Shown here: positions 1-39,954 of the stretch, one piece after another
How the letters are laid out: every line of letters begins with the position of its first letter
Numbering within the stretch: the stretch's first letter is position 1
Virus record (IMG/VR): IMGVR_UViG_3300022658_000326
Location: 1-39,954 of that record
Direction: 5' to 3' (one strand)
Length of the DNA stretch: 39,954 bases
From: a virus
Notes under the pieces: generated by a model
What the model saw: the letters and a program-made list of their open reading frames with translations, nothing else
Told to the model about the DNA's origin: nothing
Database searches by the model: none
Translations under genes and position numbers: made by a program

Positions 1-393
1 TCAGATCGTGTGCGTACCTTCAACGCCACGGCGCCTACGTTCGATGGTTCGCTGCTGCAGCCAATGCATGGCCTCCTCGATGTGAGTTAAGGCGCAGGCA
101 TTTGCTTTGCAGGCAAAAGGGCCTTTTTGAAAGCTGCGCAAACGGTCTGCGACCACTGCAAGCAGTGCTTCGTGCGTGACACCGTTTACGCCAACTTCAG
201 CGATTGGCCCATTCTGAAAAAGAATCAGCGTTGTGTTGGCGTCTTGGTCATCAGGATCTGACGGGTTTGTCGTGTTGTCGAAACCAGATATCAGGTAGGC
301 GTGATTAGCACCGCCACTGCCTGCATCGTCCATAACGCGAATGGTCAATGTGTCGTTCGCCGGGTTTACTTTGTGATCTTCAAGGGTGCGCAT
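1..393 (-). CDS. tad1: Tad1-like anti-Thoeris/anti-CBASS signal sponge
   Basis: The 130-residue protein resembles the phage Tad1 family (Acb2/Tad1 hairpin domain). Known members bind and sequester cyclic nucleotide signals made by Thoeris TIR proteins (gcADPR), and some also bind CBASS cyclic oligonucleotides. The sequence shows the family pattern: an N-terminal beta-rich part with NPAND (residues 10-14) and GSGGANHAY (25-33), then FQNGPIAEVGVNG (59-71), then a helical hairpin with FQKGPFACKANACALTHIEEA (88-108) and WLQQRT, ending in RGVEGTH (122-128). Phe93, Asn98 and the Arg-rich C-terminus are the likely ligand-contact area by analogy. It is the last gene seen of the early-left operon, where phages often keep counter-defence genes. 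The family call comes from recalled family sequences, not a search. Ligand choice cannot be read from sequence alone. Confidence 0.82.
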   Translation of the reverse strand: MRTLEDHKVNPANDTLTIRVMDDAGSGGANHAYLISGFDNTTNPSDPDDQDANTTLILFQNGPIAEVGVNGVTHEALLAVVADRLRSFQKGPFACKANACALTHIEEAMHWLQQRTIERRRRGVEGTHTI

Positions 394-426
394 AGGTCTC
401 TCGTTACAAGTTGATGGACAAGGATT

Positions 427-606
427 TCAGGTCAGTGCGCTTTCGCTCCACCAGCTCTCCACTGCACGGCCGTCCGCCGACTTGTAGCGAACCCAGTACG
501 TGTTTTCGGAATGCTCGTACTCGGCGCGGCCGATCACGGTGCCTTGTTCGCCACTAACGGCGATCGTCACTTGTTGCTTCAGTTCAAATTTGAATTTCTC
601 GGGCAT
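427..606 (-). CDS. Small conserved phage protein, SH3-like
   Basis: This 59-residue ORF was found by direct translation. It starts at the ATG at 604-606 and stops with TGA at 427-429. The protein begins MPEKFKFELKQQVTIAVSGE and contains GTVIGRAEY followed by a Tyr/Trp-rich end (TYWVRYKSADGRAVESWW). The pattern of short strands, with a hydrophobic beta hairpin and a KOW-like GTVIGR turn, suggests a small SH3-like barrel. Similar short proteins occur in many tailed phages with no known function. It lies in the early-left operon between the Tad1-like gene and an 82-residue hypothetical gene, with a 33-base gap before the first and a 52-base gap after the second. Function unknown. Confidence 0.7.
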   Translation of the reverse strand: MPEKFKFELKQQVTIAVSGEQGTVIGRAEYEHSENTYWVRYKSADGRAVESWWSESALT

Positions 607-658
607 GGTTCTTCCTCAATGTGATGGCCACCATAAACAGGCGGTGGCCGTGCCTGAA

Positions 659-907
659 TTACTTGGCCGCGATCGGCTCGCTGTTGACGCGCAGATAGCC
701 CTGGCCCTTGAGGAAGTTGCGATAGCAGTTCAAGGCCACCGCCTCGGCTTCCTTGGCGACTTGGTCACCGGCAGCAATGACCTGACCGTCATCGGTGAGG
801 ATCGCCAGCCTGGCTGGTTTGCCGTCGACCGTGACGCTCAGCCCTTCATGGGATACGGCGCTAATGACGACGCCACTGATAGTTCCGACTGGTTGTGTGC
901 CGATCAT
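659..907 (-). CDS. Hypothetical early phage protein
   Basis: An 82-residue protein I cannot assign. The first half is beta-rich with a repeated Val pattern (GTISGVVISAVSHEGLSVTV). The second half is helical and ends KGQGYLRVNSEP. There is no signal peptide, membrane segment or cysteine motif. Its ATG overlaps the stop of the upstream gene by four bases (904-907), so it is probably translated by coupling within the early-left operon. The overlap and the absence of competing frames support it as a real gene. Confidence 0.65.
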   Translation of the reverse strand: MIGTQPVGTISGVVISAVSHEGLSVTVDGKPARLAILTDDGQVIAAGDQVAKEAEAVALNCYRNFLKGQGYLRVNSEPIAAK

Positions 908-1230
908 GGGTGGCCTCCGAACATGTCATTGGTTTCAGGGCAGCGGTATGGAACAGGCGTGCCAAATTCATGGAAGGCGGTGCACATCGGTTGACCGTCC
1001 GGGCCATACACCCACTCTTTGGCCTCACCACGGAATGACGCACCGAGGATGTCGCAACGTTCGTTGTCGTCGCAGTCTTCCAGGGGAGCGCCTTCACGCA
1101 TGGCTTTGTCTTTGGAGCACTGGCAACACCAGTTGGCCCAGAACACTTCACCTTCGGTACCGTTGGAAGGTGTGTATTTCTGCCCTGCTTGGGCGACGTA
1201 GAGCTTTGCCAGGCTGGCAGGGAACGTCAT
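904..1230 (-). CDS. Cysteine-rich conserved phage protein
   Basis: A 108-residue protein. I place the start at the ATG at 1228-1230, which overlaps the upstream stop by four bases; the open frame runs further upstream, but that part is Arg/His-rich shadow sequence. The middle carries WANWCCQCSKDKAM, then two further Cys in an acidic stretch (LEDCDDNERCDIL), and two more near the end (PMCTAF, PYRCPE). Seven or so Cys suggest metal binding, possibly a zinc fold. Related Cys-rich small proteins are common in phages and plasmids without known function. It sits in the ATGA-linked early-left operon. No enzymatic motif is visible. Confidence 0.7.
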   Translation of the reverse strand: MTFPASLAKLYVAQAGQKYTPSNGTEGEVFWANWCCQCSKDKAMREGAPLEDCDDNERCDILGASFRGEAKEWVYGPDGQPMCTAFHEFGTPVPYRCPETNDMFGGHP

Positions 1231-1475
1231 TCCGCGCCTCCAAACAGATCCAGCGTGTTTTCGTCCTGGTTGAGCTGCTGCAGGCCTTTCTCGCGGGCAA
1301 CCCAATCGGGCACGACGATGGCCGTGGTGGTCATCAGTCCGAAGTGACCGGTGGGCTCCGTGATCTCTTCCTCGATCTGGCTGAGCGGTACCCATGCCTC
1401 ACGCTGGCCATCGCTGACCAGGATGGCGAGATCCGTGCGACCGAGCAGCGTGACGTTGATCTTGACGGTGCTCAT
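1227..1475 (-). CDS. Hypothetical early phage protein
   Basis: An 82-residue protein beginning MSTVKINVTLLGRTDLAILV. The N-terminal half predicts alternating beta strands. A conserved-looking stretch, REAWVPLSQIEEEI, follows, and near the end is VVPDWVAREKGLQ, a phrase I associate with small phage proteins that have a WVPxSQI core. It overlaps both neighbours by four bases (1227-1230 and 1472-1475), which fixes the start and supports coupled translation. Function unknown. Confidence 0.68.
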   Translation of the reverse strand: MSTVKINVTLLGRTDLAILVSDGQREAWVPLSQIEEEITEPTGHFGLMTTTAIVVPDWVAREKGLQQLNQDENTLDLFGGAE

Positions 1476-1726
1476 GGGTTTGCCTCAAGCTCTTGCAGGC
1501 GTTTCACCTCGCCGTGCAAGTGTTCGATCAGGTCATAGACAGTGGTGACACCGTACTGCTGCATGAGCAAATTGACGCGGACGGTCTCCAGAGCCCGTTG
1601 ATGCTCCTGCTCCCGCTGTCGTACCAGGTTGTCGCAGGGCACTGCTCTGCCATCTTTCAACCACGGGTCATCACCGCACCGGTTCAGACAGTCGCATTTA
1701 CTCGGATTCTTTGTGGTGCTGGTCAT
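1472..1726 (-). CDS. Hypothetical early phage protein with N-terminal Cys cluster
   Basis: An 84-residue protein. The start is set at the ATG at 1724-1726, which overlaps the stop of the HD-domain gene by four bases; a longer in-frame start at 1840 would run well inside that gene and encode shadow-like sequence. The N-terminus has KCDCLNRCGDD and a later PCDN, four Cys that might bind a metal. The rest is one long amphipathic helix (RQREQEHQRALETVRVNL ... HLHGEVKRLQELE), a probable coiled coil. No known family recognised. Confidence 0.62.
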   Translation of the reverse strand: MTSTTKNPSKCDCLNRCGDDPWLKDGRAVPCDNLVRQREQEHQRALETVRVNLLMQQYGVTTVYDLIEHLHGEVKRLQELEANP

Positions 1727-2733
1727 TGAGCGGTCTCCACCAGCTCGTAGTAGCGCTGCAGAAACCAGATCTTTGCCGACTTGGGCCCCATGGGCTTGAT
1801 CGTGGCCAGCATGGGGTCGATGCCGTCCAGGCAGTCCCATTTGCTCGGGTGGTCAGGCATCAGGTCCCGGCGCTCGGTGGCGAGCATGATCAGGTCCGCG
1901 CGTTTCACTTCGTCGGGCAAGGTGGTTGGTAGTCCGAAGGAAGTCAGCAAGGCGGCGTCAACACGTGCCTCGATCGCTGCGTAGTCCGGCAGCAGCTGTT
2001 TGAGCGGCGCAGCCACGTCGCCAATCAAGGCCTCGGCCGCGTCGTGCAGCAAGGCCGCCAGCGCGTTTTCTGGAGAAACTAGGTAAGACACCAGCACCGA
2101 GTGCTGGGCCACGCTGTAGAAGTCCCGCACGTGGCCCGTGAAGCGGCAAATGTGGGCCAGCGCGTGGGCGATGGTCTCAATCTCCACGGTGCCGGGTTCC
2201 ATGAAGTCGAAGTACTGCCCGCTGTAAGTCAGTATGTCGGGAGACATGCGCAAGGGTCGTTGCGTCACATCCCATTGAGTGGGCAAGTCAGCCAGGCGCT
2301 GGTACTTCACCTCGGTGGTGTGGCCATCCCACGTACCTTGATGCTCCGGCAGGCCATCGAGCAGGTGCATCTGCGACGCGTGGAAATGCCAGCTGGCCTG
2401 GCCTGTGGGCAGGTCGATGAACACGCAGCCTTGCCAGTCATCGCTCCAGCCCTCAATCGCAGTGCGTCCCCTGCCGGATGGAAAGCACTTGGCCAGCGCA
2501 GCCACCACCTTGTTGCGCTCCAGGTATGCGCCATCCTTGACAGCTTCCATGGCCTGCAGCTGGTCCCGCAGCTCAAACACCAGCTTGACCAGTGCGGGAG
2601 TGTCGCCAGCGCTGCCCATTTCGTGGCGGTCAATATCGATTCGGTCGAGCTGTTGGTACAGCCATTGCTCATCTTGCGTTGGTTGACGCATGACGGCTGC
2701 GGATTCTTCCGCTGTGGCGTATTGGTCGGTCAT
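1723..2733 (-). CDS. WDGH-domain and HD-domain phosphohydrolase fusion
   Basis: A 336-residue two-part protein. Residues about 95-150 contain DDWQGCVFIDLPTGQ, SWHFHASQMHLLDGLP and WDGHTTEVKY, a block seen in many phage proteins and called the WDGH domain. Residues about 185-300 form an HD-type metal phosphohydrolase, close to the YfbR-like 5'-nucleotidase group: IAHALAHICRFTGH, YSVAQHSV (His211), LLHDAAEAL (His230-Asp231) and RADLIMLATERRDL (Asp280). Family knowledge suggests hydrolysis of (deoxy)nucleoside monophosphates, so a role in nucleotide pool control or in signalling-nucleotide removal is plausible. It sits in the early-left operon with 4-base overlaps on both sides. The exact substrate is unknown. 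Confidence 0.78.
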   Translation of the reverse strand: MTDQYATAEESAAVMRQPTQDEQWLYQQLDRIDIDRHEMGSAGDTPALVKLVFELRDQLQAMEAVKDGAYLERNKVVAALAKCFPSGRGRTAIEGWSDDWQGCVFIDLPTGQASWHFHASQMHLLDGLPEHQGTWDGHTTEVKYQRLADLPTQWDVTQRPLRMSPDILTYSGQYFDFMEPGTVEIETIAHALAHICRFTGHVRDFYSVAQHSVLVSYLVSPENALAALLHDAAEALIGDVAAPLKQLLPDYAAIEARVDAALLTSFGLPTTLPDEVKRADLIMLATERRDLMPDHPSKWDCLDGIDPMLATIKPMGPKSAKIWFLQRYYELVETAQ

Positions 2734-3239
2734 GCTGCAAGCCTTTCAAGGTCGTGCACCAGGACGGCGTTGTGGCCCTGGGCGATGGTGTGTTTTTGGG
2801 CCGCGTCGATCGCGGAAAGAAACTCGGCGCGGCCGAGCTGGCGAACTTGATACGCATGCAGATCCAGAAAGGTCTGCAGGGCGTCCAGCTCCTGGTAGTA
2901 CAAGGTGACACGCACCCAGCGTCCACCGCCCGTGCGTAGGGCGCGGTCGTAGATGTCCTGCAGCGCCTGCTCGGCTGTGCGCAGGTGCCCTTCCAGGCCG
3001 CGCACAATGCCCTGGCGCTCGATCGCCAGGGCCACCGTGACGCTGCCTGCAGCGATTGACCATTGATGCTCGGTGGCCACGCCTTCGCGCAGCGCCTGGA
3101 TCGCTGTGCGCAACATGTCCAGCACCTCGGCACGATCAGCGGCTGCAGGCTTGGCGGCATAGTGCAGCGCTAGGGCCATGGTGTGCGCAGTGACCGGCCG
3201 GGGCCGGTAGGCCTTGCGAGGCTTCTTGTTGCGGCTCAT
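2730..3239 (-). CDS. Hypothetical early phage protein, helical
   Basis: A 169-residue protein with a very basic N-terminus (MSRNKKPRKAYRPRPV) and a helical body rich in Ala, Leu and Gln. The body suggests two repeats of long helices, with EHQWSIAAGSVTVALAIERQGIVRG in the middle and QLGRAEFLSAIDAAQ near the end. Similar proteins with the KKxRKxYRPRPV start occur next to ParB-like genes in Burkholderiales phages, as far as I recall. The stop overlaps the start of the HD-domain gene by four bases and its start overlaps the ParB stop by four bases, so the three genes are probably translated together. Function unknown. Confidence 0.7.
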   Translation of the reverse strand: MSRNKKPRKAYRPRPVTAHTMALALHYAAKPAAADRAEVLDMLRTAIQALREGVATEHQWSIAAGSVTVALAIERQGIVRGLEGHLRTAEQALQDIYDRALRTGGGRWVRVTLYYQELDALQTFLDLHAYQVRQLGRAEFLSAIDAAQKHTIAQGHNAVLVHDLERLAA

Positions 3240-5437
3240 GCAGCCACCAGCACTTTCCGGGCACCGCGCTCATCGCACGCGCTGACCTTGCCTGCCTGCT
3301 GCAACTGCTCCATCAGCTCCATCGCCTTGGTGGTGCCTACCTTCAGCTCGGTCTTGAGCAGCCGCACATTGGCCTTCTGTTCACGCACCACGATGTCAAT
3401 GGCCGACTGCAGCAATGGATCTGCGACTGTGGGAGGCGGCTCTTGCGGGACTGCGAACTCGGCCTTGTTGCGCCCGTTTTCTACCACCAGGACGTGGAGC
3501 CACCTGGGCATCAGCCCGCGCCCTGTCCACGTCTCGCCGTTGGGGCCACGGTAGCGGATCTCAGGCGCACCGGCTGGCTTAGCGGGCGACGCCACTGCGC
3601 CCTTGGGCGCAGCAGACGCCCCCTCAAGGCCTTGCATCGCGGCAGCGATGCCTTGTGTTGCTTCCTCGGCGCTCAGCTTGGGCTTCGGCGCGCGCAGCCT
3701 CGGTGTCGCGGTGTCCTGCTGTCCTCCCGCACCCACCTCGGGCCGCGCAGCGGAGCCGGTCGCGACTTTTGCCTTTTCGGTCTTGACCTTGGGAAAATGC
3801 TTGGCCAGAGCTTCGGATTGAATGTCCTGCAGGGTGGACTTGAGCGCGGCACCGTGCACGATGCCAGACACCAGGTGCATGCCTTCGTTGGAGACGCGGA
3901 CGCCGTTGTCATAGCTGAAGTCGTTGGCGCTGCTGTCATGCACCATGATCATCAGCATGTGGATGGCGTCGGGCTGGTCGGTGGTCTTGATATGGTCAAG
4001 CAGGGCGCTGTGCGAGCCCACCTTGTCCAGGCCCAGCAGCTTGCTCACCTTAGCCGACTGGTCGGTGCTCAAACTGTGCGCTGCCTTGAGCGCCACATAC
4101 CGGTGCACCTCGGTATTGAAGGCTGTGACGATGTCGTCAGACCGCTTCATCAATTCCCAGGTGTGGGCCACCAGCTGGTCGCGCCATTCCTGTTCATACG
4201 CGGCTTTGGCCTTCGCTTCGGCCTTGGCCTTCTTTTCGTCCACCAGCTTCTGCACTTCCTTGGAGACCTTGGCATTGCTGGCTGGCGTGGTGGTCGCCTC
4301 CACGGCGGCTTTTTCGGTTGCCTTGAGCAATTTGAGTGCAATTTCATTGGGCAGGCATTCCAGGAACTCGCCCGGCTTGCGGCCGCTCTCAATCAGCACC
4401 GGTTTGATGCCCTCGGCTTTCATCAACGGGCCGATCAGTTTGCGCAGTGGCTGGTCGGTGGGGCTGTCTTCGGAGCTGTCCAGGCGGCGGTAACCCACTA
4501 CCTTGTCCGACCATGATCCATGGCCCTCGGGTTTGAGTTCCAGCGCGGCCTTGCCCGCAATGACGGTCTGCCCCTTGGCCTTGGCCGATGCAACCTGCAG
4601 AGCACGATGGGCCTCTTCTTTCTTGTGGAAGCAAGGCGGGTCGGTGCAAACGTCTGCACCCTTCACGTCACTGAATAAATCGGGGTTGTGGCCGGTGCGC
4701 TTGGTGCAGGTCTTGCAGCTGCCCGCATCTGGCACCAGATCCACCGCCGTGATCTGGAAGCGGGCATCGCTCAGCTTGAGCATGTAGTTGCTCTGGACAT
4801 GCTCTGCAGCCTGGCGGTACGTCATGGGCTCGCGGCCCGAGCTGCTGTAGTAGCCATGCCCGGACACAATTTCCTTCATCGCCTTAATCTGCAGCTTGTG
4901 ATCCGGGATGCGAGCTACCAGCAATGCGCGGCTGGCGTCAATGGTGCGATCGCGCAGGCTGGTGCGGGCCTCGCTGCACAGGTCCAGCAGCTTGAGGCGA
5001 CCGTACACGTAGCTGCGGCTCTTGTTGATCCGCTCGCCCACCTGGTCGGCATTCAGACTGCTGTGCTGCATCAAGGCCTCATAGCCTTCCGCTTCTTCCA
5101 GCTCGGTCAGATCGTCCCGCTGCAGGTTTTCCACCAGTTGCACTTCCAGTGCCTGCTCATCGGTCAACGCGCGGACCATCGCGGGAATGGTGGCCACGCC
5201 TGCCTGCTGGCTGGCACGGTAGCGGCGCTCGCCGCACACCAGCTCGAACTGCACCTTGCGGTCGGTGTCAGCCACGCGGCTGCCAGGCAGCGGGCGCACG
5301 GTGATCGGGGTATCGATGCCCCGGCGCTTGATGTCCTCTGCCAGCTCAGTCAGCTTGGCGGGGTTGAAGTTCTTGCGCGGGTTGGTCAGGCTGGGCGTGA
5401 TTAGCGACAGCTCGATGTTGGCAAATTCGGTGCTCAT
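3236..5437 (-). CDS. Large ParB-like protein with zinc, H-NS-like and FtsK-gamma-like parts
   Basis: A 733-residue DNA-binding protein. Residues 1-110 are a ParB/Spo0J N-terminal (CTPase-type) domain with GERRYRAS at 69-76 and ENLQRDDLTELEEAEGY at 103-119. Residues 120-190 are the ParB helix-turn-helix part (LNADQVGERINKSRSYVYGRLKLL). Cys241, Cys244, Cys264 and Cys269 form a probable zinc site (CKTC ... CTDPPC). A Lys/Ala-rich stretch at about 390-420 is a likely coiled coil. Residues about 628-648 (YRGPNGETWTGRGLMPRWL) match the AT-hook-like DNA-binding motif of H-NS proteins, and residues 673-733 (DPLLQSAIDIVV ... VGTTKAMELMEQLQQAGKV) look like the FtsK gamma winged helix. It may organise or segregate phage DNA or regulate genes; no ParA partner is visible. 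Confidence 0.82.
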   Translation of the reverse strand: MSTEFANIELSLITPSLTNPRKNFNPAKLTELAEDIKRRGIDTPITVRPLPGSRVADTDRKVQFELVCGERRYRASQQAGVATIPAMVRALTDEQALEVQLVENLQRDDLTELEEAEGYEALMQHSSLNADQVGERINKSRSYVYGRLKLLDLCSEARTSLRDRTIDASRALLVARIPDHKLQIKAMKEIVSGHGYYSSSGREPMTYRQAAEHVQSNYMLKLSDARFQITAVDLVPDAGSCKTCTKRTGHNPDLFSDVKGADVCTDPPCFHKKEEAHRALQVASAKAKGQTVIAGKAALELKPEGHGSWSDKVVGYRRLDSSEDSPTDQPLRKLIGPLMKAEGIKPVLIESGRKPGEFLECLPNEIALKLLKATEKAAVEATTTPASNAKVSKEVQKLVDEKKAKAEAKAKAAYEQEWRDQLVAHTWELMKRSDDIVTAFNTEVHRYVALKAAHSLSTDQSAKVSKLLGLDKVGSHSALLDHIKTTDQPDAIHMLMIMVHDSSANDFSYDNGVRVSNEGMHLVSGIVHGAALKSTLQDIQSEALAKHFPKVKTEKAKVATGSAARPEVGAGGQQDTATPRLRAPKPKLSAEEATQGIAAAMQGLEGASAAPKGAVASPAKPAGAPEIRYRGPNGETWTGRGLMPRWLHVLVVENGRNKAEFAVPQEPPPTVADPLLQSAIDIVVREQKANVRLLKTELKVGTTKAMELMEQLQQAGKVSACDERGARKVLVAA

Positions 5438-5455
5438 GAATGTTGCTCCCTCGGA

Positions 5456-5863
5456 TCAGTCGTTGCGCACCAGGAAGAGCTGGGCGCGGCGCATGTAACT
5501 GAAGGGGGCAGCATCCTGGCTGACCACGATGACGGGCGGAACCGGCATCCGCACAGGATGCTTGCCAAAGGGTGGCCGGACCTGCACATGGGAGCATGTG
5601 ACCAAGTTCTTGAGGTGCTCCAGCTCTTCATGGCGCAGACCTTCGGCTTCTATGATCAGTGTGGACGGGGCGCCGGACAGTGCATCGGAGATCGCTGCCA
5701 GGCTGACCAGCTCATGAGCCGCAATCTGTGAAAACTTGCCGCGCTTCATGGCAATGCGCCTGGCGAGCAGTGACTTGCCTGCGCCTTGCTCACCGTGCAA
5801 CACAAGGAAGCAACCGGGCTTGATGGCGGGAAGTTTGGACAGGGGGATGGTGTGGGCGTTCAT
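5456..5863 (-). CDS. Small P-loop ATPase-like protein
   Basis: A 135-residue protein with a clear Walker A motif, LHGEQGAGKSLLARRI (residues 23-38), and a probable Walker B strand, STLIIEAEGL, followed by a sensor-like VIVVSQDAAPFSY. This is the minimal core of an ASCE/AAA-type NTPase, like the ATPase part of primase-helicases, without a helicase N-terminus or a lid. It is only about half the size of a usual AAA domain, so it may be a single-domain switch or a partner of another protein. It lies 18 bases upstream of the ParB-like gene in the same operon. Function unknown. Confidence 0.68.
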   Translation of the reverse strand: MNAHTIPLSKLPAIKPGCFLVLHGEQGAGKSLLARRIAMKRGKFSQIAAHELVSLAAISDALSGAPSTLIIEAEGLRHEELEHLKNLVTCSHVQVRPPFGKHPVRMPVPPVIVVSQDAAPFSYMRRAQLFLVRND

Positions 5864-5874
5864 GGTGATGACTT

Positions 5875-6201
5875 TCAGTTGGCAACGCCCATGTCCACCA
5901 CGCGGCCGTCGCGGTAGTGGAGTCGGTTGTTGATGCGGGAGGGGATGGCCAGCGCGTCCTCCGCGCCTGCTCGGGCAGCAGGGGCGCAGAGGTCGGTGGC
6001 GGGGTTGTAGAGACCGGCCTGCATGGCGGTGTGCTGGTAGCGGGCACCCACGTGCTGGGCACGGTTACGTGCTGCCTCGGCCTTGAGGCGGCGGGTATGT
6101 GCCGCGTCATCAGCCTCGGGCGATGTGGCGAACACGCGGCCGACACCAAGGCTGGGTGCTGTGGGCTGCATGCCGGAGCGCTTGCGGTTGGCCTTGCTCA
6201 T
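5875..6201 (-). CDS. Hypothetical early phage protein
   Basis: A 108-residue protein with a basic N-terminus (MSKANRKRSGMQPTAPS) and an Ala/Arg-rich helical middle (HTRRLKAEAARNRAQHVGARY). The C-terminal part has INNRLHYRDGRVVDMG. It has no motif I can name. Its start overlaps the stop of the 74-residue gene by four bases (6198-6201), and an 11-base gap separates it from the P-loop gene. The basic and low-complexity character would suit nucleic-acid contact, but that is only a guess. Confidence 0.6.
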   Translation of the reverse strand: MSKANRKRSGMQPTAPSLGVGRVFATSPEADDAAHTRRLKAEAARNRAQHVGARYQHTAMQAGLYNPATDLCAPAARAGAEDALAIPSRINNRLHYRDGRVVDMGVAN

Positions 6202-6422
6202 AGGTCGCTCCCCGAGGGATTCACTTCACTGAGGACGCGAGCGGGAAGTGGTGTGAGGCGCGAGGCCGGTGGCAGGCCGTATTCCTTGGCGGTGCGGCTG
6301 ATGATGTCCAAGGCCGCTGCCTGCGCAGCACTGCAAGGCGCGCCCACAGCAGGCTTGAAACTGCTATGGATCGAGACACCGCCCATGGGCGTGTCCTTCA
6401 GGGTGATGGTGACTTCGGCCAT
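6198..6422 (-). CDS. Small conserved phage protein
   Basis: A 74-residue protein beginning MAEVTITLKDTPMGGVSIHS, followed by FKPAVGAPCSAAQAAALDII. This N-terminal pattern is one I recognise as recurring in short early proteins of betaproteobacterial and gammaproteobacterial phages, with no known function. The start ATG shares one base with the TAA stop of the preceding gene (TAATG at 6420-6424), and the end overlaps the next start by four bases. The fold is probably a short beta hairpin followed by helices. Confidence 0.68.
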   Translation of the reverse strand: MAEVTITLKDTPMGGVSIHSSFKPAVGAPCSAAQAAALDIISRTAKEYGLPPASRLTPLPARVLSEVNPSGSDL

Positions 6423-6775
6423 TACGCGGCTTTCTCCTGGAATAGGTCAGTGGCGGGTTCGGGGATGACGTGGATGTGGGAGACGTTGCGCGCGGTGAAG
6501 CGCAAGTCCAGGGGCGGCACATCGACAGTGACGTGCATGCCCTTTTTGAGGCGGCGGGCGGCGGCTTCGGCCTGCTTGTGGTGGTCGGGCGGGAAAGGCT
6601 GCTCGACGTGCATGACGTTGCGCAGGCCGTTGTCCAGCTCGATGTCCATGCAGACCACGGGCACCGCGTGCGAGTGGCCGTCCAGGACGCGGGTGCGGGC
6701 CTCGGCGGCGTGGATCAGCGTTCCTGACCACTGCAGCAGCACGGGGCCATTGAGGGGTTGTGCAGACGTATGCAT
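6422..6775 (-). CDS. Conserved early protein, possible OB-fold
   Basis: A 117-residue protein starting at the ATG at 6773-6775, two bases after the previous stop. A GTG at 6790 is also in frame, but its Shine-Dalgarno context is poorer and it would overlap the upstream gene. The body alternates strands: GPVLLQWSGTLIHAAEAR, AVPVVCMDIEL, RNVMHVEQPFPPDHHKQAE and KKGMHVTVDVPPLDLRF with a final HIHVI. This layout, with a final basic strand, resembles short OB-fold proteins such as phage single-strand binding proteins, but no diagnostic motif is present. The neighbourhood of replication-type early genes would suit such a role. Confidence 0.6.
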   Translation of the reverse strand: MHTSAQPLNGPVLLQWSGTLIHAAEARTRVLDGHSHAVPVVCMDIELDNGLRNVMHVEQPFPPDHHKQAEAAARRLKKGMHVTVDVPPLDLRFTARNVSHIHVIPEPATDLFQEKAA

Positions 6776-6777
6776 GG

Positions 6778-6918
6778 TCAGCGCCCCCACAGCATGATGC
6801 CCAGGCTGAGCACGATGGTGATGACCGATGCCCAGCGAATGAGACGGTGCTGCAGCCCTGGCTTAGCGGGACGTGCCACCGGGTTGCCCAGGTGGTCGAA
6901 GCACTGTTCGTACCTCAT
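6778..6918 (-). CDS. Tiny single-pass membrane protein
   Basis: A 46-residue ORF. The start is the ATG at 6916-6918, which overlaps the upstream stop by four bases (6915-6918). A longer in-frame start at 7065 would give Arg/Pro-rich shadow sequence. The protein has a soluble N-terminus (MRYEQCFDHLGNPVARP), a basic stretch, and one C-terminal membrane segment (WASVITIVLSLGIMLWG). Small early membrane proteins of phages sometimes inhibit host or superinfecting phage functions, but nothing here identifies a role. Confidence 0.6.
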   Translation of the reverse strand: MRYEQCFDHLGNPVARPAKPGLQHRLIRWASVITIVLSLGIMLWGR

Positions 6919-7397
6919 GCCGCACCTGCCTTGAGGTTGGGCAGGTTGTCCTTGTGGCAGCGGCCTTTGAGGCGCAGGAAGTGTGCCCACAGTTCCATGG
7001 TGTGGCCGGTGCTCTTGCCGAAGGGCACGCCCAGGATGGCATCCAGCAGCACATGGATCTCGCACCAGGTGCGGCGGCTGTCCATGTGGATGACGGTGAT
7101 GGCCGCGTCGTGCAGACCGTCATCCAGGCGGCGCAGATCGGTCAGGTCAAAGGGGAAGCGCTCGCCGTTGTACAGGCCCAGCAGCAAGCGGGCGCAGGTG
7201 CCGCCGCCACCGGTATCGAGCATCGTGCGGGCAGCGTTGTACAGACGCAGAGCGGCGGCTTGCTGCTGCTGGCTGTAGCGGCTGAGGGTTTGTGCGTGTT
7301 GGCGGCTCAGGGCCGTCGCACGCTCCCGGCTGGCTTCGGCCACGTAGTCGTCGTGGCGCTCCTGCCGGAGTTCTTCAAGGGCTTTGTCGGTAAGCAT
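6915..7397 (-). CDS. DUF7673-type protein, first gene of early-left operon
   Basis: A 160-residue protein. I choose the ATG at 7395-7397 because GGAG lies five bases upstream; an in-frame GTG at 7403 has no usable ribosome binding site. The N-terminal third is a charged helix (LEELRQERHDDYVAEASRERA). The core contains GGGGTCARLLLGLYNGERFPFDLTDLR, HDAAITVI and, near the end, LKGRCHKDNLPNL. These phrases match what I remember of the DUF7673 family, which is common in phages and plasmids of Burkholderiales and has no known function. It is the first gene after the operator and promoter region at 7439-7478, so it should be made early. Confidence 0.74.
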   Translation of the reverse strand: MLTDKALEELRQERHDDYVAEASRERATALSRQHAQTLSRYSQQQQAAALRLYNAARTMLDTGGGGTCARLLLGLYNGERFPFDLTDLRRLDDGLHDAAITVIHMDSRRTWCEIHVLLDAILGVPFGKSTGHTMELWAHFLRLKGRCHKDNLPNLKAGAA

Positions 7398-7410
7398 TTC
7401 CACTCCATGG

Positions 7411-7437
7411 CCCGCCTGAAAGTGGCGGGATGGAGCG
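7411..7437 (-). promoter_or_regulatory. Leader hairpin with boxA-like element
   Basis: In the leader of the early-left transcript a boxA-like CGCTCCA (minus strand, 7431-7437) is followed one base later by a perfect 6-bp hairpin, CCCGCC / GGCGGG, with a seven-base loop (7411-7429). The order, boxA then hairpin just inside the first promoter, is that of lambda nut sites. Matching to boxA (CGCTCTTA) is partial, and no N-like arginine-rich protein is recognised. The hairpin also lies about ten bases upstream of the first start codon's ribosome binding site and might instead tune translation. Confidence 0.35.
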
Positions 7438-7438
7438 A

Positions 7439-7467
7439 ATACTAGCGCCGATATTTATTTAATGCAA
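7439..7467 (-). promoter_or_regulatory. Early-left promoter (P_L-like)
   Basis: Read on the minus strand, TTGCAT (7462-7467) and TAGTAT (7439-7444) are separated by 17 bases. This is a plausible sigma-70 promoter aimed at the early-left operon. The first operator-like core (7443-7453) overlaps the -10 box and spacer and the second (7468-7478) abuts the -35 box, so a bound repressor would block it. The -10 box matches the consensus at four of six positions. Confidence 0.5.
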
Positions 7468-7478
7468 TAGGGGCGCTA
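7443..7478. promoter_or_regulatory. Left operator pair (O_L-like)
   Basis: Two 11-bp cores, TAGCGCCGATA (7443-7453) and TAGGGGCGCTA (7468-7478), have centres at 7448 and 7473, exactly 25 bp apart. They match the cores of the right operator array at 8602-8662 and flank the probable P_L promoter. Operator 2 and operator 5 share the extension CTAGGAAT. They are probably bound by the short repressor and the Cro-like protein. Direct binding has not been shown. Confidence 0.65.
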
Positions 7479-7487
7479 GGAATGCTT

Positions 7488-7501
7488 GCAAAATATTTTG
7501 C
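7488..7501. repeat. 14-bp perfect palindrome after the accessory gene
   Basis: GCAAAATATTTTGC is a perfect palindrome between the exported-protein gene (stop at 7527) and the left operators. It could be a protein-binding site or a weak termination element that limits read-through from the repressor transcript into the early-left operon, which runs in the same direction. There is no T-run on the minus-strand transcript, so a canonical terminator is unlikely. Confidence 0.4.
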
Positions 7502-7526
7502 TGGATGTCGTGTTATGGCAGCTTGC

Positions 7527-8135
7527 TCATAGTTGTCGGGTGCTAGTGTCAGCCGTCTGAAGCCAGCTTTTCCTCAATGCCGTTGCTTCAGGTAGATCGA
7601 TGTAGACCTCGCCCGTTTCGATCTTTGTAGTAATCCCGTCAAATTTCACACGCAAGTTCGTCAGCTCCCAAGTGGCGCTTGTTGAGTTGAAGCTCGCTCC
7701 CATTGCGTTCTGCATCAACCGGTTTGAAGTGCTGGTGGGTTGCCCATATTTCTGCGTCAGCTGGCTGAGTGCAAGTTCTTGTGCGGCGGCTCCAGGTGTG
7801 AGGAAGTGAAAGCCGACAAGGTTGCCGTTTATTTCGAGGGGAAAAGCGGTCCAATTTTTGACAATCGGCGGAGCTTCGTCACGGCCAAAAATGATGCGAC
7901 GAACAGGTATCTTGTACCCGTTGAGCGGTCCGGCATCTTGCACGCAAGTTGATCGGGGAATGACGTCATACATCTTGCTTCCAGCTACAACCTTGAATGG
8001 ACACTCACTAAGCGTTAGAGGTTTGCCAAGTTCAAAGCCAAATACACTGTTCTGTGCATTGCTGGCGAGCGCTGTTAGGCACAGCACCATAGAAGTTGTG
8101 GCTATCCGAAAAGTAGGCCAGATGTTGTTTGTCAT
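7527..8135 (-). CDS. Exported accessory protein in the lambda rex position
   Basis: A 202-residue protein starting at the ATG at 8133-8135 (GAG nine bases upstream). Residues 1-28 form a signal peptide: a short polar start, a hydrophobic core (TTSMVLCLTALA) and a probable cleavage after ASNA. The mature part begins with a VFGFELGKPLTLSECPF phrase and is beta-rich with two or three Cys. I do not recognise the family. The gene lies 42 bases after the repressor on the same strand and before the left operators, where lambda has rexAB, so it is probably expressed from the prophage. Sampled GC is near 47%, lower than the phage average of about 60%, which suggests separate acquisition. Confidence 0.72.
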   Translation of the reverse strand: MTNNIWPTFRIATTSMVLCLTALASNAQNSVFGFELGKPLTLSECPFKVVAGSKMYDVIPRSTCVQDAGPLNGYKIPVRRIIFGRDEAPPIVKNWTAFPLEINGNLVGFHFLTPGAAAQELALSQLTQKYGQPTSTSNRLMQNAMGASFNSTSATWELTNLRVKFDGITTKIETGEVYIDLPEATALRKSWLQTADTSTRQL

Positions 8136-8177
8136 ATCAATCTCGGCTGTAGGCAAGGTAAAGTTTGAAGGGGAGCT

Positions 8178-8591
8178 TCAGCTGTACGTGCCGTTTGCTT
8201 TAAGCGCTTGCTCCAGCGCTTCAATTTCGTCTTGCATTCGCACCTGTGCTTTGAAGCGAAGGGCGGGCGGCAGTGCTTCGTAGCGCTCGCGGTCTACAAG
8301 TTCAAATGGCCAACTGGACTCCAACGCCGCCAGGCGGGGGCTGAAGTCCGAGATCATGCAGTTGAGGCCCTTGGCGAAACCCTTGGCGGCCTTGAGGCTC
8401 AAGGCGGTATGTCCACTTAGAAAGAAGCCCACTACGGCTTGACCACCAATGCCAAATTCGGCGCCAAAGGCCCCTTGCGTGTGTAACTTGACGGCCTTCC
8501 GACTCTCATAGGTGGAATCCCATATTTCCTTTAACCGACGTGCCTCCTCCCGGTGTTCGTCAGTGACCTTCCCTCGTTTGCTATCTGTCAT
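8178..8591 (-). CDS. Short CI-type repressor without peptidase domain
   Basis: A 137-residue protein with an N-terminal helix-turn-helix region. The stretch EEARRLKEIWDSTYESRK is the usual lead helix of LexA/CI-type repressors in Burkholderiales phages, and TQGAFGAEFGIGGQAVVGFFLSGHTALSLKAAKGFAKGL (residues about 38-76) is the HTH and its support helix, followed by ISDFSPRLAAL. Normally an S24 auto-cleavage domain of about 120 residues follows. Here the protein ends in a short acidic helix with no Ser-Lys catalytic pattern. It is divergent from the Cro-like gene across three operators, as expected for an immunity repressor. How it is inactivated on induction is not obvious from this region. 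Confidence 0.78.
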   Translation of the reverse strand: MTDSKRGKVTDEHREEARRLKEIWDSTYESRKAVKLHTQGAFGAEFGIGGQAVVGFFLSGHTALSLKAAKGFAKGLNCMISDFSPRLAALESSWPFELVDRERYEALPPALRFKAQVRMQDEIEALEQALKANGTYS

Positions 8592-8601
8592 GGTGCAACG
8601 T

Positions 8602-8662
8602 TAGCGGCGCTAGTAATCATTGCAACTAGCGGCGATATTGATGTATATTCCTAGTGCCACTA
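8602..8662. promoter_or_regulatory. Right operator array of three sites (O_R-like)
   Basis: Three 11-bp cores lie between the repressor and the Cro-like gene: TAGCGGCGCTA (8602-8612), TAGCGGCGATA (8627-8637) and TAGTGCCACTA (8652-8662). Their centres are at 8607, 8632 and 8657, so the spacing is exactly 25 bp twice. The first and last are perfect inverted repeats around one base; the second has one mismatch. The layout copies lambda O_R1-O_R3 in number and place, with a different spacing and sequence. Confidence 0.72.
8620..8649 (+). promoter_or_regulatory. Early-right promoter (P_R-like)
   Basis: TTGCAA (8620-8625) and TATATT (8644-8649) are separated by 18 bases and point toward the Cro-like gene. 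The middle operator core (8627-8637) lies within the spacer, so repressor binding would occlude polymerase. The right-hand operator overlaps the start region and the AGGA ribosome binding site candidate (8662-8665). Confidence 0.55.
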
Positions 8663-8675
8663 GGAATTTCATGCA

Positions 8676-8942
8676 ATGAACACCATCAAATCCATCCGAA
8701 CCCGCCTTGGCATCACCCAGGCCGCCCTGGCCGAGGGTATCGGTTGCACACAGGGCAATGTGGGGCATTACGAAAACAAGGGACAGACCATCCCCCCTGA
8801 CGTTGCCAAGCGCCTGATTGCCTTTGCTGCTCAGCGTGGCATGGCGCTCACGTATGACGATGTTTATGGGCCCATTGAAGCCCCTGCCACCGCCGAATGC
8901 GCGCAGGCAGCTGCTGAAAACGTAGCAGCCCAAGGTGCCTGA
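8676..8942 (+). CDS. Cro-like / XRE-family helix-turn-helix regulator
   Basis: An 88-residue protein with an XRE-type helix-turn-helix: TIKSIRTRLGITQAALAEGIGCTQGNVGHYENKGQTIPPDVAKRLI (residues 3-48). The rest is a helical extension that ends in an Ala-rich tail. It is the first gene rightward of the three operators and divergent from the repressor, the usual place of cro. The start ATG at 8676 is preceded by AGGA inside the last operator; a nearer ATG at 8671 is followed by a stop. It probably represses the early promoters during lytic growth. Cro and DnaT/YdaS-type regulators look alike at this length, so the exact subfamily is uncertain. Confidence 0.75.
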   Translation: MNTIKSIRTRLGITQAALAEGIGCTQGNVGHYENKGQTIPPDVAKRLIAFAAQRGMALTYDDVYGPIEAPATAECAQAAAENVAAQGA

Positions 8943-8967
8943 CTCAGCCTCGGCACCATGATTTTTC

Positions 8968-9076
8968 GCACCCACCGCCACACAAACCGGCCAGCCAGTC
9001 CCGGTGGTTTCCTCCCTGCTGCCTGTGCGGCCCGCGTGACAGCGGGTCGTGCCTGGTGCGCCGGGGCGGTGGGTGC
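8968..9076 (+). ncRNA. Candidate structured RNA with outer stem and two inner hairpins
   Basis: An outer perfect 12-bp inverted repeat pairs 8968-8979 (GCACCCACCGCC) with 9065-9076 (GGCGGTGGGTGC). Inside it, AAACC (8984-8988) pairs with GGTTT (9006-9010) and CGGCCCGC (9028-9035) pairs with GCGGGTCG (9042-9049, one G-U pair) around a 6-base loop. The 3' arm of the outer stem is followed directly by TTTTTCTT. The form, a closed outer stem with inner hairpins and a U-run, fits a small transcript about 110 bases long with its own terminator, or a leader element. No known RNA family recognised. Confidence 0.4.
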
Positions 9077-9092
9077 TTTTTCTTGCTCGGGT

Positions 9093-9122
9093 GATTTGCA
9101 TGGTGCAAATCGTCCTTTTTTT
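9093..9122 (+). terminator. Hairpin with T-run in early-right leader
   Basis: A perfect 8-bp inverted repeat GATTTGCA / TGCAAATC (9093-9100, 9104-9111) with a 3-base loop is followed by GTCC and seven T (9116-9122). This looks like a Rho-independent terminator, weak because the stem is AT-rich and the T-run begins four bases after it. It would end or attenuate transcription after the Cro-like gene, comparable in place to lambda tR1. Confidence 0.5.
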
Positions 9123-9168
9123 GTCCCGGTGAGCCACACAACAGCTCTCAACAAAGTTGCGAGGTCGT

Positions 9169-9540
9169 ATGAACCAAGTTTCTCTCCCCGTTGAAATCCG
9201 CCCTGAAGAGGTTGCGCGCAAACAGTCGCTGGGCGATGCGCTGCAGATGTGCGCCGAGCTGGCGGGATTCAGTTTGGACAAGGAATTGCAACAGCGGCTG
9301 GGGGTAGACAAGGCGCAATTCAGCCGGTGGACGTCAGGCACCGAGGGAATCGTGTGGCCCAAGTTTGTGAAGCTGATGGACACCTGCGGCAACGACGCCC
9401 CGTTGATGTGGATGCTGCACCAGCGAGGGTATGACTTGCATTCGATGCGCAAGCTGGAGAGCGAGACTGAAAAGGTCAACCGGCAGCTGCGGGAAGAAAA
9501 CGCCGCCCTGCGCCGCGTCTTGATGGGGGGTGCCAAGTGA
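9169..9540 (+). CDS. Helix-turn-helix and coiled-coil regulator, CII position
   Basis: A 123-residue protein starting at the ATG at 9169 (GAGG four bases upstream); an earlier in-frame codon at 9157 lacks such a site. Residues about 20-60 give an HTH-like region (LGDALQMCAELAGFSLDKEL ... GVDKAQFSRWTSGTEGIVWPKF), and the last 30 residues form a heptad-rich helix (MRKLESETEKVNRQLREENAALRRVL), a probable leucine-zipper dimerisation segment. It sits after the Cro-like gene and the terminator-like hairpin, the place lambda uses for cII, so it may activate lysogeny promoters. Function is inferred from position only. Confidence 0.62.
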   Translation: MNQVSLPVEIRPEEVARKQSLGDALQMCAELAGFSLDKELQQRLGVDKAQFSRWTSGTEGIVWPKFVKLMDTCGNDAPLMWMLHQRGYDLHSMRKLESETEKVNRQLREENAALRRVLMGGAK

Positions 9541-9824
9541 GCACCACCAAGCAACGCGGACGCCCGGCCGGAGCCAAACGGGCAGCGCTTTCAGCCTGGG
9601 CCAGCGGCAACGGGCAGTTCACCATGGGGCAGCTGGCACGCGGGCTGAATTGGTCACTGCGCGATGCCAACGACACGATCCGACGCGCGATCGAGCGCGA
9701 GGAATTGAAGCGGGCAGGAAGCATGCCCCAGCCCGGCTGCAAACGACCAGTGGCCGTTTATGCGCGGGTGGATTCCCGGCCAGCGCAGACGCTTGGCAAC
9801 GTCCTCAACGCCTGGGTGAGGTAA
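9537..9824 (+). CDS. Small winged-helix-like DNA-binding protein
   Basis: A 95-residue protein starting with GTG at 9537, which overlaps the previous stop (GTGA). The N-terminus is basic (KQRGRPAGAKRA), and the body FTMGQLARGLNWSLRDANDTIRRAIEREELKRAG has the helix-turn-helix-helix pattern of a winged helix, ending in RPVAVYARV, a typical wing strand. In other phages a short wHTH protein often precedes the primase-helicase. It may load or regulate replication. Position next to the primase-helicase supports this, but no partner is shown. Confidence 0.6.
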   Translation: MSTTKQRGRPAGAKRAALSAWASGNGQFTMGQLARGLNWSLRDANDTIRRAIEREELKRAGSMPQPGCKRPVAVYARVDSRPAQTLGNVLNAWVR

Positions 9825-9833
9825 GCCAGGCTC

Positions 9834-12266
9834 ATGAGCAATCCACAAATGCCGGTGGTGCAGCCACCGGTTTGGGACAACATCCCCGCCGATCTGGCGG
9901 TGCGCCAGCAATGGCTGCTCTGGAAGTTCGAGGCCAAAGAAGGCCAAGTCAAACCGGGCAAGATTCCCTACTACGTCATGGGTGGTCGTCGCACGGGTGG
10001 CCAGGGTGATGATCGGGACCGGCAGCGGCTCGCCACTTTGGCAGTGGTGCGTAGGGCGTATGAGCGTGGTGGGTGGTCGGGCATCGGCTTTGCCTTCCTG
10101 CCTGACGATGGCCTGATTGGTATCGATATCGATGGCGCGATCGACCCGGAGACGGGCGCAGTCACCGACCGGTGCGCCAACATCATCAAGGCCTGCGCGT
10201 CATTCACCGAATACTCGCCCAGCGGCAAGGGCGTGCACATCATCGTCCAGGGTACGACTGAGACGAACAAGAGCAACGACATCGGCCTGGAAGTGTTCTG
10301 CGGCTGTCAGTTTTTCACGTTCACTGCTAACCGCTACCCGGACACGGTGGCGGACGTAGTGCCGATTGATGAAGGCGTCCTTAAGCGCCTGCACACCACC
10401 ATCAACGACGCCAAGGAAGCCGCTCGCAACAAGGCGCGAGCGCAAACGGCACCACCTCCCGCGTCAGCACCCGCCGCGCAGCCAGACTCTTCGGGCTCCG
10501 ACGATTTCAAGAAGGTGAACGAAGCGGCCATGGGGGCGCTGCAAGTGTGGGTGCCGTCACTGTTTCCATCCGCCATTCCTAAGAATGGCTCTGCAGGGTC
10601 AGGCTACCGAGTCACCAGCAAGTCGCTCAATCGGCAGCTGCAGGAGGATTTGTCCATCATGCCCGAGGGCATCGTTGACTTCGGTGTTGCCGACATGGGC
10701 GATGCCAAGCAAGGTCGACGCACGCCGATTGACCTAGTGATGGAGTGGCTGCCAACGGCCAAGCCGAAGGATGCACTGCACTGGCTGGCGCAGCGGATCG
10801 GCTTGCCACTCAGTGAGCCACCGAAGCGGCAAAAACCACCGCGCGCGAACGCTCCCGCTCCCGCTGGGGGGGATACTCGCGCGGGTGGCTCTGGTGGTGA
10901 TGGTGGTAACGGTGGTGAACCACCGGACACGGGCGATGGCGAGGAATACGTCGATGTCCTGGCGCACCTGGTCAAACACCGTAGCCGTCCAATGGACTGC
11001 CGGGAAAACGTCATGTACTGCCTGCAGCTCGATCCTGAGTTGAAAGAGCTGGTGAAGCAAAACGACTTCACCCACCTCATCGAGCGCAGTCGCACCACGC
11101 CCTGGGGCCATCCAGCCGGGGAGTGGAATGAGGAAGATGACCTCATGCTGGGTGAGTACCTGTTGCGCAATTACGGCATGCCGGTGAAGGCCACAAGCAC
11201 ATTGCGTAACGGTGTACTGATGGCCGCGCGATCGGCCAAATACAACCCAGTGCTGGACCTGATTCACTCCGAGCCTTGGGACGGCATTGCGCGCCTGGAG
11301 CACTGGATCAGCGATGTGTATGAGGTTGAAGAGCGGCCGTATACCAAGCTGATCGGCAAGTGCTTCATCATGGGCTTGGTTAACCGTGCCCTGCACCCCG
11401 GCTGCAAGTTCGACTACATGCTCATCATCAAAGGTGAGCAGGGCTTGAAGAAGTCCACTGCCTTCCGGGCCTTGGCCTATCCCTTCTTCACTGATAACGC
11501 GATCCGCATGGGCGACAAAGATTCGCTCATGGCCATGCAGCTGGTATGGATCGCTGAGTCCGCTGAGCTGGAGTCGCTCAACAAGTCCGAGACCACCCAG
11601 ATCAAGCAGTTTCTGTCGGCGCAGGAAGACATGTTCCGACCTCCGTATGGGTCTCAGCTCATTCGGGCGAAGCGTCACTCGGTCAACGTGGGTACGACCA
11701 ACGCGGACACCTTCTTGAAAGACGCCACCGGTGATCGGCGCTTTTGGCCGCTGGAAGTGCATGTGGTCAATGAGGACACGCTTAAGGGCATGCGGCTGCA
11801 GCTGTTTGCCGAAGCCCTGCACCGGCTTGAAAAGGGTGAACGCTACTGGCCAACCAAGGAAGAAGAGCGCGAGCTGGTCTTCCCCGAGCAAGAGCCTTTC
11901 AAGCGCACCGACACGTGGGAGGACAAGATCGACACCTACGTGAACTCGGATGCCACGCCACTGGATGATCCGATGGCCATGCCCAACTGCAAGCGCGACT
12001 TCTTCACCACGGTGGAGATTTACGAGCGGGCATTGGGTATCAAGATGGACCGGATCGATGGCGCGGGCAACATGGATACCCGCATTGGCAATGCCATGCG
12101 TGCCCTGGCCTTCGATCGGCACCGTGAGACAAGCGGTAAGCGACGTCGCGGCTTTAAGCGCCGTCCCCCGCCACCCCCACCGGCAGCGCCTCAATCCGCG
12201 CCTGTGGCCCCCGTATCGGCCCACGTTGGGCCTTCAGTGAGCGAGGACGATGACCTCCCGCTGTAA
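9834..12266 (+). CDS. Primase-helicase with VapE-type SF3 domain
   Basis: An 810-residue replication protein. The N-terminal part (residues about 10-200) resembles an AEP-type primase/polymerase: WLLWKFEAKEGQVKPGKIPYY, IGFAFLPDDGLIGIDIDGAID (catalytic Asp pair near residues 97-99) and SPSGKGVHIIV. The middle is a low-complexity Gly/Pro linker (about 335-370). The C-terminal half is a virulence-E/SF3 helicase: Walker A-like IKGEQGLKKSTAFRAL near residue 533, a Walker B strand MQLVWIAESAELE, and VGTTNADTFLKDATGDRRFWPL with the arginine finger. The Pro-rich C-tail ends near 12266. It probably unwinds and primes at the phage origin, which may be the repeat field that follows. Confidence 0.88.
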   Translation: MSNPQMPVVQPPVWDNIPADLAVRQQWLLWKFEAKEGQVKPGKIPYYVMGGRRTGGQGDDRDRQRLATLAVVRRAYERGGWSGIGFAFLPDDGLIGIDIDGAIDPETGAVTDRCANIIKACASFTEYSPSGKGVHIIVQGTTETNKSNDIGLEVFCGCQFFTFTANRYPDTVADVVPIDEGVLKRLHTTINDAKEAARNKARAQTAPPPASAPAAQPDSSGSDDFKKVNEAAMGALQVWVPSLFPSAIPKNGSAGSGYRVTSKSLNRQLQEDLSIMPEGIVDFGVADMGDAKQGRRTPIDLVMEWLPTAKPKDALHWLAQRIGLPLSEPPKRQKPPRANAPAPAGGDTRAGGSGGDGGNGGEPPDTGDGEEYVDVLAHLVKHRSRPMDCRENVMYCLQLDPELKELVKQNDFTHLIERSRTTPWGHPAGEWNEEDDLMLGEYLLRNYGMPVKATSTLRNGVLMAARSAKYNPVLDLIHSEPWDGIARLEHWISDVYEVEERPYTKLIGKCFIMGLVNRALHPGCKFDYMLIIKGEQGLKKSTAFRALAYPFFTDNAIRMGDKDSLMAMQLVWIAESAELESLNKSETTQIKQFLSAQEDMFRPPYGSQLIRAKRHSVNVGTTNADTFLKDATGDRRFWPLEVHVVNEDTLKGMRLQLFAEALHRLEKGERYWPTKEEERELVFPEQEPFKRTDTWEDKIDTYVNSDATPLDDPMAMPNCKRDFFTTVEIYERALGIKMDRIDGAGNMDTRIGNAMRALAFDRHRETSGKRRRGFKRRPPPPPPAAPQSAPVAPVSAHVGPSVSEDDDLPL

Positions 12267-12650
12267 CCCCTTTTCTCGCAAGTCAAAGGCTTGTAGTGGC
12301 GTCTGGACGCCATGCTGGCTGGTCACGCCCCGACTCCATGTCGGTCCTGTCGCCGCCGCCGTCCATCCCGTCCACCTCACGTCCACCGGGGGTGGACGTT
12401 GCAAGCCTTTGATTTTGTTAAAGAAAAGGCGATCCGTCCACCCGTCCACCCTTGGCCCCCCTGCGTACATACGTATGCACACACGCAGACACGTGGGGGC
12501 GCGTGTCTGCGCGCGCACGCACGGGCGCAGCTTACCCACACACATGTGGTCGGGTTGGACCGGTGGACGGATTGAGTATTCATGCGGGGTTGCGACGTCC
12601 ACCCTCTGTCCATACCCCGTCCACCTCATCACTTTTTGCGGAGTTTGACC
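12267..12650. repeat. GTCCACC repeat field, candidate replication origin
   Basis: A 384-base non-coding gap after the primase-helicase. Exact GTCCACC occurs at 12370, 12381, 12436, 12444, 12597 and 12619, with inverted GGTGGAC at 12391 and 12562 and near copies at 12361, 12554 and 12608. CCCGTCCACCTCA is repeated at 12368 and 12617. Other structure: an 11-bp inverted repeat, TCAAAGGCTTG (12283-12293) with 12402-12412; a 7-bp inverted repeat at 12297-12312; palindrome CATACGTATG at 12468-12477; and a perfect 10-bp stem, CGCAGACACG (12484-12493) with 12502-12511. Between them lies alternating purine-pyrimidine DNA. Dense iterons next to a replication gene suggest an origin. Confidence 0.5.
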
Positions 12651-12947
12651 ATGAGCCAACAGCCAAGCCAGGCGGGAGCGAAGTTCGATCTTCGGCAGCA
12701 AATGCCCGAAACCGCCAAATGGGTCGAAACCAAGCGGCAGGAATTGGGCAAAGACCACGTGAATGACTGCATTCGGCGGGCCATGAAGGGTGAGCCGGGT
12801 CTGTTTTACGCCATGGAGCGCGGTCATGTGCTCGGCACGCCATTCCCTGGCGACCACCCGGTGGCCGATTACCAAAAATATGCGATCACCATGGGCTGCA
12901 CGTTCGCGGGCTTCATCGCCGATCCGGTGAAAGGTGCTGCAGCATGA
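12651..12947 (+). CDS. Conserved hypothetical phage protein
   Basis: A 98-residue protein starting at the ATG at 12651, eight bases after GGAG; an in-frame ATG at 12582 would add shadow sequence from the repeat field. The N-terminus is helical (MSQQPSQAGAKFDLRQQMPE), then comes TAKWVETKRQELGKDHVNDCIRRAMKGEPGLFYAMERGHVLGTPF, ending with AITMGCTFAGFIADP. The GHVLGTPF phrase recurs in small phage proteins located before an antiterminator gene. It overlaps the next gene by four bases (ATGA at 12944). Function unknown. Confidence 0.68.
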   Translation: MSQQPSQAGAKFDLRQQMPETAKWVETKRQELGKDHVNDCIRRAMKGEPGLFYAMERGHVLGTPFPGDHPVADYQKYAITMGCTFAGFIADPVKGAAA

Positions 12948-13285
12948 TCCTTTGGGTTGATCAGCAGCTCATCCGCTGGGGCCAATGGCTCCAGACCGGA
13001 CGCGGCCTTGGCAGCGCGGGTCTGACCGCCAACTGGGAAATCGTGGGGCGCAGCAATGTGCGCTCGGCGGTGATTCCGGTGAAAGACATCGAATGCAGCC
13101 GCACCCATGATTGGGTGGCCACGTTGCCCGAAGCTGACCAGGTGCTGCTATACCGCGCCTACTGCACGCCCAAGACCGCGCGGCAAAACGCCGTGATCCT
13201 GGGTTGCAGCCTGCGCACCATGTACGCACGTCTGCACCGCCTGCATGTTGAGTACGCCCGTGGGCGTGAAGAGCGTGCAAAATGA
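12944..13285 (+). CDS. Q-like antiterminator family protein
   Basis: A 113-residue protein. The N-terminus QLIRWGQWLQTGRGLGSAGLTANWEI matches the phage antitermination Q-like / RinA-type pattern, and the C-terminal half (ADQVLLYRAYCTPKTARQNAVILGCSLRTMYARLHRLHV) is a sigma-region-4-like helix-turn-helix. In lambda-type phages such proteins act on the late promoter and allow transcription of the late genes. It is the last gene before the late block and overlaps the previous gene by four bases. A late promoter or qut site has not been identified with certainty; the short gap at 13286-13358 is the likely place. Confidence 0.7.
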   Translation: MILWVDQQLIRWGQWLQTGRGLGSAGLTANWEIVGRSNVRSAVIPVKDIECSRTHDWVATLPEADQVLLYRAYCTPKTARQNAVILGCSLRTMYARLHRLHVEYARGREERAK

Positions 13286-13358
13286 TTTTTGCGTAGTAAA
13301 ACGTTTTCGGTACATTTCAGGCACGCTGGTAATCAGTGCACCCCACCCGAAAACGGCC
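13286..13358 (+). promoter_or_regulatory. Short intergenic region with palindromes, possible late promoter
   Basis: The 73 bases between the antiterminator and the tail protein Z gene hold a 10-bp palindrome AAAACGTTTT (13298-13307) and a perfect 9-bp inverted repeat CGTTTTCGG (13302-13310) with CCGAAAACG (13347-13355). The stretch is AT-richer than its surroundings. A standard -10/-35 pair is weak (TTGCGT at 13288 is a possible -35). It would be a sensible site for a late promoter responding to the Q-like protein. Confidence 0.3.
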
Positions 13359-13964
13359 ATGCAATTCAGTTACACCAGCAACGTCAATGACGTGATCAAA
13401 GAACTGAATGCAGCGGCTGCTGAGACAAGGCCTGCAGTAGTGCGGGCACTCAACAAAACCATGGACCGGGTCAAGGTCCGCGCGGCACGTGAAGTGCGCG
13501 ATGCTGGTTACAAACTCAAGATCAGCGACATCAAGAAAGCCATTCGCCTCAACCGCGCAACCTCTGGCAGGTTGCGTGCTGATGCTGTGGCCAGTGGCCG
13601 CCCGATCCCCTTGATCCAGTACAACGCAAAGCAAGTCGGTGCTGGTGTGTCGGTGGATGTATTGAATGGTCGCAAGGTAGTGGCAAAGGCCTTCATCGCC
13701 ACTACGCCCAGCGGATCAACTCAGGTGTTCATACGTGAACCCAATGCCATCCATAAGAAGGTGGTCAAAGGCGGCAAGGTGCAATGGAGTGCACTGCCCA
13801 TCCGTAAGTTGTATGGCCCGAGCATCCCCGATGCCCTGGCAAACAAAGCGGTGGCCGATGCCATCGTGCAGCTCATCGGTGATCGCTTCCCAGTGATCCT
13901 TGAGCATGAGCATTCGTTTCTCTTGAAGCGCCTGCCCAAACAGCAGCCCTTGCCTGCCGAATAA
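13359..13964 (+). CDS. Minor tail protein Z-like
   Basis: A 201-residue protein. The chosen start is the ATG at 13359, since the in-frame upstream codon at 13245 would give a shadow-like extension. The body matches the phage minor tail protein Z family (gpZ): RPAVVRALNKTMDRVKVRAAREVRDAGYKL near the N-terminus, SGRPIPLIQYNAKQVGAGVSVDVLNGRKVV, FIATTPSGSTQVFIR and PIRKLYGPSIPDAL. In lambda, gpZ is needed for correct tail end and connection to the head. Here the gene stands upstream of the terminase, apart from the other tail genes. This separate place is unusual for the classical order. Confidence 0.78.
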   Translation: MQFSYTSNVNDVIKELNAAAAETRPAVVRALNKTMDRVKVRAAREVRDAGYKLKISDIKKAIRLNRATSGRLRADAVASGRPIPLIQYNAKQVGAGVSVDVLNGRKVVAKAFIATTPSGSTQVFIREPNAIHKKVVKGGKVQWSALPIRKLYGPSIPDALANKAVADAIVQLIGDRFPVILEHEHSFLLKRLPKQQPLPAE

Positions 13965-14067
13965 ATTTCCGGGTCCTTCCTGGCCGCGCATCCCAGCGGG
14001 CACGAAGACCGCCGAATTTCTCTACTCCCCAGCTCGCTAGGGGGGTTGTAAAAGTGACCTCTCGCCC
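13965..14067. other. Candidate cos/packaging-initiation region
   Basis: The 103-base gap before the small terminase gene holds no gene. It has a GGGTCCTTCCTGGCC block (13975-13989), a GGGCACGAAGACCGCC block, and a CTCGCTAGGGGGG stretch (14032-14044), a pattern I have seen near cos sites of gpA-type phages. The location, directly before terminase small, and the gpA-type large subunit make cohesive-end packaging probable. The exact nick positions cannot be determined from the sequence. Confidence 0.35.
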
Positions 14068-14637
14068 ATGCCCACTCAGCAAGAAATCGCGGAACACCTC
14101 GGCATCAGCCAGCAGGCTGTGAGCCAGCAGATGTCGCCGATCGGCATTGACTGGCAGCAGTCGAGCATGGACGAAATCCGTCTGGCTTACCTGTCGCACC
14201 TTCGCGGCGTGGCTGCTGGCCACCGCTCGGCCGATGGCATGGACCTCGCCCGTGAGCGGGCTTTGACCGAGCAAGTGGACCGCGAACTGAAGATGCTCAC
14301 GCTGGCCGAGAAGAAGGGCCAGCTGGTGAACGTCGGCCAGTTGGAGCCCGAGCTGCAGCGGCAGTACATCGCATTCAAGTCCGAGCTGGAAGCCCGTGAC
14401 GACAAACTCAAGGAAGAGCTGGACCTTCTCTATGGCATCGACATTGACCTGGAGCTGATCAGTTCGCACACTCGCAATGCACTCTCTCACCTGTCCAGAC
14501 ACGACCCAAGCGGTGGTCGACCTGCTGGGCAGGTTGCGCCGCTCGGTGGCACCGTCGCCGCAGATGACTACGACCGACTGGGCGATCCAGCGGCGTATGT
14601 TGAGCCCGAAGGCGACGGCGAAGCCCGGCCGCTATAA
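14068..14637 (+). CDS. Terminase small subunit (Nu1-like)
   Basis: A 189-residue protein with an N-terminal helix-turn-helix (TQQEIAEHLGISQQAVSQQM, residues 3-22), a helical middle with DEIRLAYLSHLRGVAAGH and ERALTEQVDRELKMLTLAEKKGQLVN, and a helical tail up to residue ~145. The order, HTH then a LxxAEKKGxLV motif, fits the Nu1/gpNu1 small terminase family that recognises cos DNA. The last 54 residues are low-complexity and overlap the beginning of the large subunit gene by 161 bases in a different frame. No good ribosome binding site is visible upstream. Confidence 0.82.
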   Translation: MPTQQEIAEHLGISQQAVSQQMSPIGIDWQQSSMDEIRLAYLSHLRGVAAGHRSADGMDLARERALTEQVDRELKMLTLAEKKGQLVNVGQLEPELQRQYIAFKSELEARDDKLKEELDLLYGIDIDLELISSHTRNALSHLSRHDPSGGRPAGQVAPLGGTVAADDYDRLGDPAAYVEPEGDGEARPL

Positions 14638-16618
14638 CCCAGACCTCACGCCCTGGGTGCGCGGCATGCACCAGGCGCTGGACGATCCGGCCATCCATGA
14701 AGTGGTGTGCCAGAAGTCCGCCCAGGTGGCTTGGACGGACGGCGTCCTGTTGAACTACATCGGCAAGCGCATCGACATCGCGCCGTGCCCGATGATCATC
14801 ATGTTTCCGAAAGAGGGTGCGGCCAAAGAGTTCAACAGCGAAAAGTTTGAACCGATGGTGGAGTGCACTCCGGTGCTCGCCGTCAAGATCCCGATCACCA
14901 GCAAGCGGGACAAAGACAACCGCTGGCAGTTCAAAGGCTTCCCCGGTGGCTTCCTGAAGTTCGTGTCATCGAACTCGCCCAGCTCGGTAAAGACCACGCC
15001 TGCGCCGGTGGTGTGCGTGGAAGAGCCGGACGACGCCAACGAAAACGTCAAAGACCAGGGTGACACCATAACCATCCTGCGCGAGCGCACCAAAAGCTAC
15101 GCCCGGCGCAAGATGATCTTCGGTGGTACCCCCACCATTGAAGGCATCAGCCGCATCGCCGCCGCCTACGAGGCCAGCGACCAGCGCAAGTTCTTTGTGG
15201 CCTGCCCGCACTGCGATGAGCCGGAAGTGCTGGCCTGGGAAAACGTCAAGTGGGAGGAAAACGCCAGCCAGCCGCATGAGGTGTTTGGCACCGCCAACCC
15301 TGAGAGCGCCCGCTACTGCTGCCCGCATTGCGGATCGCTCTGGACGGACGCCGAAAAGAATCGTGCCGTGCGCCTGGCTGAGTCCCAGGGCCATGGCTGG
15401 AAAGCCACCCGCGCCTTCAACGGCGTGGCTGGGTTCTACATCAATGAGCTGTACAGCCCATTCCCCGGTTCCCGCCTGGTGCACCTGGTGCGTAAGTACC
15501 TGACCGCCATGCATGCGTTTGCACAGGGCGATGACACCAAGATCCGCAGCTTCCGCAACAACACGGAAGGCCTCACCTACGCCTACATCACCGATGTGCC
15601 GGAAGGTGCCGACCTGAAGTTGCGCGCCGAGGACTACCCCGAGTTCACCGTGCCCTACGGCGGCCTGCTGCTGACGGCCGGTGTGGACGTGCAGCACGAC
15701 CGCCTGGCCGTGATCATCCGTGCCTGGGGCCGGGGCGAAGAGAGCTGGCTGGTGTACTGGGGCGAGCTGTACGGCTCCACCCTGGTGGCCGGTGCTGGTG
15801 CCTGGGCAGACCTGGACGCCTTGCTGAGCCGCACCTTTGCGCACGCCAGTGGGGCGGCGCTCAAGATCAGTGCGGTGTCGATTGACGGCTCGGACGGCAA
15901 CCGGACGGAAATCGTCAACAGCTACGTGCGGCCGCGCCGCCACCTGGGCTTCATGTCGGTCAAGGGTGCTAGTGAAGCTGGCAACGACCGCAAGGAGATC
16001 TTCAGCACCCCGCGTATGGCAGATCCTGGCAAGCGCCAAAAGCCTGCCAAGTTCGGCCTGCAGGCCTACATCGTGGGTACCGCACGTGCGAAAGACTTGT
16101 TGCTGGAGACCCGTGTGAAGTTGACCGGCAGCGGCCCCGGCCGCATGCACTGGTATTCCCGCGTGCGCCCGGACTACTGGGAGCAGCTCACCAGCGAAGT
16201 GAAGGCCCCGAGCAAGACCAACCGCAACCGCAAGGTCTGGCAAAAGAAGGGCGGCACCCGCAACGAAGGTCTGGACTGCGAGGTTTACGCGCTGCATGCG
16301 GCGCGCTCCATCAAGACCAACCTGATGACCGAGGCCCATTGGGCAGCGGTTGAAAACCGACTGCGGCAGCGCACGCTCATCGCCATGGATGAGCCGTTGC
16401 CTGCTGCAGATGACGACGACACCGATACACCACCCCCGAGCGCCGGGGAGGGCAACCTCCCGAACGCGGCAACGGATAAGCCTGCGCCTGGCAAGCGCGA
16501 AACCGTCGCGGTGTCGTCACCACCCCCTGCACCTCCACCACCGAAACCCAAGCCCACTCGCACCAAGCGGCGGACTGGCAACGGTGGTGGAGGTGGTTAT
16601 TCGATCAACCGATGGTGA
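14477..16618 (+). CDS. Terminase large subunit, gpA family
   Basis: A 713-residue packaging ATPase-nuclease of the lambda gpA type. The N-terminus (LGRLRRSVAPSPQMTTTDWAIQRRMLSPKATAKPGRYNPDLTPWVRGMHQAL) is the standard gpA entry and justifies the early start. A Walker A-like segment, CQKSAQVAWTDGVLL, lies near residue 80, and a Walker B-like VVCVEEPDDA near 179; TIEGISRIAAAYEASDQRKFFVACPHC and a later CPHC pair are the family zinc motif. The C-terminal nuclease region starts with LLTAGVDVQHDRLAVIIRAWGRGEESW (catalytic Asp near 400). The last 90 residues are Pro-rich. It moves DNA into the capsid with the portal and cuts cos ends. Confidence 0.93.
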   Translation: MHSLTCPDTTQAVVDLLGRLRRSVAPSPQMTTTDWAIQRRMLSPKATAKPGRYNPDLTPWVRGMHQALDDPAIHEVVCQKSAQVAWTDGVLLNYIGKRIDIAPCPMIIMFPKEGAAKEFNSEKFEPMVECTPVLAVKIPITSKRDKDNRWQFKGFPGGFLKFVSSNSPSSVKTTPAPVVCVEEPDDANENVKDQGDTITILRERTKSYARRKMIFGGTPTIEGISRIAAAYEASDQRKFFVACPHCDEPEVLAWENVKWEENASQPHEVFGTANPESARYCCPHCGSLWTDAEKNRAVRLAESQGHGWKATRAFNGVAGFYINELYSPFPGSRLVHLVRKYLTAMHAFAQGDDTKIRSFRNNTEGLTYAYITDVPEGADLKLRAEDYPEFTVPYGGLLLTAGVDVQHDRLAVIIRAWGRGEESWLVYWGELYGSTLVAGAGAWADLDALLSRTFAHASGAALKISAVSIDGSDGNRTEIVNSYVRPRRHLGFMSVKGASEAGNDRKEIFSTPRMADPGKRQKPAKFGLQAYIVGTARAKDLLLETRVKLTGSGPGRMHWYSRVRPDYWEQLTSEVKAPSKTNRNRKVWQKKGGTRNEGLDCEVYALHAARSIKTNLMTEAHWAAVENRLRQRTLIAMDEPLPAADDDDTDTPPPSAGEGNLPNAATDKPAPGKRETVAVSSPPPAPPPPKPKPTRTKRRTGNGGGGGYSINRW

Positions 16619-16621
16619 CCT

Positions 16622-17206
16622 ATGCGCATCCCTTCCATCATCAACGCAGGCGACAACATCGGCTGGACTGACTTTTCGCTGAGCGACAGTAAAGGCAGCC
16701 CGGTCGATAGCGGCAGCTACACGTTGACCTATGCCTTTCGCGGGTCTATTGCTTCGGGAAACCTTGACCTGGTCGGCACGCCTTCGGGCATCGGCTGGTC
16801 GTTTGCCTTGAGCACGACCCAGTCGGCTGCCATGAATACCGGTGCCACAGCGCTGACCTGGTACTGGCAAGCCATCGCGACGAAGGCTGGTGCCCGTGTC
16901 ACTGCGGGCACCGGCACGCTGCTGGTGCAACCCAACGTGGCAGGCATCAACACCGCGTCAACGTTCGATGGCCGCAGCCAGGCTGAGAAAGACCTGGCCG
17001 CGATACGCGCCGAGATGACAGCCCGCATCAGCGGCGGTGCCACGCTGGAGTACGTCATCGGCTCTCGCTCACTGAAGAAAGAACCGATGGCGGCGCTGAT
17101 CGCAATGGAGCAACGGTGCTTGCGCATCGTGGCACGCGAAAAGCGCATGGCTGCTGGAGCAAATGGCCTGGGTAACTCCGGCCGACTTGGAGTGAGGTTC
17201 CGATGA
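16622..17206 (+). CDS. Head-tail joining protein with N-terminal Ig-like part (gpW position)
   Basis: A 194-residue protein with two parts. Residues 1-115 are beta-rich (FSLSDSKGSPVDSGSYTLTYAFRG ... TLLVQPN), like a small Ig-like domain. Residues 116-185 are helical (SQAEKDLAAIRAEMTARISG, LEYVIGSRSLKKEPMAALIAMEQRCLRIVAREKRM), with the GG..EY.IGSR pattern of short gpW-like head-tail joiners. It lies exactly where lambda has gpW, between terminase and portal. The fusion of the two parts is the odd feature. Its stop overlaps the portal start by four bases. Confidence 0.62.
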   Translation: MRIPSIINAGDNIGWTDFSLSDSKGSPVDSGSYTLTYAFRGSIASGNLDLVGTPSGIGWSFALSTTQSAAMNTGATALTWYWQAIATKAGARVTAGTGTLLVQPNVAGINTASTFDGRSQAEKDLAAIRAEMTARISGGATLEYVIGSRSLKKEPMAALIAMEQRCLRIVAREKRMAAGANGLGNSGRLGVRFR

Positions 17207-18909
17207 ACACAATGCAAAACGACCGCGCCGAGCGTGCGCAGCGCGCCTGGACGGCTGCGCAGGCGCGTGTGAAAGTCCCCGGCAGCGTAGTGCTGCAGAA
17301 CTGGCGGCAACGCCATGGCCCGGAAACCATTCGACATGCCCGCAACGCGCAAGCTGTGCAGACGTCTGCACGCGCCAAGCGTATGTACGGCGGCGCGGAG
17401 TTCGGCCGCACCACGGCCGATTGGGTAGCCAATGGCACCACGGCCGACAGCGAGCTGGTCACCAGCCTGCGGCCCTTGCGCAACCGCAGCCGCCAACTGT
17501 GCCGAGACAATGAGTACGCCAAAAACGCCAAGCGCGTGGTCAAACTCAACGTGGTCGGGCGCGGTATCAAGCTGCAGGCCCAAGTTAAGAAGCGTCGCGG
17601 CGACGCTTTTGACGACAAGACCAATGACGCGATCGAGGCCCAGTGGAAACATTGGACTGCTGCCAAGCGCTGCCACACAGCCGGGAAGCTGAGCTGGGCC
17701 CGCCTTCAGCAGCTCATCATGGACGGCGTCTTTGAAAGCGGCGAAATCCTGGTGCGCATCATCCGCAAGAAATTTGCGGACAGCCGCGTGATGATGGCGC
17801 TGGAAATCATCGAGTCCGATCAGATTGTGGAAACCTGGACCGGCCGCGTCAGCGAGACCGGCAACGAGATCCGCATGGGTGTCGAGGTGGATGAGTGGCA
17901 GCGCCCGGTGGCCTACTGGCTGCACCCACGCCACCCCGGTGACACCATGGCCAGCGCCACCTTGGCCAGTTCCAATTTCGTGCGCGTCCCGGCCGACGAA
18001 ATCATCCACATCGCGCTCTTCGAGCGGCCGTACCAAACGCGCGGTGTGCCCTGGTTGCACGCCACGCTGGTAAAGCTGCGGCACATGGGCGGTTATGAAG
18101 AGGCCGAGATCATCGCTGCCCGCAGCAGCGCCGCGATCATGGGCTTCCGTCAAAAGCCGGAAGTCGATATCCCTGGCGACGGTGCGGAAGATGCAGACGA
18201 CGTGATGGACGGCGAGCGCGTCACCGACATGTCGCCCGGCATCATCCTCGACCTGGAGCCCGGCGAGACCTTCCAGGGCTTCAATCCCACCCGCCCGAAT
18301 GCTGCGCTTGATCCGTTCATGCGCTTCATGTTGCGGTCAGTGGCGGCCGGTGTGGGCGTGAGTTACGAAAGCCTCTCGCGCGACTACAGCCAGAGCAACT
18401 ACAGCTCCAGCCGCCTTGCCTTGCTTGATGACCGTGAGCTGTGGAGCATTTTGCAGGAGTGGCTGGTCGAGACCCTTTGTCAGCCCGTGTTCGAAGCCTG
18501 GCTGGAAATGGCGGTGCTCGGCGGCGTCCTGCAGCTGCCCGCTTACGAGACAGCCCCCGAGGTCTACCAGGCAATCCGCTGGGCCCCACGTGGCTGGAAG
18601 TGGATCGACCCTGCCAAGGAAGGTGCTGCTGCCAAGTCCGATGTGCGATCTGGTTTCGCCACGTTGACCGATGTCCTGGCCGAGAAGGGCGAAGACATCG
18701 AAGAGCACTTCCGTCGCCGCCGCGACGAAATCGCGCTGGCCAAGCGCTACGGCCTGGTGCTCGACACCGATCCGTCGCAGGTCACCGACAAGGGGCAGGT
18801 GCAACCCGACCCAGCAGCTGCAGCCAGTGGCAACGCTGGCGGCGAAGCGAAGCCCGCCGAACCCGATAACCCATCGACCCCATCAGGAGGTGAAACCGAT
18901 GACAACTAG
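17203..18909 (+). CDS. Portal protein, lambda family (gpB-like)
   Basis: A 568-residue portal protein. The N-terminus (VPGSVVLQNWRQRHGPETIRHARNAQAVQTSARAKRMYGGAEFGRTT) and the core LRPLRNRSRQLCRDNEYAKNAKRVVKLNVVGRGIKLQAQ match the lambda-family portal. Later come HIALFERPYQTRGVPWLHATLVKLRHMGGYEEAEIIAARSSAAIMGF and DPFMRFMLRSVAAGVGVSYESLSRDYSQSNYSSSRLALLDDRELW, which are highly typical. The C-terminus is acidic and Gly/Ala/Pro-rich. The portal forms the capsid vertex and the channel for DNA. Its stop lies 11 bases inside the protease-capsid gene. Confidence 0.94.
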   Translation: MNTMQNDRAERAQRAWTAAQARVKVPGSVVLQNWRQRHGPETIRHARNAQAVQTSARAKRMYGGAEFGRTTADWVANGTTADSELVTSLRPLRNRSRQLCRDNEYAKNAKRVVKLNVVGRGIKLQAQVKKRRGDAFDDKTNDAIEAQWKHWTAAKRCHTAGKLSWARLQQLIMDGVFESGEILVRIIRKKFADSRVMMALEIIESDQIVETWTGRVSETGNEIRMGVEVDEWQRPVAYWLHPRHPGDTMASATLASSNFVRVPADEIIHIALFERPYQTRGVPWLHATLVKLRHMGGYEEAEIIAARSSAAIMGFRQKPEVDIPGDGAEDADDVMDGERVTDMSPGIILDLEPGETFQGFNPTRPNAALDPFMRFMLRSVAAGVGVSYESLSRDYSQSNYSSSRLALLDDRELWSILQEWLVETLCQPVFEAWLEMAVLGGVLQLPAYETAPEVYQAIRWAPRGWKWIDPAKEGAAAKSDVRSGFATLTDVLAEKGEDIEEHFRRRRDEIALAKRYGLVLDTDPSQVTDKGQVQPDPAAAASGNAGGEAKPAEPDNPSTPSGGETDDN

Positions 18910-20977
18910 ACTCGCTCCCCCGCATGCAACGGAGCGCCGTCGTCTCAAAGACGGCGAGCTGCTGCCCCAGCAAACCCGCGTGGTGTCCTACCGCGCCGAC
19001 GAAGCCCCACAGGTCGACGTTGAAAACCGCACCTGCGAGCTGACATTCAGCTCGGAGTATCCGGTGGACCGCTGGTACGGAACCGAGGTGCTCAGCCATG
19101 CACCAGGCGCTGCCGATCTGTCCCGCTTGAATGACGGCGGCAACTTGCTGTGGGGCCATGACCCTGACGATGTGCTGGGCGTCATCGAGCGCGCCTGGAT
19201 CGGCGATGACAAGCGTGGCCACGCCATCGTGCGCTTCGGCAAGGATGAGCGCGGCACCTGGGCCATGAACCAGGTGCAAGACCGCATCGTGCGCAACGTG
19301 TCATTTATGTACGTCGCCAGCGACTACATCTGCGAGACGGAAGACCCCGATCGCTACAGCCGCGATGACACCTACACCGCCCAGAACTGGGTGGCTTTTG
19401 AAATTTCCCTGCTCACCATCGCAGCCGACCCCACCGTGGGTGTCGGCCGCAGTGCGGACCAGGGCTACCCCACGCGGGTGCACGTGGCAACACGCACACC
19501 AGCGCAACCCCCGGCAGCCGCCGAAACATCAACCGAAGGAAATCCCATGAAACCCAAGCACATTCTGCAGAATGCGGTCGAGACCGAACGCAGCGCAGGC
19601 GGCGGCACCAACACCGCCACTCCCCCCGCAGCTCCCAACTGGGAGCAAGAGCGCAAAAACGAGCGTGAACGCCAGACCGCGATTCGCAAACTCGGTGAGC
19701 GCTGGAACAACGGCGCTCTCGCCGATCTGCACATCGAAGGTGGCAGCTCGGTCGAGCAGGCCCGCAGCGCCTTCCTGGAAGCGATGGAAAAAGGCCAGCA
19801 GGTCAAGCCCGTGGGCGCTCGCGTCGACATGACCGATGCCGAGTCCCGCAGCTACAGCCTGATCAAGGCCATCCGCGCCATCTACAACAACAACTGGAAA
19901 GAGGCGGGATTTGAGCGTGAGGTCTCCACCGAGATCGCCAAGCAGCTGGGCAAAGAAAGTGGCCAAGGCTTCTTCGTGCCCACCAACCTGCCTTTCGCGC
20001 CCGACGACGAACACCGTCGCGCCTGGGCCATGGCAGCCGGTGGCTCCAAGATGCAGCAGCGTGCCCCCTTCGCAGTGGGCGCTACCGGCACCGGTGGTGC
20101 CATGGTGGCCACTCAGTTGCTGTCCGACAACTGGATCGAGGTGCTGCGCAACACCATGGTCACCCCCAAGTTGGGCGCACGCTTCCTGAGCGGCCTTGTG
20201 GGCAAGGTGGACATCCCCCGCCAGATCACCGCAGCCGCCACATCGTGGGTGGGCGAACTGACTGCCGGAACCGAGTCCGAAGCCACCTTCGACAAGGTAT
20301 CGCTCTCGCCCAAAAACATCACCAGCTGGGGCGTCATCAGCCGACTCATGCTGCTGCAGTCCACGCCCGCGATCGAGATGATTGCGCGCGCCGACCTGCT
20401 GGCCCAGATCGGCCTCGGCCTGGATCTGGCTGCCTTGTCTGGAAGCGGTACCGGTGGCCAGCCCACCGGCATCATCAACCAGGCGGGCGTGGGCTCTGTG
20501 GTGGGCGGCACCAACGGTCTGGCGCTCAGCTTCGATCACCTGATCCAGCTGTACAGCGCTCCCAAGATCGCCAACGCTCCGCAGAGCAATCTGGGCTTTG
20601 CCTTCAACGCCAAGGCCTACGGCTACCTGGCAACCCTGAAGGCCTCCACCGGTCAGTACCTGTGGGACCCACAAGGCGGCCTGTCCAACGGCAACCCCGA
20701 CACGGTCAAGGGCTACCCCTACGCCGTTAGCCAGCAGTTGCGCAGCAACTTGACCAAGGGCACCAGCAACGGCATTTGCTCGGAGTTGATCTTCGGCAAC
20801 TGGCTGGAGCTGCTGATCGCCGAATGGGGCGCGCTGGAAATCGCCATCAACCCCTACGACTCGACTTACTTCAAGTCGGGCGATGTGGTGATCCGCGCCA
20901 TCCAGACCGCTGACATCGGCGTGCGCCACGGTGCGTCCTTCGCCGTCATGTCCGACGCGTTGACCCCCGGCTTCTAA
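18899..20977 (+). CDS. Prohead protease fused to HK97-type major capsid protein
   Basis: A 692-residue fusion. The ATG at 18899 follows AGGAGG by seven bases. Residues 1-210 are an S78-type prohead protease: EVLSHAPGAADLSRLNDGGNLLWGHDPDDVLG with catalytic His87, and VRNVSFMYVASDY with Ser135. Residues 217-400 are a charged scaffold-like delta segment, and from about 395 (GATGTGGAMVATQLLSDNWIEVLRNTMVTPKLGARFLSGL) the HK97-fold capsid protein follows, ending GVRHGASFAVMSDALTPGF. Known fusions of this type cleave themselves during assembly. A second in-frame ATG at 19547 with its own Shine-Dalgarno sequence could give capsid protein in excess. Confidence 0.92.
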   Translation: MTTRLAPPHATERRRLKDGELLPQQTRVVSYRADEAPQVDVENRTCELTFSSEYPVDRWYGTEVLSHAPGAADLSRLNDGGNLLWGHDPDDVLGVIERAWIGDDKRGHAIVRFGKDERGTWAMNQVQDRIVRNVSFMYVASDYICETEDPDRYSRDDTYTAQNWVAFEISLLTIAADPTVGVGRSADQGYPTRVHVATRTPAQPPAAAETSTEGNPMKPKHILQNAVETERSAGGGTNTATPPAAPNWEQERKNERERQTAIRKLGERWNNGALADLHIEGGSSVEQARSAFLEAMEKGQQVKPVGARVDMTDAESRSYSLIKAIRAIYNNNWKEAGFEREVSTEIAKQLGKESGQGFFVPTNLPFAPDDEHRRAWAMAAGGSKMQQRAPFAVGATGTGGAMVATQLLSDNWIEVLRNTMVTPKLGARFLSGLVGKVDIPRQITAAATSWVGELTAGTESEATFDKVSLSPKNITSWGVISRLMLLQSTPAIEMIARADLLAQIGLGLDLAALSGSGTGGQPTGIINQAGVGSVVGGTNGLALSFDHLIQLYSAPKIANAPQSNLGFAFNAKAYGYLATLKASTGQYLWDPQGGLSNGNPDTVKGYPYAVSQQLRSNLTKGTSNGICSELIFGNWLELLIAEWGALEIAINPYDSTYFKSGDVVIRAIQTADIGVRHGASFAVMSDALTPGF
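19535..19549 (+). promoter_or_regulatory. Internal in-frame start for capsid protein
   Basis: GAAGGA (19535-19540) lies six bases before an in-frame ATG (19547-19549), residue 217 of the fusion gene. A product from here would be 476 residues starting MKPKHILQNAVETERS, the expected length of an HK97-type capsid precursor. The phage would so make many capsid subunits and few proteases from one gene. Codon spacing (648 bases, 216 codons) confirms the frame. Confidence 0.55.
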
Positions 20978-21007
20978 GCCACCTACCAGGCACCCGCCCG
21001 GTCAGTC

Positions 21008-21036
21008 CCCAGCAGGCCCATGGCCTGCTGGGTGTT
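21008..21036 (+). terminator. Strong hairpin after the capsid gene
   Basis: A perfect 11-bp stem (CCCAGCAGGCC 21008-21018 with 21022-21032) closes a 3-base loop and is followed by TGTTTGC and a pyrimidine-rich stretch. It may be a partial terminator that lowers expression of downstream genes after the abundant capsid gene, or an RNA processing/stability element. The U-run is short. Confidence 0.5.
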
Positions 21037-21066
21037 TGCATTTCCTCTTCCTCCCTGGAGATCTCC

Positions 21067-21387
21067 ATGAAATTCCAAGTCCGCGAAGGTTTCGTCATTC
21101 ACGACACCCGCATCGTCAAGGTCAACGACAAGCCCGTCGAACAAACCAACAGCTACTACGAGGGCGACACCGTCGATTTCGACGACGACACCGCCACCAA
21201 GCACCTGCACAAGCTGGAGCCGCTGGACAAGGCTGCAACAGCTTTCGTCAATGCCCGCCATGCACCGGTGTCTCCGCCCCCTGTAGCTGGCGTCGATCCC
21301 GCCCAACTGGCCAGCCTGATTGCCGTGGCCGTTGCCAACGCACTGGCAGCCCAGGCGCAAGCGCCACAGGCACCGCCCGCTCAGTAA
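21067..21387 (+). CDS. Small head-completion or decoration-region protein, unassigned
   Basis: A 106-residue protein beginning MKFQVREGFVIHDTRIVKVN, then a beta-rich segment EQTNSYYEGDTVDFDDDTATKHLHKLEPLD, then a C-terminal Ala/Pro/Gln-rich tail (SLIAVAVANALAAQAQAPQAPP). A CTGGAG ribosome binding site lies eight bases upstream. It occupies the place of lambda gpFI, between capsid and head-tail attachment proteins. I do not recognise the family. Confidence 0.6.
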   Translation: MKFQVREGFVIHDTRIVKVNDKPVEQTNSYYEGDTVDFDDDTATKHLHKLEPLDKAATAFVNARHAPVSPPPVAGVDPAQLASLIAVAVANALAAQAQAPQAPPAQ

Positions 21388-21405
21388 CAGGGCGCTGCGT
21401 AGGCC

Positions 21406-21690
21406 ATGTTCACCGAAAACACCGACGTCTTCCTGCGCGACTTCGGCGTGCCCTGCAGCTGCGGCGCTGTCAACTTCACTGGCATCTTGAACAAGCCCGA
21501 TGAGACCCTGGCAGCTGCCGGGGTCAACGTGCTGTCCACCATGTACCTGTTGGAGTGCAAGACCGTGGATGTCGTATCGGCATCCATCGTCAGCGGCAGC
21601 AACATCACCGTGGACGGGCAGGCCTTTGTGGTGCGCGATGTCCTCTCGGTCGATGACGGTGTTTTCAACCACCTCACCCTTTCCAAGTAA
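21406..21690 (+). CDS. Head-tail attachment protein, FII-like
   Basis: A 94-residue protein: FTENTDVFLRDFGVPCSCGAVNFTGILNKPDETL, then STMYLLECKTVDVVSASIVSGSNITVDGQAFVVRDVLSVDDGVFNHLTLSK. The short all-beta form with an FLxDFG start and the VDGQxFVVRDV end matches lambda gpFII-type head-tail joining proteins (phage head attachment family). It binds the head so that tails can dock. Its place directly after the capsid region supports this. Confidence 0.72.
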   Translation: MFTENTDVFLRDFGVPCSCGAVNFTGILNKPDETLAAAGVNVLSTMYLLECKTVDVVSASIVSGSNITVDGQAFVVRDVLSVDDGVFNHLTLSK

Positions 21691-21701
21691 GGACCCGTCC
21701 C

Positions 21702-21875
21702 ATGAAGTACCGCATCCTTCCTGGTCACAGCTTCCGCGACAGCGACAACACCGTCAAAACTGGCGGCGACACCATCGAGCTGAGCGAAGACGTGGCCAAG
21801 GTCCATGCCGACAAAGTCGAGCCCATCACCGACAGCAATGACGGTGCGGCGCTCGATCACCACCCCGCTGAGTAA
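21702..21875 (+). CDS. Small conserved phage protein in head-tail block
   Basis: A 57-residue ORF (ATG 21702, TAA 21873-21875) starting MKYRILPGHSFRDSDNTV, with IELSEDVAKVHADKVEPI and an acidic tail ending in DHHPAE. The coding frame is open and bounded by genes on both sides, with a spacing of 11 and 2 bases. The pattern (KYRxLPGHSFRDxDNT) is shared with short unnamed proteins found in this place in related prophages, as far as I recall. Confidence 0.62.
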   Translation: MKYRILPGHSFRDSDNTVKTGGDTIELSEDVAKVHADKVEPITDSNDGAALDHHPAE

Positions 21876-21877
21876 CC

Positions 21878-22309
21878 ATGCCCTCATCGATCCGCGAGCA
21901 GATCCTGACCCGGTTGAACGCTGCACTCTCAGCGGCACCTCCGGGTGGCGCTCAGGTCTTTCGGTCCCGCGAAGTCAGTATCACACGGGCCACCTCTCCG
22001 GCCCTGGTCATCATGCCGCAGGACAACCCGATCAACAGGCAGGCCACTATGGCCGACAAAAACCAATTGGAAGTCGCACTCGAAATCTTCGTGCGCGGCG
22101 ACCCGTGGGACAGCCTGGCTGATGCGGTTGATGTGCCCATGCACGCGATCGTCATGAACGATGCGCAGCTGCTGGCTTTGGTGGCCAGTGTTCGCCGGAT
22201 CGGCGAGAGCTTCAACGGCCAAGAGGCCGATCGCACTGCGGGCACGCTCACTGTGCGCTACTTGTTCACCTTCCTCACCAACGCTGCGGATATCACCCGC
22301 GCGGCCTAG
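21878..22309 (+). CDS. Tail terminator / minor tail protein U-like
   Basis: A 143-residue protein: SSIREQILTRLNAALS at the start, then VFRSREVSITRATSPALVIMPQDNPINRQATMADKNQLEVALEIFVRGDPWDSLAD, and RTAGTLTVRYLFTFLTNAADI at the end. The small alpha/beta fold with the LEVALEIFVRG strand and TLTVRYLF C-terminal strand resembles phage tail terminator proteins (lambda gpU type), which cap the tail tube. Its place just before the tail tube gene agrees. Confidence 0.72.
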   Translation: MPSSIREQILTRLNAALSAAPPGGAQVFRSREVSITRATSPALVIMPQDNPINRQATMADKNQLEVALEIFVRGDPWDSLADAVDVPMHAIVMNDAQLLALVASVRRIGESFNGQEADRTAGTLTVRYLFTFLTNAADITRAA

Positions 22310-22348
22310 TTTTCATCCACCTTGCGACCCCATTGAAAGGAACGCACC

Positions 22349-23113
22349 ATGCAATACCATTTTGGTACCGGCACCCTCTGGGGCGCTGCCACCGCCGACG
22401 CCCTGGGCAACACCATTGCCAATCCGACGCCGATCAAGTTCGGCACGCTGAGCGACGTCTCCCTAGAGATCGACCGCGACATCAAAGAGCTGTATGGCCA
22501 GCTCGCATTCCCCGTTGCCCTGGGCGGTGGCAAGATGAAGGTGGCGGTCAAGGCCAAGTTCGCCCAGATCGCTGGCCGCATCTTCAACGACCTGTTTCTC
22601 GGACAAGGCCTTACCGCTGGCACGCTGACCGCTGCACAGGAAGATTTGACCGGTCAGGCGATTCCCACCACGCCCTTCACGATTACCGTCACGCCACCCA
22701 ATAGCGGCACGTATCTGCGCGACCTGGGCGTGCTGGATAGCAACGGCGTGCCCATGCAGCGCGTGGCCAGCGCGCCTGCCACTGGCCAGTACAGCTTGGC
22801 CGGTGCCGTGTACACCTTTGCGGCTGCAGACACCGCCAAGACCGTGTACATCAGCTATGCCTACACCTACACCCTGGCATCCGGCAAGTCGGTGACCTTC
22901 AACAACATCGCCATGGGCACCGTGCCGATCTTTGGTCTGGATCTGTCTTGCCGCTTCCAAGGTAAGCAGGCTTACTTCCGGCTGGGTGCCTGCACAGCGA
23001 AGAAACTCAGCTTCGATCCGAAGCAGGATGACTTCAGCATGCTCGACATGGATATCTCGGCATTCGCAGATCCGGTCACCGGCTCTGTGGGCTCCCTGAT
23101 CTTCACGGAGTAA
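22349..23113 (+). CDS. Major tail tube protein
   Basis: A 254-residue beta-rich protein with a good ribosome binding site (AAAGGA eight bases upstream). It begins MQYHFGTGTLWGAATADALG, then IKFGTLSDVSLEIDRDIKELYGQLAFPV, GGGKMKVAVKAKFAQIAGRIFNDLFLG and, near the end, FQGKQAYFRLGACTAKKLSFDPKQDDFSMLDMDISAFAD. Order and size fit the major tail tube protein of lambda-type tails (gpV-like). A Thr-rich middle loop of about 90 residues is probably a surface-exposed insertion. Confidence 0.85.
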   Translation: MQYHFGTGTLWGAATADALGNTIANPTPIKFGTLSDVSLEIDRDIKELYGQLAFPVALGGGKMKVAVKAKFAQIAGRIFNDLFLGQGLTAGTLTAAQEDLTGQAIPTTPFTITVTPPNSGTYLRDLGVLDSNGVPMQRVASAPATGQYSLAGAVYTFAAADTAKTVYISYAYTYTLASGKSVTFNNIAMGTVPIFGLDLSCRFQGKQAYFRLGACTAKKLSFDPKQDDFSMLDMDISAFADPVTGSVGSLIFTE

Positions 23114-23117
23114 CGGC

Positions 23118-23447
23118 ATGACCGAGTTGATTCCCGGAATCGAGGTCAACTTCGGCGGGGGGCGCATCTACGTGGTGCCGCCCCTCACGCTGGGTGCGCT
23201 GCAGCGTCTGCAGGGCAAGCTGAGCCAGCTCAACGAAGGCACCGCGCTGCAGCCCGCCACCGTTGATACGGTCATTGCCGCAACCCACTCAGCCATGCGC
23301 CGCAACTACCCCGACATCACGGTCGACGAAGTTGCCGACCTGGTCGACGTGGGCAACATGCACGACGTCATCAGCAGCGTGCTGGATGTGGCTGGCATCA
23401 AGCGTAAAGCGATCGCCGAAGAAAAAACCGGGCAGCCCAGTCAGTGA
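23118..23447 (+). CDS. Tail assembly chaperone, G-like
   Basis: A 109-residue protein starting MTELIPGIEVNFGGGRIYVVPPLTLGALQRLQGKLSQLNEG, with DVADLVDVGNMHDVISSVLDVAGI near the end. Length and place between tail tube and tape measure fit the tail assembly chaperone G. The stop is at 23445-23447. A longer fusion, G-T, probably arises by frameshifting at the six-A run 23422-23427 near the end of this gene. The chaperone helps fold and coat the tape measure protein. Confidence 0.8.
   Translation: MTELIPGIEVNFGGGRIYVVPPLTLGALQRLQGKLSQLNEGTALQPATVDTVIAATHSAMRRNYPDITVDEVADLVDVGNMHDVISSVLDVAGIKRKAIAEEKTGQPSQ
23422..23427 (+). other. Probable programmed frameshift site of tail chaperones
   Basis: Six consecutive A (23422-23427) span the G-frame codons GAA-AAA-ACC. 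Slipping on AAA either one base forward or two bases back places the ribosome in the T frame. Most lambda-like phages use a -1 shift here, so the +1/-2 geometry is less common. Confidence 0.55.
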
Positions 23448-23760
23448 CGCATCCGAGCCCGTTGACTGGGCAGGCCTCATCGCAAGCATCTGCGCCAACA
23501 CCGGCTGGACCTGGGACTACGTCCGAGACCACATAGATCTGCCCACGGTAGATGCCATGCGTGCCGAGTGGAAAAGGCACCCTCCGGTGCACCACCTGGT
23601 GGCGTCCTATCTGGGCTACAAGCCACCCGTCCAAACGTCTGCACAGCCGATCACCGATATCGATGAGCTGTTGCCCTCCATGGGCAATGTGCCCATCCGT
23701 CAGGTGGCCGCGCTGGACACAGCGGCCTTCGATGCCGCAATGAAGGAAGCCCATGGCTGA
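23425..23760 (+). CDS. Tail assembly chaperone T extension, reached by frameshift
   Basis: The overlapping frame is open to 23760 and encodes EPVDWAGLIASICANTGWTWDYVRDHIDLPTVDAMRAEWKRHPPVHHLVASYLGYK and a C-terminal DIDELLPSM ... AFDAAMKEA. The DWxxLI...TGWTWDYV start is typical of the T part of G-T fusions. The frame is +1 relative to G, so it needs a +1 or -2 shift, at AAA-A (23424-23427), in which tRNA-Lys can re-pair. The fused product would be about 213-214 residues. It overlaps the tape measure start by eight bases. Confidence 0.72.
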   Translation, partial: KPGSPVSDASEPVDWAGLIASICANTGWTWDYVRDHIDLPTVDAMRAEWKRHPPVHHLVASYLGYKPPVQTSAQPITDIDELLPSMGNVPIRQVAALDTAAFDAAMKEAHG

Positions 23761-26242
23761 TACCGATAAAACCGTTGCCTATGGCGTCAGTGCAGACGCC
23801 TCACCCTTCGAGAAGGGCATGCGTGATGCTGCCGACTCTGCAAAGAATGCGGCCAGCAATATCGAGAGCAACTTCAAAAAGGTGGGCGATGCTTTCGGTG
23901 CGGTGCAAAAGCAGCTGCTCATCCTGGCCGGGCTGGTCGCTGGTGGCTCCTTTTTCAAGGAAGCAATCTCTGCCAGCAACCAGCTTACCGGCGAGACCAT
24001 GAAGCTCAGCAAGATGCTGGGCATTACCGGCGAGGAAGCCGCCACACTGCGCACCGCGCTGGACGACATTGGCAGCAATGGCGACGACTATGTCGCCACC
24101 TTCACCAAGTTTGCTCGCCAGCTCAAGAGCAATGAAGAAGGCCTGCAATCGCTCGGCCTCCAGACGCGCGATGCCAATGGCAACCTGCGCGACAGCAACA
24201 CGCTTTTCAATGAGGCGCTGCACTCGGTGGGTGAATACAAGGCTGGTCTCGACCAGAACACCTACGCTCAGACGCTCTTCGGCAAGAGCATCGATGACGT
24301 GATGAAGTTCCAGAAGCTCAACACGGGTGTGCTGGAAGATGCGCGCAAGAAGAACGAAGAGCTGGGTCTGACGATCAGTCAAGACAACGTCGCTGCCAGC
24401 AAGGCCTACAAGATGGCTATGAATGACGTGGGCGATGTGCTCACGGCAGTCAAGAAAACCATCGGTGATGCCGTCATGCCAGTGTTCACCGAGTTGGCTG
24501 AGTACTTTGCCAGCACCGGGCCCTATGTGGTGCAAGTCTTCAAGGGCGCGATGATGGGCCTGCTGGCCGTCTTCGAGGTGGTGAAGGGTGCCGTCAAGAC
24601 AGTGGCGGGCGTAATTTTTGAAGCCTTCAGCCTCATCGTGGATGGCGCTGGCCTTATCGGCGATGTGTTCGCTAAGCTGTTTGCCGGTGACTTCAGCGGC
24701 GCTTACGAGTCTGCAAAGCAGGTCGGTACGCGTGTCGGCCAAGCCTTCAGCGGTGCCTTCCAGAACTTTCTGGATGTGGGCAATGAAACCGGCGATGCAG
24801 TCAAGCGCCACATGGAGCGGCTGTACGGCGACAAGACGGCCGTGGCGGGTCCGAAGTCTGGCACCAAGACCATGGGGGACTTCGGCAAGTCCAACGGCAC
24901 TACCAAGGAAACGCCACGCACCGGGTTGTGGGAAGCCCAGCTGGCTGAGCAAAAGTTGGCCTATCAAGAGCGCATGAACTTGGAAGGCTCTCTAGCTCAG
25001 TTTAGTAAACAGGCTGAGTTGAAATTCTGGCAAGACAAAGTTGCCATAACCAAAGATGGGAGCGCTGAAAACATCGCTGTGAGGCGCAAGGTCGCTGATC
25101 TAGAGCTTGGTTTGGTGCAGGATGACTACAACCACAAGATGGCCGCGTTTGTTGCTCAAGAGGCAGCATATAAAACCAACACGAATGCAAGGTTGGAAAT
25201 CCTCGATAAAGAATTGGCGCTGGCAAAAGATCGTTATAGCGCTGAGAGCAAAGAGTACGAGGAAGTCCAGAAGAAGATCGTGGCCACCAAACGGCTGGCG
25301 GTCGAGCAGCTCAAGCAGATCGACATGGATCGCGCCCAAGCAGCTCGCGATGCCCAACTGGCCGAGGTGCAGGCTGAGCAGATGCAAGCGCAGCTTGAGC
25401 GTGATTTGGGCACCATCACTCAGGCAGACATGCTGCAGCGTTTGGAGGCCTTCGAGAATCGCCGCAGTGCGATTGCGCTGGAAGGCTTGAAAGAGCGCGA
25501 GCGCATTGCCCAGGCAGATCCCGACAAGAACCCGGTGGAGATCGAGCGCATCCACCAGATGATTGAGCAGGCCGAACGTGAGCACCAGGCGCGTTTGAGT
25601 GAGATCCGCAACCAGGCTACTAAGGAATCTCAGCGCTACACGTTGGACGTCATCAATACGATGGGCACCGGCTTCCAGAGCGTCTTTCAAAAGACGCTGC
25701 AGGGCGGTCTCACGTTGCGTGGCGTGTTTCAGGGTTTATGGCAATCTATCACCCAGGCGGTGAGCCAGGCGCTGGCCAAGATCGCCGCAGACTGGTTGAT
25801 GGTGCACATCAAGAACCTGATTCTGGGCAAGGTGGCCGCGCAGTCCACGATCGCGGAAAAAGCGGCAGAGGCAGGGGCCGGTGGTGTCGCCAGTATGGCG
25901 GCCGCGCCGTTTCCCTTAAACATGGCCGCGCCTGGCTTTGGTGCAGCCATGGCCGCTGCAGCGATGTCGTTCGCTCCCATGGCGAGCGCGTCAGGTGGTT
26001 ACGACATCCCCGGATCGGTTAACCCCATCGTGCAAGCCCACGCCCGCGAAATGATCTTGCCCGCCAAGCATGCTGACGTCATCCGCAACCTGGCCGATGA
26101 AGGGCCGGGTGGTTCGGGTGGCGACAGCTACACGCTTCATGTGCATGCCACCGATGCCCAGAGTGTGGCTCGCCTCTTCCGAGACAACGGCGACGCCTTG
26201 GTAAAAGTGCTGGCCGGTCGTAAGCGCGACTTCGCGTACTGA
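23753..26242 (+). CDS. Tail tape measure protein
   Basis: An 829-residue protein. It opens with SADASPFEKGMRDAADSAKNAASNIES and a hydrophobic helical segment (LLILAGLVAGGSFFKEAI), the standard start for tape measure proteins. A hydrophobic region VFKGAMMGLLAVFEVVKGAVKTVAGVIFEAFSLIVDGAGL (about 260-305) is a probable membrane-insertion segment, followed by long coiled-coil stretches (about 430-650) and a second hydrophobic region near 720. The length sets tail length. The stretch around 24985-25250 has about 46% GC in sampled lines versus about 62% just before it, suggesting a mosaic insertion. Confidence 0.93.
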   Translation: MADTDKTVAYGVSADASPFEKGMRDAADSAKNAASNIESNFKKVGDAFGAVQKQLLILAGLVAGGSFFKEAISASNQLTGETMKLSKMLGITGEEAATLRTALDDIGSNGDDYVATFTKFARQLKSNEEGLQSLGLQTRDANGNLRDSNTLFNEALHSVGEYKAGLDQNTYAQTLFGKSIDDVMKFQKLNTGVLEDARKKNEELGLTISQDNVAASKAYKMAMNDVGDVLTAVKKTIGDAVMPVFTELAEYFASTGPYVVQVFKGAMMGLLAVFEVVKGAVKTVAGVIFEAFSLIVDGAGLIGDVFAKLFAGDFSGAYESAKQVGTRVGQAFSGAFQNFLDVGNETGDAVKRHMERLYGDKTAVAGPKSGTKTMGDFGKSNGTTKETPRTGLWEAQLAEQKLAYQERMNLEGSLAQFSKQAELKFWQDKVAITKDGSAENIAVRRKVADLELGLVQDDYNHKMAAFVAQEAAYKTNTNARLEILDKELALAKDRYSAESKEYEEVQKKIVATKRLAVEQLKQIDMDRAQAARDAQLAEVQAEQMQAQLERDLGTITQADMLQRLEAFENRRSAIALEGLKERERIAQADPDKNPVEIERIHQMIEQAEREHQARLSEIRNQATKESQRYTLDVINTMGTGFQSVFQKTLQGGLTLRGVFQGLWQSITQAVSQALAKIAADWLMVHIKNLILGKVAAQSTIAEKAAEAGAGGVASMAAAPFPLNMAAPGFGAAMAAAAMSFAPMASASGGYDIPGSVNPIVQAHAREMILPAKHADVIRNLADEGPGGSGGDSYTLHVHATDAQSVARLFRDNGDALVKVLAGRKRDFAY

Positions 26243-26257
26243 TCTACGCAACCCCAA

Positions 26258-26288
26258 GCCTCTCCACCCTCGGGTGGGGAGGCATTTA
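26258..26288 (+). terminator. Hairpin after the tape measure gene
   Basis: GCCTCTCCACCC (26258-26269) pairs with GGGTGGGGAGGC (26272-26283) with one G-U pair; the loop opens to about four bases. It is followed by ATTTACG. The short T-run makes it only a possible partial terminator or processing signal between tape measure and distal tail genes. Confidence 0.4.
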
Positions 26289-26304
26289 CGAATTTACAGC
26301 CGCC

Positions 26305-26898
26305 ATGAGCAACGCAATTTTTCCGACCCTTGCGGGCCTGGCCTTCAGCGTCATGCGCAACCCGGTGTGGTCCACCCAGGTGCGCGACTCTGCCAGCGGC
26401 CGCCAGTACACGCTGGGCAAGCGCCTCTACCCGCTGTGGCACTTCAAACTGCCCTTCGAGGTCCTGCGCGCATCGGGCGGCTGGACGGAGTGGCAGCAGC
26501 TGGTGGGCTTCATCAATGCCCGTCGCGGCCGTTACGACGACTTCCTCTACCTCGACCCGCGCGATTGCACTGCCACCAATGAGCAGTTCGGCACGGGCGA
26601 TGGTGTCACCACCACCTTCGCCCTGACCCGCACGCTGGGCGGTTTTGTGGAGCCGGTGGGGGGAGTGAATAGCGGTGGTGCCGTCATCAAGGTGGCGGGC
26701 ACTACGACTTCGGTCACATTCAGTGCCGACCTCACCAGCGTCACATTCGCCAGTCCGCCCACCAGCGGGCAGGCCTTGACCTGGAGCGGCACCTTTTATT
26801 TCCGCTGCCGGTTCCTGCAGGACGAAATCACCATGGAGCAATTCCTGCAGGACATGTACAGCGCCAAGTCTGTCGAGTTCAAGAGCTTCCGGCCATGA
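26305..26898 (+). CDS. Distal tail protein, DUF2460 family
   Basis: A 197-residue protein: FPTLAGLAFSVMRNPVWSTQVRDSASGRQYTLGKRLYPLWHFKLPFEVLR at the start, INARRGRYDDFLYLDPRDCTATNEQFGTGDGVTTTFALTRTLGGFVEPVGGV in the middle, and FYFRCRFLQDEITMEQFLQDMYSAKSVEFKSFRP at the end. All are typical of the DUF2460 family of siphophage distal tail proteins, which lie between tape measure and tail tip. The stop overlaps the next start by four bases (26895-26898). Confidence 0.85.
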   Translation: MSNAIFPTLAGLAFSVMRNPVWSTQVRDSASGRQYTLGKRLYPLWHFKLPFEVLRASGGWTEWQQLVGFINARRGRYDDFLYLDPRDCTATNEQFGTGDGVTTTFALTRTLGGFVEPVGGVNSGGAVIKVAGTTTSVTFSADLTSVTFASPPTSGQALTWSGTFYFRCRFLQDEITMEQFLQDMYSAKSVEFKSFRP

Positions 26899-27767
26899 AG
26901 ACTGCATCCCCACAACTGGTCACCTTTTTCAACACGGCGCGCCAGGCGTTGCAGTTCGATCTGTGGACGCTCAAGGTGGCCAGCGGCACCCTGTTGCGCT
27001 GGACCGATGCCGATGTGGATATCACGTTGCCCGACGCGCGCACCTTTGTGCGTGGCCCTGTCATCCAGCGCGATCGCGTCAAGTGGGTGCGCGGCATCGA
27101 GGTCGATCAGCTCAAGACCACATTCAGCGGCCCGACTGTCACGATCGACGGCAAAGCACTGCCTGGCTTCGCGGCCGCAGGCGGTCTTGACGGTGCCAGC
27201 ATTCTGTTGGAGCGGGTGTACCTGAATGACTCCGGCGCGGTGCAAGGTAGTCTGGTGTGGTTTGCAGGCACGGTGGCCGATGTGTATCCATCGCGCATGG
27301 GTGCCGAGGTAATTGTCAAAAGCCAGCTCACCCAGCTCAGCCAACAGCTGCCGCGCAACTTGTATCAGTCGGGCTGCTTGAACGACCTGTATGACGCCAA
27401 CTGCACCGCACTGCGGTCCACCTTCAGTGTCAACGGCACGGTCACCGCAGTGGGCAGTGGCAGCAATCCGCTGATCACCGTGTCCATGGCATCCAGCATC
27501 GCGGCCCGGTATTTGGAGCTGGGCATTGTCCGGTTCACGGCAGGGGCCAATACCGGCATTGGCCGCACGGTGCAGGCCCAGCCATCGGGCGGCACTGTCC
27601 TAGCCCTGCAGTTCGCGAGGCCGCTTCCGTTCACCGTGTCGGTGGGCGACACCTTCACCGCCTCAGCGGGCTGCGACAAGACGGCAGCCACCTGCGCGGC
27701 CAAGTTCAACAACCTGCAGCGGTTCCGGGGCATGCCCTATGTGCCGCTGCCCGAGACCGTGACATGA
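26895..27767 (+). CDS. Tail protein with DUF2163 and BR0599-type C-terminal domain
   Basis: A 290-residue protein. The N-terminal part (ASPQLVTFFNTARQALQFDLWTLKVASGTLLRWTDADVDITL ... GPVIQRDRVKWVRGIEVDQLKTTF) is a DUF2163 domain. The C-terminal part has CLNDLYDANCTALRSTFSVNG and SAGCDKTAATCAAKFNNLQRFRGMPYVP, the Cys-containing BR0599 pattern of phage tail proteins. These proteins belong to the tail-tip complex of siphophages. The order DUF2460, DUF2163, NlpC/P60, tip protein is the usual one. Four-base overlaps link it with both neighbours. Confidence 0.85.
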   Translation: MKTASPQLVTFFNTARQALQFDLWTLKVASGTLLRWTDADVDITLPDARTFVRGPVIQRDRVKWVRGIEVDQLKTTFSGPTVTIDGKALPGFAAAGGLDGASILLERVYLNDSGAVQGSLVWFAGTVADVYPSRMGAEVIVKSQLTQLSQQLPRNLYQSGCLNDLYDANCTALRSTFSVNGTVTAVGSGSNPLITVSMASSIAARYLELGIVRFTAGANTGIGRTVQAQPSGGTVLALQFARPLPFTVSVGDTFTASAGCDKTAATCAAKFNNLQRFRGMPYVPLPETVT

Positions 27768-28222
27768 CCCAAGAACCCCGCCAGAAACTTGTTGCAGAGG
27801 CCTTGAGCTGGCTCGGCACCCCTTACCACCACCTGGCAGACGTCAAGGGCGTGGGCGTCGATTGCGCCATGCTCCTGGTGCGCGTATGCGCCAACGTGGG
27901 TCTGGTGGCCGCTGAGCTGGACCCGCGACCCTATGCCCCTGACTGGCACCTGCACCGTGGCGATGAGCTGTTTTTGAAATGGCTGGAGGTGTATGGCACT
28001 CCCATCGACCGCGGCTTCGTCCAGGCGGGCGACGTGGCGGTGTGGCGCTTCGGCCGCACCTTTAGCCACGGCGCGTTCGTGGTCGACGGTGATGGCTCCA
28101 TCGTGCATGCCCACAAGGATGCCGGGTGCGTCGTGCTGGGGCGTCTGCAGGAGTCCGAGCTGGCCTCGCGGCCGGTGATGTTCTGGCGCTTGCGGGCGCT
28201 GGATTGCGAGCAGGAGGCCTGA
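27764..28222 (+). CDS. NlpC/P60 peptidase, tail tip assembly (gpK-like)
   Basis: A 152-residue NlpC/P60 cysteine peptidase. The active Cys34 lies in GVGVDCAMLLVRV, His102 in SHGAFVVDG and a third polar residue, probably His115 or His117, in VHAHKDAG. The N-terminus, LVAEALSWLGTPYHH, is the typical NlpC opening. Phage proteins of this kind are tail-tip components that cut cell-wall peptides during DNA entry. It lies one base before the tail tip gene. Confidence 0.87.
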   Translation: MTQEPRQKLVAEALSWLGTPYHHLADVKGVGVDCAMLLVRVCANVGLVAAELDPRPYAPDWHLHRGDELFLKWLEVYGTPIDRGFVQAGDVAVWRFGRTFSHGAFVVDGDGSIVHAHKDAGCVVLGRLQESELASRPVMFWRLRALDCEQEA

Positions 28223-28223
28223 C

Positions 28224-28691
28224 ATGAGTGGCGGTCAAACCATCAGCAACGTCGAACCCGCAGCGGGCAACCTGCGGGTGCAAACAGCGGTCTACGGCTC
28301 GGCCATTCCGCTGATCTACGGCCGGGCCCGCGTGAGCGGCAACTTGGCTTGGTATGGCGGCTTCACTGCCATTCCACACACCAGCACCCAAAGTTCCGGT
28401 GGCAAAGGTGGTGGCGGCGTCAAGTCCGAAAACACCTCTTTTACCTACACGGCGGCGGTGCTCATGATCCTGGGCGAAGGCCCGATCAATTCGATTATTT
28501 CCGGCTGGAAAGGCAAGCAGCGGTATGACGGCGTGCAGCTCACCAGCGGCGTGCCTCGCACCATCACAGAGATGGTAACGGTGCCGCCTGGTGGCGTTGT
28601 CACCGTTTCGCAAGCAGCCAGCTTTTTACAAAACGCGCAGGTCACCGACTCGCGCAGCGAAGCCTGGGACCCAGGTTCATGGAGCGCTTGA
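28224..28691 (+). CDS. Tail tip protein, N-terminal fragment
   Basis: A 155-residue ORF that carries the N-terminal portion of a siphophage tail tip/host specificity protein: TISNVEPAAGNLRVQTAVYGSAIPLIYGRARVSGNLAWYGGFTAIPHTSTQ, then GGKGGGGVKSENTSFTYTAAVLMILGEGPI, which is the conserved opening of this family. Intact relatives continue for many hundreds of residues in the same frame, but here a stop occurs at 28689-28691. The rest of the protein continues in another frame (28693-31470). Both frames are open across 28591-28691, so a frameshift could have happened anywhere there. Confidence 0.72.
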   Translation: MSGGQTISNVEPAAGNLRVQTAVYGSAIPLIYGRARVSGNLAWYGGFTAIPHTSTQSSGGKGGGGVKSENTSFTYTAAVLMILGEGPINSIISGWKGKQRYDGVQLTSGVPRTITEMVTVPPGGVVTVSQAASFLQNAQVTDSRSEAWDPGSWSA

Positions 28692-28692
28692 T

Positions 28693-31470
28693 ATGTTGCT
28701 CAAGCAAGGGTCTGATTACACAGTCAATTCGGGTGGGCAATACACCTTTGCCGCTGGCCTGATCGGTCAGCAAGTCACCATCCAGTACCAGGTCACAGGT
28801 GCCGGTGTAGGCGCGCATGCGGCCATGGGCCTGGGCCTTGCCACCGGCGCACCCGGTCAGGCGGTCTGGGGCTTTCTGCAAAGCAACTACCCGGCGCAGG
28901 CACTGGCTTACAACGGCTTCACCTACGTGTACGCGCCTGCCTACGACCTGGGCAGTGATGCCACGGTGTCAAACCACAGCTTTGAGGTCAGCACACCATG
29001 GGAGGTGGTGGCCAGCGGTGATGCCAATCCGGCCGCGATCGCGCAGGATCTGCTCACCAATGCCCGCTACGGTGCCAACTTTCCCGCTAGTCGGGCAGGC
29101 AGCTATGCCGCCTGGAGCAACTATGCCCTGGCGCAAAACCTGCTCATGAGCCCGGCGCTGGTGCAGCAAAAGCCAGCGGCCGAATGGCTGCAGTACCTGC
29201 TGTCGCTGAGCAACACCGATGTGACCTGGTCGCAGGGCATGCTCAAGTTCGTTCCGCTGGGCGACGCATCTTGTGCTGCCAACGGTGCTAGCTTCTCGCC
29301 CACGATCACCCCGGTGTATGACCTCACCGACGATCACTTCCTGGTGGGCAGCGGTGATGACGATCCGCTCAAAATCGAGCGGCGCGCCAACGACGACACC
29401 TACAACCATGTGCGGCTGGAATACAGCAACCGCAACAACCAGTACAACCTGGAAGTGGCCGAAGCCAAGGATGCAGCCGACATCGAGCGCCGGGGCCTGC
29501 GCACCAAGGAAGTGGTCGAGGCCCACGCCATATGCGACCCTGCTGTGGCGCAAATGCTGGTGTCCCTGCTGCTGCAGCGCGAGCTGGGGGTGCGCAACCT
29601 CTATCGCTTTCAGTTGCCCTGGACGTTCGGCCTGCTGGAGCCGCTGGATCTGGTCACTGTGTCCGACGTTTACCTGGCTCTCACACGTATCCCGGTGCGC
29701 ATCAACAAGGTGTCCGAGCTGGAAGGCGGCGACTTTGATGTGGAAGCCGAAGACTGCCCGATCGGCATGGCCAGCGCACCCGCGTATGGCGTGCAGGCCG
29801 GTTCCGGCTTTGCTCACAATTACAACGCCTCGCCCGGAGACGTTTCGCTGCCGTTCTTTTTTGAGCCACCTGTGCAGCTCACCACCACTGGCCTGGAGGT
29901 ATGGATTGCACTCAGTGGCCTCACATCCCTGTGGGGCGGCTGCCGGATCTGGGCCAGCAATGACGGGGTGAGCTACCGGCAGGTGGGCACGGTACGTGGT
30001 GGCACCCGCTACGGTGCTCTGAGCGCAGCCCTTGGAACATTAGGCACAGATACCTTGGGTGTGGCCTTGACCGGGCAAGGTGGCACCTTGCTGAGCGGCA
30101 GCGCGGCCGATGCTGCCAACAGCGAAACGCTGGTGTTCGTGGGCGATGCGCAGGGTGGTGAGTACCTGGCCTACCAAACGGCTGCACTCACCGGTGCCAA
30201 CGCCTACAACCTGACCACCCTGACCCGTGGGGCGTTTTACACCACGCCAAAGGCGCGTGCAGCCAATCAGGCAACCGTGGTGCGGGTGGACAGTGCAGTT
30301 GCCAAAAGCGACCCGCTTCAGCCTAGCCAAGTGGGTAAGCCGGTGTATTTCAAATTCACTAGCTTTAACGTGTATGGCGGTGGTGAGCAGGCGCTGTTTG
30401 ATGTGCCTGCGTATAGCTATACGCCCACCGGCTACATGCTCAAGCTGCCACCGCCAGCGGTCAGCAGCTTTGTGTTTGACGGTGCTGACACCTTCACTTG
30501 GACGGCGGTTACCTACCCCAGCACGCTGCTGGCCGGGTACCGCATCAAGTATCAGTACGGCAACAACCGGAGCTGGGTGGACGCGATCCCGCTGCACACC
30601 GACATCATCACCGACAGCCCCTACAAGGCCAGCGTGGTACCGCAAGGGCCGCTGACCTTCATGCTGCGGGCGGTGGACGTTTATGGCAACGAATCGCCCA
30701 CCAGTGCCTATGTGGTCACCCAGCTCGGCGATGCGACGACTGCAAACGTCATCCAGGCGAGCGACTACAAGGCGCAGGGCTGGCCGGGCACCATCACCGG
30801 TGTGGCCAGCGTGTCGGGTGGCAACATCGTGGCCACTAATCAGGCGGCCGCATTTGGCAGCGCTTCACAAGGTGCGCTCAGTGCGGTACCGAGTGACCCG
30901 GCACTGCAGGTGAGTTATGCGGGCATCAGCTACGCGCCGCCCACCTTCTACCCGGCGAGCGCTGGGCGCATGACGCTGCTGCACACCGTGTCAGCCAGCC
31001 AGTACCAGGTGAACTACCGTCCCAGCAACCCTGCGGCCGTGTGGGCGCAAGGTGGCAGCTCGGCAGCGTTCATTCAGTCGGGAAGTGCGGCCATGTTTGC
31101 TGGCAAGCCTGCCTGGTTGCCATGGCCTGGCGAGGTGCAGGCCACGGTGCAGCCCTACGAGTTTCAGGTGGTGTGCGGTGCAGGCTTGCTGCAGCAGCAG
31201 ATCACCCGGCTCACGGCGCAGGTGGACGTGCCCGACATCAATCTGCGGCTGGGTAGCGTACCGATCAGCGCCGCAGGCTCCCGCCTGGCGGGGGCGGTCG
31301 GCAAGTTCCGCGTGATTACCAATGTGAACCTCACATTGCAGTCAGGCGGGGCCGCGATCGACGCGCAGTACACGGACAAGGATGCCACGCAGGGTCCCAA
31401 CATCATCTGCATCAACAGCGCAGGCACGCAAGTGGCAGCGACGGTGGATGCGCTTTTACAAGGGTATTGA
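28693..31470 (+). CDS. Tail tip protein, C-terminal fragment
   Basis: A 925-residue product if translation starts at the ATG at 28693, one base after the stop of the previous frame and eight bases after GGAG. It has the body of the tail tip protein: GSDYTVNSGGQYTFAAGLIGQQVTIQYQV near the start, GFTYVYAPAYDLGSDATVSNHSFEVSTPWEVV, then the phage-tail_3 region LVGSGDDDPLKIERRANDDTYNHVRLEYSNRNNQYNLEVAEAKDAADIERRG and a fibronectin-like C-terminal part. The protein would join with the N-terminal fragment or result from restart. It recognises the cell surface and forms the tail tip. The split is unusual. Confidence 0.8.
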   Translation: MLLKQGSDYTVNSGGQYTFAAGLIGQQVTIQYQVTGAGVGAHAAMGLGLATGAPGQAVWGFLQSNYPAQALAYNGFTYVYAPAYDLGSDATVSNHSFEVSTPWEVVASGDANPAAIAQDLLTNARYGANFPASRAGSYAAWSNYALAQNLLMSPALVQQKPAAEWLQYLLSLSNTDVTWSQGMLKFVPLGDASCAANGASFSPTITPVYDLTDDHFLVGSGDDDPLKIERRANDDTYNHVRLEYSNRNNQYNLEVAEAKDAADIERRGLRTKEVVEAHAICDPAVAQMLVSLLLQRELGVRNLYRFQLPWTFGLLEPLDLVTVSDVYLALTRIPVRINKVSELEGGDFDVEAEDCPIGMASAPAYGVQAGSGFAHNYNASPGDVSLPFFFEPPVQLTTTGLEVWIALSGLTSLWGGCRIWASNDGVSYRQVGTVRGGTRYGALSAALGTLGTDTLGVALTGQGGTLLSGSAADAANSETLVFVGDAQGGEYLAYQTAALTGANAYNLTTLTRGAFYTTPKARAANQATVVRVDSAVAKSDPLQPSQVGKPVYFKFTSFNVYGGGEQALFDVPAYSYTPTGYMLKLPPPAVSSFVFDGADTFTWTAVTYPSTLLAGYRIKYQYGNNRSWVDAIPLHTDIITDSPYKASVVPQGPLTFMLRAVDVYGNESPTSAYVVTQLGDATTANVIQASDYKAQGWPGTITGVASVSGGNIVATNQAAAFGSASQGALSAVPSDPALQVSYAGISYAPPTFYPASAGRMTLLHTVSASQYQVNYRPSNPAAVWAQGGSSAAFIQSGSAAMFAGKPAWLPWPGEVQATVQPYEFQVVCGAGLLQQQITRLTAQVDVPDINLRLGSVPISAAGSRLAGAVGKFRVITNVNLTLQSGGAAIDAQYTDKDATQGPNIICINSAGTQVAATVDALLQGY

Positions 31471-31472
31471 AC

Positions 31473-32936
31473 ATGACAGCTCTTATCGCCCGTCAGTACA
31501 TTGACGGCTCCAAGGCAGACACGCCCAGCGGCGTGAGCGTTGCCAACTTCCAGCTCGGGCTGGGCAACGCCTGGGACTGCTTGCAGACCCTGGGCGTGGG
31601 TCTGGCTGCTGTGGTGGCAGGCACCACGGCGCTCACACAGGCCAACGCGGGCCTGCTGTTGATCGACGCCACTGCAGGCAACGTGATCTTGAACCTGCCC
31701 GCTGCCTCGGCCGCAGTGGGCGCGGTGTTTCAGTTCAAACGTCTGGACAGCACGGCCAATACGGTCACCGTGAACCGTGCTGGCAGTGACACGATCGACG
31801 GCAGCACGTCGTTCACGCTCAACAGCCAGTTCGACTACCAAGAGATCCGCTCGGATGGCACCAGTGCCTGGCGCGGCACCACGCCGAAGCCGCTGGTAGT
31901 AACCACGGCAGGAATCGCTACGGCCTACACGGTGGCCACGACCCCCAAGGTGCTGGCACAGGCCGACACGCGTATCCAGGTGACGTGGAACGTGTCCAAC
32001 GGCGGCGTGGCGTGCACCTTAGCTGCCAACGGTGGTACGGCCTACGGCATCAAGCAATACGACAGCACGGGTACAAAGATCGATCCCACGATCGTGGCAG
32101 CCGTAAAGTCTGATCTAGTGTTTGATGGCACACATTGGGTGATCTTGGACCCGTTGCCACCCGTCGCCAGTTCTCGGCAGATTCAGCCCATCACCTCATC
32201 CGTTGCGGCCAACGCCCTGACGGTGGGTTTGAACCCTACCTCGTTGGACTTTCGCAGCGCGACACTCTCGGTTGGTGTACCAAATACCCGCACGGTTGGT
32301 TCCGCACTCTCTTTGGTGGTGCCTTCGGGTGCAACGCTTGGAACGATTGCTGCGACGGCGGCGCGGTTGGTTCTGTTAGCGATTGACAACGCGGGCACTG
32401 TAGAGCTGGCTATTGTCAACCTTGCCGGTGGTGTCAACCTGGACGAAACAACGCTGATCAGTACCACCGCAATCAGTGCGGCCGCAACGTCAGCGAGCGT
32501 GATCTATAGCACCACGGCGCGCACCAGTGTGCCGTTCCGTGTCGTCGGCTTCCTGGACATCACCGAAGCTACAGCGGGGACTTGGGCGACTGATGCTGCA
32601 CTAAAGCAAGGTGTTGGTGGTCAGGCTTTGGTAGCCATGGCCTCTTTGGGCTATGGGCAAACTTGGCAGAACGTGACGGGCAGTAGGACGATCGGCACAA
32701 CCTACTACAACACAACAGGTAAGCCGATAGTTGCAGCAATACACATTGCGGAAAACAACACTTCGTGGAATGTCGGCATTGTTGTCAACTCAAGCCGGCT
32801 TGCATCTATTTCAAGCTCGAATGCTGGAAATAACGCAGGTAGTACTGAAGCCTGCAATGTGATTATTCCTCCTGGTGCAGCTTATTACTACGAAGCTGGC
32901 GGGTACTCATCTGTAGTTATTAGTGAATTGCGCTAA
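31473..32936 (+). CDS. Tail fiber / receptor-binding protein
   Basis: A 487-residue protein starting at the ATG at 31473 (AGGG seven bases upstream), three bases after the tip stop; an in-frame TTG at 31467 overlaps that stop. The N-terminal half is Gly/Thr/Ala-rich and beta-rich (NAGLLLIDATAGNVILNLPAASAAVGAVFQFKRLDS). The C-terminal part (TYYNTTGKPIVAAIHIAENNT, VIIPPGAAYYYEAGGYSSVVISELR) is a fibre-end jelly-roll type common in receptor-binding tips. Its GC in sampled lines falls to about 43-48% in the last 250 bases, which is a sign of exchange of host-range sequence. Confidence 0.78.
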   Translation: MTALIARQYIDGSKADTPSGVSVANFQLGLGNAWDCLQTLGVGLAAVVAGTTALTQANAGLLLIDATAGNVILNLPAASAAVGAVFQFKRLDSTANTVTVNRAGSDTIDGSTSFTLNSQFDYQEIRSDGTSAWRGTTPKPLVVTTAGIATAYTVATTPKVLAQADTRIQVTWNVSNGGVACTLAANGGTAYGIKQYDSTGTKIDPTIVAAVKSDLVFDGTHWVILDPLPPVASSRQIQPITSSVAANALTVGLNPTSLDFRSATLSVGVPNTRTVGSALSLVVPSGATLGTIAATAARLVLLAIDNAGTVELAIVNLAGGVNLDETTLISTTAISAAATSASVIYSTTARTSVPFRVVGFLDITEATAGTWATDAALKQGVGGQALVAMASLGYGQTWQNVTGSRTIGTTYYNTTGKPIVAAIHIAENNTSWNVGIVVNSSRLASISSSNAGNNAGSTEACNVIIPPGAAYYYEAGGYSSVVISELR

Positions 32937-32949
32937 CAAGGATCACAAA

Positions 32950-33375
32950 ATGCCCAACTACAAATCACCGGATAACTCTCTGCACTTTTTGAGCATTCAG
33001 GACGTTGCAAATGGTGGTGAGCAACTGCTCCCGCCTGGCTGTGTCGAAATCAGTGATGCTGAATACTCTAAGTTGTCAAAACCAGTACCTCTTACGTCAC
33101 AGCAACTTGAGGCGCAATTCACCTTCTCCATTCAGCAACGTCTGGACGTCTTCGCCCGTCAGCGAAACTACGACGGCATCCTCTCCGCTTGCACCTACGC
33201 CACAAGTACGGTGGCCAAGTTCAAGGCTGAGGGGCAGGCTTGCGTGAACCTACGCGATGCAACGTGGGCGGCTGCCTATGACATCCTCGCCAAGGTTTCA
33301 TCTGGTCAGCGCCCCATGCCCACCAGCATCGCGGACATCGAGGCAGATCTGCCCGCTGCAGTGTGGCCAGCATGA
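32950..33375 (+). CDS. Tail fiber assembly-like protein
   Basis: A 141-residue protein beginning at the ATG at 32950 (AAGGA upstream; an in-frame codon at 32923 lies in the fiber gene end). The N-terminus (SPDNSLHFLSIQDVANGGEQLLPPGCVEISDAEY) and the second half (RLDVFARQRNYDGILSACTYATSTVAKFKAEGQACVNLRDATWAAAYDILAKV) are those of small proteins next to tail fibers, often taken as fibre assembly chaperones or DUF4376-like. The role is inferred from location. The stop overlaps the next start. Confidence 0.65.
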   Translation: MPNYKSPDNSLHFLSIQDVANGGEQLLPPGCVEISDAEYSKLSKPVPLTSQQLEAQFTFSIQQRLDVFARQRNYDGILSACTYATSTVAKFKAEGQACVNLRDATWAAAYDILAKVSSGQRPMPTSIADIEADLPAAVWPA

Positions 33376-33728
33376 CGGCCGCGCTGATCGCCCTGGGCTG
33401 GGTTGTGCTCTACCTGTACGGCTTCTGGCTGCTGTACGTGCTCATCATGGGCTTTTACCGCGCCTGGCTGACCAAGCGGCTCACCCGCACGGCCACGGTG
33501 CTGGCATTCCCGGCGCTGGTGGTTGGGTGGGTGACGGATTGGCTGGCCAACTGGACGCTGGCCTCGCTGCTTTTCTGGCAGTGGCCACAGCGCCCGCGTG
33601 AGCTGGTGACCGACCGGCTGACACGCTACATCGCCACGCCCAGTGGGTGGCGCACGGCTCCGGCCCTGTGGGTCTGCCAGACGCTGCTGGACTACTTCGA
33701 TCCGAGTGGCCGCCACTGTAGCCCCTGA
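33372..33728 (+). CDS. Membrane protein after the tail block
   Basis: A 118-residue protein with ATGA overlap at 33372. Two membrane-spanning stretches are visible: IALGWVVLYLYGFWLLYVLIMGF and ATVLAFPALVVGWVTDWLANWTLASLLFW, followed by a polar C-terminus with LDYFDPSGRHC. Such proteins of unknown function are common just before the lysis cassette of betaproteobacterial phages. It may be a holin partner or an accessory membrane protein. A terminator follows at 33746. Confidence 0.65.
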   Translation: MTAALIALGWVVLYLYGFWLLYVLIMGFYRAWLTKRLTRTATVLAFPALVVGWVTDWLANWTLASLLFWQWPQRPRELVTDRLTRYIATPSGWRTAPALWVCQTLLDYFDPSGRHCSP

Positions 33729-33745
33729 CTGCACTACCTCCATGC

Positions 33746-33769
33746 AAGCCGCCACAGAGCGGCTTTTTT
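33746..33769 (+). terminator. Rho-independent terminator between tail and lysis genes
   Basis: AAGCCGC (33746-33752) pairs with GCGGCTT (33759-33765) around a 6-base loop, followed directly by a T-run (33764-33769). The stem, loop and T-run are canonical. The lysis genes start only 24 bases downstream. Confidence 0.75.
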
Positions 33770-33793
33770 ACGACCTGAAACCCGAGGAATTTC

Positions 33794-34204
33794 ATGCCAG
33801 AACCCACTTCAACCACTGCAGTGGCGGCCGCCACGTATGCCGCTGCAGGCCTGTCCGTGCCGATGCTGACCGCATTCGGCGTGCCGCTGGGCCTGCGAGC
33901 GGACGTGCTCATCGCGGGCTTTTTTGGAAGCCTGGTGGCCATCATCCTGCTCGACAGCGTGCCCAGTGAGGGGGATACCTGGCAGCAGCTGGTGCGCACC
34001 ACGTTCAAGCGCATGTTTGTGGCGATCGCCAGCAGCGTGACAGCGGGCTACCTGACGCCGCTGGCCCTGCTGCTGGCCAACCTGCCGGACGCGCTGCTGC
34101 TCAGCGCCGCATTTGGTGTCGGCGGCGGTGCCCAGCGGGTGCTGCTCATCCTCATTGCCAAGTTTGGCACTCCACCTGCTGCTTCAGGAGGTAGCAACCC
34201 ATGA
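33794..34204 (+). CDS. Putative holin
   Basis: A 136-residue protein preceded by GAGGA. It has a hydrophobic N-terminal helix (AVAAATYAAAGLSVPMLTAFGVPLGL), a second (VLIAGFFGSLVAIILLDSV), a basic cytoplasmic loop and two further hydrophobic stretches (IASSVTAGYLTPLALLLANL, LLSAAFGVGGGAQRVLLILIAKF). The arrangement and position before an endolysin gene fit a holin, which makes membrane holes that release or activate the endolysin. No dual-start motif is obvious. The stop overlaps the next gene by four bases. Confidence 0.7.
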   Translation: MPEPTSTTAVAAATYAAAGLSVPMLTAFGVPLGLRADVLIAGFFGSLVAIILLDSVPSEGDTWQQLVRTTFKRMFVAIASSVTAGYLTPLALLLANLPDALLLSAAFGVGGGAQRVLLILIAKFGTPPAASGGSNP

Positions 34205-34521
34205 GCACCACGCTGCAGATCCTGCATTGGCTGGCCGGATTCGTCATCCTGGCCGAAGCACTCAACAAGCTAGAGCGCACCGCACCCTTCGCGCCAGGCA
34301 TGAGCCGCCATGACCGCGTGGTGGACGGCCTCAAGGCGCTGGCCTGGGCGCTTCTCGCGCTCGGGGGCGGTGGAGCTGTGGCCACGCCATTCCTGGCTGC
34401 TTTGGGCGTGCATACGTCCACATCACAAATGGTGCTGCACCAAGCACCTTCCTTCGCGGAAACCGCTGTGCTGCTGGGGTTTGCCGTGCTGATCATCCGA
34501 ACCAGAGTGAAAGAGGGGTAA
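34201..34521 (+). CDS. Second small membrane protein of the lysis cassette
   Basis: A 106-residue protein: QILHWLAGFVILAEALNKLERTAPFAPG, ALAWALLALGGGGAVATPFLAALGV and AETAVLLGFAVLIIRTRV are three membrane-like stretches. It overlaps the holin gene by four bases and is followed after three bases by the endolysin gene. It may be a second holin or antiholin. Similar pairs of membrane genes are usual in this place. Confidence 0.65.
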   Translation: MSTTLQILHWLAGFVILAEALNKLERTAPFAPGMSRHDRVVDGLKALAWALLALGGGGAVATPFLAALGVHTSTSQMVLHQAPSFAETAVLLGFAVLIIRTRVKEG

Positions 34522-34524
34522 CCC

Positions 34525-35142
34525 ATGATTCAAAGAGACGCAAGCCAGTGGCTGGACATTCTGCTGCACTGCCAAGTTAAACCCGCCGTTGCCGCTGAGT
34601 GGGCCGAAGTTTTCGCGCGCCAGGTGGGTGATAGCACCTTCAGCCTCGGGGACACCGAGCTGGATGACTTCCTCGGCCAGATCCTGCACGAAAGCGCGGG
34701 CCTGACCCAGTTCACCGAAAACCTGCACTACAGCGCCGAGCGGCTGTGTCAGGTGTGGCCTAAGCGCTTCCCCACGGTCAACGATGCCCGCCCGTTTGCC
34801 TACAACCCGGAGGCCTTGGCCAACCGCGTGTACGGCGGCCGCATGGGCAACACGGCGCTGGGCGATGGCTGGAAGTATCGCGGCCGCACGCCGATCCAGC
34901 TCACCGGCAAGGATGCCTACGCCCATGTCGGCGAGCTTATGGGCGTTGACCTAGTCAGCGATCCCGACCAGCTCAGTCAGCCCGACAACGCGCTGCGGGC
35001 TGCGATCCTGTGGTGGGAGGACCGTATCCCTGACAGCATGATCGGCGACCCGGAAAAGGTGACGAAGCGCGTCAACGGTGGCCTCATCGGCCTGACTGAC
35101 CGCGAGCATCTGACGGATCTGGCGGGGGAGGCCCTGGCATGA
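34525..35142 (+). CDS. GH19 endolysin
   Basis: A 205-residue glycoside hydrolase family 19 protein. FLGQILHESAGLTQFTENLHYSAERL contains the catalytic His55-Glu56, and a later NRVYGGRMGNTALGDGWKYRGRTPIQLTGKDAYAHV is typical of phage GH19 endolysins. There is no signal peptide, so passage to the cell wall should depend on the holin. It cleaves peptidoglycan at the end of infection. The stop overlaps the spanin gene by four bases (35139-35142). Confidence 0.9.
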   Translation: MIQRDASQWLDILLHCQVKPAVAAEWAEVFARQVGDSTFSLGDTELDDFLGQILHESAGLTQFTENLHYSAERLCQVWPKRFPTVNDARPFAYNPEALANRVYGGRMGNTALGDGWKYRGRTPIQLTGKDAYAHVGELMGVDLVSDPDQLSQPDNALRAAILWWEDRIPDSMIGDPEKVTKRVNGGLIGLTDREHLTDLAGEALA

Positions 35143-35663
35143 CTGACATCCTCATCAAGATCGCGGCCGTGGTGGCCTTGCTGGTGCTGCTTTTTCTTGG
35201 GGAGCAGTACATCGAGCGGCGCGGGTACGACCGCGCCATGTACGAAGCGCAGGCGCAGATCGAGGGCTCCAAGCGGGCCGCAGCCGATCGCCTGGCGCTG
35301 GAGATCCAGAAAACCCGCAAGGCCGAGCAGGCCCTGCAAACCTTCAAGAATGACCAGGAGCTGAAAGATGCCGCCCATCAAAAGACAGTTGCAAGTTTGT
35401 CTGATCGTCTACGCGCTCTCGCTGATCCATCTGGGCGGCTGCGCGACCCGAACGCCGCTCGATGTGGGCCAGGTAGTGGTCGCCCCCAAGACGACCCTCC
35501 CGCCGCCCCCGGTGATCGTCCAGGCGACGCCACCGAAGGAGGAGGGCTACTTTCAGCGCAGCTTAGCGGACTACTTCAGCGGCTCACCCGCGAAGCCGAC
35601 GACATCAACGTCGCCTACGCCAGCTGCCGTGCAGACGCCTACGCAGTGAGAGGCACACCGTAA
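35139..35663 (+). CDS. Rz-like inner-membrane spanin
   Basis: A 174-residue protein with an N-terminal membrane anchor (ILIKIAAVVALLVLLFLGEQYIE) and a long helical periplasmic segment (AMYEAQAQIEGSKRAAADRLALEIQKTRKAEQALQTFKNDQELKDAAHQKTVASLSDRL), followed by a Pro/Gly-rich stretch and a final helix with READDINVAYASCRADAYAV. This is the usual i-spanin form. A smaller lipoprotein gene (Rz1) lies wholly inside it in another frame. Spanins join the two membranes to finish lysis. Confidence 0.86.
   Translation: MTDILIKIAAVVALLVLLFLGEQYIERRGYDRAMYEAQAQIEGSKRAAADRLALEIQKTRKAEQALQTFKNDQELKDAAHQKTVASLSDRLRALADPSGRLRDPNAARCGPGSGRPQDDPPAAPGDRPGDATEGGGLLSAQLSGLLQRLTREADDINVAYASCRADAYAVRGTP
35368..35649 (+). 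CDS. Rz1-like outer-membrane spanin, nested in Rz
   Basis: A 93-residue lipoprotein read in another frame inside the Rz gene. It has a signal sequence (LQVCLIVYALSLI), a lipobox LGGC (Cys25) and a Pro-rich mature part (KTTLPPPPVIVQATPP). Nested Rz1 is the lambda arrangement. Together with Rz it forms the spanin bridge across the periplasm. The Pro-rich stretch and lipobox leave little doubt. Confidence 0.85.
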   Translation: MPPIKRQLQVCLIVYALSLIHLGGCATRTPLDVGQVVVAPKTTLPPPPVIVQATPPKEEGYFQRSLADYFSGSPAKPTTSTSPTPAAVQTPTQ

Positions 35664-35798
35664 AGACAGGGCGACCCGACTGGATGCGTCAACACCCAGC
35701 CGAGCCGCCAATCCACGATATAGCCGTGAGCCAGCCAAGGCCCTGCCACCTCCCGGGAGGCGGGCCAAGTGTAACAACCCCAACTGGACACCCTCACG

Positions 35799-36584
35799 AT
35801 GGCATCCCCAATCATCCCCTGGCTGGGCGGCAAACGCCGCTTGGCCGACATCATCCTGCGCCGCTTTCCCCAGCACACCTGTTACGTCGAGGTGTTCGCC
35901 GGTGGCGCAGCCCTGTATTTCCTGCGGCAGCCTGCCGAGGTGGAAGTCATCAACGACATCAACGGCGACGTGGTCACGCTGTATCGGGTGGTGCAGAACC
36001 ACCTGGAGGAGTTTGTGCGTCAGTTCAAGTGGGCGCTCAGCAGCCGCGAGATCTTCAAGTGGACGCAGATCACGCCCAGCGAGACGCTGACGGACATCCA
36101 GCGCGCCGCCCGGTTCTATTACCTGCAGCACCAGGCCTTTGGTGGCCGCGTGCAGGGTCAGAGCTGGGGAACTGCTACCACTGCGCCTGCACCCAACATG
36201 ATGCGCATCGAGCAGGATCTGAGCACAGCTTGGTTGCGCCTGCAGGGCGTGTACATCGAGCGCTTGGACTGGAAGGAATGCATACGTCGGTACGACCGGC
36301 CGCACACCTTCTTCTACATGGACCCGCCGTATTGGGAGACCGAGGGCTATGGCGTGCCGTTTCCCTTTGAGGAATACGTGGCCATGGCCGCGCTCATGCG
36401 TGAGATCAAGGGCAAGGCGCTGCTGAGCATCAACGACCACCCGCAGATCCGCGAATGCTTCGCTGGCCTGCACGTCGAGGAAGTGCCGATCAAGTACACG
36501 GTGGGCGGTGGCCAAGGCATCGATCGCATGGAGCTGCTGATCAGCAGCTGGGATGTGGACGCGCAGCCTGCAGGGCTGTTTTGA
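35799..36584 (+). CDS. DNA adenine methylase, D12 class
   Basis: A 261-residue N6-adenine methyltransferase of the Dam/D12 class. PWLGGKRRLADIIL (7-20) is the N-terminal AdoMet motif, YVEVFAGGAALYF (29-41) a variant of FxGxG, INDIN (51-55) a binding strand and FFYMDPPYWE (171-180) with DPPY (175-178) the catalytic motif. There is no restriction gene nearby, so it is an orphan methylase. It may methylate GATC or another site, and protect phage DNA or regulate packaging. It stands between lysis genes and the integrase, outside the normal operons. Confidence 0.88.
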   Translation: MASPIIPWLGGKRRLADIILRRFPQHTCYVEVFAGGAALYFLRQPAEVEVINDINGDVVTLYRVVQNHLEEFVRQFKWALSSREIFKWTQITPSETLTDIQRAARFYYLQHQAFGGRVQGQSWGTATTAPAPNMMRIEQDLSTAWLRLQGVYIERLDWKECIRRYDRPHTFFYMDPPYWETEGYGVPFPFEEYVAMAALMREIKGKALLSINDHPQIRECFAGLHVEEVPIKYTVGGGQGIDRMELLISSWDVDAQPAGLF

Positions 36585-36643
36585 ATTTCCGGTTTTCTTC
36601 ACCCACCGTGTTCAAGCGGTGAAGCATCAATGAGGAGTTTTTT

Positions 36644-36865
36644 ATGGGCGTTCGTGCCAAGTTCAAAGTCGTCTCGGTCACTGAATCCGAAGGCGGCAAC
36701 AAGAGTGTGAAGCTGCAGCCGGTGACTGGCGGTAGCCCGGAAAACGAGTCGTTCTTCAAGTGGACGCCCTATGGCGAAATCAACATGGGAACGATCAACC
36801 AGGAAGCTGCAGAGCAGTTCAAGCCTGGCCAGCAGTTCTACGTGGACTTCACGCCTGCACCTTGA
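36644..36865 (+). CDS. Small conserved phage protein
   Basis: A 73-residue protein with a strong ribosome binding site (GAGGAG seven bases upstream). It starts MGVRAKFKVVSVTESEGG and continues VKLQPVTGGSPENESFFKWTPYGEINMGTINQEAAEQFKPGQQFYVDFTPAP. This pattern (RAKFKVxSVT ... VKLxPV ... FFKWTPxGxI) is widespread in tailed phages of many hosts, with unknown function. It ends just before the bidirectional-looking terminator at 36911. Confidence 0.72.
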   Translation: MGVRAKFKVVSVTESEGGNKSVKLQPVTGGSPENESFFKWTPYGEINMGTINQEAAEQFKPGQQFYVDFTPAP

Positions 36866-36910
36866 GCCTTTTTGCAGTTGTCTCCTGCCGTGCCCAATGT
36901 TCACGGCCTT

Positions 36911-36945
36911 AGCCCTCCATCCCTCACGGGGTGGGGGGCTTTTTT
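36911..36945 (+). terminator. Terminator at the phage right end, overlapping the integrase end
   Basis: AGCCCTCCATCCC (36911-36923) pairs with GGGGTGGGGGGCT (36928-36940), 13 pairs with two G-U, around a loop of four bases (36924-36927), followed by six T (36940-36945). It terminates rightward transcription from the methylase and small-protein genes. The 3' half lies in the last codons of the minus-strand integrase gene, so the hairpin also shapes the end of that transcript. Confidence 0.72.
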
Positions 36946-38570
36946 GCGTTTGTGGGCTGCTCAAGGCTCTCCGACATGATCAGCTGGCCGTCGCGCCCGA
37001 TCCGCAGCAGCCTGGCTGTGCCGCCCTTGGCCAGCAGCATCATGTCCATAGGGCCCTTGTCTTCTGTCGGCCGCACACCACGCTGATAGATCACGATCCG
37101 CTCGAACGTGTCGGCCACCAGCTGGCGGGTCTGCAGGCGTGCGTCGTAGTCTTGGGCTTCCACGCCGTCCACCAGGCGCTTCCATTCCTCATCGGTGCCC
37201 TTGATGTCAGTGCGGGCCGTTGCGGCCAGATCGCGCTCTGCCGCCTGGACAACCTCCTGCAGCCGCTGCTGCTCGGCTTCCAGCTCACGGGCTCGCTTGG
37301 CGAAGGTGAGAGGCACGCCGTCCTCGCTGCTGGCCAGCATGGCATCGGTCAGGCGCTCCAACTTGGTAGCCACGTCTGCCAGCTGCTGCCTGGCGTGCGT
37401 CAGAGCTGCCAGCGGGCCTGCAGAGCGATCCGCGCCGTACAGCGCCTGCAGGTTGACGATGTCCGAGCAGTAGGTCATCAGAGCGCGCTCAAAGGGGGCG
37501 ACCGACACCGAGCCGCTGACCTGGCACCCGCCGTGCGAGTAGCTGGTGCAGTGCAGACGTCTGTGCCCGTCCTGGATGCGCCCCTGTGCATCCCGATTGC
37601 GGGTGCCGATGTTTTGCCCCACCATGGCGCGCCCGCAATATCCACAGACTGTGATGCCCAAGCCGGTCAGGATGTGTGGTACCGGTCCCTTAGCCTTGCG
37701 CCGCCCACGGCCGTTGTTGGCCAGCTGCAGGCCGTCCCATTCGGCCGTGGTCAGCAGAGCAGGGTAGTAGCCCGGCAGCTGGTAGCTTTCAGCTCCGAGG
37801 GTCAGCTCCTTTTCCCCGATCAGTGCCCGTTGCTTGACCAGGCGGTAGATCTGCAGCGCCTGTGGACCGCGCCCGGTGAGCGATAAATTCTGCTCGGTCA
37901 GGCGCTCGATGATCTTGGTGGCACCGTAGCCCATCAAATACAGGCGCAGGCCTTCATGCACGGCCGCCACCCGCTCGGGTATTTCCTCCCACTTGCCGTC
38001 CACCAGGCGCAGCCACACCGGGTCTTTGCCGTTGCGGATGAGGCCACGGTAGGTGCCAGCGATCCAGCCCTCGCACTGTCGCCGGATGCTGGCCAGCACC
38101 CGTTTGCTCTTCGTGTCGCTCTCTTCGTGGGCGCGGATCATGACCAGGAGCGAATACACCAGATCCATCGGGTTGGCCTTGAGCCGCTCCCGGCTGTATT
38201 CCTTGCCATCGCTGGCGGTGACCACTGCGATGCCAGCATTTACAATCTGGGCCAATTGGGCCTGCGCCTGGATCGGCTCAGCCCGTGAGAGGCGGTCGAG
38301 GCCTTCCACCACCAGAACCGAGCCCTGTGGTATCCGGCCCTCTTCGACCGCTGCCAGAAAGACGCCCAGCGCACCGGATTTCACGTGTCGCTGGTGATAG
38401 GCCGACAAGCCCTCATCCCGCATCGATAGTGATTCGTCCAGGAGTAGGCCATGTTCGGCAGCCCATTTGGCAGCGTATGCCGCCTGGCGTTCGCTGCTGT
38501 GGCCCGTGGCCTGGCGCGGATCACTGAACCGCGTATAGCTGTAAACAAGACCTGTCAAACTACACCCCAT
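36924..38570 (-). CDS. Large serine recombinase (integrase)
   Basis: A 548-residue protein if started at the ATG at 38568-38570. A longer frame to 38651 exists but those 27 residues are antisense to rimO. The resolvase domain begins [22 protein letters not shown] with the likely nucleophile Ser16, and has [17 protein letters not shown] recombinase domain follows (about 160-300), then a zinc ribbon with [10 protein letters not shown] and [10 protein letters not shown], and a coiled coil (about 430-510). Such enzymes join attP and attB with short cores and do not need host factors for integration. The start has no good Shine-Dalgarno site. Confidence 0.9.
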
Positions 38571-38615
38571 GAACGAAATACAAGAAAAAATCCCGCGTAT
38601 AGGTATGGTATCCCT
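38568..38615. other. Probable right attachment junction (attR) at the rimO 5' end
   Basis: The integrase start (CAT, 38568-38570) and the rimO start (ATG, 38569-38571) overlap in CATG. The first conserved rimO residues begin near residue 9 ([13 protein letters not shown]), so the crossover should lie in the variable first nine codons or just upstream. Serine recombinase cores are short, so the exact core cannot be located without the left end. No matching repeat was found elsewhere in this window. Confidence 0.45.
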
Positions 38616-39954
38616 AGGTTGTCCCAAGGCGCTGACCGACTCTGAACTCATATTGACCCAGCTTAGTGCGGAGGGTTACCAGACATCCAAGACCTTTCAG
38701 GGGGCGGATTTGGTCATCGTCAACACTTGCGGGTTTATTGACGATGCGGTGAAGGAGAGTCTGGACACCATCGGCGAGGCGCTTGCTGAAAACGGGCGCG
38801 TGATTGTGACTGGGTGTCTTGGTGCGAAAACCACTGAGGGTGGCGACAACATGGTTCGTCAGATGCATCCCAAGGTGTTGGCCGTTACAGGGCCGCATGC
38901 AACCCAGGAAGTAATGGATGCGGTACACCTGAATTTGCCCAAGCCGCATGATCCCTTTTTAGACTTGGTGCCGCAATCATTCGGTGTGGCGGGTGTCAAA
39001 CTTACGCCGCGTCATTACGCGTATTTGAAAATCAGCGAAGGTTGTAACCACCGTTGCACGTTCTGCATTATTCCCAGCATGCGCGGGGATTTGGTGTCGC
39101 GCCCCATTGGCGATGTGCTGACCGAAGCGCGGGCTTTGTTTGAAGGTGGCGTCAAAGAATTGTTGGTCATCAGCCAGGATACCTCGGCTTATGGCGTGGA
39201 TGTGAAATACCGCACCGGCTTCTGGGATGGCAAACCGGTCAAGACGCGGATGCTGGAGCTGGTGCAGACCCTGGGCGAAATTGCGGAGCCTTATGGTGCC
39301 TGGGTTCGGTTGCATTACGTATACCCCTATCCGACTGTGGATGAAATAGTTCCCTTGATGGCAACAGGTCGGGTACTGCCTTACCTGGATGTTCCTTTGC
39401 AGCACAGTCACCCTGATGTGCTGCGACGCATGAAGCGCCCTGCCAGTGGTGAAAAAAATCTGGAGCGCTTGCAAAAGTGGCGTGAGGCCTGCCCTGAATT
39501 GGTGGTGCGGAGCACCTTTATCGCGGGCTTCCCCGGAGAGACTGAAGAAGAGTTCGAGCACTTGCTGGATTTTGTGCGAGAGGCTCAGATCGACCGCGCC
39601 GGTTGCTTTGCATACAGCGCAGTGAATGGTGCTACCGCCAATGATTTGCCGGGAATGTTGCCGTTGGAAGTTCGCGAGGAGCGTCGCGCGCGATTCATGC
39701 AAGTTGCCGAGGAGGTTTCTGCTGCACGCTTGCAGCGTAGAGTGGGCTCCGTCATGCAGGTCCTGGTGGATTCGGCCCCGGCCTTGGGACGCAAAGGTGG
39801 TGTCGGTCGTAGCTACGCAGATGCACCTGAGATCGACGGCGTAGTGCGCTTGCTTCCGCCAGAAAAAATCAGCAAGACACTCAAGGTGGGAGAGTTCACC
39901 AAGGCGCGCATTGTGAGTGCTCAAGGTCACGATCTGGTGGCGCAGCCCATTTAA
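38569..39954 (+). CDS. rimO: Ribosomal protein S12 methylthiotransferase RimO (host gene)
   Basis: A 461-residue radical-SAM enzyme. It adds a methylthio group to an aspartate of ribosomal protein S12. The N-terminal cluster-binding domain has Cys18 (SLGCPKA), Cys54 (NTCGF) and Cys83 (TGCLGAK). The radical-SAM motif CNHRCTFC gives Cys159, Cys163 and Cys166. The C-terminal TRAM domain is complete ([29 protein letters not shown] ... GHDLVAQPI). The frame is intact and the length normal, so prophage insertion has not destroyed the enzyme. Its native promoter is replaced by phage DNA, and no ribosome binding site is seen before the ATG at 38569, so expression in the lysogen may be changed. Confidence 0.94.

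Follow-up and report, generated by a model that had tools for sequence, protein, structure and literature searches.

We report that the first open reading frame (ORF) of a 39,954-nucleotide stretch of viral DNA (IMG/VR record IMGVR_UViG_3300022658_000326, positions 1 to 39,954; hereafter the window) encodes, with a probability of about 93%, a phage Tad1 protein, a signal sponge directed against the activation of ThsA or CBASS effectors. The protein is a clear addition to a known family, and nothing here indicates a new mechanism; it leaves the mechanistic understanding of Tad1 unchanged and adds a Tad1 to a temperate phage of what is probably a Comamonadaceae-type bacterium. A large, well-conserved Tad1 clade (about 80 loci, recovered with one query) is mostly missed by curated family models, and counts of anti-Thoeris and anti-CBASS sponges made with such models would run low in environmental proteobacterial phages.

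The ORF lies on the minus strand at window positions 1 to 393 and is complete (130 amino acids), with an ATG at position 393 and a TGA that ends at base 1, the stop codon forming the exact first bases of the contig. Its features, with the evidence for each, were as follows.

1 to 393, minus strand: tad1, a 130-residue Tad1-type signal sponge by family (translation, PDB search, profile, AlphaFold2, Foldseek); beta domain at about residues 1 to 60, helical hairpin at residues 74 to 122
181 to 219, minus strand: FQNGPIAEVGVNG block, residues 59 to 71, the end of a beta-strand and the loop preceding helix 1 (translation, alignment, AlphaFold2)
88 to 132, minus strand: FQKGPFACKANACAL block, residues 88 to 102 (translation, PDB-search alignment, 65-sequence alignment)
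10 to 30, minus strand: RGVEGTH, the Tad1 C-terminal tail, residues 122 to 128 (translation; conserved in the 65-sequence alignment)

All four motif blocks quoted in the earlier note are encoded in this ORF, NPAND occupying residues 10 to 14 of the translation. That note had taken the blocks as hallmarks of the Acb2/Tad1 hairpin family; they are all present, but NPAND and the GSGGANH block sit in the N-terminal beta domain, present in Tad1 but not in Acb2, and not in the hairpin.

Homology to experimentally solved Tad1 proteins extended over the full domain, both for the single sequence and for a profile. Single-sequence searches of the PDB (phmmer) matched phiKZ gp184 (E = 3.8e-21), CbTad1 (5.5e-20), and CmTad1 (2.9e-19), with nothing else significant. 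A profile search against the Tad1 and Acb2 families, which the earlier note had proposed, was made against the PDB with 65 aligned sequences and returned Tad1 chains (CmTad1, 6.8e-31; CbTad1, 2.2e-29) and zero Acb2. The closest phage family was PHROG 2428 (E = 2.4e-35), which covers nearly the full length of the protein, belongs to the same family, and carries no Tad1 annotation. A chance match is excluded because of the E values for CbTad1 and PHROG 2428 and the 77 viral and 9 genome loci that encode relatives. As a side observation, PHROG 2428, 23843, and 22140, all listed with function unknown, matched the protein strongly and can be read as Tad1 families.

Curated models performed poorly on this abundant proteobacterial clade, whether from Pfam, NCBIfam, or PADLOC. 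The sole Pfam match was PF24729 (Acb2/Tad1 hairpin) at 20.4 bits (E = 5.9e-4), below its curated gathering cut-off of 27 bits, and NCBIfam and PADLOC models gave no match to the protein; the identification therefore does not rely on the Pfam model. PF24729 is insensitive to this clade, matching only 27 of the 65 aligned sequences at E ≤ 0.001.

AlphaFold2 (with alignment, monomer) predicted the structure with a mean pLDDT of 94.2 and a pTM of 0.82, placing strands at residues 17 to 20, 32 to 36, and 54 to 59, followed by helices at residues 74 to 90 and 96 to 122. The fold prediction suggested in the earlier note thus returned for the monomer a Tad1 fold, an N-terminal antiparallel beta domain followed by two long C-terminal helices. 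Foldseek against the PDB (E ≤ 0.001) gave 20 matches, every one a Tad1 chain (query TM-score, 0.69 to 0.78), comprising CbTad1 and CmTad1, apo or bound to gcADPR, cA3, or cAAG; the best match after these had an E value of 0.64. Superposition of the monomer model on Tad1 structures left an rmsd of at least 4.4; the interdomain angle may differ in the monomer model, or shaping by an oligomer may be missing.

Acb2 has a short N-terminal helix and two long helices and lacks the N-terminal beta domain of Tad1. That the window protein is instead of the Acb2 type draws on its only Pfam match being the shared hairpin model, but this reading is barely credible, given a Tad1 beta domain predicted with high confidence and significant fold and sequence matches that are all to Tad1 or phiKZ gp184, with Acb2 absent from both. 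The assignment to the Acb2/Tad1 family is therefore borne out by the sequence and profile matches, the predicted fold, and the conserved pocket, and is narrowed to Tad1.

CbTad1 (Clostridium botulinum prophage; PDB 7UAV, 7UAW, 8SMD, 8KBE to 8KBH) shares the full-length domain order and fold of the window protein (query TM-score up to 0.78; 35 to 38% identity in the structural alignment), as well as the aligned pocket residues F, N, R, and R, but carries FQKGARKEEKSQHG where the window Tad1 carries FQNGPIAEVGVNG, and its inter-strand loop differs. CmTad1 (PDB 8KBB to 8KBD) is alike in fold at about 29% identity (structural alignment) and also has the GPI.E.G.NGV block and a C-terminal EGT, whereas its N-terminal beta domain differs in sequence. 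A Bacillus phage SPG24 protein annotated as Tad1 is 51% identical across the C-terminal 84 residues of the window Tad1 and also terminates in RGVEGTH, its N-terminal domain lying outside the BLAST alignment. The jumbo phage proteins phiKZ gp184 and PhiPA3 gp217 (the latter 40% identical over 101 residues) show homology that spans the beta domain and the hairpin, and have longer N-terminal extensions than the window Tad1.

The gcADPR pocket of CbTad1, which we take to be lined by F82, N92, R109, and R113, corresponds in the PDB-search and profile alignments to F88, N98, R115, and R119 of the window protein, a numbering that fits on the assumption that the PDB chain carries one additional residue at its N terminus; F88 and N98 lie within the FQKGPFACKANACAL block. 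These four residues were conserved in 65, 65, 64, and 65 of the 65 aligned sequences, respectively. Residues F59, Q60, R84, F88, N98, R119, and G126 were invariant in the same alignment, and the translations of relatives varied greatly in length between the second strand and FQNGP. Across 17 comparisons with relatives, pS was 0.72 to 0.95 and pN 0.14 to 0.27. Because synonymous sites are near saturation while pN stays this low, the protein sequence is maintained by purifying selection.

The intact ORF, the conserved pocket residues, and purifying selection all speak indirectly for the view in the earlier note that this copy is active. It is very unlikely that the protein keeps the Tad1 fold but no longer acts as a sponge, for instance because it has decayed or serves as a structural protein. 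Virion association does occur within the family, as the N-terminally longer homologue phiKZ gp184 is reported to be injected into the host along with the virion (PMC13282480), but the window tad1 is not part of the head and tail module, is intact and under purifying selection, and its product keeps all of the pocket residues.

The window includes terminase, portal, major head, and tape-measure genes, and megablast of both window halves against known phages gave no match. Further features that locate tad1 in the element were as follows.

427 to 606, minus strand: 59-residue gene of unknown function in the leftward row, immediately upstream of tad1 (PHROG 8618 match)
36924 to 38570, minus strand: serine-recombinase-like integrase at the prophage end opposite tad1 (read from translation)
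38569 to 39954, plus strand: host rimO with a prophage-supplied 5' end, showing where the prophage ends on the right and indicating the host family (alignment to genome G227)

From about 6.8 kb, window genes are read leftward, several of them overlapping by a 4-base ATGA, and tad1 is the last gene of this row, 33 bases after the preceding gene, with a GAGAG ribosome-binding-like sequence in the gap. The leftward row, the ATGA overlaps, and the 33-base gap make the placement of tad1 at the far end of an early-left operon, as the earlier note had it, plausible. Promoter and terminator scans gave no excess over shuffled sequence, and Rfam and tRNA scans gave no matches. Two other proteins encoded in this part of the window (both on the minus strand) were observed in passing: a 733-residue protein (3236 to 5437) that combines a ParB N-terminal domain, a ParB helix-turn-helix, an H-NS C-terminal domain, and an FtsK gamma domain, an unusual combination, and a 336-residue protein (1723 to 2733) whose weak WDGH-domain match precedes an HD-type 5'-deoxynucleotidase region.

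The integrase-like ORF and rimO abut, and a shared CATG holds both of their start codons. Against the uninterrupted rimO locus of G227, nucleotide homology began at window position 38613, within rimO, and the first codons of the gene, including a replacement start codon, come from the prophage. Judged by this comparison, the window is a prophage that entered a Comamonadaceae rimO at its 5' end; in the excised circle, tad1 would lie near the integrase, provided that the left attachment site is not far from the window edge. In a Lampropedia genome (G004), rimO appears split between two contigs near codons 18 to 27 (C9:1-1332, L091, and C43:4086-4154), which may point to another element that used this insertion site in rimO.

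The window rimO shares 96% identity with the G227 gene and 80 to 91% with those of many genomes in the family of Lampropedia G004, which makes a Comamonadaceae-type betaproteobacterium the most likely host. The genus of G227, the closest rimO match, was taken as the likely host genus. Within it, the SMODS (CD-NTase) model matched 8 of 103 genomes, 7 of them above the cut-off, and the ThsA STALD domain matched 2 of 103; PADLOC models called ThsA in both STALD genomes, with an adjacent ThsB in one, and also called a CBASS cyclase in the genome with the best SMODS match. By these domain models, Thoeris and CBASS are both present at low frequency in the likely host genus, which is compatible with the inference in the earlier note of a host lineage exposed to Thoeris or CBASS. 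Searches of the genus found no relative of the window Tad1 in the 103 genomes and no PF24729 match in 100 genomes, although such silent searches show little.

Phage Tad1 proteins bind and sequester cyclic ADP-ribose (cADPR) isomers and CBASS nucleotides, which they leave undegraded (PMC12043709, PMC10022894). Because the window protein belongs to this family, it most likely does the same. Upon infection or induction of the temperate phage, tad1 would be expressed as part of the leftward row of early genes, its protomers would, by homology, assemble into dimers and, as three dimers, into hexamers, and nucleotide immune signals would be held in pockets between protomers. ThsA or CBASS effectors would then stay off, and the cell would not abort the infection.

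It is possible, though we think it doubtful, that the protein mainly blocks CBASS cyclic di- and trinucleotides and not the cADPR isomers of Thoeris. Tad1 binds the CBASS nucleotides as well as gcADPR (PMC12043709), and in the likely host genus CD-NTases occur in more genomes (8 of 103) than ThsA does (2 of 103), but the SMODS and STALD models behind these counts miss some CBASS and Thoeris systems, all of the gcADPR pocket residues are kept, and one protein serves both functions, so that a CBASS role and a Thoeris role are not exclusive. A ligand preference of this proteobacterial clade unlike that of studied Tad1 proteins, tuned by the variable-length inter-strand loop (residues about 37 to 53), is unlikely. 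We retain a Tad1 sponge for nucleotide immune signals as the preferred reading.

Relatives of the window Tad1 were encoded at the 77 viral and 9 genome loci, with some contigs common to both collections; nearly all were 48 to 79% identical, and most aligned over nearly the full length. Further homologues occurred in Pseudomonas jumbo phages, Agrobacterium phages, and Bacillus phages. A conserved partner gene beside tad1 was considered and rejected, as the two largest neighbour clusters were frames antisense to tad1, an artefact. No constant neighbour family was found across the loci of relatives, the other clusters spanning only 5 to 9 loci at scattered positions, and window genes other than tad1 recurred near tad1 in at most two relatives. 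The gene therefore moves among unrelated phage backgrounds, as expected of exchangeable cargo.

Follow-up and report, generated by a model that had tools for sequence, protein, structure and literature searches.

Operator phasing in a probable lambda-type phage immunity region and its likely origin in promoter geometry

Why should five operator-like sites, in two groups 1.1 kb apart, keep exactly the same distance from their neighbours? A sequence-only reading of the window (the whole 39,954-nt stretch of viral DNA analysed here, IMG/VR record IMGVR_UViG_3300022658_000326) had taken the 25-bp spacing of these sites as direct evidence of cooperative binding. We consider it probable that the sites belong to a lambda-type switch, in the immunity region of a temperate tailed phage, and that their phasing came from fusing operator pairs to promoters.

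Genes and operator cores of the window

The window encodes terminase, portal, tape measure, tail, endolysin and primase together with a ParB-like protein and a serine integrase, a gene set that points to a temperate tailed phage or prophage. Among named phages, near DNA matches were limited to a single 70-bp match inside the DUF7673 gene. The serine integrase ORF (36924-38651) and the first part of a rimO-like gene (38569-39954, identified by eye) overlap, which suggests that attachment takes place at the 5' end of a host rimO or close to it. Repressor and Cro-like genes are divergently oriented with an operator array between them, and the genes around the two groups of sites are:

6915-7397, minus strand: DUF7673 gene, opening the leftward operon (ATG at 7397 as probable start; GTG 7403 in the ORF list)
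7527-8156, minus strand: gene between repressor and O_L; possible exported protein
8178-8591, minus strand: CI-like repressor, 137 aa; lambda-CI-type N-terminal domain and short helical tail, without an S24 domain
8676-8942, plus strand: Cro-like HTH_3 protein, 88 aa (HTH_3, E 4e-8)

Downstream of cro, a terminator-like hairpin with a T run (similar numbers occur in shuffles) lies at 9089-9115 and is possibly tR1-like, and a second HTH gene (9187-9537) shows weak matches to CII-like families (E about 0.002).

Direct reading confirmed the five centres that had been proposed, with neighbour distances of 25, 25 and 25 bp:

7443-7453 (centre 7448), no strand: O_L1 core, TAGCGCCGATA; its end overlaps the P_L -10, and the near relative L034 has an equivalent pair
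7468-7478 (centre 7473), no strand: O_L2 core, TAGGGGCGCTA; adjoins the P_L -35
8602-8612 (centre 8607), no strand: O_R3 core, TAGCGGCGCTA; overlaps the predicted P_RM -10
8627-8637 (centre 8632), no strand: O_R2 core, TAGCGGCGATA; 41 bp upstream of the repressor start codon
8652-8662 (centre 8657), no strand: O_R1 core, TAGTGCCACTA; highest symmetry of the five sites

All five are 11-bp near-palindromes. Over 19 bp, O_R1 is symmetric at 9 of 9 pairs, and the other four are partial palindromes (4 or 5 of 9). The core type TAGYGSCRCTA, under which the sites had been grouped, holds exactly for two of them and with one mismatch for each of the other three. Three O_R sites and the O_L sites share this core, with two sites rather than three at O_L, where the window holds a single core pair and no further partner within 35 bp.

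A scan of the window with a weight matrix, as the sequence-only reading had proposed, gave a divided outcome. The matrix was built from relatives only, the score of the weakest of the five sites served as cut-off and shuffles as control. Single cores reached the cut-off at 10 positions against 6.5 expected, which is not significant alone, whereas core pairs at exactly 25 bp were seen 3 times against 0.005 per shuffle. Since scores of the weakest site arise about 6.5 times per window by chance, the single-core scan was dropped as proof of operators. Matches within 60 bp of one another were solely the five operator sites. A chance cluster of GC-rich palindromes near two promoters would agree with equal-scoring single cores not being rare in the window, but it is exceedingly improbable in view of the three exact 25-bp pairs and of an array that is kept in diverged relatives with altered core sequence.

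The 137-aa protein has no match in Pfam and is predicted to be the repressor from its sequence and fold. Its family profile matches lambda CI (1rio) with an E value of 7e-12, and its predicted structure (mean pLDDT 86.7) was aligned by Foldseek to the lambda CI N-terminal domain with a TM to target of 0.77-0.83. A CI-type N-terminal DNA-binding domain is present by profile and predicted fold, and this domain is 42% identical to the annotated prophage repressors of HK140 and mEpX2. The S24 autocleavage and oligomerisation domain, present in some relatives, is absent from the window repressor, whose length leaves no room for it; in the tail, a long helix is predicted for residues 109-132. If the cores bound Cro or another phage regulator only, and the 137-aa protein were not the lysogenic repressor, the missing Pfam match would fit. 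We regard this as improbable, because sequence and fold both liken the N-terminal domain to that of lambda CI, and because the gene, in relatives too, is divergent from a cro-like gene, with the array separating the two. Comparing recognition helix and core by eye gave no simple rule: L048 with a GC core and L043 with an AT core share NQSAVGQFL.

With CI-like and Cro-like flanking genes and a 2+3 array that recurs in relatives, the earlier assignment of the sites to O_L and O_R was borne out, and a lambda-type lysis/lysogeny switch very probably uses the five cores as its operators.

Spacing and promoters in relatives

Relatives were gathered by scans with both the repressor and the Cro-like protein, and removal of near copies gave 28 distinct arrays. 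Arrays L036, L037, L046 and L052 were set by hand, and the counts exclude L054-L059 and L062 (different Cro) as well as the enterobacterial phages L069, L070, L072 and L073. The 3+2 operator layout recurs in the 28 distinct relatives with 25 bp as the commonest spacing, and the O_R triple is kept while the core drifts (TAGCGGCGCTA, CAGCGGCGCTG, TAGCATTGCTA, TAGTCGGACTG). Of the 28 arrays, 19 have a spacing of 25 bp between O2 and O1 (24 in three, 26 in three, 29 in two and 33 in one); between O3 and O2, the spacing is 25 bp in 14 of 26 (26 in eight, 23 in two and 19 in two). An O_L pair was found in 19 of the 25 loci with enough flank (1.05 expected), with 17 pairs at 25 bp (0.75 expected), at a distance of about 0.7 to 3 kb from O_R.

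Nearly all relatives have a TTGACA-like hexamer whose first base directly follows the upstream core; a second hexamer, TAGTAT/TACTAT-like, shares its first two bases with the end of the downstream core. A -35 right after the upstream core, a 17-bp spacer and a -10 on the last two core bases add up to 6 + 17 + 2 = 25. When 52 promoter-flanking pairs were scored with no spacer preference (13-24 allowed), the promoter spacer was 16-18 bp in 50 and exactly 17 in 40 of them, at operator spacings from 24 to 33. Pairs with an operator spacing of 28, 29 or 33 keep a promoter gap of 17-18 bp, with one hexamer shifted in register against its core; the related loci L067 and L068, for instance, have 29 bp between O2 and O1 of O_R and 28 bp at O_L with the gap still at 17-18 bp. 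Counting against the promoter explanation, the promoter spacer shifts along by one base in several pairs at spacing 24 or 26. Every 25-bp interval in the family holds a promoter, so that none is promoter-free and could serve to tell the two causes apart. In a homology-free scan of IMG/VR over spacings 20-30, all 16 of 16 distinct 25-bp pairs had a -35-like start just past a core. Spacing 21 in the same scan was rejected as a candidate: it stemmed largely from tandem repeats within single contigs (L080, L104), and 26 of its 30 pairs were not promoter-linked.

The promoters of the window, all consensus matches and not mapped starts, are:

7439-7444, minus strand: P_L -10, TAGTAT; its TA is common to the O_L1 core
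7462-7467, minus strand: P_L -35, TTGCAT; 17-bp spacer to the -10
8598-8603, minus strand: predicted P_RM -10, TAACGT (weak); 6 nt before the repressor ATG
8620-8625, minus strand: predicted P_RM -35, TTGCAA; spacer 16; a palindromic hexamer, so possibly a plus-strand -35 too
8638-8643, plus strand: P_R -35 in the family register, TTGATG
8644-8649, plus strand: alternative P_R -10, TATATT; spacer 18 to TTGCAA at 8620-8625
8661-8666, plus strand: P_R -10 in the family register, TAGGAA (degenerate)

P_L is clear and, as TTGCAT-17-TAGTAT, stands exactly in the family register; P_RM is weak, and P_R has two candidate readings. The family register gives TAGGAA as the P_R -10 both in the window and in L034, its near copy, while TTGCAA-18-TATATT (8620-8649) is closer to consensus and would place O_R2 inside the spacer. 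The fit of the window P_R to the family register is not clean, and either candidate may be the promoter in use.

Two further elements were observed near P_L. An inverted repeat, CCCGCC-ACTTTCA-GGCGGG, lies within the predicted P_L leader (7409-7427). A perfect 14-bp palindrome, GCAAAATATTTTGC (7488-7501), about 21 bp upstream of O_L2 and unlike the operators in sequence, is possibly the site of another regulator or an UP-like element; by eye, L034 has no counterpart at the same place.

The start codon of cro follows the family-register -10 hexamer by 4-10 nt, mostly 6 or 7, in 28 of 28 arrays, which predicts leaderless messages for most cro genes of the family. The repressor ATG of the window likewise lies 6 nt past its weak -10, TAACGT.

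In the switch that we propose, the short CI-like repressor (8591-8178) and the Cro-like protein (8676-8942) would compete for the three O_R and two O_L sites. Occupied O_L sites would block P_L, occupation of O_R1 and O_R2 would block P_R, and occupation of O_R3 would block P_RM. The 25-bp phasing would then result from the fusion of each operator pair to a promoter, and we infer promoter geometry rather than cooperativity as its cause.

Cooperativity, looping and induction

Alternatively, selection could keep the spacing so that, as in lambda, repressor or Cro dimers on adjacent sites bind cooperatively at short range, together with looping between O_L and O_R. Such selection would suit a spacing near lambda's 23-24 bp, a figure given earlier that agrees with the annotated lambda centres (23 and 24 bp at O_R, 24 and 20 at O_L). 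Relatives with an S24 domain and the same array exist, and the predicted long tail helix (residues 109-132) could oligomerise. In lambda CI, cooperativity and looping depend on the S24 C-terminal domain, which the window repressor lacks. The same modal spacing is found in 12 S24-less and 13 S24-bearing relatives, classed by Pfam for 18 proteins and by sequence reading for the rest. Across spacing variants it is the promoter spacer, not the operator spacing, that is conserved, and 25 bp corresponds to about 2.4 helical turns, so that neighbouring sites would not lie on one face. Selection for cooperativity is in our view unlikely, though it retains some weight.

The repressor of phage 933W, which acts on five operators without an O_L3, was reported to be non-cooperative, and the repressor of another phage in the 933W group binds cooperatively (PMC3317979, PMC5977221). 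Because S24-less and S24-bearing relatives have the same spacing and repressors of the 933W group differ, the layout alone does not decide cooperativity. We find no support for reading the exact spacing as direct evidence of cooperativity: in relatives the spacing follows the promoter, and both the missing S24 domain and the 933W repressor speak against it. O_L and O_R, 1.1 kb apart, may form a loop.

The lack of an S24 domain also makes RecA-stimulated self-cleavage an unlikely route of induction. An antirepressor, as in Gifsy phages, would be our guess by analogy. The window holds no exact CTGTN8ACAG LexA box and nothing similar above chance. Lambda CI contacts sigma at P_RM through E34 and D38; in our alignment, the equivalent residues of the window repressor read G and A, and we do not assume lambda-style autoactivation of P_RM for this reason.

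The proposed window switch among known phages

The window resembles lambda in its divergent CI and Cro genes, its three O_R sites and the CI-type N-terminal domain. The window P_L, like P_R and P_L of lambda, has a 17-bp spacer between a -35 that overlaps or adjoins one operator and a -10 that overlaps its neighbour. At the lambda P_R the plan is tighter by one base, with centres 24 apart: the end of OR2 is overlapped by TTGACT and that of OR1 by GATAAT, at a spacer of 17. The lambda OL2-OL3 interval, which holds no promoter, measures 20 bp. The window differs from lambda in its spacing (25 bp against 23/24 bp), in having two O_L sites instead of three, in a different core of 11 bp and in a repressor without the S24 C-terminal domain.

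Phage 933W shares the five operators, two at O_L and three at O_R with no O_L3 (PMC3317979, PMC5977221), a likeness of operator layout; its repressor was measured as non-cooperative. The Gifsy-type prophage repressors GfoR and GtgR stay uncleaved during induction (PMC3121763). The 137-aa window repressor, without an autocleavage domain, should not self-cleave either, a likeness in lack of cleavage; as a possible difference from the Gifsy-type systems, the window has no exact CTGTN8ACAG SOS box and no antirepressor was identified. In the telomere phage PY54, leaderless cI and cro mRNAs were mapped by RACE (PMC4488713). Leaderless messages are likewise predicted for most relatives of the window family, and for cro this appears to be family-wide, a feature already known from PY54; PY54 Cro, however, binds a single operator, whereas the window has a 3+2 array. 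The window switch is new as a member of the known lambda type, with its spacing reinterpreted.

Regular operator spacing is easily taken for cooperativity, and the relatives allow promoter spacing and operator spacing to be told apart; the quantity that stays constant across them is the promoter spacing. For this widespread CI/Cro family as a whole, we propose tentatively, and with slightly less than even confidence, that the 17-bp spacer of sigma-70 promoters and not cooperativity fixes the spacing, and that some lineages, the window included, lost or never had the S24 domain yet keep the array. These would be non-cooperative lambda-type switches without induction by repressor cleavage. Otherwise similar arrays occur in relatives with and without S24, a natural experiment that can show what a lambda-type switch gains from cooperativity.
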